NCBI RefSeq assembly: GCF_001815935.1
Contig: NZ_KV823453.1
Coordinates: 1 to 64,000 of the forward strand
Length of the DNA stretch: 64,000 nucleotides
DNA from: Corynebacterium sp. HMSC04H06
Lineage (GTDB): Bacteria; Actinomycetota; Actinomycetes; Mycobacteriales; Mycobacteriaceae
Direction of reading: 5' to 3'
Part shown: positions 1-64,000 of the stretch, in pieces
How the letters are laid out: the number at the start of each line of letters is the position of its first letter
How positions within the stretch are numbered: the stretch's first letter is position 1
Program-made: the position numbers and the translations under genes
Notes under the pieces: model-generated
Databases searched by the model: none
What the model was told of the DNA's origin: nothing
Seen by the model: only the letters and a program-made list of their open reading frames with translations

Positions 1-1199
1 GCGCCCGGCGTCACCGCACCCGGCGCACTCGGCGCGGCCACGTTCGCCGCCTGCGTCATCAGCTGTTCCCCGCGCAGCGCCGATTCCCCGGCCGGAATGA
101 GCCCTTGGTCAGCCAACCACTGGCCGCTGCGCTGGACGGCGTCGCGCATCTCCTGCCGCGTCGCCGGATCCAATCCCACACCGTCGACCGCACTAATCTG
201 CCCGTCGGCGACCTCGAAGGAACCCGGCCCCACACCCGGGCGGTTCATCAGCTCCTGTATCTGCCTCGGCAGGGTCACCCCCTCAGTGGAATAGCGCTGT
301 CCGTTGCCCTCCACGGCGCCCATTCCCAGTTGCAAATCCCCGCCACCACTGGCCGGGGCCTGGTCCATCAGACTGCGCTGAATCGGCATGGATTGCAGCA
401 CAATATTCTGCAAAATCCCCTGGTGCTTCATCAGCAGTGCCTGCTCCACCGCCTTCCGCGCCGCCGGGTCCGGGATGGCTAAAAGCGTGCCCCAGTCCGA
501 CGCCGCCACCACCTGGTCGGCTTGCAGACCGGCCAGCATGGTCGAGTTCTTCCCCGCCATCACCGTCGCATTAGCGGCGAACTGGCGCCCCGTGGCCGCG
601 ACCTCACGAATCTTGGCCGCCGCCCGGTCCGTGGTCTCCGATTGGTTTCGCGATTGCAACTGCCCGGCCAGCGCTTCCATCTCAGTCGAAATACCATTGA
701 CCCGCGACGCGAACTGCTGCCAGCGGTGAATCGTGTTGCTAATGCGCCCCATATTCGTAAACAGGAAGCCTTGCACCAGCCCGAACAACGACGAGCCCGT
801 ATTAACCACCGGCGGCACAAAACTAAACGGGCTATATCCCGGATCCGGCTGGTCAACAAGCGGCATCACCGACTTATTCACCGCCCCGCCGGCATCCGCG
901 ATATCCAGCCCATGCGCATTCGCATCTTCCTGCTGCTCGAAGCCCTGCGCCTCATCCCCCAGCACTGAGGCCATCCAGCCCAACTGGCCCGCAAACTTCT
1001 CCAACGTACTAAACGCCGACGCCGGGTCCATATGCACCGCCCGGCCGTGAATATCCCCCGTCCGGTCAACGCCCGTAATGGGCGAGAAGCCGAAGTCTAA
1101 AACGTCGAAACCGAATCCGGCTAGTTTTCGCGCTTCAATTTCCAGGCTGGAGAGTGTTTCAGATGCTGACGTTAAATCTGAAATTTCTAATCTAAGCAT
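1..1199 (-). CDS. Large helical protein, possibly ESX/WXG-associated (partial, 3' end outside window)
   Basis: An open reading frame runs from an ATG at 1199 off the left edge, giving at least 399 residues without a stop. The product has no signal peptide. It is rich in Ala, Gln and Gly and contains long helical stretches around residues 60-95 and 155-215. Helical segments separated by Gly/Pro-rich linkers resemble large ESX (type VII) substrates or associated proteins of actinobacteria. I do not see a clear WXG motif, so this is inference. Its start codon overlaps the end of the upstream DUF3558 lipoprotein gene by 8 bases, so the two are almost certainly co-transcribed. The reading frame is certain; the function is not recognised. 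Confidence 0.7.
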   Translation of the reverse strand, partial: MLRLEISDLTSASETLSSLEIEARKLAGFGFDVLDFGFSPITGVDRTGDIHGRAVHMDPASAFSTLEKFAGQLGWMASVLGDEAQGFEQQEDANAHGLDIADAGGAVNKSVMPLVDQPDPGYSPFSFVPPVVNTGSSLFGLVQGFLFTNMGRISNTIHRWQQFASRVNGISTEMEALAGQLQSRNQSETTDRAAAKIREVAATGRQFAANATVMAGKNSTMLAGLQADQVVAASDWGTLLAIPDPAARKAVEQALLMKHQGILQNIVLQSMPIQRSLMDQAPASGGGDLQLGMGAVEGNGQRYSTEGVTLPRQIQELMNRPGVGPGSFEVADGQISAVDGVGLDPATRQEMRDAVQRSGQWLADQGLIPAGESALRGEQLMTQAANVAAPSAPGAVTPG

Positions 1200-1815
1200 C
1201 GTCACCAGCCAGCTTCTTAATGTCTGAAACTGCACCTTCGCAACTGTTGGAAGGCTCCCCTTCGACCAGAAAGGCTTTCCCTAACATAACTACTCCCCCG
1301 GTGGTTTCTAAATAGGCTTTACATGAACTCACGGCTTTATGGTCTTCTGCGTACGTAGGAATTCCTTCGATTTCGCCATTGACCCTCGAGATCTCCACGA
1401 GGTCATCGGCGGTCATCTGGAAAGACGTGATGGTAACCAATGCATCCGGACCGTCCCCCTGTGCAAACTGGCAGATGGTGTGTCCGGAAACGTCGTAGGG
1501 CCGGCCAAGGCCAGCGGCTTCGAATTCTTCTACCGTTATTTCTGAACAAGGCTGAAAAAGCTCAAACCCAAAGTCCATGACATCCGGCTTCCCTAATGGG
1601 GGAAGCAAGGACTCAGCGGACTCAGGGTTTGAGCTGTGGGGTTCTGCTTCAGATGCAACATCCGCGGGCTCGGACGCCGCCCCCTCGGCACCAACGGTGT
1701 TGTGCTCATCTTCAGCAGTAAGCTCCGAACCAGTTTCAGAGAAACCGACTCCGGAACAACCCCCGGCGAGAAAGGCCGCGGCTACTGCCACGCTGCTCAG
1801 TACCTTTCTAACCAT
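1192..1815 (-). CDS. DUF3558-like lipoprotein
   Basis: A 207-residue secreted lipoprotein. Residues 1-20 form a signal peptide with lipobox LAGGC, and Cys20 is the predicted lipidation site. A low-complexity Glu/Ala/Ser-rich linker follows to about residue 70, then a globular domain with four cysteines (in the contexts QPCSE, TICQF, SSCKA and NSCEG). This is the layout of DUF3558 actinobacterial lipoproteins, where two disulfides are expected. I chose the ATG at 1815 because it directly precedes the signal peptide; an open frame continues upstream to 1866. The stop overlaps the start of the downstream large helical protein, which suggests a two-gene unit at the cell envelope. The specific role is unknown. 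Confidence 0.75.
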   Translation of the reverse strand: MVRKVLSSVAVAAAFLAGGCSGVGFSETGSELTAEDEHNTVGAEGAASEPADVASEAEPHSSNPESAESLLPPLGKPDVMDFGFELFQPCSEITVEEFEAAGLGRPYDVSGHTICQFAQGDGPDALVTITSFQMTADDLVEISRVNGEIEGIPTYAEDHKAVSSCKAYLETTGGVVMLGKAFLVEGEPSNSCEGAVSDIKKLAGDDA

Positions 1816-2350
1816 GTGTTCCCCCGATCTTTCTGCGTGCCCCACCTCAACGAGTGAGACCGCCACCCCAGCAACAAAAGCTACCCCGAGCTTGGCTTTT
1901 ATTACCGGGGCGAAGCACTCGGAAGTCCCTTTTCGGTTCTCCCTCGTGCCCCTTAGCGGCGGCCTCGGTACCTAGTGTGCATGAACATCAAAGTTTTGTC
2001 TTCCCGAGCCGTCAAATTATTTCTTCCAACCGTCTCTCCCGGATTCGGTCAAATAACCCAATTAACAGAAAGTTGACAGCGTAGGTGCAGGCCATTCGCG
2101 GTTTAAAAGCTGCATGAAAGTAACCCACTTCTTTTTTACCCCAACTGAAACTTGAAGGAATGGGGGTACCCGGAATTACATATTTGTCATAAGCCTTCCG
2201 ACAATTTTGACCTTCTCTCGCAGCTCACGACGTCGTGCCAATCGGACTGGCGACGGCAACCTGTCTACTCACTGAAGGTTTAGCGAATCCGCTTGACGGA
2301 AGGCCGCCAACGTGGCCACCACGAAGTCCATTTCCCCAGCCCCGCTCTCG
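1816..2350. other. Intergenic region without a recognised gene
   Basis: About 530 bases upstream of the lipoprotein gene. It is more AT-rich than its surroundings between roughly 1990 and 2220. The promoter of the leftward lipoprotein operon should lie here, but I see no convincing -35/-10 pair. Open frames in it show no coding character. Confidence 0.5.
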
Positions 2351-2421
2351 CCCAATGAACCCTTCGCGCTCACCGGAACGGGCGATCCGCGCATCTTCCC
2401 TCTCCCAGTGACCGCGAAGGG
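2351..2421. repeat. Hairpin repeat, copy 1
   Basis: First of two near-identical 71-bp units. It is bounded by the inverted arms CCCTTCGCG (2360-2368) and CGCGAAGGG (2413-2421). Counting the adjoining bases, the arms pair at 15 of 17 positions. Confidence 0.85.
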
Positions 2422-2440
2422 CACACGTAGCTGCCCAGCG

Positions 2441-2511
2441 CCCGATGAACCCTTCGCGCTCACCGGAACAGACAATCTGTGCATTTTCCCTCTCCCAGTG
2501 ACCGCGAAGGG
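2441..2511. repeat. Hairpin repeat, copy 2
   Basis: Second unit, spaced exactly 90 bp from copy 1, with the same inverted arms at 2450-2458 and 2503-2511. The two copies differ at only a few positions, mostly transitions in the central loop. Confidence 0.85.
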
Positions 2512-2571
2512 AGCACGTGAGCCGCAGACCGGGAAAACCGGTCAAGTCAGGGGTGGCGTGCGCCAGATATG

Positions 2572-2605
2572 CAAAACCGCCCCTCCCCCTGAAGGGAAAG
2601 GCGGT
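2572..2605 (-). terminator. Probable Rho-independent terminator of the Bax-inhibitor-like gene
   Basis: An ACCGCC/GGCGGT stem (2576-2581 with 2600-2605) is followed on the minus strand by a TTTT run. It sits just past the stop codon at 2627. Confidence 0.55.
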
Positions 2606-2626
2606 CAAGAGAAAGCTTGGTGCGAG

Positions 2627-3421
2627 CTAGCGGTTCTGGAAGTAGCTCAGCAGGCGCAGGATCTCGGTGTAGAGCCAGACCAGGGTGACGGCCAGGCCGA
2701 GGGCCACGCCCCACGCGTGGGATGCCGGAGCGTTGGCGCGGATGAGGCGGTCGGCCAGGTCGAAATCATTCATGAAGGACAGGGCAGCCAACACAATGCA
2801 GACGATGGAGAAGATGATCGCCAAGGTGCCGCCGTCGCGCAGCGGGTTGTTGCCGGTGAACAGGGCCAGCAGCAGGTTACCGATGGCTAGCACGAAGACG
2901 CCGATGATGGCGCCGGAGACAATCTTGCGGAAACGCGGGGTCACCTTGACGGCGCCGGTCTTGTAGACGAAGAGCATGCCCAGGAAGACTCCGACAGTAC
3001 CCAGAACGGCCTGGCCGATCAGGGCTCCAGCATCGGAGCCGCCCACGGTGAAGTAGCCGGAAATCAGCAGGGAGAACCCGCCGATGAACAGTCCCTCAAA
3101 TGCTGCGTAGATAAGGGTGACGACTGCGGAGTCCCACTTCTTGCCGAAGGTGGCGACCAGGACGGTCACGAAGCCGCCGATGCCGCCGACCAGCGTAAGG
3201 ATCATCGACAGCGAAGCGTCACCGGTAACTACGGCGATCCCGAAGTTGACGACTGCCAGTGCGATAATGACGCCGAGCGTAATACCCGTCTTGGTGACGA
3301 CGTCATCGACGGTCATCGGGCGCTCCGGAGCCTGGCCGTAAGCCTGCGGATCGTGGTAGCCGTTCGATGATTGTTGCTCCGAGGTGGCAAGCGTGTTCAT
3401 GACCGGGTTGCTACTGCGCAA
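2627..3421 (-). CDS. Bax inhibitor-1/YccA family membrane protein
   Basis: A 264-residue integral membrane protein with a polar N-terminus of about 45 residues and then seven strongly hydrophobic segments. The pattern fits the Bax inhibitor-1-like (YccA) family of actinobacteria, whose members also commonly open with the RSSNPV motif seen here. That motif implies the TTG at 3421 as start, preceded by purine-rich AAGGAAAGG about 12 bases upstream; an ATG at 3400 is the alternative. These proteins sit in the cytoplasmic membrane and have been linked to calcium leak or protease control elsewhere; the role here is unknown. The gene stands alone, with a terminator-like hairpin downstream. Confidence 0.85.
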   Translation of the reverse strand: MRSSNPVMNTLATSEQQSSNGYHDPQAYGQAPERPMTVDDVVTKTGITLGVIIALAVVNFGIAVVTGDASLSMILTLVGGIGGFVTVLVATFGKKWDSAVVTLIYAAFEGLFIGGFSLLISGYFTVGGSDAGALIGQAVLGTVGVFLGMLFVYKTGAVKVTPRFRKIVSGAIIGVFVLAIGNLLLALFTGNNPLRDGGTLAIIFSIVCIVLAALSFMNDFDLADRLIRANAPASHAWGVALGLAVTLVWLYTEILRLLSYFQNR

Positions 3422-3540
3422 GGGAATCCCGCTTCCTTTCCTTTTCTTGGGAATATGTCTAGGGGTCTAGGGTCTGGTCACTAGTGTCAACGCATCGCGT
3501 TTCCAGATAGTTCCCACGCTGTTGACTTATACCCAAAATT

Positions 3541-4539
3541 CTAGTTGACCGGTGGCTCCGGGGGTGTACCGCCGCCTTCCCCCGGGCCGCCTCCGCCGGG
3601 GCCACCCTGGCCCGGGCCATTGCCGCCGGCAGGAGGTTGTCCGCCGGTCGCCTTGTCGGTGATGTCGACGGGAACGTCGATCTCCAGCTGATAGCCAGCG
3701 GTTTTTGATCCAGATACCGCCGGGGTCTGGGCGTCCCAGCCGTCGGAAAAGACGTTGTCGGTCTCCAGGGTTATGTTGTTGAGGTTGTCGGCCGAGCCAG
3801 CGTAAACGCTGTCGCTGTAGCAGGCACGGGCGACCTCTTCCGGCACCACTATCTGCGAGGTCAGCACGGAATTGGAGGCATCGGTAATTTCGTCAATACT
3901 GGTGAATACCTCGAAGTGGATGTGCGGCCAGCGCCCGCTGTAACAGCCGGGAACGATGGAATCGAAAGTCACGCTGCCGTTGTCGTCAGTGATCTGGACA
4001 CCGCGCAGCCAAGTTTGGTCCGTCACGCCGTCGGAGTACATGGAATATTCGCCCTCGCCATTGCAGTGCCAGACGTAGACTGCGGCACCGGCCAGCGGTT
4101 GGTTGTCGTTGGCGATGTCGATGAGGTTCATCGTCAGCGTCATGGGTACGCCTTCCACCGAGCCGTTACCGTCGACGGAAGTGGTCAGGTCACGGCGTTC
4201 GACGCCGCTTTCGTCCAGGATGTCAGGACCATTGGAGCCGTCGCCTGGGTACGGTCCCGCGGTTTCGTTGTTCAACTCAGACAGTTCTTGGCCGGCGTAC
4301 TTCGAGGCGGCGTTGGGGTTCGTGGCCGGAGCTGACGATGCCGCACTGCTCGAGGCCGTGCGCGTCCCACCGGGACTGCAGGCGGCCAGGGCAGCCGCGC
4401 CGGCGCCGATGCCGAATATTCCTAGGACCCGGCGTCGGCTCACCATCGTGCGCATGTCGAATGCGAGTCCCTGATCTTCGATGTCGTCACCCGGGCGCTC
4501 AAGCCGGCGACCTTCAAAATAGCTATCTTGTGTGCTCAT
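3541..4539 (-). CDS. Tat-exported intradiol dioxygenase-like lipoprotein
   Basis: A 332-residue protein related to protocatechuate 3,4-dioxygenase/intradiol ring-cleavage enzymes. A twin-arginine motif SRRRVLG (residues 34-40), a hydrophobic stretch and lipobox LAAC (Cys54) indicate Tat export and lipid anchoring. The core holds the family's non-haem iron ligands: a Tyr in GEYSMY, a Tyr in GCYSG, and two His in RWPHIHFEV. The C-terminus is a Gly/Pro-rich tail of about 35 residues. I chose the ATG at 4539 over an upstream in-frame start because the family-like sequence starts there and AGGGTTGA precedes it. Extracellular intradiol-like proteins are known in actinobacteria but their substrates are mostly undefined. 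No aromatic catabolism genes are nearby. Confidence 0.85.
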   Translation of the reverse strand: MSTQDSYFEGRRLERPGDDIEDQGLAFDMRTMVSRRRVLGIFGIGAGAAALAACSPGGTRTASSSAASSAPATNPNAASKYAGQELSELNNETAGPYPGDGSNGPDILDESGVERRDLTTSVDGNGSVEGVPMTLTMNLIDIANDNQPLAGAAVYVWHCNGEGEYSMYSDGVTDQTWLRGVQITDDNGSVTFDSIVPGCYSGRWPHIHFEVFTSIDEITDASNSVLTSQIVVPEEVARACYSDSVYAGSADNLNNITLETDNVFSDGWDAQTPAVSGSKTAGYQLEIDVPVDITDKATGGQPPAGGNGPGQGGPGGGGPGEGGGTPPEPPVN

Positions 4540-4569
4540 GACTTCAACCCTAAAGCGCAATCTTGTACA

Positions 4570-4635
4570 CTCCCCGGACAGTAACGGAAAGGTTCCCGTG
4601 CAGTTACGGGGACGTTCCCGGACAGTTACTGGATG
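4570..4635. repeat. Three tandem 22-bp repeats between divergent genes
   Basis: Three directly adjoining 22-bp units lie at 4570-4591, 4592-4613 and 4614-4635. The shared core is TTCCCGNRCAGTTACNGG, and the middle copy contains the inverted repeat CCCGT-N6-ACGGG. The array begins 31 bp upstream of the leftward dioxygenase start and ends 135 bp before the rightward surface-protein start, so it could be a cluster of regulator-binding sites. Confidence 0.8.
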
Positions 4636-4770
4636 ATACCTGTATCCAATTTCGAATCGCAGCCTCAGGGTTTTCCTAGTGTTTACCTCGTTGTCGAGCC
4701 CCGGCTACCGCGGGCGCATAAGGTGTTGTCTGCTCTTTTTCTCTGTCCCTATAAGAAAGGAACCCTGCCC

Positions 4771-6363
4771 ATGTCCGCAGTTTCCCGCCGTCGTTGGTTC
4801 CCGGCTACCGTCGCTGCCACGATGACCTTCAGTGCCTTGTCCGTACCCACCGCCCTTGCGCAGGAGACCCCTAAGTCCCCCGTGGTTATCAACGAGGTGG
4901 AGTCCAACGGCGACTCGGTCGGTGACTGGGTTGAGCTGGCCAATACCGACGAAGTGAATTCGGTAGACATCAGCGGCTGGTCCATCCTCGATGATGATGA
5001 CAACCACACCCCGATCGTCTTCCCAGAGGGCACCGAGATTGAGTCCGGTGGCTACTTCAGCTTCTACACCGACCTGAAGGACGACGGCTTCGGCCTAGGC
5101 GGCAACGACTCGGTCCGACTCTACGATGCCGACGGCCAGCTCGTCGACACGACCACCTGGGAAGGCCATGCTGCCACCACCTGGGGCCGCGTTCCGGACA
5201 TGACCGGCGAATTCGCCGTCACCGGTGAGCCGACCCGAGGCGCCACCAATATCGCCGAGAACGAGACCGAACCGGTCGCGGACGCGGAGTGGCCCTTCGA
5301 TCCGCAGAGCGTCAAGGATGTTGACTTGGGCGCGGAATTTTCCATCGAGGATTTCTCGGGCATCGATTTCGACGCCGGTGGCCGCGCCTGGGTGGTCAAC
5401 AACGACGAGGGCGGCCTGCTGGCCCTCGACTACGACGTTGAGAGCGGTAATTACACCGTCGCCGGGCAGTGGAATCTGAAGTACCCGGACGGCAGCGGCC
5501 TGCCAGACGCCGAGGGTATTACCGTGGCCGAGGATGGTTCCCTTTACGTCGCCACCGAGCGCGACAACGCATCCAAGAATGTCTCCCGCCCGTCCGTGCT
5601 GCACTTCGCTGCCCCGACCAGCGAGGGCGGAGATCTGATCGCCGAGCAAGAATGGAACCTCGCCGAGTTCACTGGCGACATCGCCGCTAACTCCGGCCTA
5701 GAGGCTATCTCAGCTCTTGGCGGCGGCGAGTTTGCCGTCGGTGTTGAGGCTAACGGCGAGGTCCTCTTCGTCGACCTGTCCGCCGATGCCCCGGTCCTGA
5801 AACAGCGCTACCGCTCCCCGTTCGAGGGAGTCATGGCACTGGACTACGACGCGGAATCCGGCGTCCTGCGCGCCCTATGCGACGAGGTCTGCGAAGGCGC
5901 GTCCATCGAGCTGACCAAGGCCGATGGCGAGTGGAAGGCCACCTCCGAGATCCAGGCCCGACCGGCCGAAATGGACAACGTGGCCAACGAAGGCTTCGCT
6001 ACGCACACTTTCGCCGGCGAGTGCACCGGCGGCAAGCAGGAAGAAACCACCGTCTTCCTCTGGGCCGATGACGGCGTGACCGAAGGCATTCCTTTCCGCG
6101 CTGCGGAAAACACCCGCACCGCCGACTGCGACGCCGACAACGGCCAGGACGACGATCAACCGTCCCAGTCCTCCGGTTCCTCGGCTTCTTCCGCGTCTTC
6201 GGCGTCCTCCCTGTCCTCCCTGGGTGGTTCTAGCGTCGGCGGAATCCTCGCGGCCGTGGTCGGCATCATTGCCGTCATGGGCGGCACTCTGGCTTTCTCC
6301 AAGGCGCTGCCGCAGCAGCTGCTCGACCTGCTGCCCGCCGAGGTTCGCCAGTTCCTGGGCTAA
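4771..6363 (+). CDS. Lamin-tail-domain surface protein with C-terminal membrane anchor
   Basis: A 530-residue secreted protein. Residues 1-32 are a signal peptide ending ALAQ. Residues 36 to about 140 read as a lamin-tail domain (VVINEVESNGDSVGDWVELA, then DISGWSILDDDD), a beta-sandwich fold found in bacterial surface proteins and nucleases. Residues from about 175 to 430 look like a beta-propeller of the SdiA-regulated/esterase-like phytase type. A Ser-rich linker and one hydrophobic segment (about 485-505) close the protein, a tail typical of corynebacterial surface proteins. I chose the ATG at 4771 because GAAAGG lies 11 bases upstream; the open frame reaches back to 4633 but lacks a signal there. 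The substrate is unknown. Confidence 0.8.
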   Translation: MSAVSRRRWFPATVAATMTFSALSVPTALAQETPKSPVVINEVESNGDSVGDWVELANTDEVNSVDISGWSILDDDDNHTPIVFPEGTEIESGGYFSFYTDLKDDGFGLGGNDSVRLYDADGQLVDTTTWEGHAATTWGRVPDMTGEFAVTGEPTRGATNIAENETEPVADAEWPFDPQSVKDVDLGAEFSIEDFSGIDFDAGGRAWVVNNDEGGLLALDYDVESGNYTVAGQWNLKYPDGSGLPDAEGITVAEDGSLYVATERDNASKNVSRPSVLHFAAPTSEGGDLIAEQEWNLAEFTGDIAANSGLEAISALGGGEFAVGVEANGEVLFVDLSADAPVLKQRYRSPFEGVMALDYDAESGVLRALCDEVCEGASIELTKADGEWKATSEIQARPAEMDNVANEGFATHTFAGECTGGKQEETTVFLWADDGVTEGIPFRAAENTRTADCDADNGQDDDQPSQSSGSSASSASSASSLSSLGGSSVGGILAAVVGIIAVMGGTLAFSKALPQQLLDLLPAEVRQFLG

Positions 6364-6422
6364 GCCACTCCAGCCCGCATCCCCCGCGAATCTAGCCGGG
6401 TTCTAGCGGGCTTTAGACAGAC

Positions 6423-6452
6423 AAAAAGACCAGCCTGATGGCTGGTCTTTTT
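6423..6452. terminator. Bidirectional Rho-independent terminator
   Basis: An AAAAAGACCAGCC/GGCTGGTCTTTTT stem with a TGAT loop ends in U-runs on both strands. It lies between the convergent surface-protein gene and the MFS gene. Confidence 0.9.
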
Positions 6453-6543
6453 CGTATTCGACGGCTCCCGCAGGCCCTGGTTCTAAGGTCTCTGGCTTGC
6501 TTTCCTAGGTCTTGCTAGCGGCGGACTTGTAAGCCTTGGGGTC

Positions 6544-7998
6544 TTAAGCCGGCTCGGCGCTCTCCACGGTCTTGACCTCACCATGGTCTTCCGGCTTGCG
6601 CAGGAACAGCGCGGCGATGACGGCCACGACAAGCAGGCCGCCGCAGACCATGAAGGCGGTAGCGGCGCCATCGCCCTGGGCTGCGCGCGTTCCCCCGCCG
6701 GCGCCGGCAACGTGGCCGAAGATGGCGATCATCACGGCGATGCCCGCCGCGCCAGCAAGCTGAAGCAGCGTGTTGAGGATGGCGGAGCCATGCGAGTAGA
6801 TCTCGGACGGCAGCGACGACAGCGCGGTGGTAATCAGCGGGGTAAGAGACAGCGCCATGGCGACGCCGAAGATAGTGTACTGCACCACCAGGAGCCAGAC
6901 CGGAGACTCCTCATTGACCGTGCCCATCCAGAGCAGCGCCGCCGCGCCGATCATGGTGCCGGGGACGACCAGCGGGCGGGGCCCGACGCGGTCATAGAAG
7001 GCGCCGGCGATCGGCGAAAGGACCGTTTCCACGAGGCCGCCCGGCAGGGAGGCCAGGCCGGCGACCAGCGCGGTGGTCAGCAGCGTGCCCTGGAGGTAGA
7101 GCGGCAGGGTGTTGGCCATGCCCAGCATCGCGGCCTGGAAGAGCACGATGACGATGATGGCGACGACGAAGTTCTTCACCGTCAGCGGGGTCAGATCCAG
7201 CAGTGCGCGGCCGCTCGGGGCCAGGGCGAGCTGGCGCCAGATGAACAGCGCGAGCCCGGCAACGCCGGCAATGGACACGCCGATGACCACGCCGGCACCG
7301 TCGCCGCCATCAATGAGCACGCCCGCTGAGGAAAGCCCGTAGACCAAGCCGCCGAAGGCGACGGCGGACAGCACCACGGAGAGGACATCGAGCGGGGCGC
7401 GCTTGAGTTCGCTGACGTTCCGCAGCTTCCAGGCGGCGAAGGCGGCGGCCATGGCGACGAGGGCCGCCATGATCCAGAAGGTGGTGTGCCAGGTAGACAC
7501 GGACATGACCGCGCCGGCGAAGGTCGGGCCCAGGGCCGGGCCGACGGCCATGACGATCGCGATAACCCCCATGACGGTGCCGCGCACCTTCGGCGGCACG
7601 ACGGTCATGACGACGGTCATCTGCAGTGGCAGGAGGATGGCGGTGCCGACAGCCTGGAGGACACGCCCGCCGAGCAGGATTGCGAACGTCGGGGAAAAGG
7701 CCGCCACGGCGGAGCCGATAAGGAAGGAGCCCACCGCGAAGAAGTACACCGAGCGCGTGGTGAAGCGGTCCAGGATCCAGCCGGTCATCGGCATCATGAT
7801 GGCCATGGTCAGCAGCACGCCGGTCAGCAGCCACTGCACGATCGCGGAGGTGACCTCGAATTCGGTCATGATGGCCGGCAGCGCCACCGACAGCGCCGTC
7901 TCATTAAGCAGCATCACAAAAGTGGTCAGTGCGAGCACCGAAATGATGAGCGTGGTCTCCCCCGACAGGGAGCGCGAACGCGGATCGGGTGTGGTCAT
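6544..7998 (-). CDS. DHA2-family MFS drug/proton antiporter
   Basis: A 484-residue membrane protein with about 14 hydrophobic segments, the size and topology of the EmrB/QacA (DHA2) subfamily. Family hallmarks include LNETALSVALPAI in helix 1, the loop motif GWILDRFTTRSVY between helices 2 and 3, and GPALGPTFAGA in helix 5 (antiporter motif C). It probably exports amphipathic compounds at the expense of the proton gradient. The ATG at 7998 has AGGAGA 8 bases upstream. No dedicated regulator gene is adjacent. The substrate cannot be read from sequence. Confidence 0.88.
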   Translation of the reverse strand: MTTPDPRSRSLSGETTLIISVLALTTFVMLLNETALSVALPAIMTEFEVTSAIVQWLLTGVLLTMAIMMPMTGWILDRFTTRSVYFFAVGSFLIGSAVAAFSPTFAILLGGRVLQAVGTAILLPLQMTVVMTVVPPKVRGTVMGVIAIVMAVGPALGPTFAGAVMSVSTWHTTFWIMAALVAMAAAFAAWKLRNVSELKRAPLDVLSVVLSAVAFGGLVYGLSSAGVLIDGGDGAGVVIGVSIAGVAGLALFIWRQLALAPSGRALLDLTPLTVKNFVVAIIVIVLFQAAMLGMANTLPLYLQGTLLTTALVAGLASLPGGLVETVLSPIAGAFYDRVGPRPLVVPGTMIGAAALLWMGTVNEESPVWLLVVQYTIFGVAMALSLTPLITTALSSLPSEIYSHGSAILNTLLQLAGAAGIAVMIAIFGHVAGAGGGTRAAQGDGAATAFMVCGGLLVVAVIAALFLRKPEDHGEVKTVESAEPA

Positions 7999-8120
7999 CC
8001 GGCAATCTCCTGGAAAAACAAATTAAAAAGGGCCGCACGCCCCTTAACTAGGGACGGGCGGCATAAACGTGATAAGTCAACAATGCTGGACATTTGCGGC
8101 GCTGTCAATTCGCCAGACCA

Positions 8121-8197
8121 TGGTGCCCCCAGTGGGACTCGAACCCACACTGAATTGATTTTAAGTCAACTGCCTCTGCCGATTGGGCTATAGGGGC
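8121..8197 (-). tRNA. tRNA-Leu(UAA)
   Basis: Read on the minus strand, a complete cloverleaf: acceptor GCCCCTA/TGGGGGC, a 3-bp D stem, anticodon stem GTTGA/TCAAT with loop CTTAAAA (anticodon UAA), a 5-nt variable loop, T arm GTGGG-TTCGAGT-CCCAC, discriminator A and an encoded CCA (8121-8123). UAA decodes leucine UUA codons. The very short variable loop is unusual for bacterial leucine tRNA, which normally carries a long variable arm. Confidence 0.9.
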
Positions 8198-8291
8198 TTG
8201 TGCAACCCTTTGTGAGTCTAATTCACCACCGGCCCCGGGTGAAAACCGGGTTGCGGTTTACCCCGGGCCGGTCGCTCTGGGCGAAGACCCC

Positions 8292-9254
8292 TTAGGCATC
8301 CATGCCGGCGACGAGGCCAGCGATGATACCGTCTAGGATGTCCTTTTCGGAGACGATGAAGGAGCGGGCATCGTTGTGCTCTTCGATGAGGTTCATGATG
8401 CCTTCGACCGCCACCGAACCGCCGCCGATGACATCGGCGCGCCCCGGGTGGATGACCGGGTTGAGGGCGCGCTCATCGGCCGGGGTATGCATGAGCTGGT
8501 CCAGGAGTACGCGGAGGGCATCGAAACGCAGCTCGGTGCCGTGGATGGCGTCCGCGTCGTAGCGCTCCAACCCCTGGGCCAGGGCCGACAGGGTGGTGAA
8601 CGTGCCGGCGCAGCCGACGAAGGTCTGGGCCTTGTCCACGTTGACCAGTTGGGAGACTTCCTTCATCTTCTCGGCGACGAAGTCCTTGGCGATTTCGATT
8701 TCCGTGTCCGACGGCGGGTCGGAGGGCATGATGCGCTCGGTAATGCGCACGCAGCCCATCTGTGCGGAGTGCGAGCTGTCGATGGTGCCGTCCTCATCGC
8801 CCACGATGAATTCCGTCGAACCGCCGCCCAGGTCGATGACGCAGAACGGGGCGCGCTCCGGGGCTAGGTCGCTGACCGCGCCGTTGAAGGACAGGCGCGC
8901 CTCCTCTTCCCCGGTGATGACCTCAGCGCAGGCCCCGGGTTCGATCTCCCCGAGGAGCTCCGCGGTCAAATCGAAAAACTCCTGCTGGTTCTTCGCATCC
9001 CGCGTAGCCGAGGTGGCGACCATCCGCACCTTCTTGACCTGCTCGAACTTCATCTGCTGGACGAAGTACTCCAGCGCGGTGCGCGCGCGACCTAGCGCCT
9101 CCTGGGAGATTTCCCCGGTGGCGTCCACGCCCTTGCCCAGGCGGATGATTTCCATGGTCCGGGTGACGTCCTTGACTTTTCCGCCGGGCTGCACATCGGA
9201 GATGAGCAGGCGGATGGAGTTGGTGCCACAGTCGATTGCTGCTACGCGAGTCAT
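8292..9254 (-). CDS. ppx: Exopolyphosphatase, Ppx/GppA family
   Basis: A 320-residue cytoplasmic phosphatase of the ASKHA fold. The phosphate-binding loops are visible as AAIDCGTNSIRLL (residues 5-17) and DLGGGSTEF (141-149). Family members remove terminal phosphate from polyphosphate or hydrolyse pppGpp. The length matches the short, single-module actinobacterial forms rather than the roughly 500-residue enterobacterial Ppx. The ATG at 9254 starts directly in the first conserved strand. It is the last gene of a leftward cluster after ftsB and the DUF501 gene. A polyphosphate kinase 2 gene lies elsewhere in this window (38416). Confidence 0.9.
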   Translation of the reverse strand: MTRVAAIDCGTNSIRLLISDVQPGGKVKDVTRTMEIIRLGKGVDATGEISQEALGRARTALEYFVQQMKFEQVKKVRMVATSATRDAKNQQEFFDLTAELLGEIEPGACAEVITGEEEARLSFNGAVSDLAPERAPFCVIDLGGGSTEFIVGDEDGTIDSSHSAQMGCVRITERIMPSDPPSDTEIEIAKDFVAEKMKEVSQLVNVDKAQTFVGCAGTFTTLSALAQGLERYDADAIHGTELRFDALRVLLDQLMHTPADERALNPVIHPGRADVIGGGSVAVEGIMNLIEEHNDARSFIVSEKDILDGIIAGLVAGMDA

Positions 9255-9316
9255 GCTGGTGTCTAGTCCTTAGGCGAGTTGCTCGAGCGGGTAAATGAGG
9301 AGTTAGTAAGCCCGGT

Positions 9317-9862
9317 TTAGGTATTCGAGAAGTCGAACTGATCCATGTCGATACCGAGATCGGCCACACTCGGCCAGTCGGCGGGGATGGCACTGCCCCG
9401 CAGCTGGGCGTGCTCGGCGGCGAGCGCCACGGCCTCGGTACCCAGGCGGAAGTGCTGCGAGCCTTCGGCCAGCGCATAGGCGATCAAAACGTGCAGGCAC
9501 TTGACGCGGTCGGGCATTCCGCCGCCGGAAAAATCCGTGCCTAGGTCGGCAATCTTGTTGCGCTCGGCCAGGTAGTGCTCGTGGGCGGCGCGGTAGTCGC
9601 GGGCCAAGTCGGCATCGTCAGCCAAGCGCGCTTCCATCCACTTCATGACGTGGGCGACCTCGAGGCGGGAGGCCTCCGCGGTCAGGCGGGGATCCGTCAA
9701 GTAGTACAACGTGGGAAACGGGGTGCCGTCCTCCAGCTTGGGCGTGGTCTTGATGACGGCGGGTTGGCCGTCCGGGGTGTAGTAGGAAACTTCCAGCACA
9801 CCCCGCGGAGTCCGGCCCAGTTGCTGGCCGACGGTGGCGAGGTCCTTATCTGTCACGGTCAT
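9317..9862 (-). CDS. DUF501 domain protein
   Basis: A 181-residue soluble protein matching the DUF501 family that follows the ftsB/divIC gene in many actinobacteria. Recognisable parts are the start TDKDLATVGQQLGR, the central FPTLYYLTDPRL and the C-terminal part with FSGGGMPDRVKCLHVLIAYA. No catalytic motif is evident to me. It lies between ftsB and ppx with short gaps and the same orientation, so co-transcription is likely. The function is unknown; the context only hints at a link to cell division or polyphosphate turnover. Confidence 0.85.
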   Translation of the reverse strand: MTVTDKDLATVGQQLGRTPRGVLEVSYYTPDGQPAVIKTTPKLEDGTPFPTLYYLTDPRLTAEASRLEVAHVMKWMEARLADDADLARDYRAAHEHYLAERNKIADLGTDFSGGGMPDRVKCLHVLIAYALAEGSQHFRLGTEAVALAAEHAQLRGSAIPADWPSVADLGIDMDQFDFSNT

Positions 9863-9908
9863 AGACGCTATTGTCTCACGAACACCCCGCCGGCGTGAGC
9901 GCGGGGCG

Positions 9909-10559
9909 CTACTGCGGCGCGTAATCCGCGCCCTGGTCCACCGGATCCGGCTGCTCCGGGGAATTGTGGGACTCCTCGATGGCTTCCTCCACGGCCGAAG
10001 AGACTGGGCCCTCGGAGGTCTCGTCCCGGTTCTCGCCCGTGTCCTTCGGCCCGCCGGAGACCACCGAGCGCGGCTCGTCGCCTTCGGAGAGCGAATCCCA
10101 GAGAACGGCGTACCACGGCTGGCTCTCCTCGACGGCGTCCTTGCCGGTGGTCACCGAGTGATCCGGGCTCATCTGCGGGTCCAGAATGCGGTAGGCGGTC
10201 TCCCCCGGTTCGATGACACCCAGGCGCCGGCGGGCTTCCTGCTTGACGAAGTCCTCGTCCCGGTAGTGGTCAATTTCTTCCTGCAGCTGCGCCTTCTCGG
10301 CTTCCTTCGCGGCAATCGACTCGTTGAGCCGCGCGATCTCGGAGCGCCCCTGGTAGAAGTTGCGCAGCGGCACGGCGATGGCGGCAAGCACCACCACCAG
10401 CACGGCGACGATGACGGTAAAGCCGGCGACATCCATGCGGTCCGGCTTCCGCTTAGTCTTCGGGCGCGGGCGCACAGACCGGCCGGAGCGCCCCGCAGAG
10501 CGCGACGCGACCGGTACGGTGGTGCGCCGCTTGCTGGGGGTTTTCTTCTCGCGTGCCAT
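9909..10559 (-). CDS. ftsB: Septum formation initiator (FtsB/DivIC-like)
   Basis: A 216-residue bitopic membrane protein. A basic cytoplasmic N-terminus of about 40 residues is followed by one transmembrane helix (about 45-65), a coiled coil (about 70-100, rich in Glu/Lys/Gln) and the DivIC signature ending GVIEPGETAYRIL. A long acidic tail of about 80 residues extends the protein, as in other corynebacteria. FtsB-type proteins join FtsL and FtsQ in the divisome. I favour the ATG at 10559, with AGGA 11 bases upstream; a GTG three codons earlier is possible. The gene lies between eno and the DUF501 gene, a conserved actinobacterial order. Confidence 0.88.
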   Translation of the reverse strand: MAREKKTPSKRRTTVPVASRSAGRSGRSVRPRPKTKRKPDRMDVAGFTVIVAVLVVVLAAIAVPLRNFYQGRSEIARLNESIAAKEAEKAQLQEEIDHYRDEDFVKQEARRRLGVIEPGETAYRILDPQMSPDHSVTTGKDAVEESQPWYAVLWDSLSEGDEPRSVVSGGPKDTGENRDETSEGPVSSAVEEAIEESHNSPEQPDPVDQGADYAPQ

Positions 10560-10670
10560 ATAGGCCACTATCCTAGCGTGGCCGCCCCTTCACGCAGCGG
10601 CGGCGCGGCGGGGCGGGTATTAAAAAGAGGCGCCACCGCACACACCCGGCGGTGACGCCGCAGCAAGAAA

Positions 10671-10694
10671 CGGCCCCGGGAATACCCGGGGCCG
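10671..10694 (-). terminator. Rho-independent terminator downstream of eno
   Basis: A perfect 10-bp stem CGGCCCCGGG/CCCGGGGCCG with a 4-nt loop is followed on the minus strand by TTTCTT. It starts 22 bases beyond the eno stop. A second, weaker stem lies at 10629-10657. Confidence 0.8.
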
Positions 10695-10715
10695 AAATTC
10701 TAGTTGCAGGTGCGC

Positions 10716-12002
<1,287 letters not shown>

Positions 12003-12121
12003 TCACTCCTCTAGAGGTTAGATGTGGGCGCGCCCCAAAAACATGGGACGCCTACCTAGCTTCCATTTTTACCGAAAACTCGCCCGCGGCGTGGGTATAT
12101 TCGCCAAGCCGGGCGCCCTCC

Positions 12122-12997
12122 CTAGCTGGTGGCCGGTTGGCCGACGGCGTAAGAATTGGCCGCAGCGGCGACTTTCCGCACGTATTCCCCAGATTGGTTA
12201 TAGGCGAGCACGCCGTCAACCCACCCTTGTTCGTGCGAAAGGTCACGTCCGTCCAAGCACAACAGTTTCGCCGCCCCGGCCGCGGCGTCGTCGATCTGGT
12301 TCGGGTCTGGGTGCCCGTCCCCGTTGGCGTCCACCCCGACGCGCTTCCAGGACTCGGGGATGAACTGCATGGGGCCTACGGCCCGGTCGTACTCGGTATC
12401 CCCGTCGAATTCGCCGTTGTCCGTGTCCGGGATCTCCGCCGTGTTGTTGGTCCCGTCCAGGCTGATGCCGACGATGGGTGGCTGCGGGTAGCCGTTGTCA
12501 TCCAGAGAGGAGAGCTTGAACCAGTTTCCCGAGTAGGTCCCGTGCCGGGTCTCCACGTAGCCGATGCCGGCCAGGGTGTTCCAGCGCAGGTTGCAGTCCG
12601 GCCAGGAGTCTCGGGCGATAAGCTCCGCGTTGCCGTAGGCGCGCAGCGCTTGGGCCGGGATCCCGGTCTGCTCGGATAGGTCTTGGGCCCAGTAGGTCAG
12701 CTTGTCCGCGGTGCGGCCCGGCGCGTGGACGTTGATTTCGGCAACCTCTGCTGGGGCTTCCGGCGGGACGTTCTCCGGCACCGGGGCGAGCTTCCGCACG
12801 GGCGAGGGCGCGCCCAGAAAGGACAGCGACCAGCCCACCAGCGCGACGACCAGCACGATTGCGAGGACCGCGGCGCAGCCGCATCCCCGTCCTACCGTCT
12901 TGCCCGTCCGTTGAGTCACGGGGTCATATCCTACCGGCCCGGTATTGCCGAGGGCGAACCGCGACATGAGGAGGTTTCCCGCAGCGGAAACGGTCAC
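12122..12997 (-). CDS. Membrane-anchored lytic transglycosylase
   Basis: A protein of up to 291 residues with one transmembrane segment (about 41-62), a Pro/Glu-rich spacer and an extracytoplasmic SLT-like domain (about 100-285). The motif GIGYVETRHGTYSG holds the likely catalytic Glu, followed by AVGPMQFIPESWKRVG and LAYNQSGEYVRKV, both typical of SLT_2-type transglycosylases that cleave peptidoglycan glycan strands. The start is uncertain: a GTG at 12997, an ATG at 12967 and a GTG at 12922 with AGGA 9 bases upstream are all possible. It faces away from the divergent porin gene. Confidence 0.88.
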   Translation of the reverse strand: MTVSAAGNLLMSRFALGNTGPVGYDPVTQRTGKTVGRGCGCAAVLAIVLVVALVGWSLSFLGAPSPVRKLAPVPENVPPEAPAEVAEINVHAPGRTADKLTYWAQDLSEQTGIPAQALRAYGNAELIARDSWPDCNLRWNTLAGIGYVETRHGTYSGNWFKLSSLDDNGYPQPPIVGISLDGTNNTAEIPDTDNGEFDGDTEYDRAVGPMQFIPESWKRVGVDANGDGHPDPNQIDDAAAGAAKLLCLDGRDLSHEQGWVDGVLAYNQSGEYVRKVAAAANSYAVGQPATS

Positions 12998-13149
12998 AAG
13001 TTTGCAACATTTGTCACTGTTTTAACTTCTGCCACAACCTCTCGGCTATGTTCTATCTGGGCTCTCTACGGGCTTTAACCGGCCAACAGCCGGAACCCGG
13101 CCCCGCCCCACCCCGACCTCTCCCCTTTAGACAAAAGGACATCACCATC

Positions 13150-13572
13150 ATGCGTTCTCGCTTGACCTCCGCCGCAGCCGCGGCCGCCACCGCTTTGACC
13201 CTGACCCTGGCCCCTGCCGCCCAGGCCGCCCCGTCGTTCCTGGATCTGGGCTCCCAGCTCATCAAAAGCGCCGACTGCAATACCCTGCGCACCACCCTGC
13301 ACGCTATCGATACCACTACCTCCGGCGAGCTGCTAACACCGGAAACCACCCGCAACCAGCTCTCGCGCAACCTGCGCGAGCTCAACCCCAACGGCCAGAC
13401 GCTGTCTCCCATCCAGCTGGCTGCCACGAAGTTCGCCGGGGAGACCGCGGACCGCGCCCTGAAGTGCGGCATCGTTAAGCAGGACACCATGCTCACCGGC
13501 GGCACCGGCCTGTCCTCCCAGCTGGGCGACTACCTCCCGCTGTTGTCTTCTACCCTGCGCCAGGGCGCCTAA
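13150..13572 (+). CDS. porB: PorB/PorC-type outer-membrane (mycomembrane) porin
   Basis: A 140-residue secreted protein. Residues 1-27 form a signal peptide (three-residue basic start, Ala-rich core, cleavage after AQAA). The mature part of about 113 residues is helical and contains exactly two cysteines (KSADCNT and ALKCGI), as in the anion-selective PorB of C. glutamicum, whose four-helix core is held by one disulfide. The context supports the call: porB/porC lie near eno in C. glutamicum. The ATG at 13150 has AAAGGAC 11 bases upstream. It probably forms small-solute channels in the mycolate outer membrane. Only one copy is present here, so PorB and PorC cannot be told apart. Confidence 0.8.
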   Translation: MRSRLTSAAAAAATALTLTLAPAAQAAPSFLDLGSQLIKSADCNTLRTTLHAIDTTTSGELLTPETTRNQLSRNLRELNPNGQTLSPIQLAATKFAGETADRALKCGIVKQDTMLTGGTGLSSQLGDYLPLLSSTLRQGA

Positions 13573-13590
13573 GCAGAGCCGCTTCAGCAG

Positions 13591-14202
13591 CTAGGAACGG
13601 CGGCTGCGGGCCTTACCCTCCTGCCAGAGGCGCTCCTGCTCTTCGCTGGGCACGACCGTGCGCGTGCCGTCGAAGAGGTAGGGGCTGCGCTGCCGCATCT
13701 TGTTCACAAAGCTGGCCGCCACGTCCGCGAACTCGAAAGCACCCCGGCGGCTGGCGATTTCGGCGTGGAAGAGCACTTGCAGGAAGACGTCGCCTAGCTC
13801 AGCACAGAGCTCGGACTCGTCCGATCCGGAGCGCACCGCCTCGGCGAACTCGGCGGATTCTTCCTCCAGGTACGGCAGGAGGCTGGTGTGCGTCTGCGCG
13901 CGCTCCCACTCCCCGATGTGCAAGGCCCGGGTCATCACGCGCTGCGCCTGGCCGACCGGGTCCTGCCGCGACTCGGCCTCGATGACCGCCTCGTCCGCAG
14001 CGAGCCGGCGCTGGACCTCCGGGTCATTCTCATCGGTGGTCACAAGCACACCCTCGGGCGATTCCCCGGCGACCAGATCGGAGAAATTCCACCGCACCTT
14101 CACGGGAACTTCGCTGGTGAATGACACCGGGCCGGAAAGCCGGCCATGCGCCTGCAGGGGGATCAGGGTGGGCCAACGTTCATCGAGCAGCAGGACAGTC
14201 AT
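13591..14202 (-). CDS. mazG: MazG nucleoside triphosphate pyrophosphohydrolase
   Basis: A 203-residue protein whose C-terminal half is a MazG domain. The metal-binding pattern is seen in EEESAEFAEA and, further on, ELGDVFLQVLFHAEIA. A C-terminal FVNKMRQRSPYLFDGT matches the conserved end of MazG proteins. The enzyme hydrolyses NTPs to NMP and pyrophosphate and cleans aberrant nucleotides. It has a single MazG domain plus an N-terminal extension, shorter than the double-domain E. coli enzyme but normal for corynebacteria. The ATG at 14202 begins the conserved region; an open frame runs further upstream across the divergent lysI start. It is convergent with porB. Confidence 0.88.
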   Translation of the reverse strand: MTVLLLDERWPTLIPLQAHGRLSGPVSFTSEVPVKVRWNFSDLVAGESPEGVLVTTDENDPEVQRRLAADEAVIEAESRQDPVGQAQRVMTRALHIGEWERAQTHTSLLPYLEEESAEFAEAVRSGSDESELCAELGDVFLQVLFHAEIASRRGAFEFADVAASFVNKMRQRSPYLFDGTRTVVPSEEQERLWQEGKARSRRS

Positions 14203-14271
14203 AGACCCCGAGTATAGGGGGTCGCCTTCGCTGAATTCCCTTGCGGGCGGTATACACGATAGCTTTAACGG

Positions 14272-15771
14272 GTGACTAATCAAGATTCCCCGGTGGTGGC
14301 AGCGACGGGCCGCTCCCACTCCGTGACGCTATGGACGCTGGTAGCGCTCATTATCGGCTCCACGGTGGGCGCGGGCATCTTCTCCCTGCCGCAAAACATC
14401 GCCTCCGTGGCCGGCCCGGGCGCCATGCTCATTGGCTGGCTCATCGCCGGCGTCGGCATGCTGTCCGTCGCCTTCGTCTTCCAGATCCTGGCGCACCGCA
14501 AGCCCAACCTCGACTCCGGCGTGTATTCCTACGTGCGCGCCGGCCTGGGTGATTTCATCGGTTTTACCTCCGGCTGGGGCTACTGGCTGGGTTCGGTCAT
14601 GGCGCAGGTCGGCTACGCCACCCTCTTCTTCAACACCGTCGGCCACTACATCCCGTTTTTTAACGCGGATCACCAGTGGACCTCCGCCCTAGCCGTCTCG
14701 GCCATGACGTGGCTCATCTTCGCCGTGCTGGCCCGCGGCATCCAGCAGGCTGCCTTCATGAACCTGGTGACCACCGTGGCCAAGCTGGTCCCCATCCTGT
14801 CCTTCATCGTTTTGGTGGCCTTCCTCGGGTTCAGCTGGGACAAGTTCACCTTCGATTTCTGGGGCCGGGCCTCCGAGGCTAGCCTCTTCGAGCAGGTCCA
14901 GGGCATCATGCTCTTTACCGTCTGGGTCTTCATCGGCGTGGAGGGCGCGTCCGTCTACTCCAAGCAGGCCCGCACCCGCGGCGACGTCGGCCGCGCGACG
15001 GTGGTGGGTTTCTTCTCCGTACTCGCGCTGCTGGTCTCCGTGTCCACGCTGTCCTTCGGCGTGCTGAGCCAGGAAGAGCTCGCCGCGCTGCCGGATAACT
15101 CCATGGCCTCGGTGCTTAGCGCCGTGGTCGGCCCGTGGGGCGGCGCGCTCATCTCCCTAGGTCTGTGCCTGTCCGTGCTGGGCGCCTACGTCTCCTGGCA
15201 GATGCTGTGCGCTGAGCCCATCGTGATGATGGCTATCGATGGGCTTATCCCCCGCCGCATCGGCACCGTCAACGTGGCCGGCGCCCCGTGGGTCGCGCAG
15301 CTGATTTCCACCTCGGTCATCCAAGTCTTCATCATCATCTTCTACCTAAATGAGACCTCCTACAACGCCATGGTGCAGCTGGCCACCATCATGTACCTCT
15401 TGCCCTACATCTTCTCCGCGTTCTACCTGCTCCTGCTCGCGGTGCGCGGCAAGGGCTTAAACCACCCGCACGCCGGCGTGCGCTTTGATATCTCCGGGCC
15501 TAAGGTCAGCCGCCGGGACAACCGCCGCCACTTCGCCATCGCGTTGGTCGCCTTCATATACTCCGTCTGGCTCATCTACGCCGCCGATCCGGTATACGTG
15601 CTCCTTGGCGCCCTGGCCGTCATTCCGGGAATGGTTCCTTACGTCGGCACCCGCCTGTACAAGCGCGAGCGCGTCTTCAACGCCTTCGAGTGGGGTGTGG
15701 TCGCCATCGTGACCATCGGCGCCGTCGTCGCCATCTGGGGACTGAGCACCGGCTCGCTCAGCCTCAGCTAG
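14272..15771 (+). CDS. lysI: Basic amino acid permease, LysI/ArcD-type (APC superfamily)
   Basis: A 499-residue membrane protein with 12-13 hydrophobic segments. The APC entry motif IIGSTVGAGIFSLP occurs near residue 30, and VFIGVEGASVYSKQA near residue 226 is typical of the basic amino acid/polyamine antiporter branch (lysine, arginine, ornithine). C. glutamicum LysI is of almost the same length and lies next to the same mazG-porin-eno block, which supports the name. The GTG at 14272 is the probable start. Its promoter must overlap the divergent mazG region. A terminator follows at 15806-15849. Confidence 0.85.
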   Translation: MTNQDSPVVAATGRSHSVTLWTLVALIIGSTVGAGIFSLPQNIASVAGPGAMLIGWLIAGVGMLSVAFVFQILAHRKPNLDSGVYSYVRAGLGDFIGFTSGWGYWLGSVMAQVGYATLFFNTVGHYIPFFNADHQWTSALAVSAMTWLIFAVLARGIQQAAFMNLVTTVAKLVPILSFIVLVAFLGFSWDKFTFDFWGRASEASLFEQVQGIMLFTVWVFIGVEGASVYSKQARTRGDVGRATVVGFFSVLALLVSVSTLSFGVLSQEELAALPDNSMASVLSAVVGPWGGALISLGLCLSVLGAYVSWQMLCAEPIVMMAIDGLIPRRIGTVNVAGAPWVAQLISTSVIQVFIIIFYLNETSYNAMVQLATIMYLLPYIFSAFYLLLLAVRGKGLNHPHAGVRFDISGPKVSRRDNRRHFAIALVAFIYSVWLIYAADPVYVLLGALAVIPGMVPYVGTRLYKRERVFNAFEWGVVAIVTIGAVVAIWGLSTGSLSLS

Positions 15772-15805
15772 CAGCGCCACTTTAAAGATCACACGGCCCA
15801 GGCAC

Positions 15806-15849
15806 GCGAAAAGCCCGGTTGCTCTCAATGAAGCAACCAGGCTTTTCGC
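15806..15849. terminator. Bidirectional terminator between lysI and the alcohol dehydrogenase gene
   Basis: The arms GCGAAAAGCCCGGTTGCT and AGCAACCAGGCTTTTCGC pair with a single mismatch around an 8-nt loop. The A and T runs at the base serve both converging genes. Confidence 0.88.
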
Positions 15850-15868
15850 TGGACTTGTCGCGTACTAG

Positions 15869-16894
15869 CTAGTAGCGAATGACGCGTCGGCCGTCCACAC
15901 CGCCGTTGATGAGGCCGTCGAAGACGTCGTTGACGTCGTCCAGCTTGACCTCGGTGACGGTCGGCTTGATCCTGCCGCGGGCGTAGAAGTCCAGCGCCTC
16001 TTCCAGATCCTGACGGGTACCGACCAAGGAGCCGCGGATGGTCAGGCCCTTGAAGACGATGTCGAAGATCGGCGCCGGGAAGTCTCCCGGGGGCAGGCCG
16101 TTGAAGACGATGGTGCCGCCCTTGCGCGCCATGCCGATGGCCTGACCAAAGGCCTGCGGGTGGACCGCGGTCACCAACACACCGTGGGCGCCGCCCTTGG
16201 TGTATTCTTCCACGGCCTGGGCCGGGTCCTGGTCCTTGGCATTGACGGCGAACTCGGCGCCGTGCTTCTTGGCGAGCTCTAGCTTGTCGTCGGCGATATC
16301 CACGGCGATAACGCGCATGCCCATGGCCACGGCGTACTGGACGGCCACGTGGCCCAAGCCGCCGATGCCGGAAATCACCATGAACTGGCCCGGCTTGGTC
16401 TCTGCTTCCTTCAGGCCCTTGTAGACCGTCACGCCGGCGCACAGGATGGGGGCCACCTCGATGGGGTCGGCCCCTTCTGGGATGCGCGCGCAGTAGCGGG
16501 TATCGACCAGCATGTACTGGCCGAAGGAGCCGTCGACGGTGTAGCCGCCGTATTCGGCCTCGTTGCACAGGGTCTCCCGGCCGGTGCGGCAGTATTCGCA
16601 GGTGCCGCACGCGGACCAGAGCCAGACGTTACCCACGATGTCACCTACCTCGACGTCGTGCTCGCCCGGTCCCAGCTTGATGACCTCGCCAACACCCTCG
16701 TGGCCGGGCACGAAGGGCGGTTCCGGCTTGACGGGCCAGTCCCTGCCGGCGGCGTGGACGTCAGTGTGGCAGATGCCGGAGGCGATGTTCTTGACCAGCG
16801 CTTGGTTGCGGCCGGGCTCTGGCAGGCCAATGTCCTCGAGGTTGAGCCGGGGGCCGAATTCTTCGACGACCGCGGCGCGGAATTGTTCAGACAT
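15869..16894 (-). CDS. adhA: Zinc-dependent alcohol dehydrogenase
   Basis: A 341-residue medium-chain dehydrogenase, close in length to bacterial AdhA/AdhP ethanol dehydrogenases. The catalytic zinc ligands are seen in SGICHTDVH (Cys) and PGHEGVG (His, Glu). The structural zinc site is the four-Cys stretch CGTCEYCRTGRETLC. The dinucleotide-binding loop is GIGGLGHVA, followed by an acidic residue in AVDIAD, which favours NAD over NADP. It likely interconverts ethanol and acetaldehyde. The ATG at 16894 has AAAGGAAC 9 bases upstream. The gene is transcribed alone, with a 400-bp upstream region containing short palindromes. Confidence 0.92.
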   Translation of the reverse strand: MSEQFRAAVVEEFGPRLNLEDIGLPEPGRNQALVKNIASGICHTDVHAAGRDWPVKPEPPFVPGHEGVGEVIKLGPGEHDVEVGDIVGNVWLWSACGTCEYCRTGRETLCNEAEYGGYTVDGSFGQYMLVDTRYCARIPEGADPIEVAPILCAGVTVYKGLKEAETKPGQFMVISGIGGLGHVAVQYAVAMGMRVIAVDIADDKLELAKKHGAEFAVNAKDQDPAQAVEEYTKGGAHGVLVTAVHPQAFGQAIGMARKGGTIVFNGLPPGDFPAPIFDIVFKGLTIRGSLVGTRQDLEEALDFYARGRIKPTVTEVKLDDVNDVFDGLINGGVDGRRVIRY

Positions 16895-17310
16895 AGCGGT
16901 TGGTTCCTTTCTACGTTGCTCACTGCTCTAGGCGGACCACTTGAACAAGTCACCCGTGGCTTCTTCGGTGGGGGTAACACGTACTGGCGCAAGTGCCGTA
17001 ACCAGCAGCGTAGAAGTGGCAAAGGAACCACGCTAGGGCCTTACCCCGCGTGCGAAACCTGCAAAGACCAGCGTTAACACGACGCGGCGCACACCCTTCC
17101 AGGTAGTTGCCGAAGCGAACCAGGGCCGAGGCCAATTTTACTCAATGTTATGCCCGATAACACTGTTAACGCCATAAAGTGCTTTATGACACCCGCAGGT
17201 CATGGTGCCAATTTTCATTAAGAGAAAAACTTACCCCCGCCAAACTAAATTGTCTGACGGGGAAGTCGCGAGGTGGAAGCTGTCTTTTCTCGGCTCTCAG
17301 CCAGCAGCGG
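16895..17310. other. Intergenic region with short palindromes upstream of the alcohol dehydrogenase gene
   Basis: No gene is evident in these 416 bases. Two near-perfect palindromes lie close together, TAACACTGTTA (17158-17168) and CATAAAGTGCTTTATG (17173-17188), in an AT-richer stretch. They may be operator sites for the dehydrogenase gene or part of the region downstream of mfd. No terminator with a clear U-run was found for mfd. Confidence 0.4.
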
Positions 17311-20300
17311 CTACTGCCCCACCGAAATCACGTTCTTTTTGTCCTTCGGTGCGGGCTTGCCCGGATCGTCGCCGGTGACGTCTACCTTGTCCACGTCGAA
17401 CATGGCGGAGATGAAATCGGCCACCCACTGCACCAGCTCCGTATCGCGCAGCTGCGGGGAGGTGACGTTGCGGCCCGCCTTCGGGAAGGGCACCTGCAGC
17501 GCCTGGGCCGCGGCGCGGTAGTTCGACCCCGGGTACAGGCGCTTGAGGCGCACCTGCTTGGAATCGAGCAGCTCGACTGGGTGGAATTTCAGGCGGGTGC
17601 CCTGCACCGTGACGTCGGAGATGCCTGCCCGGCGCGCCTGGTGGCGCAGCCGCGCCACGGCCAGAAGGCGCAGGACCTCGGTGGGCACAGGCCCGAAGCG
17701 GTCCTCCATCTCCTCGCGGACGGCGCGCAGGTCGTTGTCGTCCTGGGAGGCCGCCAGCTTGCGGTAGACCTCCAGGCGCAGGCGCTCGGAGTTGATGTAG
17801 CGCTCCGGGATGTGCGCGTCCACTGGCAGGTCGATGCGGATTTCCTTCGGGGCCTCGTCGGTGACCTGCGGGGTCTCGCCCTTGGCCAGGGCCTTGAAGG
17901 TCTCCACGGCCTCGCCCACCAGCCGCACGTAGAGGTCGAAGCCGACGCCGGCGATGTGTCCGGACTGCTGGGCGCCCAGCACGTTGCCGGCGCCGCGCAT
18001 CTCCAGGTCCTTCATCGCCACGGCCATGCCGGCGCCCAGGTCGTTGTTCTGGGCGATGGTGGCCAGGCGGTCGTAACTGGTCTCGCTGAGGGTTGCGCCC
18101 TTCGGGTAGAGGAAGTAGGCGTAGCCGCGCTCGCGGGAGCGCCCCACGCGGCCGCGCAGCTGGTGCAGCTGGGACAGGCCCATGTGGTGGGCGTTTTCCA
18201 CGATCAGGGTGTTGGCGTTGGCGATGTCCAGGCCGGTCTCCACGATGGTCGTGCACACCAGCACGTCATACTCGCGGTCCCAGAAGCCCTGCACGGTCTT
18301 TTCCAGGACTTCCTCGGGCATCTGCCCGTGGGCGACCACCACGCGCGCCTCCGGCACGAGCTCCCGGATTTCGCGCGCCTTCTTTTCGATGTCCGCGACC
18401 TTGTTGTGGATGAAGAAGGTCTGGCCGTCACGCAGCAGCTCGCGCCGGATGGCGGCCGCGACCTGCTTGTCCTCGTAGGCGCCGACATAGGTCAGCACCG
18501 GGTGCCGGTCTTCCGGCGGGGTGAGGATGGTGGACATCTCGCGGATGCCGGCCATGGACATCTCCAGCGTGCGCGGGATGGGCGTGGCGGACATCGTCAG
18601 CACGTCAACCGAGGCCTTGAGCGCCTTGATGTGTTCCTTGTGCTCGACGCCGAAGCGCTGCTCCTCGTCCACGATGATGAGCCCCAGCTGCTTCCAATAC
18701 ACCCCGGTCTGCAACAGGCGGTGGGTGCCGATGACGATGTCGATCGTGCCATCCGCCAGGCCGGAGATAATCTCCTTGGCCTCCTTCTGGGTGGTAAAGC
18801 GGGAGAGCACCCTCACTTCCAGCGGGAAGCCCGCCATGCGCTCGGTGAAGGTGTTGTAGTGCTGCTGGGCCAGCAGCGTGGTCGGCACCAGGACCGCGAC
18901 CTGCTTGTCGTCTTGGACAGCCTTGAAGGCCGCGCGCACGGCGACCTCGGTCTTGCCGTAGCCGACATCTCCCACCACGACGCGGTCCATCGGCACGGTG
19001 GATTCCATGTCGTGCTTGACCGCGTCGATGGCCAGCATCTGATCCTCGGTCTCTACGAAGGGGAAGTTGTCTTCCATCTCCTGCTGCCAGGGCGAGTCCT
19101 CCGCGAAGGCGTGCCCGGGGGCGGCCTGGCGCTTGGCGTAGAGTTCCACCAGCTCGCCGGCGATTTCGCGCACGGCGGCCCGGGCCTTCTTCTTGGTGTT
19201 CTTCCAGTCCGAACCGCCCATCTTGGACAGCTTCGGGGCCTCGCCTCCGGTGTATTTGCTCAGCAGGTCCAGCGAGTCCATGGGCACCCACAGCTGATCC
19301 GCCGGCTGGCCGCGCTTGGAGGCGGCGTATTCCAGCACGATGTACTCGCGCCGGGAGGTCTCGTCCCCGGCCTTGATGGTGCGTTCGGCCATCTTCATAA
19401 AGCGGCCGATGCCGTGGGTTTCGTGCACAACGAAATCGCCCTGCTTCAGGGCCAGGGGATCGACCTTGTTGCGGCGCTTGGCCGGGCGGCGCTTGGCGCC
19501 GGCGATATCGCCCACGCGGTTACCGGTCAGGTCGGTTTCCGTGATGACGACCAGCGGCAGGGCTTCCGCGTCCTTGAGCTTGCGAACTTTGGGGAAGACC
19601 AGGCCGGCGTGGCTGAGCGCCTGGTACAGGGTGACCTTGCCCGGGCTGGGCTCCCAGCCCGGGGTGGCAACCTCGGTGGGGATCCCCTTCTCGGCGAAAC
19701 GCTCCACCATGCGCTTGATGGCGCCGTGGGCGGGCGCGATGAACGCCGCCCCGCCGCCGGCCTGGGTGTGGGCGAGCAGCTCAGCCATCATCTGGTCGAT
19801 GGCCTTGAGATCCCCGCGCGGGGTGGGGCCCGGCTCGAATTCGAGCGGCAGGGTCTCGGCCTCGTCGGCGGCGAATATGCCGGGCGGGGCGAAGGTCCAC
19901 AGCGGGCGCCCGGAGTCGGTGACCAGGTCCGACAGTTCGTCGTAGTCGCGGAAGCTGGCCGCCGACAGGTCGAGGCCCTCCGTGGCCAGCGGGCCGTCCG
20001 CGCCCATGGCGGCGGCCTCCCAGCCGGCGGCCATGAACTCCGCGTCCGTGTCGACCAGGTCAGAAATGCGCGTGCGAATCTTCTCCGGCGCCACCAGAAC
20101 CACGTGGGCGCTCGCGTCCAGGAAGTCCGTCAGGGTGACCATCGGGGCATCGCTTAGCGCCGGCAGCAGCGCCTCCATGCCATCGGCGGGGATCTTCTCG
20201 CCCAGCTTGGTCAGCAGCTCCACCAGGGCCGGATTGCCCGGGTGCTTCTGGGCCAGCTCCCCGGCCCGCCGCGCAACCGCGTCAGTAACGGGCAGTTCGC

Positions 20301-20976
20301 GGGCGGGATAGACGTCGACGGCGCCGACCTCAATCTCCGGGATGGTACGCTGATCGGCCACGGAGAACTGCCGGATATCGGTAATCTCGTCGCCCCAGAA
20401 CTCCACGCGCACCGGGTAGTCCAGCGTCGTCGGGTAGACGTCCAGAATCCCGCCGCGGATGGCGTATTCACCCTTCCGGGCCACCATGTCCACGTGGCGG
20501 TAGGCCTTAAAGTCCAGGGCCTCCACGAGCCCGGTGAGGTCGTGTTCTTCCTCCTCCGCGAGGTGGATCGGCGCCCGGCCCTCCACCTCCTGGAGGATCG
20601 GCTGGCTAAAACCGCGCGCCGCGGTAACCACCACGCGCACGTCGCCGCGCGATAGCCGGTTCAAGACCTGCGCGCGGCGGCCGATGATATCCACGCCCGG
20701 GCTCAACCGCTCGTGCGGTAGCGTCTCCCAGGCAGGGAAATAAGCCACGGCATCGCCCAGCATGGCGGCCAGTTCGGCGCTGAGATCCTCCGCCTCACGG
20801 CCGGTCGCGGTGACCACCAGCACCGGCGCCTGGTTGGCCAGCGTGCCAATCGCCCAGGGACGAGCCTGGTCAATGCCAGTGATGTGCAGGGCACGCTCCC
20901 CCACCTGGGCGACCAGGCCTTTAAGCTTCGGATCGGAGGCAGCGACCTTGAGCAGGCCGGCCAGCATTGCCGTCAT
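17311..20976 (-). CDS. mfd: Transcription-repair coupling factor Mfd
   Basis: A 1221-residue cytoplasmic ATPase that removes RNA polymerase stalled at DNA lesions and recruits UvrA. Domains in order are a UvrB-like N-terminus, the RNA polymerase interaction region (about 500-560), RecG-like superfamily 2 helicase domains with Walker A GDVGYGKTEVA and the DEEQRFG box, motif QLRGRVGRS, and a C-terminal D7 domain. Length and motifs are complete. The ATG at 20976 shares one base with the stop of the upstream TetR gene (TAATG), so translation is coupled. An in-frame extension to 21069 lies inside the TetR gene and is unlikely. Confidence 0.97.
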   Translation of the reverse strand: MTAMLAGLLKVAASDPKLKGLVAQVGERALHITGIDQARPWAIGTLANQAPVLVVTATGREAEDLSAELAAMLGDAVAYFPAWETLPHERLSPGVDIIGRRAQVLNRLSRGDVRVVVTAARGFSQPILQEVEGRAPIHLAEEEEHDLTGLVEALDFKAYRHVDMVARKGEYAIRGGILDVYPTTLDYPVRVEFWGDEITDIRQFSVADQRTIPEIEVGAVDVYPARELPVTDAVARRAGELAQKHPGNPALVELLTKLGEKIPADGMEALLPALSDAPMVTLTDFLDASAHVVLVAPEKIRTRISDLVDTDAEFMAAGWEAAAMGADGPLATEGLDLSAASFRDYDELSDLVTDSGRPLWTFAPPGIFAADEAETLPLEFEPGPTPRGDLKAIDQMMAELLAHTQAGGGAAFIAPAHGAIKRMVERFAEKGIPTEVATPGWEPSPGKVTLYQALSHAGLVFPKVRKLKDAEALPLVVITETDLTGNRVGDIAGAKRRPAKRRNKVDPLALKQGDFVVHETHGIGRFMKMAERTIKAGDETSRREYIVLEYAASKRGQPADQLWVPMDSLDLLSKYTGGEAPKLSKMGGSDWKNTKKKARAAVREIAGELVELYAKRQAAPGHAFAEDSPWQQEMEDNFPFVETEDQMLAIDAVKHDMESTVPMDRVVVGDVGYGKTEVAVRAAFKAVQDDKQVAVLVPTTLLAQQHYNTFTERMAGFPLEVRVLSRFTTQKEAKEIISGLADGTIDIVIGTHRLLQTGVYWKQLGLIIVDEEQRFGVEHKEHIKALKASVDVLTMSATPIPRTLEMSMAGIREMSTILTPPEDRHPVLTYVGAYEDKQVAAAIRRELLRDGQTFFIHNKVADIEKKAREIRELVPEARVVVAHGQMPEEVLEKTVQGFWDREYDVLVCTTIVETGLDIANANTLIVENAHHMGLSQLHQLRGRVGRSRERGYAYFLYPKGATLSETSYDRLATIAQNNDLGAGMAVAMKDLEMRGAGNVLGAQQSGHIAGVGFDLYVRLVGEAVETFKALAKGETPQVTDEAPKEIRIDLPVDAHIPERYINSERLRLEVYRKLAASQDDNDLRAVREEMEDRFGPVPTEVLRLLAVARLRHQARRAGISDVTVQGTRLKFHPVELLDSKQVRLKRLYPGSNYRAAAQALQVPFPKAGRNVTSPQLRDTELVQWVADFISAMFDVDKVDVTGDDPGKPAPKDKKNVISVGQ

Positions 20977-21620
20977 TAATTCTCCTCTTCCTGTGTCTGC
21001 CCCGCGCCACCGGCCGGCGGCGCGACGAGCTTCGGCTGGGCTTGCATGCCGGATAGCCCATTCCAACACAAATTAACAATATGCGCGGCCACGACCTCTT
21101 TGTCCGGCTGGCGTACATCCAGCCACCATAGTGCCGTGGTGGAAACCATCCCAACCAGCGCCTGCCCATAGAGCGTAGCCAATTCCTCGTCCAGGCCCCG
21201 GCGGGCAAAAGCCCGGCCCAGTATATAGCTGACCTGGCCAACCGCCGTATTCAACAACGTGCCGTAGGAGCGCTCCGTGCCAGGCTTGGAGTCGCGCACC
21301 AGGATAACGAAACCGTCGGTTTCCTCCTCCACGTAGGTCAACAACGCCAGCGCGGCCTGCTCAATGCGCTCCCGCCAGCTGCCGTGCTCGATCGCCTCCG
21401 TAATGACGGCCTCCAGCGCCACCATCTCCCGGTCAACAACCACCGCGTAGAGCCCTTCCTTGCCCCCGAAGTGCTCGTAGACCACCGGTTTTGAGACCCC
21501 AGCCCGCGCCGCAATTTCCTCGACACTAGCCCCGTCGAAACCTAGCTCCGCAAAGGCCGCCCGGCCCACAGCCAGCAGCTGTTCGCGCCGCTGGCGGCCC
21601 GTCATGCGTCGTTTCACCAT
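20976..21620 (-). CDS. TetR family transcriptional regulator
   Basis: A 214-residue regulator. The N-terminal helix-turn-helix spans about residues 10-56: ASVEEIAARAGVSKPVVYEH is the recognition part and FGGKEGLYAVVV follows. The remaining helices form a ligand-binding domain with no obvious ligand signature. The C-terminus ends in a Pro/Gly/Glu-rich tail. The gene is directly upstream of mfd and translationally coupled to it. Coupled TetR-mfd genes suggest shared expression rather than a functional link. The ATG at 21620 is the first in the frame; an ATG five codons later is an alternative. Confidence 0.88.
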   Translation of the reverse strand: MVKRRMTGRQRREQLLAVGRAAFAELGFDGASVEEIAARAGVSKPVVYEHFGGKEGLYAVVVDREMVALEAVITEAIEHGSWRERIEQAALALLTYVEEETDGFVILVRDSKPGTERSYGTLLNTAVGQVSYILGRAFARRGLDEELATLYGQALVGMVSTTALWWLDVRQPDKEVVAAHIVNLCWNGLSGMQAQPKLVAPPAGGAGQTQEEEN

Positions 21621-21813
21621 GCCTTAAAGCCTAGCCGCCGATGCCCCCTGCAGGCACCACCGGGCCTGCCACCCCGCCCAGTGCCCGGGCCTCACCGACC
21701 CATCCACGACGCCGTCGCCCACCCTCCCTACGACGCCACGACCCGATTATTCAAATCCCCGACCCGTAAGGTAGTCTGTTAGGGCACAACGCCACACCTA
21801 TGAAGCGTCGTGA

Positions 21814-21885
21814 TTCCCCATGGTGTAATCGGCAACACTACGGTTTTTGGTACCGTCATTCTAGGTTCGAGTCCTGGTGGGGAAG
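21814..21885 (+). tRNA. tRNA-Gln(UUG)
   Basis: A cloverleaf with acceptor TTCCCCA/TGGGGAA, D arm GTGTAATCGGCAACAC, anticodon stem ACGGT/ACCGT with loop TTTTGGT (anticodon UUG), T arm CTAGG-TTCGAGT-CCTGG and discriminator G. The CCA end is not encoded. The U1-A72 first pair suits glutamine tRNA. Confidence 0.92.
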
Positions 21886-21896
21886 CTGTCCATTTA

Positions 21897-21934
21897 CCCG
21901 CCCTGAGCAGTTTTCACTGGTAGGGCGGGTTTTT
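21897..21934 (+). terminator. Terminator of tRNA-Gln
   Basis: A CCCGCCCT/AGGGCGGG stem is followed by TTTTT, 12 bases after the tRNA. Confidence 0.85.
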
Positions 21935-22264
21935 ACATATCCGCCGTCCAACCAACCCAGACTTTCCACGGGCTAATTTTTGTTTTTCGTCGTGGAATTC
22001 CTCGCTCCCCACTTACCGCGCCTAGCACTAGACAAGCATCTGATTGCCGCATAAGCTCGGACTCAAACGGCAAGGGAAAAGGTCCCGGCCATCTAGTACG
22101 GAAGAGAGTCCGAAATGCACAAGACAAGTGTCTTCACCGAACGCGTCACCACCACCCCCGTCACCGCCGCAGGTGCGGATGCCCTTGCCGCCTGAGCGAG
22201 ACAACGGGCGCTCCACACAGTTCTGGTAACCCACTCCCCTCATCTTTGACCAAGGAGTTAAGAC
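21935..22264. other. Intergenic region with a possible short leader frame
   Basis: This 330-bp region carries a 26-codon frame (22115-22195) and the ribosome-binding site AAGGAG of the next gene. No other gene is evident. Confidence 0.5.
22115..22195 (+). CDS. Possible 26-residue leader peptide
   Basis: An ATG at 22115 opens a 26-residue frame ending TGA at 22195, with GGAAGAGAG upstream and the HTH-protein gene starting 70 bases later. The peptide is Thr/Val/Ala-rich with no regulatory codon run. The evidence is weak; it could be chance. Confidence 0.25.
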   Translation: MHKTSVFTERVTTTPVTAAGADALAA

Positions 22265-22903
22265 ATGACCTATATCATCAGCGCGGCCCAGTTCGACTAC
22301 GACCTGGAGGTCTGGGGCGAAACGCTCTCGGAAGTGCGCAAGAAGCTCGTCGACGAGGCCTTGGACCAGGGCATAAATATGGACTGCTGGCTAGACCAGG
22401 TCCACGCGGTCTCCCTTCTCGATGAGTCCGAATTGGACGAGGAGGAGGTCGCGGAGATCAACGACCCGCGTCCGCTAAATTCGGATACTTTGCGCGATTT
22501 GGCCATCCACGTCTGGGACGTGCCGGACGTCAAGTACGAGGTGACTGAGGCTCCCGTCTCCATCACCCGCGGCGAGCTCAAGGCCTCCCAGCACCTGCTG
22601 GGTTTGGACAACGCCGGCATGGCCCACGCCCTAAACGTCGCCCCGCGCACCTACGCCCGCTGGATCGCCGGGGCCATGCGCATCCCGATGGGGATCTGCG
22701 AAGACGTGCACGCCCTATTTGCCCGCATGGACAAGGACGCGGCCGAGCTTAGCCGCCTGCACGACCAGGAGACGATCGTCGTCTACCCGGGCACCGAGTC
22801 GGAACAGCAGCTCGACGGTCGCAGCCTGGGCTGGGAGCAGCGCGCCTGCGAGCTCGCGATGCGCACGCACGGCGTGCCCGTCTACCTCGGCGGCGAGGTC
22901 TAA
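22265..22903 (+). CDS. YdiL-like helix-turn-helix protein of unknown function
   Basis: A 212-residue soluble, acidic protein. The centre (about residues 102-145) looks like a helix-turn-helix of the XRE/YdiL type: ITRGELKASQHLLGLDNA, then MAHALNVAPRTYARWIAG. The N-terminal 90 residues are acidic and unrecognised. The C-terminal part includes ETIVVYPGTESEQ. It may be a DNA-binding regulator or an antitoxin-like protein, but no partner gene lies next to it. The ATG at 22265 has AAGGAG 10 bases upstream. Nearby spacing and the terminator at 22926 indicate a single-gene unit. Confidence 0.7.
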   Translation: MTYIISAAQFDYDLEVWGETLSEVRKKLVDEALDQGINMDCWLDQVHAVSLLDESELDEEEVAEINDPRPLNSDTLRDLAIHVWDVPDVKYEVTEAPVSITRGELKASQHLLGLDNAGMAHALNVAPRTYARWIAGAMRIPMGICEDVHALFARMDKDAAELSRLHDQETIVVYPGTESEQQLDGRSLGWEQRACELAMRTHGVPVYLGGEV

Positions 22904-22925
22904 TGACCCCCTAGTCCGCTAAAAA

Positions 22926-22963
22926 CGCCCCCGCACGCAACCATCAGGTCACCTGCGGGGGCG
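22926..22963 (-). terminator. Rho-independent terminator of the serine utilisation cluster
   Basis: A CGCCCCCGC/GCGGGGGCG stem is followed on the minus strand by TTTTT. It lies 26 bases past the stop of the PAS-HTH regulator gene and may also end the rightward HTH gene. Confidence 0.75.
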
Positions 22964-22988
22964 CTTCCATATCGCAGCTCCGAGCTGC

Positions 22989-23801
22989 TTAGGTGCGGAC
23001 CTTCACGAGGTCGCGGTACACAGTGGGCTCGGAGACTTCCAGACGCTCCGCTGCTGCGGCGATTCCACCTTTGAGCAGGAAGAATCCTGCTTCTTCAAGG
23101 TCCGCAACAACTTCCAGACGTTCGTCTCGACGCATCTGGTTTGGCGCAGCGCCTTGCTTTTCTAGTGCGGTATCCAGCATGGACTCTAGGAGGGACTCCA
23201 GGTTGGTCCGCAAGCTTTCTAGGGAGTGGTGGCTTTCTTCCTTTTCCTCGTCTGAACCGTAGTTGGTGGTATTGGAGACGGCAGCCGCGCTCGTGGCTTG
23301 GGCGAGCTCCACCACCCGGCGCTTGGCCTCGGCCGTGGTCGGCATGGGAGCTCCCTCAGCAGCGCTGTCGCGGGATTCGCCGATGAGGCTGCCGGCTAGG
23401 CGCTGCACGTTGACAAGTTCGGTGATGTCAACGTTCACGCAGACCATCCCGATGAGTTCGTTGGACTCATCCCGGATGAAGTAGCTGGACGAACGGCAGA
23501 TACGGCCAACGGCGTTGACTGAGCGGTAGCCCGCCACGAACGGGATGGAGTCGTGAGAGCCCTGCTTCATGAACCACAGGGCGAAGTCCGTCACCGGACC
23601 GCCGACCTCACGGCCACTGATGTGGCTGTTGACGATGGCGATGATGGACTCATCCGGCACGGTCAGATCGTGCAGCACAACCTCGCAGTTGGGTCCCATC
23701 GCCTGGCCCATGAACTCCACCAGAGGAACGTAGCGGGCATGCAGGTCGGCCGTGTCTTTCACCGGTGCAGAGGTGATGAGGTCTTTCAAAGCCGTGTGCA
23801 T
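22989..23801 (-). CDS. YheO/DauR-like PAS-HTH transcriptional regulator
   Basis: A 270-residue regulator. Residues 20-140 match the YheO-like PAS domain: GPNCEVVLHDLTVPDESI near residue 37 and SSSYFIRDESNELIGMVCVN near residue 104. The C-terminal 60 residues carry a DauR-type helix-turn-helix: EEAGFFLLKGGIAAAAERLE, then VSEPTVYRDL. The family includes DauR, which responds to D-arginine in Pseudomonas. Here it is the last gene of a leftward serine transporter-dehydratase cluster, so it probably controls that cluster in response to serine or a related amino acid. The 67-bp gap to sdaA suggests co-transcription. Confidence 0.85.
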   Translation of the reverse strand: MHTALKDLITSAPVKDTADLHARYVPLVEFMGQAMGPNCEVVLHDLTVPDESIIAIVNSHISGREVGGPVTDFALWFMKQGSHDSIPFVAGYRSVNAVGRICRSSSYFIRDESNELIGMVCVNVDITELVNVQRLAGSLIGESRDSAAEGAPMPTTAEAKRRVVELAQATSAAAVSNTTNYGSDEEKEESHHSLESLRTNLESLLESMLDTALEKQGAAPNQMRRDERLEVVADLEEAGFFLLKGGIAAAAERLEVSEPTVYRDLVKVRT

Positions 23802-23868
23802 GTCCGGGTTCCTTATCTCTGGTGGGGTTCAATCTTTTGCTATGAGTTTTCTTACGTATTCCGTAAGT

Positions 23869-25242
23869 TTAGCTGCAAGGCAGCAGTCGGGGGAAGAGAA
23901 CGGTGGCCAGACCGCCCTCGGAGGTCTCCCGATACTTGGAGTTCATGTCCTTACCGGTCTGGTACATGGTCTCGATGACGTTGTCCAGGGACACGGTCGG
24001 GTCGGACTCGCGTTCCAGGGCCATGCGGGCCGCGTTGACGGCCTTGACGGCGCCGACAGCATTGCGCTCGATGCAGGGCACCTGCACCTGGCCGCAGACC
24101 GGGTCACAGGTCAGGCCCAGGTTGTGTTCCATGCCGATTTCGGCAGCGGCACACACCTGCTCCGGGGTGCCACCCATGAGTTGGGCCAGGCCGGCCGCAG
24201 CCATGGAGCAGGCCACGCCCACCTCACCCTGGCAACCAACCTCAGCGCCAGAGATGGAGGCGTTCATCTTGAACAGCGCGCCCACCTGGGTGCAGGTCAG
24301 GAAGTAGTCGCGGTAGGTGTCCTCGTCGACTGGAGAGATGAACTTGTCATAGTAAGCCAGCACGGCTGGGACGATGCCGCAGGCACCATTGGTCGGAGCG
24401 GTAACCACGCGCCCACCGGAGGCGTTGACCTCGTTGACGGCCAGGCCGAAGACGTTCAGCCAGCTCATTGCGCTCAGCGGGTCGTTACCGCCGTTCGGCT
24501 TCTCGGTCAGGCGCTTGTACAGCACGGCTGCGCGGCGGGGAACGTGCAGCTTGCCCGGCAGCGTGCCCTCAGTGGTGATGCCGCGCTGGATACCTTCCTT
24601 CATGACGTCCCAGACCTTGGCCATGTGCTCGCGCACTGCGTTCTCGCCGTGAGCCTCGATTTCGTTGGCCATGGCCAACTCCGGGATGGACAGGTCGTGG
24701 CGGCGGCACAGGTCGAGCAGGGCCGCCGCGGTCGGGTACGCGTACGGCACCGGCTGGTGCGGGGCGCAGGCGCCGCCGACTTCCTCAGCCTCCACAATGA
24801 AGCCGCCACCGATGGAACAGTAGATCTTCTCCATGACGACCTCGTCGCCGTTGTAGGCGGTCAGGGACATGGTGTTCTCGTGAGCCGGGTGGAAATCGGA
24901 GCGGAAGACGATGTCGTCGAAGTTGACCATGCGCTCGGCGGAGCCGATTTCCAGCTTGTTGGTGGCGCGTACCTTGGCCAGGAAGACCGGCATATCGTCG
25001 ATGTCGACGGTCTCGGGCTCGTTGCCCGCCACGCCCATGATGATCGCGTCGTCAGTGGCGTGGCCCTTGCCCGTCAGGGACAGGGAGCCGTAGACCTCTG
25101 CGTGGATGCGGTCGACCCGGTCGATGATTTCGGCGCGCTCGAGTTCATCCACGAACTGGCGGCCGGCCTTCATTGGCCCCAAGGTGTGGGAGCTAGAGGG
25201 CCCGATACCAATCTTGAACATTTCAAAAATACTGACGAACAT
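23869..25242 (-). CDS. sdaA: L-serine dehydratase, single-chain iron-sulfur type
   Basis: A 457-residue enzyme that deaminates L-serine to pyruvate and ammonia. The N-terminal beta domain begins with FKIGIGPSSSHTLGPMKAG. The catalytic alpha domain supplies the cluster cysteines in GACGIVPAV and in CDPVCGQVQVPCIERNA, which ligate an oxygen-sensitive [4Fe-4S] cluster. Fusion of both domains and the length match SdaA of Gram-negative bacteria and C. glutamicum. The ATG at 25242 has GGAAAGGTAATCC upstream. It lies 71 bases after the serine transporter gene and is probably expressed with it for serine catabolism. Confidence 0.95.
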   Translation of the reverse strand: MFVSIFEMFKIGIGPSSSHTLGPMKAGRQFVDELERAEIIDRVDRIHAEVYGSLSLTGKGHATDDAIIMGVAGNEPETVDIDDMPVFLAKVRATNKLEIGSAERMVNFDDIVFRSDFHPAHENTMSLTAYNGDEVVMEKIYCSIGGGFIVEAEEVGGACAPHQPVPYAYPTAAALLDLCRRHDLSIPELAMANEIEAHGENAVREHMAKVWDVMKEGIQRGITTEGTLPGKLHVPRRAAVLYKRLTEKPNGGNDPLSAMSWLNVFGLAVNEVNASGGRVVTAPTNGACGIVPAVLAYYDKFISPVDEDTYRDYFLTCTQVGALFKMNASISGAEVGCQGEVGVACSMAAAGLAQLMGGTPEQVCAAAEIGMEHNLGLTCDPVCGQVQVPCIERNAVGAVKAVNAARMALERESDPTVSLDNVIETMYQTGKDMNSKYRETSEGGLATVLFPRLLPCS

Positions 25243-25313
25243 GGTTGGATTACCTTTCCGAAATTTTCCTATTCCCGTAGTGGGATTACCGAAGTGGGAC
25301 GGAGGAAGTGGTC

Positions 25314-26684
25314 TTAGAAGACCTGGATGATGTTGTAGACGATGGTGGCAACGGCCACGATGCCGATGACGGTAATGAAGTAGTTGCCGAAGTGTCCGCG
25401 GAACTTCTTCAGGGCGTCAATCTTGTGGATGGCGTACTGCGGCATCAGGAAGAGGAGGATGGCAATCGTCGGACCGCAGAGGGTCTCAATCATGCCCAGG
25501 ATGGACGGGTTAGCCCAAGCGACCAGCCAGGAGGAAACCAGCATGAAGATGAGGGTGCCAGTTTCCAGGGCTTTGTTACGCTGCAGGTGGCCGCCGGAGG
25601 ACTTCACGACGATACCTTCGAAGCCTTCGGCCGCACCGAGGTAGTGGCCCAGGAAGGACTTGGCGACGGCGATGATGGCGACAATCGGGGCGACCCAAGC
25701 GATAATCGGGTCATCGAAGTGGTTAGCCAGGTAGGACAGGATGGTGATGTTTTGTTCCTTGGCTTCTACCACGTTCTCCGGGGACAGGGACAGCGCGCAG
25801 CTGAATACGAAGAACATAACCACGCCGACCATGAGAGCCTCAGCGGCGGCTAGGACCTGGCCGGTCTTCTTGTCAGCCGCGGCACCGTACTCCTGGCGCT
25901 TTGCCTTGGCGAAGGAGGAGATAATCGGCGAGTGGTTGAAGGAGAAGACCATAACCGGGATCAGCAGCAGCAGGGTAACACCCAGGCCGTGGCCGGAGAC
26001 GCGGGAGACCTCGCTCATGTCGAAGGTACTGAACAGGGCGCCAGACCAGTTCGGGATGAGGTACAGAGACAGCAGGACCAGGATGGCGATGAACGGGAAG
26101 ACCAGAACGGACATGGCCTTGACCACGAAGTCGTTGCCCATGCGGACAATCAGGATGAGTCCACCAACCAGGATGGCGGACAGCAGCCAGCGTGACGGCG
26201 GCTCGATGCCCAGCTGGTGCTGCATGAAGCTGGAGACCGTGTTGACGATGGTGACCGAGTAGACCAGCAGAATCGGGTATACCGACAGGAAGTACAGGAT
26301 GGTCATGGCCATGCCGGCCTTCGGGCCGAAGTGCTCCTCGACCACCTGGGTCAGGTCAGCGTCCGGGTTGGAGCTGGAGAGCATGAAGCGGGTCAGCCCG
26401 CGGTGAGCCATGAAGGTCATCGGGAACGCAACCAGCGTCATGATGATGAGCGGGATAATACCGCCCTGGCCGGCGTTGATCGGGAGGAAGAGAACGCCGG
26501 CACCAATTGCGGTACCGAACAGGCTCAGCATCCAGACCGTGTCGGTCTTGTGCCAACCGCGTGGATCCACGGTGGGCTTTTCGCCAGAAAGAAGCGTGGC
26601 CGTGTTCTGTGCTTTGACGGACTGCGAATCGCCAGAGCCGGATTCTGACCCGGCGGCGTTCTGCGGGTTGATGATTGTGGACAT
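25314..26684 (-). CDS. sdaC: Serine/threonine transporter (HAAAP/SdaC-like)
   Basis: A 456-residue membrane protein with about 11 transmembrane segments after a 55-residue polar N-terminus. The first membrane segment contains SLFGTAIGAGVLFLPINAG, a hallmark of the hydroxy/aromatic amino acid permease family (SdaC, TdcC). FSFNHSPIISSFAKAKR fits the SdaC branch. It probably imports L-serine with protons for the dehydratase encoded downstream. I chose the ATG at 26684 because GGGAGAGAC precedes it; the frame stays open to 26900 but that part is not protein-like. The upstream region is long and holds palindromes. Confidence 0.88.
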   Translation of the reverse strand: MSTIINPQNAAGSESGSGDSQSVKAQNTATLLSGEKPTVDPRGWHKTDTVWMLSLFGTAIGAGVLFLPINAGQGGIIPLIIMTLVAFPMTFMAHRGLTRFMLSSSNPDADLTQVVEEHFGPKAGMAMTILYFLSVYPILLVYSVTIVNTVSSFMQHQLGIEPPSRWLLSAILVGGLILIVRMGNDFVVKAMSVLVFPFIAILVLLSLYLIPNWSGALFSTFDMSEVSRVSGHGLGVTLLLLIPVMVFSFNHSPIISSFAKAKRQEYGAAADKKTGQVLAAAEALMVGVVMFFVFSCALSLSPENVVEAKEQNITILSYLANHFDDPIIAWVAPIVAIIAVAKSFLGHYLGAAEGFEGIVVKSSGGHLQRNKALETGTLIFMLVSSWLVAWANPSILGMIETLCGPTIAILLFLMPQYAIHKIDALKKFRGHFGNYFITVIGIVAVATIVYNIIQVF

Positions 26685-27065
26685 TGTTGTCTCTCCCAGT
26701 AGTGCGATATGTGAGCCACTTTCAGGACTCGGGTGGTACTGCCATCTGAAACCCTTGTGACGGCTACCACTCGATTTCCCTTTCGTGTTAGTTGTAACTT
26801 TATCCCTCACCCGTGACTTGTGCAAATAAATTTGCTGCAAATCCCAAGAAAATGACTGCAATGTGACCAAACACTCAGAAATGCACCGTAACCAGCGCAT
26901 TTATTGGCTCATAGCGATACGCCCGTACCGTTTAAACGCGTGCAGAAGCACCCCTTTTGCACGAATGACAAAGTTTTTTCAAGCCCTTTCGCGGCCTGTG
27001 CAAACTAATTTTTATCAGTTTCGAAATGTTTATCACCGGCCCACCATCGCTGGCGCGCGCGGAAA
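26685..27065. promoter_or_regulatory. Long 5' region of the serine cluster with a palindrome
   Basis: This is 381 bases without a gene, AT-rich by local standards between 26780 and 27030. It contains the palindrome GCAAAT-AA-ATTTGC (26822-26835), overlapped by TTGCTGCAA. The promoter and the operator of the adjacent PAS-HTH regulator are plausibly here. This is inferred from position only. Confidence 0.4.
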
Positions 27066-27794
27066 TTACTTCCGCCGGCCACCCCACCAGCGGTTTCCCG
27101 CCCGCCGCACGAATTGCGCCATGTGTTCCGCGGTGTAGTTCACGGGGGCGCGCCCGGGCCGGGCCAGCACCCACCCGCGCCAGTAGGCCAGTACCGCCAG
27201 CCCGGTGCCCACCAGCGGCGCTACCAACATTCCTAGTGCCTGGAGTCCGGAGCTGGAAAAGCCCACCATAACCACGCCGGTGACAATCGCCGGAACCGCA
27301 TAGAGCGGGCTGCCGCCGAAGATCCCCGGGATCTGCCCGGAGGCAATATCGCGGATCATTCCCCCACCCACGGCGGTCAGCACGCCCATGAATACGCAGG
27401 CGATAAGCGGCATCCCGTGGGACAGCGCCTTCACGCACCCGGTGGTGGACCACACGCCCAGGATGATGGCGTCGCCGTGAACCTTGAAGATCTCCCAGAC
27501 CTTGCCCTTCAGATCGGTTAAGAACGCGACGAGCGCACCCACGCACGCCAGCCCCAGGTAGGCCGGGTCCGAGACGGCGGCGGCCGCGCCCGCCCCGATC
27601 AGCATGTCGCGCATCATGCCGCCGGCCAGCGCCGAAAACAGCGCGAGGAAGATGAAGCCGACGATGTCGAATTCCCGCTTGCGGGCAATTGTCCCGCCGA
27701 TGATGCCGTTGAGGACCACTCCGATCAGATCAAAGACTTGATAGAGGGTGGAGATGAGCGGATCGACGTCGTGCATGCTTACAACAATAGGCAT
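27066..27794 (-). CDS. TRIC-like/UPF0126 (YadS/YicG) membrane channel protein
   Basis: A 242-residue membrane protein with seven hydrophobic segments in two repeated halves. Each half carries the UPF0126 signature: ALAGGMMRDMLIG (about residue 60) and AVGGGMIRDIASG (about residue 147). This family is structurally the prokaryotic trimeric intracellular cation (TRIC) channel, passing monovalent cations; some members have been linked to glycine uptake. The start is either the ATG at 27794 or one six codons later at 27776; neither has a strong ribosome-binding site. The gene is transcribed alone, toward the serine transporter gene. Confidence 0.85.
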   Translation of the reverse strand: MPIVVSMHDVDPLISTLYQVFDLIGVVLNGIIGGTIARKREFDIVGFIFLALFSALAGGMMRDMLIGAGAAAAVSDPAYLGLACVGALVAFLTDLKGKVWEIFKVHGDAIILGVWSTTGCVKALSHGMPLIACVFMGVLTAVGGGMIRDIASGQIPGIFGGSPLYAVPAIVTGVVMVGFSSSGLQALGMLVAPLVGTGLAVLAYWRGWVLARPGRAPVNYTAEHMAQFVRRAGNRWWGGRRK

Positions 27795-27842
27795 CCGCGC
27801 GAAAGCTTCTCCCCGCCCGGATGCCTTAGGCTGCTGCGCCGG

Positions 27843-29564
27843 CTACTTGGCGTCCAAATTGGACTGGTGCCCGCCCGGGTTGCCGCGCGCGGCCGGCTCG
27901 TCGGCACCACCCGCGGGTTCGGCCCCGCTGGTGGGCGCATAGGGGCTGCGGGAGGCATCGATGGAGCCGTGCTCCGCGTGGCCGGACGAGTGCCCGGCGT
28001 GATCGTCGAAGGTCATCGCCGCCGGGGTCACTCGCACGTCGGGTTCCTCGCCGGGCTTGACCACTACGAATTGTCCCATCATTCCCTCGTCCTCGTGCAG
28101 GAGCATGTGGCAGTGGAACATATAAGGGATGGTCGGGTCCGGGTAATAGCCGAATTCCACCAGGAGGGTTGCCGTCGCCTTCGGCGGCAGGTCGATGGTG
28201 TCCTTCCAGCCCTGGGTGGGCACCTCAATCCCCTGCCCGTCGAAGTCCAGAATCTTGAACCGGGAGTTGTGGATGTGGAAGTTGTGCGGCCAGTCCGCGT
28301 TCTCGTTTTCCACGTGCCAGATTTCCGGCTTGTCGTGGTCAATCACCTCGTCCACGCGGGCCATGTCCATGGATTCGCCGTTAATAAGGAAGGTGTTGAG
28401 CACGAAGGTGCGCTCCTTCAACCCTTCTCTAGCGGGCGCCTTGCGCGCGGCCGGGTCGAGCTGTGCCGGCAGCGCCGGGGCCTCCGGCGCGTCATCCTGC
28501 GGGCCGCGCAGGGTCAGCAGGTCGAAGGAGTCCTGGAAGCCGAAGTCCACGGTATACTCGCCGTTTTCGGGGATGCCAAAGCGATCCTCGCGCGGCCGGG
28601 AGACCAGCTTGATTTCCTCGCCCGGGGCCAAGTCCACCAGGGCTTCGACGCGCTCGCCGGGGCCGATCAGGATATCGTCGGCCTCCACCGGAGCGCCCAG
28701 CAGCCCGGAGTCGGTGGCGATGACCTGGAAGGGGGCGTCGTTGTCCAGGCTGAGCGTGTAGAAGCGCATGGTCGCGCCGTTTAAGAAGCGCAGCCGCACC
28801 CGGCGCGTGGTGGCCTGGAAGAAGCAGTTGGTCTGGCCGTTGACCACCGGCGTGGTGCCCATCAGGCCCAGGGTGTCATCGATCCGGTTATCCAGCTGGT
28901 CATCATCGGTGAACTTGAGATCGCAGAGGACGACCGGGATATCGTCCACACCGTAGTCGTGCGGAATCTCCAGGGTCTCGGAGACCTCGTCGTCCAGGAT
29001 GAACATGCCGGCCAAGCCGCGGTAGGCCTGCACGGCGGTCTGCCCGTGCGGGTGCGGGTGGTACCACACCGTGGCGGCCGGCTGCGCCACCGTCCAAGAC
29101 GGCTCCCAGCTCTTCCCCGGCTCGATGGGCGAGTGCGGGCCGCCGTCGGCATAGGCCGGCAGCTTCATCCCGTGCCAGTGGACGGTGGTCATCTCCGGCA
29201 GGTTGTTTTCTACGCGGACCTTGACCTCTTCGCCCTTCTTGGCGCGCAGCGTCGGGCCCAGGTAGTCGCCGTTGAAGCCCCAAGTCCGCGTGCGCGGCTG
29301 GCCCGGCAGGATTTCGGCATGGCCGGCCTGGGCCTGCAGGGTGAACGTGCGGATCTTTCCCTCCAGCGAGCCCTCGTAGAGAGGAGGGATGGCCAGCTCG
29401 CGCAGCTCACCGTCGTAGCCGCGCGGTTCGGGCTGCTGGCTCGACTGGCTACGTGAACACGCCGCCAGCGCCGGGGCGGCGGCCGCCCCCAAGGCGGCGA
29501 CGAGCGTGCCGCGGAAGAACGTACGCCGGTTGAACGGGCGGTGCACATGGGCACGAGCGGGCAT
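27843..29564 (-). CDS. Tat-exported multicopper oxidase (CueO/CopO-like)
   Basis: A 573-residue periplasmic/exported oxidase. The Tat signal NRRTFFRGTLVAALG (residues 12-26) ends with the lipobox-like ALAAC (Cys36). The four copper motifs are present: HWHG (129-132), HPHPHG (169-174), HNFHIHN and HCHMLLHEDEGMM near the C-terminal third. The type 1 copper axial Met is in the last motif. The C-terminus is a His/Gly-rich tail. It is likely a cuprous oxidase for copper tolerance, or a laccase. The ATG at 29564 has AAAGGTGA 6 bases upstream; a TTG two codons earlier is less likely. No copper regulator is adjacent. Confidence 0.92.
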   Translation of the reverse strand: MPARAHVHRPFNRRTFFRGTLVAALGAAAAPALAACSRSQSSQQPEPRGYDGELRELAIPPLYEGSLEGKIRTFTLQAQAGHAEILPGQPRTRTWGFNGDYLGPTLRAKKGEEVKVRVENNLPEMTTVHWHGMKLPAYADGGPHSPIEPGKSWEPSWTVAQPAATVWYHPHPHGQTAVQAYRGLAGMFILDDEVSETLEIPHDYGVDDIPVVLCDLKFTDDDQLDNRIDDTLGLMGTTPVVNGQTNCFFQATTRRVRLRFLNGATMRFYTLSLDNDAPFQVIATDSGLLGAPVEADDILIGPGERVEALVDLAPGEEIKLVSRPREDRFGIPENGEYTVDFGFQDSFDLLTLRGPQDDAPEAPALPAQLDPAARKAPAREGLKERTFVLNTFLINGESMDMARVDEVIDHDKPEIWHVENENADWPHNFHIHNSRFKILDFDGQGIEVPTQGWKDTIDLPPKATATLLVEFGYYPDPTIPYMFHCHMLLHEDEGMMGQFVVVKPGEEPDVRVTPAAMTFDDHAGHSSGHAEHGSIDASRSPYAPTSGAEPAGGADEPAARGNPGGHQSNLDAK

Positions 29565-29802
29565 AAACAATCACCTTTGCCTTCACAAAACCGTGAAAAT
29601 TGATACTCTCTTCAGCCTAGGCCACCGGCCGCGCCAGCCGCCCCGCGTTTAAGCCGCCGCGCACAATCTCACATCGGTTGAGATCTCGCCGAATTTATTC
29701 ACACTCCTAATCCCCACCGCCGGGCCGAAGTCCTGCTCAGTCGGGTTGCGGCGAGGCCGGCCTTACTACCTAAAAAGCACCTCACCCAATAAGCTCGACG
29801 CC

Positions 29803-31026
29803 ATGGACAACAAGAATAGGGAATCCCACAACGCGCGGCGTTTCGTCTGGGCCAATGGTCTGCAAAACCTGGGCGACCAGGTGGTCTCCGCCAAGACGGT
29901 ACTGCCGTGGGCTTTCCAGGCAGCCGGCGTTCCCCACTTCTTCACCGCCCTGCTGGTACCTTTCCGCGAGTCGGGCTCCATGCTGCCGCAGGCCGCGCTC
30001 ACTCCCTGGGTGACCACGCACAACAGCCGCAAGAAGCTGTGGATGTTGGGCTCTATCGGCCAGGCGGTTTCCGCTTTCTTCATCGGCCTTATCATCATCG
30101 TCGCCAGCGGCTGGCTGCTCGGCGCTGGCGTCCTGCTGACGCTCGCGGCGCTGTCGGTGTTCCGGGCACTGTGCTCCATCGCAGGCAAGGACGTCCAGGG
30201 CCGCACGATTTCCAAGGGCACCCGCGGCCAGGTCACCGGCCGGGCCACCGCGGTCGGGGGCGGTGCCACCCTGCTGGTCGGTGTTTTCCTCGTGCTGACC
30301 GGGCAGCTGCCCCAGTGGGCGCTGGGCGTGCTGGTGGTGGCCGGCTCGCTGACCTGGGCGGCGGCCACGCTGGTCTTCCGCGACATCGCGGAGCCCGTCA
30401 CGGAGGAGGACCAGGCGCCGCCGGCGGCCAACTGGTGGCAGGACACGTGGCAGCTCTACACCGGCGACCGCCGCTTCCGGCAATTCGTCAACGTCCGCTC
30501 CCTGCTGTTGGTCTCCGCGCTGTCCACGACGTTCATCGTTACCCTGGCCCAGCGCAACGGCGATACCCTGCTGGGCGGCCTAGGCTCGTTCCTCTTGGCC
30601 TCCGGGGTGGCCTCGCTCATCGGCGGGCGGATCTCCGGCGTCTTTTCCGACAAGTCTTCCCGCAACGTCATGGCCAGCGGCGCGGCCGTAGCCTCCGTGG
30701 TTTTGGTCCTTATCGTGGCTGCCGATGCCACCCTGCCCGCCGCGGTCAACCAGTGGCTGCTGCCCGCCGGCTTCTTCGTGGTCACCCTGGCGCACACCGC
30801 CATCCGGGTGGCCCGCAAGACCTACGTGGCGGACATGGCCGAGGGCGACCAGCGCACCCACTACGTGGGCGCGGCCAACACCATGATGGGCGTCATGCTG
30901 TTGGTGGTCGGCGGTATCTCCGCCCTCATCGCCCTGGCCGGCCCCTCGGTTGCGCTGCTCTTTTTGGCCTTGGTCGGCGCGGTGGGCGTCTGGCGGGCCC
31001 GCCAGCTCGAGGACGTTTCCGGCTAA
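29803..31026 (+). CDS. MFS transporter of unknown substrate
   Basis: A 407-residue membrane protein with about 11-12 hydrophobic segments. It lacks the strong antiporter motif C of drug pumps. The N-terminal region (FVWANGLQNLGDQVVSAKTV) and the cytoplasmic loop SRKKLWMLGSIGQ resemble the MFS_1-like exporters of unassigned role. The ATG at 29803 is the best start although no clear ribosome-binding site precedes it; a TTG at 29746 in the same frame is an alternative. The gene ends 125 bases before glmU, in the same direction. It is divergent from the multicopper oxidase, with 238 bases between the starts. Confidence 0.78.
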   Translation: MDNKNRESHNARRFVWANGLQNLGDQVVSAKTVLPWAFQAAGVPHFFTALLVPFRESGSMLPQAALTPWVTTHNSRKKLWMLGSIGQAVSAFFIGLIIIVASGWLLGAGVLLTLAALSVFRALCSIAGKDVQGRTISKGTRGQVTGRATAVGGGATLLVGVFLVLTGQLPQWALGVLVVAGSLTWAAATLVFRDIAEPVTEEDQAPPAANWWQDTWQLYTGDRRFRQFVNVRSLLLVSALSTTFIVTLAQRNGDTLLGGLGSFLLASGVASLIGGRISGVFSDKSSRNVMASGAAVASVVLVLIVAADATLPAAVNQWLLPAGFFVVTLAHTAIRVARKTYVADMAEGDQRTHYVGAANTMMGVMLLVVGGISALIALAGPSVALLFLALVGAVGVWRARQLEDVSG

Positions 31027-31150
31027 GTAGCGCCCCGGGGCGGCGCGACGTGTCTGCTCAAAAGAACGCGGCTGGGCGCGGTCCGCTATATGATGTTTAG
31101 CGAAAAACTTATTGCACTTTCGCCGATTAAGATTTTGGAGAGTTCCCCAC

Positions 31151-32611
31151 GTGGCAAGCCCGCAACCCGTAGCCGTCATAGTTCTCGCCGCCGGCGCTGG
31201 CACCCGCATGAAGTCTGCAACGCAGAAGACTTTGCACAGCATCGGCGGCCGCAGCCTGTTAGGACACAGCCTCTATGCCGCCGCCGGGCTGGAGCCCGAA
31301 CACCTCGTGGCCGTCGTCGGCCACCAGCGTGACCAGGTCTCCCCCGCCGTCGACCAGCTCGCCGAGGAGCTCGGCCGGGAGATCCTGCAGGCCGTCCAGG
31401 AAGAACAAAACGGTACCGGGCACGCCGTGCAGTGCGGCCTGGAACCGCTCCCCGACTTCGACGGCACCGTCATCGTCACCAACGCCGACGTCCCGCTGCT
31501 GCGCGCCGAGACCATCGACGGCCTGCGCGCCGCGCACCAGGAGGCTGGCAACGCGGTCACCGTGCTGTCGATGGAGTTGGATAACCCCACCGGCTACGGC
31601 CGCATCGAGCGCGCCGAGGATGGCAGCGTGCAGGCCATCGTCGAGCACAAGGATGCCAGCGACGCCCAGCGCGCTATCCGCGAGGTCAACTCCGGCGTCT
31701 TCGCTTTCGACGCCGCCACGCTGCGCTCCGCGCTGACCCGCCTGGACACCAACAACGCCCAGGGCGAGCTCTACATCACCGACGTGCTGGAGATCGCCCG
31801 CGAGGACGGCCAGGCAGTCGGCGCCTTCCGCGCCCCGGACCCGGCTGAGCTGGCCGGCGTCAACGACCGCATCCAGCTGGCCGCCGCCGGCCGCGAGCTC
31901 AACCGCCGCCTAGTAGAAGAGGCCATGCGCGGCGGGGCCACCGTCGTCGATCCGGAAACCACCTGGATTGGTGTGGGCGTGACCATCGGACAGGACGTGA
32001 CCATCCACCCCGGCACCCAGCTGTGGGGCACGACCTCCATCGGCGACAACGCCGTGGTGGGCCCAGACACCACCCTGACCGACATGCAGGTGGGCGCCGG
32101 CGCCAGCGTCATCCGCACCCACGGCGAAGGCTCGGTCATCGGCACCGAGGCCACCGTCGGGCCGTTCACCTACATCCGTCCGGGCGTCATCCTGGGCGAG
32201 AAGGGCAAGCTGGGCGGCTTCGTCGAGGCCAAGAAGGCCCACATCGGCCCGGGCTCCAAGGTCCCGCACCTGACCTATATCGGGGACGCGACCGTCGGCC
32301 GCGAGTCCAACATCGGTGCGTCCTCCGTCTTCGTCAACTACGACGGCGTGAACAAGCACCACACCACCGTGGGCGACTACGTCCGCACCGGCTCGGACAC
32401 CATGTTTATTGCTCCGGTGACGGTCGGTGACGGCGTGTATTCCGGAGCGGGTACAGTAATCAAGGACGATGTTCCGGCAGGAGCACTCGTTGTCTCTGGT
32501 GGCAAGCAGCGCAATATCGAGGGCTGGGTGCAGAAGAAGCGGCCGGGCACCCCGGCGGCGGAAGCGGCGGCCCGCACGCAAGGCGAACCACATAACGGCG
32601 ACCACAATTAA
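31151..32611 (+). CDS. glmU: Bifunctional GlmU: GlcNAc-1-phosphate uridyltransferase/GlcN-1-phosphate acetyltransferase
   Basis: A 486-residue cytoplasmic enzyme making UDP-GlcNAc for peptidoglycan and other glycans. The N-terminal pyrophosphorylase domain begins with the nucleotide loop [12 protein letters not shown]. The C-terminal half is a left-handed beta-helix of hexapeptide repeats (about residues 255-440) with the acetyltransferase residues in the [20 protein letters not shown] region. The GTG at 31151 is chosen because GGAGAG lies 9-10 bases upstream. prs follows after 19 bases, the usual glmU-prs operon. The C-terminal tail is Ala/Gly-rich. Confidence 0.96.
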
Positions 32612-32630
32612 GAAGGGTTTTTAACTCGCT

Positions 32631-33608
32631 ATGACTGGCAAAATCACTGGCAGCAGCAAAAACATGAAGCTGTTTTCCGGGCGCGCACACCCGCATCTGG
32701 CTGAGGCCGTAGCCAAGGAGCTCAAGACGGACCTAGTCCCCACCACCGCCCGCGACTTCGCGAACGGCGAAATCTTCATTCGCTTCGAGGAATCCGTGCG
32801 TGGTGCCGACTGCTTCGTCATGCAGTCCCACACCCAGCCGCTGAACAAGTGGCTGATGGAGCAACTCATCATGATCGATGCGCTCAAGCGCGGTTCCGCC
32901 AAGCGCATTACCGCCATCCTGCCGTTCTACCCTTACGCGCGACAGGATAAGAAGCACCGCGGCCGCGAGCCCATCTCCGCCCGCCTGGTCGCCGACCTGC
33001 TGCAGGCCGCCGGCGCAGACCGTATTGTCTCCGTCGACCTGCACACCGACCAGATCCAGGGCTTCTTCGATGGCCCGGTCGATCACATGCACGCCATGCC
33101 GATCCTGACCGACTACATCAAGAAGACCTACGCCACGGACAACATCACCGTGGTCTCCCCGGACGCCGGCCGCGTCAAGGTCGCCGAGAAGTGGGCCCAC
33201 GAGCTGGGCGACGCCCCGCTGGCCTTCGTCCACAAGACCCGCTCGACTGAGGTGGCCAACCAGACCGTGTCCAACCGCGTCGTCGGCGACGTCGAGGGCC
33301 ACGACTGCATCCTGCTGGACGACATGATTGACACCGGCGGCACCATTGCTGGCGCGGTCCGCGTCCTCAAGGAGGCCGGTGCCCGCAAGGTCATCATCGC
33401 CTGCACCCACGGTGTCTTCTCCGATCCGGCGCGCGAGCGCCTGTCGGAGTGCGGCGCGGAAGAGGTCATCACGACCGATACCCTGCCGCAGTCCACCGAG
33501 GGCTGGTCCAACCTGACGGTGCTGTCTATCGCGCCGCTGCTGGCCCGCACGATCCACGAGATCTTCGAAAACGGCTCGGTTACTACCCTGTTTGAGCCGC
33601 AAGACTAA
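32631..33608 (+). CDS. prs: Ribose-phosphate pyrophosphokinase
   Basis: A 325-residue enzyme making PRPP from ribose 5-phosphate and ATP, feeding purine, pyrimidine, His, Trp and arabinan precursor synthesis. Recognisable parts are the N-terminal LFSGRAHPHLAEAVA, the ATP-binding PFYPYARQDKKHRGREPIS, the metal-binding VDLHTDQIQGFFD and the PRPP loop LDDMIDTGGTI. The length is typical. It lies 19 bases behind glmU with AAGAAGG upstream of the ATG, and so is in the same operon. A long hairpin with no U-run follows. Confidence 0.97.
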   Translation: MTGKITGSSKNMKLFSGRAHPHLAEAVAKELKTDLVPTTARDFANGEIFIRFEESVRGADCFVMQSHTQPLNKWLMEQLIMIDALKRGSAKRITAILPFYPYARQDKKHRGREPISARLVADLLQAAGADRIVSVDLHTDQIQGFFDGPVDHMHAMPILTDYIKKTYATDNITVVSPDAGRVKVAEKWAHELGDAPLAFVHKTRSTEVANQTVSNRVVGDVEGHDCILLDDMIDTGGTIAGAVRVLKEAGARKVIIACTHGVFSDPARERLSECGAEEVITTDTLPQSTEGWSNLTVLSIAPLLARTIHEIFENGSVTTLFEPQD

Positions 33609-33645
33609 GAGAAAAACACTACCCTGGGTGCCCAAGGCAACTCCC

Positions 33646-33696
33646 CCGGTGTGACCGTGAGCCGGAACGCTTAAACGTTCCGGCGGGTCGCACCGG
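33646..33696. repeat. Long two-part hairpin between prs and the SDR gene
   Basis: An outer stem of 11 bp (33646-33656 with 33686-33696, one G-T pair) and an inner perfect 9-bp stem GCCGGAACG/CGTTCCGGC (33661-33669 with 33676-33684) fold around CTTAAA. No T-run follows on the plus strand, so it is not a classic terminator. Confidence 0.75.
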
Positions 33697-33728
33697 TGAG
33701 GGAGCCACGACCACAAGGAAGGACACTC

Positions 33729-34499
33729 ATGGGTAGGTTTTCTAATTTCGACGGCCGCGTAGCCTTGGTCATCGGGGCCGGCTACGGCATCGGTGCCGCG
33801 GTGGCCGAAGAACTCAGCGAGTGGGGTGCTCGCCTAGTTGTCGCGGATGAGGACCCGCAGCTGCTGGGACAGTTGGTGGAAAAGCTGCGTGGCGCCGGCG
33901 CGGAGGTAACCGGCCACGTCATGGACACCACCGTGGAGGCCGCGCACCGCGACGCCGTCGATCTTGCCGTCCAAACCTACGGCGCCCTGCACCTGGCGGT
34001 TAACTGCCCCGGCTACGGCGGCAGCGACGATCACACCGGCGAATTCGCCGTGAGCGAGTGGGACCAGCTCATCGACCGCAACCTCAATGCGGTAGCCTAC
34101 GGCATGCGCTACCAGCTAGAGCAGTTCATGGACCAAGAGCGCACCTCCACTTGCTCAATCGTCAACGTCGCCTCCGTGCACGGTGCCTTCGCTTCCGCGG
34201 GCAATTCCGCCTACACCGCCGCCAACCACGGCGTGGTGGGACTGACCAAGAGCGCCGCCCTGGAGTACGGCTCCAAGGCCATCCGCATCAACTGCGTGTG
34301 CCCGGCGTATGTGCGCGGCTCCCGCCTGGCTAAGGACATGGATGATGAGGCCTTGCACCGCGTCATCAATTCCCACCCGCTGGGCCGCCTAGGCCAGCCG
34401 GAAGAGGTGGCTCACCTGGTGCGTTTCCTGCTGTCCCCGGACGCGTCCTATATCACCGGCAGCGCCCACATGGTCGACGGTGGATACACAGCCGGCTAG
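33729..34499 (+). CDS. Short-chain dehydrogenase/reductase-like protein with altered catalytic site
   Basis: A 256-residue Rossmann protein of the classical SDR family. The cofactor loop is GAGYGIG (residues 16-22) rather than the usual TGxxxGIG, and an acidic Asp40 in VVADED suggests NAD preference. The catalytic Ser is at 149. Tyr162 is present, but the expected lysine four residues later is Asn166 (sequence [10 protein letters not shown]). The C-terminal family ending [17 protein letters not shown] is intact. Enzyme activity may be lost or changed; the gene shows no other decay. The ATG at 33729 has AAGGAAGGA upstream. Its substrate is unknown. Confidence 0.85.
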
Positions 34500-34581
34500 T
34501 ATCTTCCCAGCACAGCCACTATAGTCCTACGTTGTTGTTGAAAACTTTCAACGTGGAAGGACTTTTTGTGAAAAAGCTCTC

Positions 34582-35916
34582 ATGCCGGGAATGGCGTACT
34601 TCAGTTGTACTGTCGGCGCCGGTTTCGCCTCCGGCCAAGAAATGCTGCAGTATTACGCCGCCTTCGGTTGGTGGGGCGTCATCGGCGCCGTCATCGCGCT
34701 GGTACTGATGCCCCTCGCGGCCATGATCGCCATGCAGTACGGAAGCTATTTCCAGGCCACCTCCCACGATCGCGTCTTTTCCAGCATCGCCGGCAAGTTC
34801 CTGGCTCGCTTCGTGGATTATTCCATCACCTTCACGCAGTTTTGCATTTCCTTCGTGATGCTGACCGGTGCCGGCGCCAACCTCAACCAGCAGTTCGGTC
34901 TGCCGCTCTGGGTGGGCTCGACGCTGATGGCCGTCGCCGTCATCATCTGCGGCATGATGAACGTTGAGAAGGTCACCAACACCCTGGGCTCTATCACCCC
35001 GTTCGTGGTCGCCCTGTTGGTCATCGCCGCGGTCTATTCCTTCATGAACGCCCCGTCGGATCTCGCCGCCGTGGGCCAGTTCGGCATCGATAACGTGGAG
35101 ACCACCCTGCCGAACTGGTGGGTCTCCACCTTCAACTACGTCGGTATTGCCATGATGGGCGGCGTTTCCATGGGCATCATCATGGGCGGCGACACCGTCG
35201 ACGTGCGCACCGCTGGCCGCGGCGGCATCATCCACGGACTGCTCTTCGGCGTCCTGCTGGTCATGATGGTCGTCGCCATGATCTTCAACGTCACGCACGT
35301 CTACGAGGACGCCCTGCCGACCTTGAGCATCATCACCAACGTCAATGACGCCTTGGGCCTATTCGCCTCCATCGTCATCGTCGGCTACATACTGTCCTTC
35401 CTGGACTTTGCCACCCTGGTCGGCGCGGTCTTCCCGATCATGGGCTACGTCGCGCTGGTCATGATCGGCGTGCTGATCTTCACCTGGCTGGCCCGCGGCC
35501 GCGGCATCATCACCGCCGAGTCCCGCCGCCGCGACAAAATCCGCTCCTTGGTGCTGCGCATGATCGACCCGAAGCAGAAGTTCAGCAACGCCCAGCGCGC
35601 CGAGCTCTCCCAGGAGATCTTCCACTCCAACCTGGCCTCCCAGCCGCTGCGCGAGTCCGTGCCCCAGGAGGTCATCGCGGAGCTGGACGCGGACTCCAGC
35701 AACCCGTTCAGCGCCGCGGACTACGAGGTGGACGAAGACTGGCTGGAGGGCCGCTACGAGCCCATCCACCGCGGCCAGGTGCGCTACGTCAGCGAGGCCG
35801 AGCCCACCGGCTACGACGCCGACGGCAACCCCATCGCCGCTTCCGAAAAGACGGCTTCCGATGCCGAGGCAACCTCCACGACGCGCCCACGGAAGGCCAC
35901 CGACCAAGACTCCTAG
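34582..35916 (+). CDS. YkvI-like membrane transporter, probable 5' frameshift
   Basis: A 444-residue reading with about ten transmembrane segments in the first 320 residues and a cytoplasmic tail of about 125 residues rich in acidic and Ser residues. The opening TVGAGFASGQEMLQY and the later GIAMMGGVSMGIIMGGD fit the YkvI family, which has a LeuT-like fold and unknown substrates. The ATG at 34582 has no ribosome-binding site. A GTG at 34568 sits correctly behind GGAAGGA but is out of frame with the body by one missing base, next to an A5 run (34571-34575). The coding part downstream is intact. Confidence 0.82.
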   Translation: MPGMAYFSCTVGAGFASGQEMLQYYAAFGWWGVIGAVIALVLMPLAAMIAMQYGSYFQATSHDRVFSSIAGKFLARFVDYSITFTQFCISFVMLTGAGANLNQQFGLPLWVGSTLMAVAVIICGMMNVEKVTNTLGSITPFVVALLVIAAVYSFMNAPSDLAAVGQFGIDNVETTLPNWWVSTFNYVGIAMMGGVSMGIIMGGDTVDVRTAGRGGIIHGLLFGVLLVMMVVAMIFNVTHVYEDALPTLSIITNVNDALGLFASIVIVGYILSFLDFATLVGAVFPIMGYVALVMIGVLIFTWLARGRGIITAESRRRDKIRSLVLRMIDPKQKFSNAQRAELSQEIFHSNLASQPLRESVPQEVIAELDADSSNPFSAADYEVDEDWLEGRYEPIHRGQVRYVSEAEPTGYDADGNPIAASEKTASDAEATSTTRPRKATDQDS

Positions 35917-36220
35917 GAGAAGGCGCGGAGCCGCAAGGCACCGCGCACCCTGGCACAGAAATTGCGTCGCCGGGCACGGAAATTGCGCCGGCGGGGGCGC
36001 GCGTGCTAGATTGCTATCTGTCTCGGCGAGGGCTGACTAACCACGCGCGTAGTGTTGGCCGTTATCGACGCGATTGATAAAACTACATTCCAAGCTTCAC
36101 TTATCCAAGCCTGCGATGTGACTCGACCAAGACGTCCATCGGCAGGCTTTAGTCGTATTTATACGCCTAGTCCTTGCCGTGTGTACTTTTCGACCTACGT
36201 TCGACTTTCAAGGAGAAACA
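35917..36220. promoter_or_regulatory. Promoter and structured leader of rplY
   Basis: A possible promoter is TTGCGC (35983-35988), an 18-base spacer and TAGATT (36007-36012). Further down, AAGCCTGCGATG (36107-36118) pairs with CATCGGCAGGCTT (36137-36149) with one bulged base to form a strong leader hairpin, about 70 bases before the rplY start. Two imperfect copies of GGCACRGAAATTGCG (35952 and 35974) overlap the promoter. Confidence 0.45.
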
Positions 36221-36874
36221 ATGGCTAACGAACGCCCTGTCATCAAGGCTGAAGCCCGTACCGAGTTCGGTAAGGGTGCCGCTCGCCGCCTGCGCCGCGA
36301 GTGGAAGATCCCCGGCGTGATCTACGGCTCCAACACCGAGCCGATCCACTTCGCCGCCGGCCTGCTGGAAATCCAGACCCTGCTGCGTTACCACGGCGTC
36401 AACGCCGTCCTCGAGCTGGAGATCGACGGCCAGCAGCACCTGACCATGGTCAAGCACGTCGACCAGAACGTGCTGACCCTGGACGTTGACCACATCGACC
36501 TGCTGTCCATTAAGCGCGGCGAGAAGGTCGAGGTCGAGGTCCCGGTCACCGTCGAGGGCGAGCCGGCTCCGGGCATGATGTTCCTGCAGGACGCCGACGT
36601 CATCATGATCGAGGCCGACGTGCTCAACATTCCGGAAGAGATCGTCGTCTCCATCGAGGGCGCCGAGGACGGGACCGTCATCACCGCTGCCGACCTGACC
36701 ATGCCGGAAGGCTCCACCCTGGTCGCCGACGAGGAGACCGTCATTGTCTCCATCTCCGAGCCGGAGGTTGACACCGAGCTCGAGGAGGCCGCCGAGGCTG
36801 CTGAGGAAGGCGGCGCCGACGCTGGTGCCGAGTCCGTCGACGAGGGCGAGTCTTCCTCCGACGACGAGGAGTAA
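36221..36874 (+). CDS. rplY: 50S ribosomal protein L25/Ctc
   Basis: A 217-residue ribosomal protein of the long CTC type. The N-terminal L25 domain (EARTEFGKGAARRLRREWKI, then GVIYG) binds 5S rRNA. The C-terminal TL5-like domain (about 95-185) follows, and a very acidic tail of about 35 residues (Glu/Asp/Ala/Ser) ends the protein. The ATG at 36221 has AAGGAG 8 bases upstream. A structured 5' leader precedes it and a terminator follows at 36901. pth follows after the terminator in the same direction, the usual rplY-pth arrangement. Confidence 0.93.
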   Translation: MANERPVIKAEARTEFGKGAARRLRREWKIPGVIYGSNTEPIHFAAGLLEIQTLLRYHGVNAVLELEIDGQQHLTMVKHVDQNVLTLDVDHIDLLSIKRGEKVEVEVPVTVEGEPAPGMMFLQDADVIMIEADVLNIPEEIVVSIEGAEDGTVITAADLTMPEGSTLVADEETVIVSISEPEVDTELEEAAEAAEEGGADAGAESVDEGESSSDDEE

Positions 36875-36900
36875 TTACTGCCCCTCGCTAGGGACTTACT

Positions 36901-36947
36901 GCGGGCCCTCCACGCCGAGTGCGTGGGGCGGCCCGCCTTTCTTTTTG
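36901..36947 (+). terminator. Terminator after rplY
   Basis: A GCGGGCC/GGCCCGC stem with inner pairing CCACGC/GCGTGG is followed by CTTTCTTTTT. It separates rplY from pth. Confidence 0.75.
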
Positions 36948-36967
36948 CCTGTGCCACAATGGTGAGC

Positions 36968-37525
36968 ATGAGTGAGACTCCCCTGCTAATCGTCGGTCTG
37001 GGCAACCCGGGGCCGAAATATTCCGGCACCCGGCACAACATCGGCCACGAGGTCATCGCGGAGCTCGCCAGCCGGGTCACGCCGCAGGCCGCTAGCCTGA
37101 GCCTCAACCGGAAAACCAACGCGGAAGTCGCCGAGCTGGCCCCGGGGCGCCTGGGTGCCCGCCGCGTCATCCTGGCCCAGCCCCGCACGTTCATGAACAC
37201 CTCCGGCGGCGCGGTCAAGGCGCTGGCGAACTATTTCTCCGTCCAGCCGGCAGACATTATTATCATTCACGACGAGCTGGAGCAGGACTTCGGGGCAGTG
37301 CGTCTGCGCCGGGGCGGCGGCGACCACGGGCACAACGGTCTGCGCTCGGTCACGAAATCCTTGGGTACCAAGGACTACCAGCGCCTGTCGGTGGGCATCG
37401 GCCGCCCGCCCGGGCGCCTGGATCCGGCCAGTTTCGTGCTGGCCAAGTTTTCCAAGAAGGAGGCCGCGGAGGTGCCGATTATCGCAGCCGATGCCGCGGA
37501 CGAGGTGCTGCAGGCGTTAGCATAG
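36968..37525 (+). CDS. pth: Peptidyl-tRNA hydrolase (first copy)
   Basis: A 185-residue Pth that releases peptides from peptidyl-tRNA. The signature VGLGNPGPKYSGTRHNIG holds Asn and the catalytic His. FMNTSGG, IIHDELEQDFG (catalytic Asp) and GHNGLRS complete the active site. The length is normal. I chose the ATG at 36968 next to the conserved start; an ATG three codons earlier is possible. The fumarylacetoacetase-family gene begins 6 bases after its stop. A second pth occurs at 41243. Confidence 0.95.
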   Translation: MSETPLLIVGLGNPGPKYSGTRHNIGHEVIAELASRVTPQAASLSLNRKTNAEVAELAPGRLGARRVILAQPRTFMNTSGGAVKALANYFSVQPADIIIIHDELEQDFGAVRLRRGGGDHGHNGLRSVTKSLGTKDYQRLSVGIGRPPGRLDPASFVLAKFSKKEAAEVPIIAADAADEVLQALA

Positions 37526-37531
37526 CCTTCT

Positions 37532-38362
37532 ATGAGGCTCGCTACCCTGAAGACCCAGTACGGCACGACCACCGTCCGCGTGGACAGCGACTACACCGGC
37601 GTGGAACTCGACCACGAGGACGTGGGGGCCCTCCTGCGCAGCGGCGACTGGCGCAAGGCTGCCCAGCTCTCCGGCGAGCCCATCGTCTTCGACCACGAGG
37701 ACCTCGCCCCGGTCATCCCCCAGCCGGAGAAAATCATCTGCGTCGGCCTCAACTACGCCCGCCACATCCGGGAGATGGGGCGCGAGGCCCCAGGCCAGCC
37801 CACGCTGTTCGTGAAATTCGCCGACGCGCTCACCGGGCCATTTAGCGACGTGGCTATCCCCGGCTACGCTCAGGGCAAGCTCGACTACGAAGGCGAGCTC
37901 GCCGCGATCATCGGCACCCGCGCGCACCGCATCGATCACAGCCGGGCGCTATCCCACGTGGCCGGCTACGCCATCATGAACGACTACACCCTGCGCGATT
38001 TCCAGCGGCAGACCACCCAGTTCCACGCGGGCAAGTCCTTCTACCGCAGCTCCGGCTTCGGGCCGTGGCTGACCACCGCGGACGAGTGGTCCCCGGGGAC
38101 CGGCGCCCGGCTGACCACCACGGTCAATGGCGAGATTCGCCAGGAAGACAACACCGACGACCTGATCTTCCCCGTCGCCGAGCTGGTCTCTTTCTGCTCG
38201 CACCTCTACCCGCTCAGCCCCGGCGACGTCATCGTCACCGGCACCCCGGAGGGCGTCGGCTTCGCCCGGGACCCGCAGCAGTTCCTAGGCCACGGCGACA
38301 CCGTGCGCGTGGCGATTGACGGCCTCGGCCACATCGAAAACACCACGGTCTTTGCCGATTAA
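37532..38362 (+). CDS. Fumarylacetoacetate hydrolase family protein
   Basis: A 276-residue FAH-fold enzyme. The conserved core begins at IICVGLNYARHIREMG (about residue 69) and includes the metal ligands: Glu in DYEGELAAIIG and Asp in NDYTLRDFQ. Later motifs are TTVNGEIRQ and GDVIVTGTPEGVGF. Family members hydrolyse acylpyruvates or decarboxylate oxaloacetate (FAHD1-like); the substrate cannot be read here. The N-terminal 65 residues are the smaller family domain. The gap of 6 bases to pth suggests co-transcription. The ATG at 37532 is the only good start. Confidence 0.9.
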   Translation: MRLATLKTQYGTTTVRVDSDYTGVELDHEDVGALLRSGDWRKAAQLSGEPIVFDHEDLAPVIPQPEKIICVGLNYARHIREMGREAPGQPTLFVKFADALTGPFSDVAIPGYAQGKLDYEGELAAIIGTRAHRIDHSRALSHVAGYAIMNDYTLRDFQRQTTQFHAGKSFYRSSGFGPWLTTADEWSPGTGARLTTTVNGEIRQEDNTDDLIFPVAELVSFCSHLYPLSPGDVIVTGTPEGVGFARDPQQFLGHGDTVRVAIDGLGHIENTTVFAD

Positions 38363-38415
38363 TATTCACCGTTGATAGGTTTTCCCCACGGCCTTCCGAC
38401 GGCTACGATTGAACT

Positions 38416-39285
38416 ATGAGCAAGAAAGACGCCAAGACCACCAAGCCGCCGAAACTGAACAAGAAGGCGTACGAGGACGAGCTCAAGCGCCTGCAGGCCG
38501 AGCTGGTCGATATGCAGCAGTGGGTCGTCGAGACCGGTGCGCGCGTGGTCATCATCATGGAAGGCCGTGACGCCGCGGGCAAAGGCTCGGCGATCAAGCG
38601 CATCACGCAGTCCCTCAACCCGCGCTCCTGCCGCGTGGAGGCCCTTCCCGCCCCCACCTCCCGGGAGCGCGGCCAGTGGTACTTCCAGCGCTACATCGAA
38701 AAGCTGCCGACCGCCGGCGAGATCGTTATCTTCGACCGCTCCTGGTACAACCGCGCCGGCGTCGAACGGGTCATGGGCTATTGCACCGATCAGGAATACG
38801 TCCGCTTCCTGCACCAGGCCCCGATCTTCGAGCAGATGCTGGTCGAGGACGGCATCATGCTGCGCAAGTACTGGTTCTCCGTCTCCGACGAAGAGCAGAT
38901 CGCCCGCTTCGAGTCCCGCCGCAACGACCCGCTGCGCCGCTGGAAGCTCTCCCCTATGGACCTGCAGTCCATCACCCGCTGGGAGGACTACTCCCGCGCC
39001 AAGGACGCGATGTTCATCCACACCGACACCCCCACCGCGCCGTGGTATACCGTCGAGTCGGAGGACAAGAAGCGCTCCCGCATCAACGTCATCTCCCACC
39101 TGCTCAGCTCCATCCCCTACCGGAAGATCGACCGCGAGCTGCCGGATATCCCGCAGCGCCCGGCCTCCGACGGGGAGGAATACGAGCGCCCGGCCCGCGA
39201 GGAGTTCAAGTACGTCCCCGACGTGGCTGCCGACCTCGAGCGCGGCAAGCAGGATAAGAAGAAAAAGAAGGACAAGAAGAAGTAA
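38416..39285 (+). CDS. ppk2: Polyphosphate kinase 2
   Basis: A 289-residue P-loop kinase of the PPK2 family, which transfers phosphate between polyphosphate and nucleotides. Walker A is GRDAAGKGS (residues 50-58), Walker B is FDRSWYNR (106-113), and the lid region follows with SRRNDPLRRWKLSPMD. The single-domain length fits PPK2 class I, which phosphorylates nucleoside diphosphates. The C-terminus is a run of lysines. C. glutamicum PPK2 uses polyphosphate to make GTP. The gene is followed by a strong terminator. It complements ppx at 8292. Confidence 0.94.
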   Translation: MSKKDAKTTKPPKLNKKAYEDELKRLQAELVDMQQWVVETGARVVIIMEGRDAAGKGSAIKRITQSLNPRSCRVEALPAPTSRERGQWYFQRYIEKLPTAGEIVIFDRSWYNRAGVERVMGYCTDQEYVRFLHQAPIFEQMLVEDGIMLRKYWFSVSDEEQIARFESRRNDPLRRWKLSPMDLQSITRWEDYSRAKDAMFIHTDTPTAPWYTVESEDKKRSRINVISHLLSSIPYRKIDRELPDIPQRPASDGEEYERPAREEFKYVPDVAADLERGKQDKKKKKDKKK

Positions 39286-39319
39286 GTCCCAGGCCACCCA
39301 CAACAGGACTTAAAAATTT

Positions 39320-39357
39320 CCCCGCTCGGTGGAACAGTCCACCGAGCGGGGTTTTTT
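39320..39357 (+). terminator. Strong terminator after ppk2
   Basis: A perfect 14-bp stem CCCCGCTCGGTGGA/TCCACCGAGCGGGG with loop ACAG is followed by six T. It also faces the end of gapB. Confidence 0.95.
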
Positions 39358-39389
39358 ATCCGGGAGCCCTTAGCGGGTTCCCACGCGCC

Positions 39390-40850
39390 TTAGAGCTGGG
39401 AGGCGTGGATGCGGCCGGGCAGGACCTTCGGGCGGGCGTTGGCCAGGCGCTCGACGATGCGGATGACCTGGTTGGAGTAGCCGAACTCGTTGTCGTACCA
39501 GACGTAGAGCACCAGGTGCTTGCCGCTGGCGATGGTGGCCAGGCCGTCGACGATGCCGGCGTGGGTGGAGCCGACGAAGTCGGAGGAGACGACCTCCGGG
39601 GAGGCGATGTAGCTGATCTGCTGGCGCAGGTGGGAGCGCAGCGAGACGTCACGCAGGAAGTTGTTGACCTCCTCGCGCTCGACCTCGCGCTCCAGCTCCA
39701 GGTTCAGTACGGCCATGGACACGTCCGGGGTGGGAACGCGGATGGCGTTACCGGTCAGCTTGCCCTCGAAGTCCGGGACGGCCTTGGCCACGGCCTTGGC
39801 GGCGCCGGTCTCGGTCAGGACCATGTTCAGGCCGGCGGCGCGGCCGCGGCGGTCGCCCTTGTGGTAGTTGTCAATGAGGTTCTGGTCGTTGGTGAACGAG
39901 TGGGCGGTCTCCACGTGGCCGTGGGCCACGCCGTAGCGCTCGTTGATGACCTGCAGGACGGGCGTGATGCCGTTGGTGGTACAGGAGGCGGCGGACAGGA
40001 TCTTGTCGTCCTCGGCGATGTCGCCGTCGTTGATGCCGTAGACGATGTTCTTGATGTCGCCCTTGCCCGGGGCGGTCAGCAGCACGCGGCCGATGCCCGG
40101 GGCCTCCAGGTGCTGGGACAAGCCCTCGCGGTTGCGCCACGCGCCGGTGTTATCGACCAAGATGGCGTCCTTGATGCCGTACTGGGTGTAGTCGATGGTG
40201 GCCGGGTCGGAGGCGTAGATGACCTTGATCTTGGTGCCGTTGGCCCAGATGACCTCGTTTTCCTCATCCACGGAGATGGAGCCGTTGAAGGCGCCGTGGA
40301 CGGAGTCGCGGCGCAACAAGGAGGCGCGCTTGAGGATGTCGCCGTCGCCCTTCTTGCGCACGACGATGGCGCGCAGGCGCACGCCGCCGTAGGCGGCCTC
40401 GCGGGCAATCAGGATGCGGGCCAGCAGGCGGCCGATGCGGCCGAAGCCGTAGAGCACGACGTCGGTGCATTCCTTGTTGACGCCGGCACCGACGACCTCC
40501 ACGAGCTCCTGCTCGAGGTAATCGCGCAGGCTGTTGTAGTTGTCCTTTTCCTCTTCGTAGCCGATGACCAGGCGCCCCACGTCGACGGAGGCAGACCCCA
40601 GGTTCATCTCGGTCAGCTCCTTGATGATCGGCAGAGTCTCGAAGGTGGACAGCTCGCGCTCCGCGATGCGTCGGGCGAAGCGGTGGCTCTTGATGATGTC
40701 GATGTCGGTGACGCCCACCAGCGGGCGGCCGAAGATCGTGGTGACGACGTTGTTTTTGCGGTGAAGCTGGTGGATCAGCGGCAACATCTCCTGCGCCTTT
40801 TCCAGGCGCTCATTCCAGTTTTCTTGCCACACGTGCGAGTTCGTGGTCAC
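39390..40850 (-). CDS. gapB: Glyceraldehyde-3-phosphate dehydrogenase, GapB type
   Basis: A 486-residue GAPDH with an N-terminal extension of about 125 residues that classic 330-residue GapA lacks. The NAD(P)-binding GFGRIGR is at 135-141 and the catalytic Cys is 290 in SAASCTTNG. The C-terminal VLYVWYDNEFGYSNQVIRIV is standard. C. glutamicum has a similarly extended GapB, which acts in gluconeogenesis. I chose the GTG at 40850 because AAAAGGA lies 8 bases upstream; the open frame reaches 40901 through a TTG. It lies between the two pth genes on the opposite strand. Confidence 0.92.
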   Translation of the reverse strand: MTTNSHVWQENWNERLEKAQEMLPLIHQLHRKNNVVTTIFGRPLVGVTDIDIIKSHRFARRIAERELSTFETLPIIKELTEMNLGSASVDVGRLVIGYEEEKDNYNSLRDYLEQELVEVVGAGVNKECTDVVLYGFGRIGRLLARILIAREAAYGGVRLRAIVVRKKGDGDILKRASLLRRDSVHGAFNGSISVDEENEVIWANGTKIKVIYASDPATIDYTQYGIKDAILVDNTGAWRNREGLSQHLEAPGIGRVLLTAPGKGDIKNIVYGINDGDIAEDDKILSAASCTTNGITPVLQVINERYGVAHGHVETAHSFTNDQNLIDNYHKGDRRGRAAGLNMVLTETGAAKAVAKAVPDFEGKLTGNAIRVPTPDVSMAVLNLELEREVEREEVNNFLRDVSLRSHLRQQISYIASPEVVSSDFVGSTHAGIVDGLATIASGKHLVLYVWYDNEFGYSNQVIRIVERLANARPKVLPGRIHASQL

Positions 40851-40916
40851 GAAATCAATCCTTTTCACGGTCCGATGGGTGTATAACCAATTCTCAACCA
40901 AAAAGTTTATCGCGTT

Positions 40917-41120
40917 CTAGTTCGCCTTTTGGTTAAGACGGCAGAGGATGTCTTCCACACTACCCCCGCGCAGCCCAGTGGCCGGTTCGCCCACTAGGCA
41001 ATATGCCACCGCCTTATCCCCCGCCGCCCGCCTAGGGCGCAGAATCTGGTTGAGGTGGGGGTAGATAGCAGGGGAATCCGGGTGCTGCGCGGTGTACTCC
41101 GTCGCCAGGCCCCGGGCCAC
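40917..41120 (-). CDS. Small hypothetical protein, possibly a frameshifted remnant
   Basis: A 67-residue frame beginning at a GTG (41120) and ending 67 bases before the gapB start. The sequence looks protein-like (IYPHLNQILRPR, GDKAVAYCLVGEP, SVEDILCRLNQK) but I do not recognise it. The same frame stays open upstream to about 41165 without a start. A second frame opens with an ATG at 41211 and stops at 41146; joining the two by one shift would give about 97 residues. Neither start has a good ribosome-binding site. The gene may be a damaged copy. Confidence 0.4.
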   Translation of the reverse strand: MARGLATEYTAQHPDSPAIYPHLNQILRPRRAAGDKAVAYCLVGEPATGLRGGSVEDILCRLNQKAN

Positions 41121-41242
41121 CCTGCCGCAAAAAGCCCGGGTGTCGTCAGCCAGCCATCGGCGCCGGCAGGACCGGGGAGGTCACCTCGTCCAGGACTATG
41201 TTCGCTGTCATGTCTTAGAAGGATATATGTCAGACTAAGAGC

Positions 41243-41905
41243 GTGTCTTTTTTAGATAAACTCTTCAGCTCCTTCCGCAAGCCATCCGGGTCTCAGCCCT
41301 CTAGTCACCGGCCTACCGCGCCGGCCCCGCAGGACCTGCGCGCCGAGTGGCTCATCGTTGGCCTGGGCAACCCGGGACCGAAATACGCGGCGACGCGGCA
41401 CAACGTCGGTTTTATGGCTGTCGATGACCTGCTGGCGGCTACCGGCGGGCTGGTCCAGCCGGTCCGCGGCCTGGCGGCCGACGCCGCCTCCCTGGACATC
41501 CAGGACACCCCGGTGCTGACCGTGCGCCCGCAAAGCTTTATGAACCTAAGCGGCCAGCCGGTCGGCGAGCTGGCCCGGTGCTTAAACGTCTCGCCGGAGC
41601 GCATTATTGTCATTCACGACGAGCTCGACCTGCCCGCCCACAAGGTGCGCCTCAAGCAGGGCGGTAACGAAAACGGGCACAACGGGTTGAAGTCCCTGAC
41701 CGAGCACCTCGGCACCCGGGACTACCTGCGGGTGCGCATCGGCATCGGCCGCCCGCCGAAGGGCTCGTCCATCCCCGACTACGTCTTGGGCCCGGTCGAC
41801 GCCAGCCGCGAGCTGGATACGGCGATCGACACCGCCGCCGAGGGCGCCCGGCTGATCGTGGAAAAGGGCCTGGCCGCCGCGCAGAACACCATCCACTCCC
41901 GCTAA
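41243..41905 (+). CDS. pth: Peptidyl-tRNA hydrolase (second copy)
   Basis: A 220-residue Pth paralogue. A basic, Ser/Pro-rich N-terminal extension of 35 residues precedes the normal domain. The catalytic set is complete: LIVGLGNPGPKYAATRHNVG (His), SFMNLSG (Asn), IVIHDELDLPAHKVRLKQGG (Asp) and GHNGLKS. The GTG at 41243 is the apparent start, with no strong ribosome-binding site, so the extension could be shorter. It is divergent from the small frame at 40917 and followed by an SDR gene. Confidence 0.92.
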   Translation: MSFLDKLFSSFRKPSGSQPSSHRPTAPAPQDLRAEWLIVGLGNPGPKYAATRHNVGFMAVDDLLAATGGLVQPVRGLAADAASLDIQDTPVLTVRPQSFMNLSGQPVGELARCLNVSPERIIVIHDELDLPAHKVRLKQGGNENGHNGLKSLTEHLGTRDYLRVRIGIGRPPKGSSIPDYVLGPVDASRELDTAIDTAAEGARLIVEKGLAAAQNTIHSR

Positions 41906-41953
41906 GGGCGAAAGCGCCAGATCCCGGGCCGGCGGCCGCGCTAGGCTTAAGAT

Positions 41954-42754
41954 ATGAAAACCTTCGTCATCACCGGCGCCTCCGATGGCGTCGGAGCCGC
42001 CGCTGCCCGCCTCATCCACCGCACCCGCCCCGACGATCGCATCGTCGTCGTCGGCCGCAACCCGGAGAAAACCGCGCGCGTCGCCGATGACATCGGCGCC
42101 CCGCACCTGGTCGCGGAATTCGAATCCCTCCGCGAGGTCCGCGAGCTAGCGGAGAAGCTGGCCGAGTTCGGCCCGCTGGCGGGCCTGGCCAACAACGCCG
42201 GCGGCATCTTCGACGGCCCCCTGACCACCGCGGACGGCTTCGAGCGCACCTGGCAGGTCAACGTGGTCGCCCCGTTCCTGCTGACTTCCTTGCTGCGCGA
42301 GCAGCTCGGTAGCGCGCCGGTGGTGCAGACCGCCTCAATTGCCAACGTCCTGCTCGCCAAGTTCGACCCCGAGGACCCGAACACCTTCCACGGTTTCAGC
42401 TCGGAGCGCGCCTACGGCAACGCGAAGCTGGGCACCATCCTGCTCACCCACTACCTGCACGAACGGGGGCTGAACTCCGTGGCCTTCCACCCCGGAGTGC
42501 TGTCCACGAATTTCTCGCGCACCTCCCACGCCCGTCTGTCCAAGGCCTACACCGGGCGTCTGGACCGCCACTTCGGCTCGGCCGAGGACGGCGCCCGCAA
42601 CCTAGCGTTCTACCTGACTGGCACGGCAGGTATCCACTTCACCCCGGGCGAGTACTACAACAACCACCAGCGGCCCGGCCGCCAGAAGAAGGTCTCCGAC
42701 GCCGAAATCAGCGCTTTGTTCAACGCCCTGGGCCAGAGGTTGTACCTCGACTAG
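41954..42754 (+). CDS. Short-chain dehydrogenase/reductase, retinol dehydrogenase-like
   Basis: A 266-residue SDR with a full catalytic set: TGASDGVG (residues 7-14), NNAG (80-83), Ser128 in QTASIAN, Tyr154 and Lys158 in AYGNAK. An Arg after the second beta strand (VVVGRNPEK) suggests NADP preference. The C-terminal region, with FHPGVLSTNFSR, resembles the retinol dehydrogenase/WW-domain-oxidoreductase-like group. The substrate is unknown. The ATG at 41954 starts in the first strand. It lies 48 bases after the second pth, in the same direction. Confidence 0.88.
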   Translation: MKTFVITGASDGVGAAAARLIHRTRPDDRIVVVGRNPEKTARVADDIGAPHLVAEFESLREVRELAEKLAEFGPLAGLANNAGGIFDGPLTTADGFERTWQVNVVAPFLLTSLLREQLGSAPVVQTASIANVLLAKFDPEDPNTFHGFSSERAYGNAKLGTILLTHYLHERGLNSVAFHPGVLSTNFSRTSHARLSKAYTGRLDRHFGSAEDGARNLAFYLTGTAGIHFTPGEYYNNHQRPGRQKKVSDAEISALFNALGQRLYLD

Positions 42755-42802
42755 GCACCGTGCAATTAAACGTCCCTGCTACCGGGAAGTAAACTATGCG
42801 CC

Positions 42803-44446
42803 ATGAGTATTGCCGCTGAAGCCAACCGCCGCCGCACCTTCGCCGTTATCGCCCACCCGGATGCCGGTAAGTCCACGCTAACCGAGGCTTTGGCGCTGCA
42901 CGCCCACATCATCAACGAGGCGGGCGCCGTGCACGGCAAGGCCGGCCGCAAGTCCACCGTCTCCGACTGGATGGACATGGAAAAGGACCGCGGCATCTCC
43001 GTGGCCTCCTCCGCCCTGCAGTTCGAGTACGCGCCGGAGGGCCACGAGGGCGAGCCGTACATGATCAACCTGGTGGACACCCCTGGCCACGCGGATTTCT
43101 CCGAGGACACCTACCGCGTGCTGACCGCGGTGGACGCGGCCGTCATGCTGATCGACGCCGCCAAGGGACTCGAGCCGCAAACCCTCAAGCTCTTCCGCGT
43201 CTGTAAGGCCCGCGGCCTGCCGATCATCACCGTGATCAACAAGTGGGACCGCGTGGGCAGGGAGCCGCTGGAGCTGGTCGATGAAATCGTCAACGAGATC
43301 CAGCTGCAGCCGACGCCGCTGTACTGGCCGGTCGGCATCGCGGGCGATTTCCGCGGCCTCGCCCACGTCAACGACGACGGCGAAGCTGACGAGTACATTC
43401 ACTTCATCCGCACCGCCGGCGGTTCCACCATCGCCCCGGAGGAGCACTACTCCCCCGCCGACGCCGCCGCAAAGGAGGCGGACGTCTGGGAGACCGCCGC
43501 GGAAGAAGCCGAGCTGCTCGCCGCCGACGGCGCGGTCCACGACCAGGAAATGTTCGAGCAGTGTGTGACCAGCCCGCTGATCTTCGCCTCGGCGATGCTG
43601 AACTTCGGCGTGCACCAGATCCTGGACACGCTGTGCGCCATCGCGCCCGCCCCGCGCGAGCGCGAATCCGACCCGAAGGCCCTGGAGGCCGCTGACTCGG
43701 GCGCGTCCAGCGCGATGGACGCCGCGCGCGAGGTCACCGATGACTTCTCCGGCGTCATCTTCAAGGTCCAGGCCGGCATGGACCAGAAGCACCGCGATAA
43801 CTTGGCATTCATGCGCGTGGTCTCCGGCTGCTTCGAGCGCGGCATGCAGGTCCACCACGCCCAGTCCGGGCGGTCGTTCTCCACGAAGTACGCGCTGACG
43901 GTCTTCGGCCGCACCCGCGACACGGTGGATGCCGCCTACCCGGGCGATATCGTGGGCCTAGTCAACGCCGGCTCGCTCGCCCCCGGCGACACCATCTACA
44001 CCGGCCGCAAGGTGCAGTTCCGCCCGATGCCGCAGTTCGCCCCGGAAGCCTTCCGGATCCTGCGCGCGAAGTCGCTGGGCAAGTACAAGGCCTTCCGCAA
44101 GGGCCTGGATCAGCTCGCTGCCGAGGGCGTGGTCCAGATCCTACGCAACGACGCCCGCGGCGACGCCTCCCCGGTCATGGCCGCGGTCGGCCCCATGCAG
44201 TTCGAGGTCATGCAGGCCCGCATGGAGCTGGAGTACAACGTCGAGACCGTCACCGAGCCCATCCCCTACTCCGTGGCGCGCCGCACCGACGCCGAGTCCG
44301 CCCCTGAGCTGGGCCGCCAGCGCGGCGTGGAGATCTTCACCCGCACTGACGGCGAGCTGATCGCCCTCTTCGGCGACAAGTGGAAGCTGGCCTTCATCGA
44401 GAAAGAACACCCCGAGCTGACCATGGAAACCCTGGTCGCCGACTAG
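42803..44446 (+). CDS. prfC: Peptide chain release factor 3
   Basis: A 547-residue translational GTPase that recycles RF1/RF2. G motifs are AHPDAGKSTL (G1), DTPGHADFSED (G3) and NKWDR (G4). The switch region contains DWMDMEKDRGISV, which separates RF3 from EF-G. Domains II and III follow with GPMQFEVMQARMELEYNVE. The length is close to the 529 residues of E. coli RF3, with small acidic insertions after the G domain. The ATG at 42803 is the family start. The gene ends in a clear terminator. Confidence 0.96.
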   Translation: MSIAAEANRRRTFAVIAHPDAGKSTLTEALALHAHIINEAGAVHGKAGRKSTVSDWMDMEKDRGISVASSALQFEYAPEGHEGEPYMINLVDTPGHADFSEDTYRVLTAVDAAVMLIDAAKGLEPQTLKLFRVCKARGLPIITVINKWDRVGREPLELVDEIVNEIQLQPTPLYWPVGIAGDFRGLAHVNDDGEADEYIHFIRTAGGSTIAPEEHYSPADAAAKEADVWETAAEEAELLAADGAVHDQEMFEQCVTSPLIFASAMLNFGVHQILDTLCAIAPAPRERESDPKALEAADSGASSAMDAAREVTDDFSGVIFKVQAGMDQKHRDNLAFMRVVSGCFERGMQVHHAQSGRSFSTKYALTVFGRTRDTVDAAYPGDIVGLVNAGSLAPGDTIYTGRKVQFRPMPQFAPEAFRILRAKSLGKYKAFRKGLDQLAAEGVVQILRNDARGDASPVMAAVGPMQFEVMQARMELEYNVETVTEPIPYSVARRTDAESAPELGRQRGVEIFTRTDGELIALFGDKWKLAFIEKEHPELTMETLVAD

Positions 44447-44482
44447 GCCACCAGCCGCCCCAGACAGCCGGGCCCATAGACG

Positions 44483-44530
44483 AAGGGTGCCTGGCCGGTA
44501 ATTTACCGGTCAGGCACCCTTTATTTTCTT
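44483..44530. terminator. Terminator between prfC and the AspT-like gene
   Basis: Arms AAGGGTGCCTG..CCGGTA and ACCGGT.CAGGCACCCTT pair around ATTT, followed by TATTTTCTTT. It can serve both converging genes. Confidence 0.88.
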
Positions 44531-44579
44531 TATTGTCTGAAAGAGCTGACTAAAGCTGCAGGCTTGAAGACGAAGCCAG

Positions 44580-46157
44580 CTAGAACATCAGCATGAACGG
44601 AATGACCACGATCTTGACTACCTGGGCCACCACGATGGTGGAGGCGTAGCCGGTCATGATGCGGGAGTCGGTGCTGACACCGGTGGCGTAGTTGACCACG
44701 GCGGGCTGACCGAAGATACCGGACACGCCGCCGACGGTGCGGGTCTCCGACTGGCCCAGCATGCGGCTGAACAGCGCGAAGAGGACGATGACCACGATGG
44801 TCACCAGCGCCGCCAGCACCATGGCCTTAAGCCCCACGATGGAAAACGCAGTGGACACGAAAGCCTCGCCCGACGCCAGGCCGACCGAGGCCAGGAAGAT
44901 CATCAGGCCCCACTGTTGGAAAGAGGTGTTGATAGACGACGGCACCTGCCACGGCACCCGGCGGGTGCGGTGGACCGCGCCGAGTACCAGGCCGGTAATC
45001 AGCGGGCCTAGGGCGAAGCCGAGCTCGAAAGAGGCCCCACCCGGCAGCGGGATCACGATGAGCGAAATCAGGTAGCCGATGAACAGGCCGCCGGCCACAG
45101 CCACCCAGTTCAGCTCCGCATAGGACTTGACCGAGTTACCAAAGTAGTCGCGGATATCGCCCAGGCGGTCGAACTTCACGATGAGCTCCACGGTGTCACC
45201 GGAGGCAAGGTACGTGTCATCGTTGGCCAAAAACAACTCGTCGCCGCGGCGCACGCGCAGGATGCGGCCGCCGTAGCGCTCGAAGAGGTTGAGCTCGCCG
45301 ACGGTGCGGCCGGCGACGTCCTCATTGGAAATCGCCACGTCCTCGATGACTAGACGCTTGTCCACGAACGGGGTCTGCGGCTGGCGCTTACCCAGCGCCT
45401 TGACCAGCTCGCGGGAATAAGACTTAGTCACCATCACGCGCATAATGTCGCCTGTATGGATCTCCGGCGAGTCACCGGCCACCATCACCTTGTTGCCGCG
45501 GCGGATGGTCGCGATGATGAAGTGCTCACCGAATTCCTCTTCCAGGTCCGCCATGTTGACGTCGTTCTTCGTCACGCGCACCGTGATGGCGCGGAAGACC
45601 TGGTCGGCGGAGTTATCCTGGTCCTTCTTCGCCGGCCAGCTCTGTTTCAGGATGAAGGAGACCATGAGGATAGCCACGGCCACGCCCACCGGGTAGCCCA
45701 GGGAGTAGCCCACCGCCGGCAAGTCCTCGCCGGTCTGCTGCTGGGCCACGGCCAGCGAGGCCGTCGACGTCGTGGCGCCGGAGAAGACGCCTACCGCGCC
45801 CAGCGGGGAAATCCCCAGAATGCCACCGAAGCCCAGCGCGGCCCCGGCTGCCAAGATCACTGCGGCCGCAGCCGCCATCATCTGCTTAAACTGCTCAGAT
45901 AATCCCTTGAAGAAACGTTCCCCGGCGGACAGGCCTTGCATGTAGATGAACAGACCCAAGCCCATTTCCTGTAACTTGCTCAGGATGGTCTCGTCTAGGT
46001 CCACGAAGGAACCGAAGGCGAGCCCCACGAACAACGTGCCGGCCGCGCCGAAGCGCAGCGGCCCGAAGGGGATCATCCCGAACAAGGTGCCGAGCACGAT
46101 CATCAAGAAGATGGTCAGTAGCTCATTACCATTAAAGATTTCTAACACGTTGCTCAA
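44580..46157 (-). CDS. AspT/YidE-type membrane transporter
   Basis: A 525-residue membrane protein of the aspartate:alanine exchanger (AAEx) family. Two hydrophobic YidE/YbjL blocks (about 1-170 and 345-525), each with five to six helices, flank two TrkA-C-like soluble domains (about 190-340). Family motifs include GVFSGATTSTASLAVAQQ in the first half and VGGVSGIFGQPAVVNYATG in the second. C. glutamicum SucE, a succinate exporter, belongs to this family and has a similar length, so dicarboxylate export is a reasonable guess. The ATG at 46157 starts close to the first helix. Confidence 0.85.
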   Translation of the reverse strand: MSNVLEIFNGNELLTIFLMIVLGTLFGMIPFGPLRFGAAGTLFVGLAFGSFVDLDETILSKLQEMGLGLFIYMQGLSAGERFFKGLSEQFKQMMAAAAAVILAAGAALGFGGILGISPLGAVGVFSGATTSTASLAVAQQQTGEDLPAVGYSLGYPVGVAVAILMVSFILKQSWPAKKDQDNSADQVFRAITVRVTKNDVNMADLEEEFGEHFIIATIRRGNKVMVAGDSPEIHTGDIMRVMVTKSYSRELVKALGKRQPQTPFVDKRLVIEDVAISNEDVAGRTVGELNLFERYGGRILRVRRGDELFLANDDTYLASGDTVELIVKFDRLGDIRDYFGNSVKSYAELNWVAVAGGLFIGYLISLIVIPLPGGASFELGFALGPLITGLVLGAVHRTRRVPWQVPSSINTSFQQWGLMIFLASVGLASGEAFVSTAFSIVGLKAMVLAALVTIVVIVLFALFSRMLGQSETRTVGGVSGIFGQPAVVNYATGVSTDSRIMTGYASTIVVAQVVKIVVIPFMLMF

Positions 46158-46953
46158 TTCTAAGCGGTCGGGTGCACTTCGCCAGCCGGGACCCTACCCT
46201 GACTAGGCACGTCGCTGGGTAGTACTCCTTCAGGGGCAAGCTTTCGACGGCGCCGGCACCCACCTACTAAAGCCGCCCTAGCATTTGCCGCTGCACTGTC
46301 TGGCCGGCTGAAACACAAAATATCTATCGCGTCTTACCCCTGGAGCACCCGTGTGGTGTCCTCACGCTAGTGGTCATTTTCGGGTGCAATGACGCGATTA
46401 ATCTGCTCCTGCCACGACGCCTTGTCACGCAGGTCTTCCTGGTGATGGTCCGATTTCTCTGCACTCGCTCCATTCCACAGAGGTGTTTCCTTGGTTGCTT
46501 CCCCTTCTGCTGTGCCCGCCCAATAGGCTAGATCGGCCGGGCTTGCCACCATCATGGCTGACTGCGGCATGGAGGGGACCACCGTCCAGCGACTGGCCAC
46601 CGCCTTCCTGCTGGGCATGGCGCTCATGGCCGTGTTCTCCCTGGACATCGGCCCGGTGCGGTCCATCGCACTGTCGTCGCCGCCGCGGTTTCCGGACCGT
46701 CGGCGACCTGCTCTTTATCCTCGCTCCCAGGGACTCAGTCCTAGCCGTGGCTGGCACCAGCTCGCGCATTGTTACCGATGCCGCCACCGCCCTCAGGCAG
46801 AAGACATGGCCTCGGCAGTCTCGGACTCTCAGGTCAGCCAGCTGATGAAGACCGACGTCTACCATCTGCCTCCTGCGACCCCGATCCGCCAGGCGCCCTA
46901 GGCCTTCGTAGAAAGAAGATTTCGGCCGCGCCGAGGCCCAAACGGGGCTCAGC
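46158..46953. other. Region without an intact gene, probably decayed
   Basis: Nearly 800 bases without a convincing full-length gene. On the minus strand a frame from about 46555 to 46367 reads 61-63 protein-like but unrecognised residues (including HHQEDLRDKASWQEQINRV). On the plus strand 46554-46901 looks like a broken gene, described separately. Base composition is lower in GC at 46158-46480. Confidence 0.5.
46554..46901 (+). pseudogene. Possible pseudogene with a truncated CBS-like end
   Basis: One frame gives a hydrophobic segment (TAFLLGMALMAVFSLDIG) and, further on, SQVSQLMKTDVYHLPPATPI, which resembles the start of a CBS domain. Between them that frame becomes Arg/Pro-rich noise, while another frame reads more sensibly (GDLLFILAPRDSVLAVAG). 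This pattern suggests two frame shifts in a decayed gene. The stop comes just after the CBS-like start, so the gene is truncated too. I cannot name the ancestral product. Confidence 0.3.
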
Positions 46954-47823
46954 CTAACCGCGCAGAAATTCCTGCCAGAGGGGCCATTCGCGTTCGACCT
47001 GGCGGGCGCCGGCGGCAAAGTTGGCGCGTAGCTTGGCTACCGAGCGCTCCGTGGAGGAGACCTGCATGTCCTCCGGGCTAAACAGGTAGGCCTGGCCGGC
47101 CCGCTCCAGTTCCGCCAGCCGCGCGCGGGAGGCGTTGTAGCGGTCCGGCCGCTGGATGAGCGCCTCCGCGATAGCCGGGTAGCGCCGGAAGAGCCCGCGC
47201 ACCATGCTGGGCCGGCGCGTTTTGGGGCGGATATAGTCCCGCGGCTTGGAGCCAACGAAAAGGAATTTTTTGTAACCCGCCAACTCGGCCTGCTCGATGG
47301 TGATCCCGCCGTGCTCGCCGAGGGCGCCGTCGACGTAGGGCGCGCCGTCGATAAAGCGCAGCGGCATCAGCAGCGGCAGGGTGGAGAAGGCGCGCACCCG
47401 TACGAAAAGGTCCTCCGGGACGACCACGTCTGCGCGCGTCCAGTAGACGGATTCCCCAGTGTCTGCGCACGTGGCGGCCAGGTTCATCTCCGCCGGGTTC
47501 GCCCGGTAGCCTTCCCAATCGAAGGGCAGGTCCTGGTCCGCGGACTTTTCGTAGATGAATTCCGCGTTGAAAAAGCCCTTGCCCCGCAGCAGGGAGCCCA
47601 CGCCGCCGAAGCTGGGGTTATTGGCGAAGTCGGTGAAGGAATCCTCCGCGCGGATGGGGTCCCCTGATAGGTAGTTGACCGTGTGCGACGAGCCCGCGGA
47701 GACCCCACCGACCCAGCCGAACTGGACCTTCTGCTGGATGAAGCGCACTATGCACGCGGCGGTATAGGAGTTGCGCATCCCGCCGCCTTCGATGACGAGC
47801 GCGGTATCCGAGGCATCAATCAT
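46954..47823 (-). CDS. Patatin-like phospholipase family protein
   Basis: A 289-residue alpha/beta lipase of the patatin family. The oxyanion loop is EGGGMR (residues 12-17), the nucleophile Ser42 lies in GVSAG, and the catalytic Asp165 is in VDGALGEHGG (DGA motif). No signal peptide or membrane segment is present, so it acts inside the cell. It likely hydrolyses acyl esters of membrane lipids; the bacterial YjjU/RssA-like group is closest in layout. The start is the ATG at 47823 or one four codons earlier. An upstream open frame to 48108 overlaps the divergent gene and is not used. Confidence 0.87.
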   Translation of the reverse strand: MIDASDTALVIEGGGMRNSYTAACIVRFIQQKVQFGWVGGVSAGSSHTVNYLSGDPIRAEDSFTDFANNPSFGGVGSLLRGKGFFNAEFIYEKSADQDLPFDWEGYRANPAEMNLAATCADTGESVYWTRADVVVPEDLFVRVRAFSTLPLLMPLRFIDGAPYVDGALGEHGGITIEQAELAGYKKFLFVGSKPRDYIRPKTRRPSMVRGLFRRYPAIAEALIQRPDRYNASRARLAELERAGQAYLFSPEDMQVSSTERSVAKLRANFAAGARQVEREWPLWQEFLRG

Positions 47824-47860
47824 AATGGCCGCCATTCTAACCGCGGATACAATTAAGGCC

Positions 47861-48274
47861 ATGGATGTGCGCAGTATCTGGTCCACACTGACCGGCCGGA
47901 AAGGCCCCTCCCTGGCCCGGGCCCGCGTGGACGTGCCGGAGCTCGCGGCCGCCCGCTTGCAGGTGTCCACGGCGGAAACCCTCGTTATTGTGGATATTGA
48001 CGTCATCACCGCCGACGCGGTGCGGGAGGCGGCCGAAAACGCCCGCCCGCTACTGCTAACGGCGGGCAGGCGCGATGCCGCCCCAGGCACCGCAGCCACC
48101 ACCGGCACGGCGGTCTACCTCCTGCCGGTAAGCAAAACCACCCTGCCGGTCCATGATCCGAAGAAGGGCTGGCTTATCCCCTTGTCCGACCAGGAGCGCC
48201 GCGCGGTAGCGGAGAAGCTGACCGGCCCGGGCGAGTGTGAAATCTCCGAGCGCCTGGCCTTCGTGGTGGATTAA
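47861..48274 (+). CDS. Hypothetical protein
   Basis: A 137-residue soluble protein, unrecognised. It is built of alternating strands and helices (ETLVIVDIDVI, TTGTAVYLLPV) and carries a conserved-looking LIPLSDQERRAVAEKL near the C-terminus. No signal peptide, membrane segment or catalytic motif is seen. The ATG at 47861 lies 37 bases from the divergent patatin start, so the two genes share a promoter region. Codon use matches neighbours, so I take it as real. Its function is unknown. Confidence 0.65.
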   Translation: MDVRSIWSTLTGRKGPSLARARVDVPELAAARLQVSTAETLVIVDIDVITADAVREAAENARPLLLTAGRRDAAPGTAATTGTAVYLLPVSKTTLPVHDPKKGWLIPLSDQERRAVAEKLTGPGECEISERLAFVVD

Positions 48275-48305
48275 GGGCTGTGATGGGTTTGTGGTGGGTT
48301 AAGGC

Positions 48306-48962
48306 CTAGAGCATCGCGAAGCCGATGATGACCAGGATGGCGGCCACCACGTAGCTGCCGACCTTGCTGACGGTCTCCTTGTTTTCTCGGGCCTGGGCGA
48401 AAAGCCGCCCGGCCGCCGAGTTGGGTTTGCGCCGCACGAGCCCAACGAAGACCGCCACCGCGATGGGCAGCGAGAGAGCGAAGGTCGCGTAGAGGAAAAG
48501 CCCGCCGTAGCGGATGCCCACGCTGTAGTCCCCGGCGGCCAGGTAGATGAGCCCGGCAAAGAAGGCACCGGAGGTGATGGACTGGGCCACACCCAGGATG
48601 AAACCGGTCAAAAACGTCAGCGGGCTGGGCGTTTGCAGGGGCCGCAGGAGCTTGCTCACCATCTCGTTGGACTCTCCCCCGCGGTGGCGCCAGGTCATGA
48701 CCGCCGCGGCCAGGCCCAGCACGATGAGCAGCACGCCCAGGATAGGGGTGTCCAGGAAACCCTCGACGTAGGCCTTGAGCTGGTCCAGCACGAACATGGT
48801 CACCACCGAGAGGGCGAAGACCCCGAACCAGTCGCCGAAGATCAAAAGCGGCACGATCCGGCGGTACTTGCCGCGCTCAAGCATCACGCCCAGCGCCGTG
48901 ACCACGCCAATCAGCAGAGCATTGACGGAGTCTAGGAAGGCGAAACTAGCGGCGTGCAGCAT
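48306..48962 (-). CDS. Six-helix membrane protein, LysE/GAP-like
   Basis: A 218-residue integral membrane protein with six hydrophobic segments and a central cytoplasmic loop (WRHRGGESNEMVSKLLRP). Size and topology recall the LysE-type exporters and the mycobacterial GAP/Sap proteins that help lipid export, but no decisive motif is visible. The ATG at 48962 begins the first helix; upstream frame to 49127 is excluded because it is polar and overlaps the promoter of the divergent MMPL gene. Being divergent from a lipid exporter gene is suggestive but not proof of a shared role. Confidence 0.6.
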   Translation of the reverse strand: MLHAASFAFLDSVNALLIGVVTALGVMLERGKYRRIVPLLIFGDWFGVFALSVVTMFVLDQLKAYVEGFLDTPILGVLLIVLGLAAAVMTWRHRGGESNEMVSKLLRPLQTPSPLTFLTGFILGVAQSITSGAFFAGLIYLAAGDYSVGIRYGGLFLYATFALSLPIAVAVFVGLVRRKPNSAAGRLFAQARENKETVSKVGSYVVAAILVIIGFAML

Positions 48963-49219
48963 GGGCGCAATCTTACCGCTTAAGTCTTTCAACGCCCGAA
49001 GTGCACCCAAGTTGCACACTCTCTGCAGGTTTGCGTACACTATGCAATGTTTCCGAGGGTGTGCACGTTTCTGCACGTGTCCCCGGAATCCTTCTTTCAT
49101 TTCCTCCACTCCCCAGCGCCTAGGCAACGTCCGCGGCGGGAAGCGGACCGACGTCTAACTTTTGTTTCCAACCATTGTTCTTTTGACCATTCTTCTAAGC
49201 GAAAAAGAAAGTACGCTTT
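48963..49219. promoter_or_regulatory. Divergent promoter region with candidate TetR operator
   Basis: A candidate rightward promoter is TTGCAC (49012-49017), an 18-base spacer and TACACT (49036-49041). The imperfect palindrome TTGCGTACACTATGCAA (49031-49047) overlaps the -10 element. A second inverted repeat, GTGCA-N6-TGCAC, lies at 49061-49076. This arrangement fits repression by the TetR protein encoded after the MMPL gene. The link is inferred from position. Confidence 0.5.
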
Positions 49220-51853
49220 ATGTCTAAATACCTCTACCGGCTGGGCAGTTGGTCGTACCGGAAGGTCTGGCCTTTCCTGGCCTTCTGGCTCGTGCTGCTG
49301 GTCGCCATGGGCGGCTTGGCCGCGGGTTTTGCTAAAGACCCGAACCCGAACTTCTCCATGCCGGACATGGACTCCACCGTCACCCAAGACAAGATGAACG
49401 AGCGCTTCGGCAACGATTCGGATGCCATGAGCGAGCCCACCGCCAACGTGGTCATCCAGGCACCGGAGGGCAAGACCTTAGACGACCCGGCCCTGATGGG
49501 CGAGGTCGATGGGCTCATCGACGATCTCAAGGGCACCGACGCCCTGACCGACACGGACCAGCTGGTCAACCCGGTAATGGCCGCCGGCGGCATGCAGAAG
49601 CAGATGGGCGAGCAGATGGCCGCCCAGGGCATGCCGCAGCAGCAGATCCAGTCCAACCTCAAGGTCTTGTCCCCGCTGAGCGAGGACAAGACCACCGGCA
49701 CTCTGTCCATCACCTTTGATGCGCCGGAGGTCATGGAGATCGACGAGGGCGAGCGCGACGCGGTCACCGACGTCATCGATGACTACGACTCCGGCGACCT
49801 GACCGCCAAATACAACGGCAACGCCTTCTCCGCCGCAGGCGAAGAGATGAACATGACCGCTGAGCTCATCGGTATGGCCGTGGCCGCTGTCGTGCTGCTG
49901 ATTACCTTCGGCTCCTTCGTCGCCGCCGGCATGCCGCTCATCTCCGCGGTCATCGGCGTCGGCGTGGGCCTGCTGGGGGTCCAGCTGGGCACCATCTTTA
50001 CCGACACCATCTCAGATATGACCCCGATGCTGGCCTCCATGATCGGCTTGGCCGTGGGCATCGACTATGCCCTATTCATTGTCAACCGCTACCGCAACGA
50101 GCTCATCACCTCTTCCGGGCTGAACAACCTGAGTCCGAAGGAACTGGCCCAAGAGCTCAAAAAGATGGGTAAGAAGACCCGCGCCCACGCCATGGGCATG
50201 GCGCTGGGCACCGCGGGCTCCTCCGTGGTCTTCGCCGGCACTACCGTGGTGATCGCGCTGGCGGCGCTGACCATGATCGGCATCCCCTTCCTGGGCACCA
50301 TGGCTATCGCCGCCGCGGCTACCGTGGCCGTCGCCGTGCTGGTCGCCCTGACCTTCATCCCGGCCCTGCTGGGACTGCTGGGCACCAAGATCTTCGCCGG
50401 CCGCGCGCCGGGGCCGAAGGTCCCGGACCCGGAGGACGAAAAGCCCACCATGGGCCTGAAGTGGGTCCGCCAGATCCGCGCACGCCCGGTTACCAACCTG
50501 GTCGCCGGCATTGTCATACTGGGTATTCTGGCCATCCCGGCCGCCAACCTGTCCCTGGCCATGCCGACCGACGGCACCGCCAAAGTGGGCAGCCCGCAGC
50601 GCGATGCCTACGAGATCACCGCCGACGCCTTCGGCGAGGGCCGCAACGCCCCGATGGTGGCCTACGTCGACGTCGCGGGCGTGAACGAGCAGGAGCGGAT
50701 GCCAGCCTTCCAGCAGCTGCTGGCCGACTTCAACGACACCGAGGGCGTCGAAAACGCCCAGATCATCCAGACGACGGACAACATGTACGCCGCCCAGGTG
50801 CTTATCACCCCGACCACGGGGGCTACCGATGAGACCACCACGGACACCCTGAACGCGCTGCGCTCCTACCAGTCCGACTTCACTGAGGAAACCGGCGGCG
50901 AATACGGCATCACCGGCGTCACCCCGATCTTCGACGACATCTCGGAGCAACTCACGGATATCCTCATCCCGTACATCGCCGTGGTCCTGGCCCTGGCGTT
51001 CATCGTCCTGCTGCTGGTATTCCGTTCCATCTGGGTCCCGCTCATCGCCGCGCTTGGCTTCGCGGGTTCCATGGCCGCCGCCTTCGGCATCACCGTAGCC
51101 GTCTTCCAGGAGGGCCGTTTCGGCATCATCGACGATCCGCAGCCGCTGCTGTCCTTCCTACCGATCATGCTCATCGGCCTGACCTTCGGGCTGGCCATGG
51201 ACTACCAGGTCTTCCTGGTCACCCGCATGCGCGAGGGCTACGTCCACGGCAAGACCGCGGGGAACGCGACCTCCAACGGCTTCAAGCACGGCGCCCGCGT
51301 GGTCACCGCGGCCGCGATCATCATGATTTCGGTCTTCGCCGCCTTCATGCTCATGGACAAGCAGTTCATCAAGACCATGGGCTTCGCCCTGGCCATCGGC
51401 GTGGCTATCGATGCCTTCGTGGTCCGCATGACCATTATCCCGGCCACTATGTTCCTGCTGGGCGACAAGGCTTGGTGGATCCCCAAGTGGCTGGACAAGG
51501 TCCTGCCGAACATGGACATCGAGGGCGAGGCGCTTTCCGCCAACCGCGAGGCTTTGATGAATGGCGGCGATCCCGACCAGGTCCGCACCCCGGCTGCCGG
51601 CACCGCCGATGCAGGCGCGGAGAAGCACCGCGACACCTACGCGAACTTCCACCCGGAGCACGGCGGCTATGCTGCCCACGTGCAGGCGGCCCGGCGCGCC
51701 GGCGTTTACGCCGAGTCCGGCCCGGCCACCCCGGCGCGCGGGGGCGATGCTAACGACGCCGAAACTGGCGCCCGGGTGCAGCAAGGAGATAACCTTTCGG
51801 GCAAGGGATCCTGGTGGACCAAGGTCAAGAAGGCATTTACTGGCAATGAGTAA
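49220..51853 (+). CDS. MMPL family transporter
   Basis: An 877-residue RND-type membrane protein with two repeats of the MMPL layout: helix 1, a periplasmic domain (about 40-205), five helices; then helix 7, a second periplasmic domain (about 425-575) and five helices. The proton-relay Asp-Tyr pairs are present in GLAVGIDYALFIVNRYR and GLAMDYQVFLVTRMREGY. The cytoplasmic C-terminal tail has about 140 residues. MMPL proteins move lipids such as trehalose monomycolate across the membrane in mycolata. Substrate cannot be assigned; MmpL3-type TMM transport is only one option. Its last bases overlap the next TetR gene. Confidence 0.9.
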   Translation: MSKYLYRLGSWSYRKVWPFLAFWLVLLVAMGGLAAGFAKDPNPNFSMPDMDSTVTQDKMNERFGNDSDAMSEPTANVVIQAPEGKTLDDPALMGEVDGLIDDLKGTDALTDTDQLVNPVMAAGGMQKQMGEQMAAQGMPQQQIQSNLKVLSPLSEDKTTGTLSITFDAPEVMEIDEGERDAVTDVIDDYDSGDLTAKYNGNAFSAAGEEMNMTAELIGMAVAAVVLLITFGSFVAAGMPLISAVIGVGVGLLGVQLGTIFTDTISDMTPMLASMIGLAVGIDYALFIVNRYRNELITSSGLNNLSPKELAQELKKMGKKTRAHAMGMALGTAGSSVVFAGTTVVIALAALTMIGIPFLGTMAIAAAATVAVAVLVALTFIPALLGLLGTKIFAGRAPGPKVPDPEDEKPTMGLKWVRQIRARPVTNLVAGIVILGILAIPAANLSLAMPTDGTAKVGSPQRDAYEITADAFGEGRNAPMVAYVDVAGVNEQERMPAFQQLLADFNDTEGVENAQIIQTTDNMYAAQVLITPTTGATDETTTDTLNALRSYQSDFTEETGGEYGITGVTPIFDDISEQLTDILIPYIAVVLALAFIVLLLVFRSIWVPLIAALGFAGSMAAAFGITVAVFQEGRFGIIDDPQPLLSFLPIMLIGLTFGLAMDYQVFLVTRMREGYVHGKTAGNATSNGFKHGARVVTAAAIIMISVFAAFMLMDKQFIKTMGFALAIGVAIDAFVVRMTIIPATMFLLGDKAWWIPKWLDKVLPNMDIEGEALSANREALMNGGDPDQVRTPAAGTADAGAEKHRDTYANFHPEHGGYAAHVQAARRAGVYAESGPATPARGGDANDAETGARVQQGDNLSGKGSWWTKVKKAFTGNE

Positions 51854-52436
51854 TCTCCGAGAAACGAAAAAGCGCGCTACCCGGCAGGCGATAGCGGATG
51901 CGGCTGGCCGCATCTACCTATCCGAGGGCGCGGAGGCGCTCACGGTTTCTCACGTGGCTGAGCAGGCAGGCGTATCCGCCCGCACCTTCCACAATTATTA
52001 CTCCAGTCTGAACGAATGCTTGGCTCAGTTCGCACTTGGTGCAGTCAGCTCGATTGCCGAGAAGGTAGACGAATACCCAGCACAAGCAACCACGACGGAG
52101 ATCTTCGAAGACATCGTCTGTAAGGGATACCGTACCGCCGAACCGGAGCTGCACTCCGTGGCTTCGTTGTCGATGGTGATGGACTACCTGGATAAGTCAT
52201 GTTTCTCCGGCGTCAATCGCGACGACGCCAAGCGCGTGGCAGAGCAAGTCTCGGAAGCGTTTTCCCGGCACAGCCCTGGGCGGGACGCGTTCGACACCGA
52301 GGTGGTTCTCCACGCCTGCGCCGCGGTGAGTGCGTCGGCAAGCAAGGCTTTCTTCGCACTGCCTGAGCCGCGCGACCCAGAGGTGGGTGAGCAGATGGTC
52401 CGGCGGGCCTTTGCCACGCTTCGCTCGATAGTCTAG
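51846..52436 (+). CDS. TetR family regulator of the MMPL operon
   Basis: A 196-residue regulator. The N-terminal helix-turn-helix covers about residues 8-54 (TVSHVAEQAGVSARTFHNYY). The rest is an all-helical ligand-binding domain with no recognised ligand signature. The ATG at 51846 overlaps the end of the MMPL gene by 8 bases, so both come from one message. By analogy with other exporter-TetR pairs it probably represses its own operon; palindromes near 49031 and 49061 are candidate sites. GC content is slightly lower than in the MMPL gene. Confidence 0.88.
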   Translation: MSNLRETKKRATRQAIADAAGRIYLSEGAEALTVSHVAEQAGVSARTFHNYYSSLNECLAQFALGAVSSIAEKVDEYPAQATTTEIFEDIVCKGYRTAEPELHSVASLSMVMDYLDKSCFSGVNRDDAKRVAEQVSEAFSRHSPGRDAFDTEVVLHACAAVSASASKAFFALPEPRDPEVGEQMVRRAFATLRSIV

Positions 52437-52513
52437 GCGGACTACTCCCCGAAGAATCCAGGTATTGCCTCTTAGTGCCCGGCCCGCTGGGCAGCAAATG
52501 TTCACTGAAGGTT

Positions 52514-52550
52514 TACCCTGATTCAGCGCCTTACGCGTCGGATCAGGGTA
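52514..52550. repeat. Inverted repeat upstream of the sulfolipid-type gene pair
   Basis: TACCCTGAT (52514-52522) and ATCAGGGTA (52542-52550) form a perfect 9-bp inverted repeat with a 19-base loop, followed by AAATTTCATTT. It lies between the TetR gene and sqdB. It could be a terminator or an operator; a related element is at 56921. Confidence 0.65.
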
Positions 52551-52615
52551 AAATTTCATTTCTAGACCTTTTAAGGCTCTTCCTATTCTCGATCTTTTTA
52601 TTGGAGCATCACACA

Positions 52616-53809
52616 GTGAAGGTAGCCATTCTGGGCGGGGACGGATTCTGCGGTTGGCCCGCAGCCCTCTACCTGTCCGACCAGGGCCACGACGTGCACA
52701 TCGTTGACAACCTCTCCCGGCGCGCCATTGACGCCGAGCTCGAAGCCGAATCGCTCACCCCGATCCGCAGCATCGACGAGCGGTTGGAGGCCTGGAAGGA
52801 AGTCTCCGGCAAGACCATCGGCTTCCACCGCATCGACGTGGCCCACGACTACGCAGCACTGCTGGAGTTCATCAACACCGAGCACCCAGACGCCGTGGTC
52901 CACTTTGCCGAGCAGCGCGCCGCGCCGTATTCGATGAAGTCCTCACGGACCAAGCGCTACACGGTGGACAACAACATCAATGCCACGCACAACCTGCTGG
53001 CTGCGGTGGTCGAGTCCGGCCAGGACATCCACGTCGCCCACCTGGGCACCATGGGGGTCTACGGCTACGGCACCGCCGGCATGGAGATCCCGGAAGGCTA
53101 CCTGGACGTCAAGGTAGAGGTCCCGGGCTCCGAGCCGGTCGAGCAGTCCATCCTCTACCCGTCCAACCCGGGCTCGGTCTACCACATGACCAAGGTGCTG
53201 GACCAGCATCTTTTCGCCTACTACGCGAAGAATGACGAGCTGCGCATTACCGATCTCCACCAGGGCATCATCTGGGGCACGCACACCGAGCAGACTCGTC
53301 GGGACGAGCGGCTGATTAACCGCTTCGACTACGACGGCGACTACGGCACCGTGCTCAACCGATTCTTGGTCCAGGCCGGCGTCGGCTACCCCCTGACAAT
53401 CCACGGCACCGGCGGACAGACCCGAGCGTTCATCCACATCCGCGATATGGTCCGCTGCATTGAGCTGGCCCTGAACAATCCGCCGCAGCGGGGCGAGCGA
53501 GTCAAGATCATCAACCAGATGACCGAGACCCACCGCGTGCGCGACCTGGCGGAGCTGGTCGCGAAGTTCTCCGGCGCGCAGGTCGCCTACGTGCCGAACC
53601 CACGCAAGGAGTCCGCCGAGAACGAGCTGCACGTATCAAACGACACCTTCCTGCGTTTGGGCCTTGAGCCCACCACCCTGTCCGAGGGGCTGCTGCAGGA
53701 GGTCGAGGACGTCGCGCGCAAGTACTGCGACCGGGTGGATCGCTCCAAGATCCCGGCGCGTTCCCTGTGGACCGCCCAGCAGTCCGCCGGCGTTCCTGAG
53801 AACGAATAG
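52616..53809 (+). CDS. sqdB: UDP-sulfoquinovose synthase-like NAD-dependent enzyme
   Basis: A 397-residue extended SDR that closely resembles SQD1/SqdB, which converts UDP-glucose and sulfite to UDP-sulfoquinovose. The distinctive start ILGGDGFCGWPAALYLS (GGDGFCGW at 7-14) and the motif EQRAAPYSM match that family rather than ordinary epimerases. The catalytic triad is Thr145 (HLGTMGVYG), Tyr189 and Lys193 (SVYHMTK). Further family features are DLHQGIIWGTHTEQT and FDYDGDYGTVLNRFLVQAGV. The GTG at 52616 has GGAG 9 bases upstream. A SqdX-like glycosyltransferase follows after 14 bases, the expected partner. Confidence 0.82.
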   Translation: MKVAILGGDGFCGWPAALYLSDQGHDVHIVDNLSRRAIDAELEAESLTPIRSIDERLEAWKEVSGKTIGFHRIDVAHDYAALLEFINTEHPDAVVHFAEQRAAPYSMKSSRTKRYTVDNNINATHNLLAAVVESGQDIHVAHLGTMGVYGYGTAGMEIPEGYLDVKVEVPGSEPVEQSILYPSNPGSVYHMTKVLDQHLFAYYAKNDELRITDLHQGIIWGTHTEQTRRDERLINRFDYDGDYGTVLNRFLVQAGVGYPLTIHGTGGQTRAFIHIRDMVRCIELALNNPPQRGERVKIINQMTETHRVRDLAELVAKFSGAQVAYVPNPRKESAENELHVSNDTFLRLGLEPTTLSEGLLQEVEDVARKYCDRVDRSKIPARSLWTAQQSAGVPENE

Positions 53810-53823
53810 GGCAGGCAGCTACC

Positions 53824-54972
53824 GTGCGCGTTGCTATCTTCACGGAAGTCTTCCTGCCCAAAATCGACGGGGTCGTCACCCGGCTGACCCACACCTTGCG
53901 GCAGCTGCACGCCGCCGGGCACGAGGTCTTAGTATTCGCCCCCGGTAACCCGCCAGCCGCCTACGCCGGCTTCGAGGTCGTCTCCATCCCCTCGCTGTCC
54001 CTGTGGCCGGTCTACCCCGAGCTGAAATGGGGCCTGCCGGATCCGCGAGTGCTGCTTCGGCTGCGGCGTTTCGACGCCGACGTCGTGCACGTGGTCAACC
54101 CGATTTGGACCGCGGCGCTGGGTGTGTGGGCGGCGCACCGCGAGGCCCTGCCCCTGGTGGGTAGTTTCCACACGAACCTGCCGGAATACGTAGATGCCTT
54201 AGGCATCGGCTGGGTCCGGCCCGCCACGGAGGCGGCGTTGCGCTACCTGCACAACCAGGCGGTAGAAAACCTCTGTACCTCAGACCCCATGGTCGAGCGC
54301 GCCCAAGAACTGGGCATCAACAACGTCTCGCTGTGGCCCAAGGCGGTGGACACGGACAACTACTACCCGCGCCGCTACAGCGAGGACATGCGCTCCCGGC
54401 TAACGGGCGGGCACCCCGAAGCCCCGCTGGTTACCTACGTGGGGCGCGTGTCCAAGGAAAAGGACTTGGACCGCCTGCCCGGCATCATGGCGCGTGTCCG
54501 CGAGTGCGTGCCCGGCGCGCGCCTGGCGGTGGTCGGCGCCGGCCCGTACTCCGGGCAGCTGGCGAAGCAGTTCGGCCCCGACGAGGCGGTCTTTACCGGT
54601 TACCTCTCCGGCGACGAACTGGCCGCGGCCTTCGCCTGCGGCGACGTCTTCTGCTTCCCCTCCCGGACCGAGACCCTGGGCCTGGTGGCCCTGGAGTCCT
54701 TCGCCTCCGGCGTGCCGGTGGTCGGTACCCGCGCGGGCGGAATCCCTTTCGTTATCGACGACGAGAAGACCGGCCTGCTGGTCGACGAGGACGCCTCCGA
54801 CAGCGCGTGGGCCGAGGCCCTGGCGGGATTGCTAGGCGATGCCGACCGCCGCGCCGCCATGGGTGAGGCCGCGCGCGCCGAGGCCGAGCGGTGGTCCTGG
54901 GAGGCGGCGACCCGCTCCCTCGTTGAGACCTACCAGCGGGCCATCGACGGCCCGCTCTACCGCCTCGCTTAG
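53824..54972 (+). CDS. sqdX: SqdX/MgtA-like GT4 glycosyltransferase
   Basis: A 382-residue GT4 (GT-B fold) transferase. The opening VAIFTEVFLPKIDGVVTRLT and the acceptor-side SFHTNLPEYVDALGIGW are shared by SqdX (sulfoquinovosyl to diacylglycerol) and by mycobacterial/corynebacterial MgtA and PimB' mannosyltransferases. The donor site has VTYVGRVSKEKDLDRL and the EX7E motif in SRTETLGLVALESF near residue 280. Sequence alone cannot separate SqdX from MgtA; the SqdB-like gene 14 bases upstream favours SqdX. It would act at the cytoplasmic face of the membrane. The GTG at 53824 has a weak ribosome-binding site. Confidence 0.7.
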   Translation: MRVAIFTEVFLPKIDGVVTRLTHTLRQLHAAGHEVLVFAPGNPPAAYAGFEVVSIPSLSLWPVYPELKWGLPDPRVLLRLRRFDADVVHVVNPIWTAALGVWAAHREALPLVGSFHTNLPEYVDALGIGWVRPATEAALRYLHNQAVENLCTSDPMVERAQELGINNVSLWPKAVDTDNYYPRRYSEDMRSRLTGGHPEAPLVTYVGRVSKEKDLDRLPGIMARVRECVPGARLAVVGAGPYSGQLAKQFGPDEAVFTGYLSGDELAAAFACGDVFCFPSRTETLGLVALESFASGVPVVGTRAGGIPFVIDDEKTGLLVDEDASDSAWAEALAGLLGDADRRAAMGEAARAEAERWSWEAATRSLVETYQRAIDGPLYRLA

Positions 54973-54988
54973 GCTTAACGCCGCGTGT

Positions 54989-56035
54989 CTACACGCTGCC
55001 CAGCGCCGCGCGGATGCCTTCCACGTCGACCTCGCTGGCAGCAGCCGGTGTGAAGGTCGCGTCCTGGGTCTTGTCGACTAGCACCGCGCGCACGCCCTCG
55101 CGGAAGTCGGGCAGCCCGCGCAGGTATTTCCCGAGCGCGTTTTCCATGGCCAGCGCGTCGTCAACACTGGCGGCGCGCTCCTCGGCCGCCAGGAGTTCGG
55201 CCGCGGCCACCAGCGAGGTCGGGCTGGCTGCCTGGGTTAGCTCCGCGACCTTGCGCGCCAGCTCCTCATTACCGGCCTGCGCTAGGCGCTGAGAGATTTC
55301 CTCCCACGTCGGCGCGTCGAAAATGGCCTCAATATCGTCAATGATTTCGGCCAGCGGGGCCGCCTCTTCCGGCTGGGTGGAGTGCTCGCCCAGCGCGGCA
55401 TCGATCCCGCTCTCTACGATGTCTTCTACCACGGCCTCGGCGTCCTTGACGTAGTGGGTGGCCAGGCCGGAGTAAAGCAGATCCGCGGCGTACATGCGGT
55501 AGCCGGTTAGCGCCCAGAACTTCGCCAGCGCCGGGGAGGACTTCCCGCGGGTGCCCACCGCGCGCTGGGCGGCATAGCCCGCGCCCACGTCGGTGACGTA
55601 GCCGATATTCATCTCCGGCATGGAGGCGAAAGCCTTGTCCGTGACAATGCGGTGGCTGCCGTGCACGGAGATGCCTACTCCCCCGCCCATGACGATTCCG
55701 TCGAGAACCGCGATGACGGGCTTCGGGTAGTGCGCCAGCTGGGCGTTCATGGCGTACTCGTCCGCGAAGAACTGGTCGACCTCCGCGACGTTGCCATCAA
55801 TGAGGCCCTCCCTTGCCGCGCGCACGTCGCCGCCGGCGCAGTAGGCCTTCGGGCTGCAGGAGACAAAAAGCACCTGTTCGATGCCGTCGTCGTCGCGCCA
55901 CTGGTTCAGGCCCTCAACAATCTTGTCAACCATCTCCGGGTTGAGCGAATTCAAGGCCTTGGGCCGGTTGAGCTCCACCACTCCGGTACTGTTGCGGACG
56001 TCAAGAATTACTGGGGCATCGTTGTGTTCAGTCAT
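54989..56035 (-). CDS. 3-hydroxyisobutyryl-CoA hydrolase-like crotonase
   Basis: A 348-residue crotonase-fold protein of the ECH_2 type. YCAGGDVRAAREG gives the first oxyanion element and DGIVMGGGVGISVHG the second. The active-site Glu lies in MPEMNIGYVTDVGAGY, the HIBCH-like pattern, and the length exceeds the roughly 260 residues of plain enoyl-CoA hydratases. It likely hydrolyses 3-hydroxyisobutyryl-CoA in valine breakdown, but no other valine catabolic gene is nearby. The gene is transcribed toward the glycosyltransferase gene and its ATG is at 56035. Confidence 0.85.
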   Translation of the reverse strand: MTEHNDAPVILDVRNSTGVVELNRPKALNSLNPEMVDKIVEGLNQWRDDDGIEQVLFVSCSPKAYCAGGDVRAAREGLIDGNVAEVDQFFADEYAMNAQLAHYPKPVIAVLDGIVMGGGVGISVHGSHRIVTDKAFASMPEMNIGYVTDVGAGYAAQRAVGTRGKSSPALAKFWALTGYRMYAADLLYSGLATHYVKDAEAVVEDIVESGIDAALGEHSTQPEEAAPLAEIIDDIEAIFDAPTWEEISQRLAQAGNEELARKVAELTQAASPTSLVAAAELLAAEERAASVDDALAMENALGKYLRGLPDFREGVRAVLVDKTQDATFTPAAASEVDVEGIRAALGSV

Positions 56036-56096
56036 GGCATCCAGTATTCCACGTCACACAGCGGCGCCGCAGCCCCACAACTCACGGAGGATCATT

Positions 56097-56912
56097 ATGC
56101 CTGCACCTACTCCCCGGCTCATCGCCCTCGACATGGACGGAACCCTCCTCGACGGCGAAGGCCGCATCCCCGCCGGCTTCCCCGAGCTCGCCGCCCGGCT
56201 CCACGATCTAGGCGTGGTCCTGGTGCCGGCGTCCGGCCGGCAGCTGGCCACCCTCCGCGACATGTTCTCCGGCATCAGCGGCATCAAGTCCTTCATCGCG
56301 GAGAACGGGACCTTGGTCAGCCACCACGGCGACATCGTGGACACCACGCAGCTGCCCGCCGACATAGTCACCGCCTGCCTTGACGCCTGCGCGGGCATCG
56401 ACAGCGCCCAGACCTACGCGGCAGTCCTCTGCGCGCCGGAGACCGCCTACATCGCCGCCGGCACCCCGGCTGCCATCCGGGCTGAAATCGACAAGTACTA
56501 CCATTCCGTGACCGTGGTGGACGACCTGGCACGGGTGGCGGCCGATAAGCCGCTGGTCAAGCTGGCGGTCTACTGCAACGCCGACGCCGAAGAGCACGTC
56601 GCCCCGCACCTGCGAGCCGCATCCGCCGGTAACAATCTGGCTATTTCCGGCAAGAACTGGATAGACGTCATGTCCGCCGACGCGGATAAGGGCCACGCGC
56701 TGGAACAACTGGCCGCGAAGCTGGGCATCCCGATGGAGCAGACCGCCGCCTTCGGCGACTACCTCAACGACTTTCAGCTGCTCCAGGCGGCCGGCACCGC
56801 CGTGGCGATGGAGAATGCTCACCGCCGCCTGAAAGAAATCGCGGATCTCCAAGCTCCCTCCAATCTCAACAACGGCGTGTTAGAAGTACTCCGCGACTGG
56901 TTTGGAGAATAA
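56097..56912 (+). CDS. HAD-superfamily Cof-type phosphatase
   Basis: A 271-residue hydrolase of the Cof/IIB branch. Motif I is ALDMDGTLLD (Asp12 and Asp14), motif II SGR (46-48), motif III the Lys of DKPLVKL (about 151-156), and motif IV GDYLND (220-225), where the acidic residues bind magnesium. Family members dephosphorylate sugar phosphates or flavin mononucleotide with broad range. The ATG at 56097 has CGGAGG 7 bases upstream. It is divergent from the crotonase-like gene with 61 bases between starts. Confidence 0.92.
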   Translation: MPAPTPRLIALDMDGTLLDGEGRIPAGFPELAARLHDLGVVLVPASGRQLATLRDMFSGISGIKSFIAENGTLVSHHGDIVDTTQLPADIVTACLDACAGIDSAQTYAAVLCAPETAYIAAGTPAAIRAEIDKYYHSVTVVDDLARVAADKPLVKLAVYCNADAEEHVAPHLRAASAGNNLAISGKNWIDVMSADADKGHALEQLAAKLGIPMEQTAAFGDYLNDFQLLQAAGTAVAMENAHRRLKEIADLQAPSNLNNGVLEVLRDWFGE

Positions 56913-56920
56913 TCCCCACC

Positions 56921-56963
56921 ATCGCCCTGGCACTGAGTCTGACTCGCGGATCAGGGCGCGATT
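56921..56963. repeat. Inverted repeat upstream of the acyltransferase gene
   Basis: CGCCCTG (56923-56929) and CAGGGCG (56952-56958) flank a 22-base loop, followed by CGATTATTTTCC. It shares the core GGATCAGGG with the element at 52514-52550. It may be the terminator of the HAD gene. Confidence 0.55.
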
Positions 56964-56988
56964 ATTTTCCCCAGCTAGGTAGGAGCGA

Positions 56989-59349
56989 GTGGTGAGTTCT
57001 AAGGCCGGCAAACTGGGCAAACGCGTAGTGCAAAAGCTCGACCCGCGCCGCAGTCGCAGCCAGAGCACCCGCGCTAGCGGCGTGCCGGCTGCCCCGAGCA
57101 CACCACCCTCCGAGCCTGCCTCCCCGGCCCCGCAGCCCCAGCGGGCGCTGGGCCCCAACCCGGAGCGCAAGGCGCTGCCCGCCGGCCGTTCGGCGCAGCC
57201 TGCAACCCCCCGCCGCCCGGTGGTCAAGGCCGCTCCCCAGGTGGTGGGCGCCGCACCTAAGGCTGCATCTGCCCCTAAGGCCCGCGCGGCCAACGCCGCC
57301 CGCACGCCCAAGGCTGCGCCGTCGGCGCTGCCGGCAGGCGGCAAGACGGGGCCCGCCCCTGCCTCGCCGCGCCCGCGGGAGATAGGCGGCGGCCGAGTAG
57401 CCGCGTCGAAAAAGCAGGCCCGGAAGAAGAACACGGCGCGGCTGCGCTACGTGCCCGCCCTGGACGGGCTGCGCGGCCTCGCGGTCGCCGCGGTCATCGT
57501 CTACCACTTCTTCGGAGGTGTGCTGCCGGGCGGCTACCTGGGCGTGGACATGTTCTTCGTCCTGTCCGGGTTTTTGATTACCTCGCTGCTGGTGCGGGAA
57601 TTCGACGTCACCGGAGGGATCAGCCTGCGCGATTTTTGGGTCCGGCGCTTCCGCCGCATCCTGCCGGCGGCCGTGGCCGTGCTGGCAATCTGCACGGCGT
57701 TGGTCGGCGCGATCGGCGGCGATATCGCCGTCAACCTGCGCGAGCAGTTCTTCGGCACCCTGTTCTTCGCCAACAACTGGGTCCAGATAGCTACCTCCCA
57801 GTCGTATTTCGCCGATAACGAGGTCCAGGTCTTTGCCCACTACTGGTCCCTGGCCGTGGAAGAGCAGTTCTATCTGCTGTGGCCGCTGATTATCCTGGGG
57901 CTGTTCTCCCTGGGCAGGCGCCAGCCGCGGCGCCTAGCGCTAGGGGTCAGCGTGGCGCTGGGGGTGGCCTCCGCGCTGGCGATGGCCTGGATCTTTAGCC
58001 CGGGCGAAGATCCGACCCGTGTTTACTACGGCACCGACACCCACGCCTTCGGCCTGCTGGCCGGCGCGGGCCTGTCGCTCATCATCACCACCCGCAACCC
58101 CAACCCGGAAGCGCCCGCGTGGCCGCACTACTCCGCGTCCGGGCGGCGCGTGGCCGAGGCCATAGGCCTGGTGGCGTTGGTCGCCTACGCCGCGCAGCTT
58201 ATGTTTATGGCCGACGATCTGGCGCTTACCTACCGCGGCGGGCTGCTGGTCTCCAGCGTGCTGGGGGTGGCGATCATCTGCGGCATCCTGGCCGAGCGCC
58301 CGCTACTCAACGCGCTGTTCGCCAACCGCTTCATGCGCTGGGCCGGCAAGCGCTCGTTCTCTCTGTACCTGTGGCACTGGCCCATTGTCATCATCCTGCG
58401 CGAGATCACCGGGGATGCAAACGCGTGGGCCGTGGGTACCGTCGCCCTGCTGCTCTCCGCCGGGCTGGCGGAGCTGAGCTACCGGTGCATTGAGAACCCG
58501 CTGCGCCGCCGCGGCTACCGCACCACCGCCCGCGATTTCTGGTCCGCCCGCCCCGACTGGCCCACGCTGCGCTCAGCCTGGAAGGTGGCGGCCTGGCCGC
58601 TGGTTCCCGTGCTGGTCTTCAGCTCCCTCGGCGGCATCGCCTGGGGCCTGACCCACTCCGGCGACAAGACCTCCTTTGAGCAGGAACTGGATGATCTGGC
58701 GGCCCAGAACCAGTCCAACAATGCCCAGGCGCCCAGCGAGAAAAGCGCGGGCCAGGGCGGCGGGGACGCCGCTGGTGCCCCGAATGACAAGACCTCGGAA
58801 AACAAGAAGAGCCCGGACATGGTGCACCCCATGCCCAGCGGCGACGAGATTACGGCCGTGGGTGATTCCGTGATGCTGGCCTCCAGCCAGTCGCTGCAGG
58901 ACCGCTTCCCCGGCATCTATATCGACGCGGCGGTCTCCCGGCACTACGACCAGGGCCTGCCCGCCATCCAGCAGCTCGCGGACTCGGGCCAGCTGCGGGA
59001 CACGGTCCTTTTAGGATTCGGCACCAACGGCCCGCAGCTGGATGATGAAATCGATCAGATGATGAAGATCATCGGGCCAGAGCGCACGGTGCTCATCGCC
59101 ACCCCCTATGGCGACCGCGACTGGATGACCACGGCGCGGCAGGAGACCATCGCCGCAGTGAAAAAATATGACAACGTCTACCTGGCGGACTGGTGCTCAC
59201 ACGCCCAGCACGACCCAAACTACCTGCGCGAAGACGGGATCCATCCCGTGGCGGGCGTGGGCACCGACCAATATGCCCTGGCCTTCTACTACGGGCTGCT
59301 GCGCTATGCCCACGGGGAGAAGGCCACGACAACTAAGTGCGAGGTCTAG
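56989..59349 (+). CDS. Membrane acyltransferase with C-terminal SGNH domain (OafA-like)
   Basis: A 786-residue three-part protein. Residues 1 to about 150 are a Pro/Ala/Lys/Arg-rich basic extension. Residues 155-530 are an acyltransferase-3 domain with about ten helices, carrying DGLRGLAV (159-166), YLGVDMFFVLSGFLI and HYWSLAVEEQFYLLWP. A periplasmic linker leads to an SGNH hydrolase-like domain with GDS (625), GTNGPQ and DGIHP (749-753), the Ser and Asp-His sites. Such fusions O-acylate cell-surface glycans or lipids. In mycolata the related TmaT acetylates mycolates, but the target here is unknown. Start is one of two adjacent GTG codons (56989 or 56992) behind AGGAG. Confidence 0.9.
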   Translation: MVSSKAGKLGKRVVQKLDPRRSRSQSTRASGVPAAPSTPPSEPASPAPQPQRALGPNPERKALPAGRSAQPATPRRPVVKAAPQVVGAAPKAASAPKARAANAARTPKAAPSALPAGGKTGPAPASPRPREIGGGRVAASKKQARKKNTARLRYVPALDGLRGLAVAAVIVYHFFGGVLPGGYLGVDMFFVLSGFLITSLLVREFDVTGGISLRDFWVRRFRRILPAAVAVLAICTALVGAIGGDIAVNLREQFFGTLFFANNWVQIATSQSYFADNEVQVFAHYWSLAVEEQFYLLWPLIILGLFSLGRRQPRRLALGVSVALGVASALAMAWIFSPGEDPTRVYYGTDTHAFGLLAGAGLSLIITTRNPNPEAPAWPHYSASGRRVAEAIGLVALVAYAAQLMFMADDLALTYRGGLLVSSVLGVAIICGILAERPLLNALFANRFMRWAGKRSFSLYLWHWPIVIILREITGDANAWAVGTVALLLSAGLAELSYRCIENPLRRRGYRTTARDFWSARPDWPTLRSAWKVAAWPLVPVLVFSSLGGIAWGLTHSGDKTSFEQELDDLAAQNQSNNAQAPSEKSAGQGGGDAAGAPNDKTSENKKSPDMVHPMPSGDEITAVGDSVMLASSQSLQDRFPGIYIDAAVSRHYDQGLPAIQQLADSGQLRDTVLLGFGTNGPQLDDEIDQMMKIIGPERTVLIATPYGDRDWMTTARQETIAAVKKYDNVYLADWCSHAQHDPNYLREDGIHPVAGVGTDQYALAFYYGLLRYAHGEKATTTKCEV

Positions 59350-59672
59350 TCCTCGACCTTAAACTCTGCCATCTTGTCCCAGGACTCCTTACCCTCGATG
59401 CGGAAATTGATGATGTCCGGGGTCTCGACCAGGTACTGCGGGAACTCGCGGCAGGAGCGCTCGAAGTGCTCGGACTGGACGTGGTCGACGTCCTTGCCGT
59501 CGGCGTAGGTCTCCAGCAGCAGGAACTTCTGGCGGTCTTCCGGATCCCGGAACCACTTGAAGTCCAGGCAGCCCTCCTCGGCGTTGCAGGCCTGGGTGTA
59601 CCAGTTGATCTCATCGAGGAAGGTCTCGGCGTACTCGGGCTTGACGTGGAATTGAACGTTGATGAAAATCAT
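59346..59672 (-). CDS. ABM-domain monooxygenase-like protein
   Basis: A 108-residue protein with an antibiotic biosynthesis monooxygenase (ABM) fold. The sequence IFINVQFHVKPEYAETFLDE is the first strand-helix unit, EEGCLDFKWFRDPEDRQKFL the core, and HVQSEHFERSC the helix typical of YgiN-like quinol monooxygenases. It lacks metal or cofactor motifs, as usual for the family. The substrate is unknown. The gene overlaps the acyltransferase stop by 4 bases on the opposite strand and stands alone. Confidence 0.82.
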   Translation of the reverse strand: MIFINVQFHVKPEYAETFLDEINWYTQACNAEEGCLDFKWFRDPEDRQKFLLLETYADGKDVDHVQSEHFERSCREFPQYLVETPDIINFRIEGKESWDKMAEFKVED

Positions 59673-59780
59673 GGCCCCATCCTACCCGTCTGGGTGGATG
59701 GGGCCTTAGCTCGCTGAGGAGGCGCTGATCACACGGGTCCGAGGTTCCTACCCGCGCCCGGTGGTGCCTTTAAAGTCCCG

Positions 59781-60368
59781 TTATCGTAGGAAAAACTCGG
59801 CCACGTAGACGAACTTTCCGTCGGTGGCGGTGGCCACGCCGAAGCCGCGGCCGTCGTCGATCCGAGTGACCGGGACGTCGCGGTTGAGCCAGGCGGTGCG
59901 CTCGCGGGCTTCCTGCTCGGTCAGGCGGTGAACGGAGCCCTCGCCGGCATCGGCAGCCGCGGCACCGTGGCCGACCTTGCCGTCGAAGCTCACCTTGCCG
60001 GCCGCAGCCTCGTCCGCCCACTGCTGGGCGATGCCGGCGGCGTTCTGGTTCGGGTGGTGGCCCTGCTTGACCAGGTGGGCGTGGGTGGCGGCGGCGAGGT
60101 CGGAGCGGGCCTGGGCGAAGGCGGCGCCCTTGGGCGGGGCGATGAAGGCCGGCAGCTGGATGCCAAAGCGATCGGCGGCCTCGTAGGCCTGGGCGGGCAG
60201 CTCCACCTGCGGGATCTGCGAGGACAGCTGCTCGACCTGGGCGCCTGCCTGGGAGGACAGGTCGGCCGGCTGCGGCAGCACCTGGGCCTGGGCGGCCTGC
60301 GTCCCGCCAAAGGTCACGGCGACGGCAGCCAGGACGGTACAAAACTTACGGTTTTGGTGGTAGCGCAT
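59781..60368 (-). CDS. Secreted CAP-domain protein
   Basis: A 195-residue secreted protein. Residues 1-28 are a signal peptide ending QAAQA. A helical spacer follows to about residue 75. The C-terminal part reads as a CAP/SCP domain, with HHPNQNAAGIAQQWADEAA and KVGHGAAAA near residues 103-140 and VYVAEFFLR at the end. CAP proteins in corynebacteria are secreted and of unknown function. I see only one Cys, inside the signal peptide, so no disulfide is likely. The gene precedes the hydrolase gene in the same direction on the minus strand but is 98 bases apart. Confidence 0.78.
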   Translation of the reverse strand: MRYHQNRKFCTVLAAVAVTFGGTQAAQAQVLPQPADLSSQAGAQVEQLSSQIPQVELPAQAYEAADRFGIQLPAFIAPPKGAAFAQARSDLAAATHAHLVKQGHHPNQNAAGIAQQWADEAAAGKVSFDGKVGHGAAAADAGEGSVHRLTEQEARERTAWLNRDVPVTRIDDGRGFGVATATDGKFVYVAEFFLR

Positions 60369-60466
60369 ATCCCCGACCTTGCCAGCCGTGCCCGGCTTTC
60401 GCCACGCAAGCCGACCCGTGGCGGCGGATCGATACAGCTTTGTAATCCTTTGCGCCTTAGTGGCCG

Positions 60467-62203
60467 CTAGTACTTGTCGACGCCAAGCTCAGCGAACTGC
60501 CGGTGCAGTTCCTCCGAGTCGCGCTGGGCGGCAAGTTCCGGGCCGGCGATGGAAACGAAGCCGTCGATGACGGACTCGCCGTAGTTGTGGCCGGCGCCGT
60601 CAGGGACGTTCTTCGCGCCCGGCAGGTCCGCGGCGACCTGCAGGGAGGTAATCACCGGGAACCAGGACATCGCGGAGTCGCGGCTGGCCTGCGTGTCCTC
60701 ACTCATCCAGTCGGGCTCGCGCCAGGTCAGGCCCGGCGACCACCAGCTGACCGGGTCCGAGGTGTGCTGGATATACAGCATGCGGGTCGGCCCCCACTCC
60801 TGCTCCGGCAGGCTGGCCCACTCGCGGGCCTGGGCGCTGCTGGTGGCGAAACGCACCACCAGGCCGCCGGCATAGACCGGGTTGATCTCCGTGGTGCCGG
60901 GGTCGCGGCGCTCGACAAACTGGGTGCGCAGCCGGTTGAAGTGCGGCGGGCCGGTCAGCAGGATGCCGTCGACAGAGTTGGCAATGTCGCGGAGCCCGGA
61001 AAACGCCGCCTCGATGCCTGTGGTGCCCAGCGACTCGCCGTAGAGGTAGAGCCGCGGGCGGTCCTGCCGCGGCAGCGTGTTCCACCAGTCGACAATCGGG
61101 GTGATGAATTCCTGCCCGGCATGCTCGACCTGCTCGCCGCCGGCTAGGAAGTGGAAGGCCGAGGGCATAGCCGAGTACTGCGCGGCGACCACGGCGGTGT
61201 CCCCGCCGTAGAGCAGCTCGAAGCCCTGGGCGGAGTACGACGAGATCCAGCCCGTGCCCGTGGTCATCACCAGCAGGATGGCCTCGCGCTCGGTGGCGTT
61301 GGTCCGCTCCAGTTCTTCGATGAGCAGGCGGGCGCGCTCCGTATTCGTCGCACCGTTGCCCAGGCCAGCATAAGCGCGGATGGGTTCTTTCGCCGGGCGC
61401 CCGGTCACCCGCTCGAGTTCTGCTCGCGAGGCCCCGGCGTTTAAAAAACGCGATCCCTGCAGCCCCACCCCGTCGAAATCGATGACGGAGTCGGGCGAGC
61501 CGGAGCGCTCCGGGTTGGCCGGTGGGTGCGTGGCCGGATCGGGGTCGGCGTTCTGGGCGGTGAAGATCTTCTCCCCGGCGCGCACGATGACATCTGGGAC
61601 CACGCTGTCGAGCAGGTAGATACCGAGTACGGCCACCACCCCAGCAGCAACCATCTGGCGGCGGCGCCGCGGCCAGTTGCCCGGGATCGCCTTTCCCAGC
61701 GCGCGGACCAGGTTTCGCAGCCCGCGGGCCACGATGACTAGCGCGGTGAACACGGCCAGCGCCACCGGCAGGACCAGCAGGTACTTAGGCAGGCTGAGCG
61801 CCGGCACTGAGAAGTTATCGGCGACGTCGCGCTGCCACCGCACCGAGTAGAAGGTCACCGTCAGCACCCAGATGCCCAGCACGGCGTAGAAGGCGTAGGC
61901 GGTGAAGGTCCGTTGCCGCGGCGACCACGTCTCCGCGTCGAGCCAGCGGTAGCGCGGCGCGAGGTAGTGCCTCACGATCCGGGTCCACAGCCACTCGAGG
62001 CCGAGCCCCACCAGGTAGCCCAGGCCAGCCGCCAGGCCGCAGATAAGCCCCTGGTAGTACCAGGTGCGCGGCAGGATGGACGGGGTCAGCCCGATAACGA
62101 AGAAGATCGCGGCGGCCAGCGCGCCCCAGGCGTTGAGCAGGGAGAAGACGTCGCGCGCGTGGTCTAATGCTACGCTTCCAGCTTTTCTCCCCATTCCAAC
62201 CAT
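60467..62203 (-). CDS. Membrane-anchored alpha/beta-hydrolase (Abhydrolase_9 type)
   Basis: A 578-residue protein. The N-terminal 205 residues hold five hydrophobic segments. The C-terminal 350 residues are an extracytoplasmic alpha/beta hydrolase domain with nucleophile Ser391 in LYLYGESLG, a likely Asp in HTSDPVSWW and His in DGAGHNYGES. This layout matches the actinobacterial Abhydrolase_9 proteins, thought to be lipid esterases. The proposed ATG at 62203 lies inside the end of the ABC-F gene (34-base overlap); a start at 62194 also overlaps. The overlap suggests co-expression with that gene. Confidence 0.85.
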   Translation of the reverse strand: MVGMGRKAGSVALDHARDVFSLLNAWGALAAAIFFVIGLTPSILPRTWYYQGLICGLAAGLGYLVGLGLEWLWTRIVRHYLAPRYRWLDAETWSPRQRTFTAYAFYAVLGIWVLTVTFYSVRWQRDVADNFSVPALSLPKYLLVLPVALAVFTALVIVARGLRNLVRALGKAIPGNWPRRRRQMVAAGVVAVLGIYLLDSVVPDVIVRAGEKIFTAQNADPDPATHPPANPERSGSPDSVIDFDGVGLQGSRFLNAGASRAELERVTGRPAKEPIRAYAGLGNGATNTERARLLIEELERTNATEREAILLVMTTGTGWISSYSAQGFELLYGGDTAVVAAQYSAMPSAFHFLAGGEQVEHAGQEFITPIVDWWNTLPRQDRPRLYLYGESLGTTGIEAAFSGLRDIANSVDGILLTGPPHFNRLRTQFVERRDPGTTEINPVYAGGLVVRFATSSAQAREWASLPEQEWGPTRMLYIQHTSDPVSWWSPGLTWREPDWMSEDTQASRDSAMSWFPVITSLQVAADLPGAKNVPDGAGHNYGESVIDGFVSIAGPELAAQRDSEELHRQFAELGVDKY

Positions 62204-63969
62204 TCCATTTCCAAATCCTCGCGCTGCTGCCGGTGCCCCTTCAGTGTCGCATCCAGCGCCGTCAGCCGCTCAGTATCGACCTGTTCCGCGGCCTCGGCCA
62301 TCTCCTGGTTGACCTGGTCTATCTGCTGGTCCAGCTTGGTGATCTTGCGCTCGAGCGCGTTCATCTTCTTGGTGATGGTGCGCTCCTCGGCCTGCGACAG
62401 GCCTTTCTTCTCTGGCGCCGGAGACTCGTCTTCGCCCAGGTTGATGACCCCGCGCTCGGCGGCAGCTTCCTGCTCGGCGCGGCGGCGCAGATACTCGTCG
62501 ATGCCGCCGGGCAGGTGCGTGAGCTTCCCGTCCCCGAAGAGGGCATAGGCGTTGTCGGCGATGCGCTCGATGAGATAGCGGTCGTGGGAGATGACCACGA
62601 GGGTGCCCGGCCAGGAGTCCAGCAGAGACTCCAGCTCCTGGAGGGTGTCGATGTCCAGGTCGTTGGTCGGCTCGTCCAGCAACAGAATGTTCGGCTCCGC
62701 CATGAGCACGCGGGTTAGCTGCAGGCGGCGGCGCTCGCCGCCAGAGAGATCCCCGACCGGGGTGCGCTGGCGCTTCGGGCTAAAGCCCAGGCGCTCGGAC
62801 AGCTGCGAAGCGGACAGTTCCTTCTTGCCCAGCTGGACGTAGGTGGCCACGTCTTCGACGGCGTCGATGAGCCGGCGCTGCAGGTCCAGATCGTCGAGTT
62901 CCTGGCGCAGCCAGCCCAGCCGCACGGTCTGGCCTTCGATGCGCTTGCCGGCAGCCAACTCATAGTCGCCAGCCAACGCGCGCAGCAGGGTGGTCTTGCC
63001 GGAGCCGTTGACGCCCACCAGGCCGATTCGCTCGCCCGGGGCCAGGCGCCACGTGAAGTGATCGAGCAGCACGCGCCCGTCCGGGGCGGCGATGGTCGCG
63101 TCCTCGAGCTCGATGACCACGCGCCCCTGGCGCTGCTTGGAAAAGCTCATCAGCTCGACCTTGTCGCGTGGGGCGGGCACGTCGGCGATCAGCGCCTCGG
63201 CCGCCTCGACGCGGTAGCGCGGCTTCGAGGTGCGCGCGGGCGCGCCGCGGCGCAGCCAGGCCAGCTCCTTGCGCGCCAGGTTGCGGCGGCGCTGCTCCAA
63301 CGCGTCGGCCTGCCGGGCCCGCTCCGCCCGCGCGAAGGTCCAGTCGTTGTAGCCACCTTCGTAGACATCGACGGTCGCGTCGTGGACCTCCCAGGTCAGC
63401 GTGGCCACCGTGTCCAGGAACCAGCGGTCGTGGGTAACCACGATGAGCGCCAGCTTGCGCGCCAGAAGGTGCTGCGCCAGCCACTGCACGCCCTCGACGT
63501 CGAGGTGGTTGGTCGGCTCGTCCAAAACCACAAGGTCCAGGTCCTTGACCAGGGCCGCGGCCAGGCTCACGCGGCGCTTCTCCCCGCCGGAGAGCTGCCC
63601 GACGGGGGTCTCCAGGCCCAGCTCGGCGATGCCCAGCCCCGACAGCACGTCGCGCACCTTCGCGTTCGAGGCCCACTCGTAGGTCTCCAGGCCCAGCGGG
63701 GCCACGACGCAGTCGGCAATGGTCAGCTGCTCGTCCAGTTCGAAGCGCTGGGTCACCACCGCCATGCGCAGATCGTTGGCGTGGCTGACCCGCCCCGCGT
63801 CCGGCTCCGCGATGCCGCTCAAGACCTCCAGCAGGGTCGTCTTACCCCCGCCGTTGACCCCGACGATGCCGATGCGGTCGCCCGTCTGCACGCCCAGCGA
63901 CACCCCGTCGAGCAGGTTTTTCAGGCCGTAGGACTTGCTGACTTGTTCCAAGTTTAAAAGGTTCGCCAT
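62170..63969 (-). CDS. ABC-F ATPase, Uup-like
   Basis: A 599-residue cytoplasmic protein with two ABC domains and no membrane segment. The first Walker A is GVNGGGKTT (37-45), the second GVNGSGKTT (about 325); ABC signatures are LSGGEKRR and LSGGERRR; Walker B motifs end in DEPTNHLD and DEPTNDLD. A linker of about 80 residues lies between them, and the C-terminal 90 residues form a charged coiled coil, as in Uup. ABC-F proteins act on the ribosome. Without a drug-resistance context I favour a housekeeping role. The ATG at 63969 opens the first domain. Confidence 0.93.
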   Translation of the reverse strand: MANLLNLEQVSKSYGLKNLLDGVSLGVQTGDRIGIVGVNGGGKTTLLEVLSGIAEPDAGRVSHANDLRMAVVTQRFELDEQLTIADCVVAPLGLETYEWASNAKVRDVLSGLGIAELGLETPVGQLSGGEKRRVSLAAALVKDLDLVVLDEPTNHLDVEGVQWLAQHLLARKLALIVVTHDRWFLDTVATLTWEVHDATVDVYEGGYNDWTFARAERARQADALEQRRRNLARKELAWLRRGAPARTSKPRYRVEAAEALIADVPAPRDKVELMSFSKQRQGRVVIELEDATIAAPDGRVLLDHFTWRLAPGERIGLVGVNGSGKTTLLRALAGDYELAAGKRIEGQTVRLGWLRQELDDLDLQRRLIDAVEDVATYVQLGKKELSASQLSERLGFSPKRQRTPVGDLSGGERRRLQLTRVLMAEPNILLLDEPTNDLDIDTLQELESLLDSWPGTLVVISHDRYLIERIADNAYALFGDGKLTHLPGGIDEYLRRRAEQEAAAERGVINLGEDESPAPEKKGLSQAEERTITKKMNALERKITKLDQQIDQVNQEMAEAAEQVDTERLTALDATLKGHRQQREDLEMEWLEWGEKLEA

Positions 63970-64000
63970 AACAGCCCACCATCTTACTTCGCCGCCCGCC

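Follow-up and report, generated by a model that had tools for sequence, protein, structure and literature searches.

Two adjoining genes of Corynebacterium sp. HMSC04H06, sqdB and a gene for a GT4 glycosyltransferase, very probably form a two-gene operon of the picocyanobacterial kind whose predicted product is sulfoquinovosyl diacylglycerol (SQDG). They lie in a 64,000-nucleotide stretch of DNA, the whole of which is referred to here as the window. Sequence establishes to which enzyme family each gene belongs and that the two are strictly paired; catalysis, the diacylglycerol acceptor, the anomer, sulfite supply and the physiological role we infer from the enzyme families. The locus is most likely a known pathway in an unexpected genus, a candidate SQDG operon in Corynebacterium, a group that includes many residents of skin and mucosa. 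If this is true, many Corynebacterium species would join the producers of the anionic sulfonated glycolipid SQDG. A literature search by title or abstract start, with subscription journals mostly outside its scope, found no report of a sulfoquinovosyl lipid or SQDG in Corynebacterium, and SQDG/SQMG is listed as a marker of chloroplasts and cyanobacteria in a 2024 review (PMC11278827).

Locus layout and pairing of the two genes

Both open reading frames described in the earlier note are present in the sequence, with the reported spacer of 14 nt between them (53810-53823). The features of the locus are as follows.

48309..49010, minus strand: Sap-like membrane protein, possible partner of sqdBX (PF11139, 28 bits against a 35-bit cut-off); present in 173/201 genomes, so not sqdBX-specific
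49220..51853, plus strand: MMPL-family transporter, 5′ neighbour of sqdB, outside the counted pathway; upstream in 8/20 relatives fetched
51846..52436, plus strand: TetR-family regulator, a neighbour that overlaps the end of the MMPL gene
52512..52552, plus strand: 11-bp perfect inverted repeat, TTTACCCTGAT...ATCAGGGTAAA, read in the sequence; a strong hairpin in the tetR/sqdB gap
52603..52606, plus strand: GGAG, likely ribosome-binding site of sqdB, read in the sequence
52616..53809, plus strand: sqdB, predicted UDP-sulfoquinovose synthase, an NAD-dependent SDR; GTG start at 52616, stop at 53807-53809, 397 aa
53824..54972, plus strand: sqdX-like GT4 glycosyltransferase, proposed sulfoquinovosyl-diacylglycerol synthase; GTG start, stop ending at 54972, 382 aa

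For the region around the inverted repeat (52505-52565) the folding energy is -29.2 kcal/mol, with z -7.16 relative to 200 shuffled sequences. Judged by eye, some relatives have a hairpin of other sequence at the equivalent place. The hairpin of the window probably ends the upstream mmpL-tetR unit or serves as a regulator site, and its strength points to a separate transcription unit beginning with sqdB. On the 3′ side, the GT4 gene faces a convergent gene of the 3-hydroxyisobutyryl-CoA-hydrolase-like type. Because the hairpin separates the 5′ genes and the 3′ gene is convergent, the transcription unit probably consists of just sqdB and the GT4 gene. A promoter scan found no sigma-70-like site, and a terminator scan found 1 against 1.5 expected, the tetR/sqdB hairpin being absent from its list.

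The pairing is strict within the genus. In a sample of 201 Corynebacterium genomes, sqdB is matched at E 1e-60 in 71 (the window's own included), and it is exactly these genomes that have the GT4, with neither gene found apart from the other at the thresholds used. The GT4 gene lies directly downstream of sqdB on the same contig and strand in all 71 carriers, with 5-104 nt (median 17) between the matches. The strain is not peculiar in its genus, since more than a third of the sampled genomes (71/201) share the pair, which also occurs in Corynebacterium lubricantis and Corynebacterium sp. S30M_St_41 (loci L169 and L187). Among the 130 non-carriers the best GT4 match is 40% identical at 199 bits (G160, which has no sqdB); some GT4 match at 1e-30 is found in 188/201 genomes. 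In-frame stops and cut or split matches occur in some carriers (for example, G009, G027, G060, G077 and G093), so decay or poor assembly may affect a few of the copies.

In the phylum at large, SqdB-like matches at E 1e-70 occur in 100 of 396 sampled Actinomycetota genomes, with no score over the NCBIfam cut-off; the 14 genomes listed for other genera of the window's family had no such match at that threshold. That actinobacteria have SqdB was already known: a 2015 tree has entries from Mycobacterium vanbaalenii and Propionibacterium freudenreichii (PMC4388408).

The genes 5′ of sqdB were considered as possible export partners. A general link of MMPL and TetR genes to sqdBX was ruled out by the count of 8/20 relatives given above. 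The Sap-like gene is within 10 kb of sqdB in 31/71 carriers, on either side and in some adjoining it, and farther away or on another contig in 30/71; for the other 10/71 the listing gave no coordinates or the gene was unmatched. It occurs in carriers and non-carriers alike, and 7 of the 8 corynebacterial Sap-like proteins scanned, the window's among them, are below the Pfam cut-off; on these grounds its link to sqdBX is kept as a lead only. Near SqdB on a Rhodococcus plasmid there is a PF11139 protein that passes the cut-off, at 84.7 bits. In the other fetched loci a Sap-like profile search returned Corynebacterium proteins only and missed the PF11139 protein of Rhodococcus locus L068, which marks the search as insensitive. 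In M. tuberculosis, Sap and MmpL8 serve sulfolipid-1. It would be a long shot to propose that about one-third of Corynebacterium species make a sulfoquinovosyl surface lipid moved outwards with the help of the Sap-like (PF11139) protein and, in some, of an MMPL protein, paralleling sulfolipid-1 export in M. tuberculosis with unrelated chemistry.

The GT4 glycosyltransferase

The downstream protein is a GT4 enzyme, as said in the earlier note, which did not decide between SqdX and MgtA; Pfam PF00534/PF13439 are over cut-off. Its predicted structure (mean pLDDT 91.2) matched GT4 structures (best Z 36.9, rmsd 2.9, 359 aligned) and indicates a GT4 fold, nothing more specific. Six GT4-family proteins of its own genome, itself included, match it. 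The closest paralog (32-34% identical) is the MgtA ortholog L003, encoded on another contig between menD and menG (named from translations); the others are MshA (670 bits versus a cut-off of 462.5), a GlgA-type enzyme, PimB′ (474 bits to 3oka) and a putative PimA.

Among the loci listed, the window GT4 is 42-49% identical to GT4s adjoining cyanobacterial sqdB versus about 32% to its own MgtA. With profiles built here, it scores 417 bits for SqdX versus 238 for MgtA, a difference of 179 bits, the SqdX reference rows being named by their position beside sqdB rather than by characterised sequence. A motif scan of public genomes with GGDG[FY]CGW gave at least 120 loci in many phyla, 111 of the 120 listed having an SqdB open reading frame. 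Four cyanobacterial genomes were searched at E 1e-20: in G611, G612 and G616 the GT4 adjoining sqdB is the sole match, and Cyanobium G617 has a second GT4 match at 33%. For Synechococcus elongatus PCC 7942, one paper (PMC7401256) gives the names sqdB and sqdX to the consecutive genes Synpcc7942_0578 and _0579. A search of the plasmid collection at E 1e-50 found no relative of the GT4.

A quick GT4 tree, built from 9 of the 29 loci L038-L066 and from neighbours with about 300 or more aligned residues, had distant paralogs as its root and gave no firm order for the deep branches. A careful tree with the distant PimB′ as sole outgroup (14 of 79 rows dropped) gave an AU test that did not reject a grouping of the corynebacterial GT4s with MgtA (p-AU 0.244). 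A better-rooted set of 52 rows was made up of 47 of those 79 and 5 new rows, lower-ranked GT4s from the genomes of the E 1e-20 search above. In its tree, the corynebacterial GT4s join the sqdB-linked GT4s at 100/97, and MgtA with a Citricoccus relative stands apart at 100/100, the root being the Pseudomonadota GT4s L126 and L189, whose exclusion from the SqdX clade is assumed, not found. The grouping with MgtA is rejected in this set (p-AU 0.0019). The phylogeny that the earlier note had proposed as a check accordingly places the GT4 with SqdX, not MgtA. The sqdB-linked members of the 100/97 clade come from cyanobacteria, Bacillota, Acidobacteriota, Chloroflexota and Rubrobacter; two further members, a divergent GT4 of Curtobacterium and a second one of Alicyclobacillus, are not known to adjoin sqdB. 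L126 and L189 do adjoin sqdB, yet their SqdX-profile scores are low (183 and 181 bits), so linkage to sqdB does not by itself make a protein an SqdX.

A first residue comparison over 35 positions, in which the window protein agrees with SqdX at 23, with MgtA at 5 and with neither at 7, was set aside as proof of SqdX because many of the positions are general GT4 residues lost by MgtA. The comparison was repeated with 18 outgroup rows. Of the positions picked for setting the clade apart, Asp15, Thr19, Arg20, Asn92, Asn149 and Thr152 are each shared by 34 or more of the 36 clade rows, against 0 or 1 of the 18 outgroup rows. Arg20 and Thr19, both found in 35/36 clade rows (outgroup: Arg20 0/18, Thr19 1/18), lie where helix 16-30 of the predicted model begins, following its first strand, and we suggest Arg20 as a candidate sulfonate reader.

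These data support an SqdX-like enzyme, a proposed sulfoquinovosyltransferase. Its acceptor could differ from diacylglycerol, in which case SqdB would make UDP-sulfoquinovose and the GT4 a sulfonated glycoconjugate other than SQDG, on GlcA-DAG, phosphatidylinositol mannoside, trehalose mycolate or a wall glycan, for instance. We hold this to be unlikely. In the 52-row tree the Corynebacterium and Citricoccus GT4s are set apart as a deep clade next to the reference SqdX rows, which leaves room for another acceptor or sugar, and the partners of SqdB vary: on a plasmid of Rhodococcus qingshengii the genes that come after SqdB (61%) encode a protein with a weak likeness to BcsB (19 bits, cut-off 21) and a GT2, a locus that perhaps leads to a sulfonated polysaccharide, and in S. 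meliloti the partner is a GT8. Against this, the window GT4 has the marker residues of the SqdX clade, the gene order is that of Prochlorococcus and Synechococcus, and SQDG needs no further gene in the operon.

Very improbable is a GT4 that acts as an MgtA-type GDP-mannose: GlcA-diacylglycerol mannosyltransferase, or is PimB′-like, and stands beside sqdB by accident. That MgtA is the closest paralog in the genome and that the first AU test did not reject the grouping would fit it; the 179-bit profile difference, the p-AU of 0.0019 and the co-occurrence with sqdB in 71/71 carriers argue against it. MgtA and PimB′ have genes of their own in this genome, and it is L003, not the window GT4, that has the menD-mgtA-menG neighbourhood and the place in the MgtA clade. 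On this evidence, together with the 100/97 node, an MgtA or PimB′ identity was rejected, the earlier set having given p 0.244.

The predicted UDP-sulfoquinovose synthase

The product of 52616-53809 is a predicted UDP-sulfoquinovose synthase, SqdB, as judged by family membership. Its closest solved relative is Arabidopsis SQD1, matched over residues 2-385, effectively full length, at E ~1e-97 and well above other epimerases (other families 1e-10 or weaker). Chance is excluded, because to this match is added a pair kept in 71/201 genomes. The GGDGFCGW start noticed earlier is present at residues 7-14, and the Thr145/Tyr189/Lys193 triad is in place, aligned to SQD1 Thr145, Tyr182 and Lys186. Phylogeny, suggested at the time as a check, groups the protein with UDP-sulfoquinovose synthases and not with other epimerases. 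The likeness to SQD1 that was claimed holds for the family; the sub-family is alphaproteobacterial and picocyanobacterial, not close to the plant enzyme.

A plasmid search at E 1e-40 matched 22 records, 9 of which (Sinorhizobium and Roseobacter-group bacteria) are 67-70% identical to SqdB; the others are one Rhodococcus (61%), eight at 42-45% and four haloarchaeal (31-34%). The S. meliloti pSymB protein is 68.9% identical over 97% coverage and is named in its record as an epimerase/dehydratase only; we take S. meliloti sqdB to be a characterised gene.

Ten residues of Sulfolobus Agl3 have been mutated, and alanine mutants of His95, Arg101, Met145, Tyr182 and Lys186 were inactive (PMC4388408). 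Nine of the ten, including all five inactive as alanine, are kept in SqdB in a 129-row alignment; the counterparts of these five and of the triad are T145, Y189, K193, H96, R101 and M146. In the Glu147/Tyr148 pair of Agl3 the tyrosine is kept and the glutamate is replaced by Val148. The E147A mutant of Agl3 retained 12.4% of activity (PMC4388408), so the change from Glu to Val may be tolerable.

The alignment (each row at least about 330 residues; 8/30 of loci L008-L037, 3/29 of L038-L066 and 9/30 of L073-L102 taken) separates a Glu type with the motif GEYG from a Val type with GVYG, to which the window protein belongs. Among the matches listed, the Glu type comprises Arabidopsis, 16/37 cyanobacterial, 12/12 Bacillota and 3/3 Acidobacteriota rows, together with 9/9 actinobacterial rows from the Actinomycetota genome sample. 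The Val type, again among the matches listed, comprises S. meliloti, 27/27 Pseudomonadota and 21/37 cyanobacterial rows, 16/17 actinobacterial rows from the motif scan and 11/11 corynebacterial rows. S. meliloti makes SQDG, and Val, native to its SqdB, would therefore be compatible with the activity. In a quick tree (11 near-copies dropped from the 129 rows), the window protein sits in a Corynebacterium/Citricoccus clade (SH-aLRT 97) amid Val-type rows. A GT4 gene is downstream of a Val-type SqdB in 18/21 cyanobacterial, 6/16 actinobacterial and 0/27 Pseudomonadota rows among the matches listed, with loci whose stretch ends too soon counted as having none.

SqdB scores 345 bits with NCBIfam NF041015, short of its cut-off of 575, a model too narrow for the family given that it matched 2 of 14 controls (Synechococcus elongatus and Sulfolobus acidocaldarius) and exceeded its cut-off in one. 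That the SDR makes some other nucleotide sugar, as an epimerase or decarboxylase type with no sulfosugar, is scarcely credible: the missing Glu147 and the score under the curated cut-off would fit, but Val is common to rows from the SQDG makers S. meliloti and picocyanobacteria, and the protein takes its place among SqdB sequences, well away from GalE and its relatives.

Proposed pathway and comparison with known systems

In the pathway that we propose, SqdB would bind NAD+ and UDP-glucose, oxidise C4, eliminate the C6 hydroxyl to give a 4-keto-5,6-ene and add sulfite at C6, yielding UDP-sulfoquinovose. The GT4, acting as SqdX, would then use UDP-sulfoquinovose as donor and attach α-sulfoquinovose to diacylglycerol on the inner side of the plasma membrane. 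The resulting SQDG would be an anionic, phosphorus-free lipid and a possible stand-in for phosphatidylglycerol. Sulfate assimilation in the cell would supply the sulfite. PF01507, the family of APS/PAPS reductases and sulfate adenylyltransferase subunits, has two matches in the genome that lie next to each other (14/14 control genomes matched), and PF01077 has matches of the sulfite/nitrite reductase kind (11/14 control genomes). A GalU-like match is below the model cut-off, the GalU model giving matches in 14/14 control genomes. With matches this common among the controls the tests are weak, and a supply of both sulfite and UDP-glucose is plausible.

SQDG has been reported by exact mass in Paenibacillus polymyxa (PMC6878767). 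A Paenibacillus sanguinis locus (L185) has an sqdB-GT4 pair, consistent with that report, which we set aside as support because it concerns another species and the same list has lipids unexpected in bacteria.

Corynebacterium MgtA shares with the window GT4 its family, 32-34% identity and, on our proposal, a lipid acceptor; it differs in being a separate gene of the same genome and a member of another clade. We take MgtA to be the GDP-Man: GlcA-DAG mannosyltransferase and the menD neighbourhood to be typical of corynebacterial mgtA. Arabidopsis SQD1 has the same family and catalytic triad as the window SqdB and differs in belonging to the Glu-type sub-family; the second step in Arabidopsis is carried out by the GT4 enzyme SQD2. 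The S. meliloti pSymB and Rhodobacter sphaeroides sqdBDC systems have SqdB of the same sub-family as Corynebacterium, judged on the S. meliloti protein (69%), whereas S. meliloti pairs SqdB with a GT8 (PF01501) instead of a GT4. The R. sphaeroides route is described as one of four enzymes, SqdB, A, C and D (PMC11346425). A search for the SqdD-like GT8 of S. meliloti, run without a positive control, found no match in the Corynebacterium genome.

The closest likeness is to the sqdB-sqdX pair of the picocyanobacteria Prochlorococcus, Synechococcus and Cyanobium, which make SQDG: two adjacent genes in the same order, a Val-type SqdB about 65-68% identical and, among the loci listed, a GT4 45-49% identical. 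Corynebacterium differs as a non-photosynthetic actinobacterial host and in the separate clade of its GT4. With a GT4 downstream, as in cyanobacteria, where S. meliloti has a GT8, the putative corynebacterial operon is of picocyanobacterial rather than alphaproteobacterial make-up.

Surroundings of the sqdBX pair

Two features precede the sqdBX pair in the window:

48309-49010, minus strand: Sap-like membrane protein gene, with a PF11139 score below the cut-off
52512-52552: very stable hairpin in the gap between tetR and sqdB

Across the window and the Corynebacterium sqdBX loci L270-L282 and L286, a Sap-like gene is frequently found near the pair, on either flank, with PF11139 scores that are mostly below the cut-off. 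The tetR/sqdB gap of some relatives also contains hairpins, but of other sequence.

Isolated and possibly transferred homologues

Among the other Corynebacterium genomes, one lacking sqdB encodes a GT4 (G160:C13:67522-68658) with 40% identity to that of the window, above the 33-36% usual for MgtA, and another has a second, partial SqdB match (G142:C1:1975697-1976200; residues 1-168, 79%). In Citricoccus sp. CH26A (L162), sqdBX shares 75%/60% identity with the window and the GT4 is placed within the Corynebacterium GT4 clade (support 95/86), which may reflect either gene transfer from one family to another or a contig assigned to the wrong organism.

SqdB in other contexts

Curtobacterium ammoniigenes (L135) encodes a Val-type SqdB and, downstream, a very divergent GT4 that retains both Arg20 and Thr19 and is perhaps a related transferase with a different acceptor. 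On the Rhodococcus qingshengii plasmid NZ_CP054208.1 (L068:6001-10998), the genes after SqdB (61%) encode a protein with weak resemblance to BcsB (match below the cut-off) and then a GT2; a SulP transporter gene lies upstream, and a PF11139 gene is near SqdB (3182-3838). Instead of a lipid, the product may be a sulfonated polysaccharide.

In the SqdB alignment, residue 148 of the window protein is Val, at the position of a Glu important in Sulfolobus Agl3. Val is found throughout one SqdB sub-family, with the S. meliloti and picocyanobacterial proteins among its members, and catalysis there may follow a different mechanism from that of Agl3.
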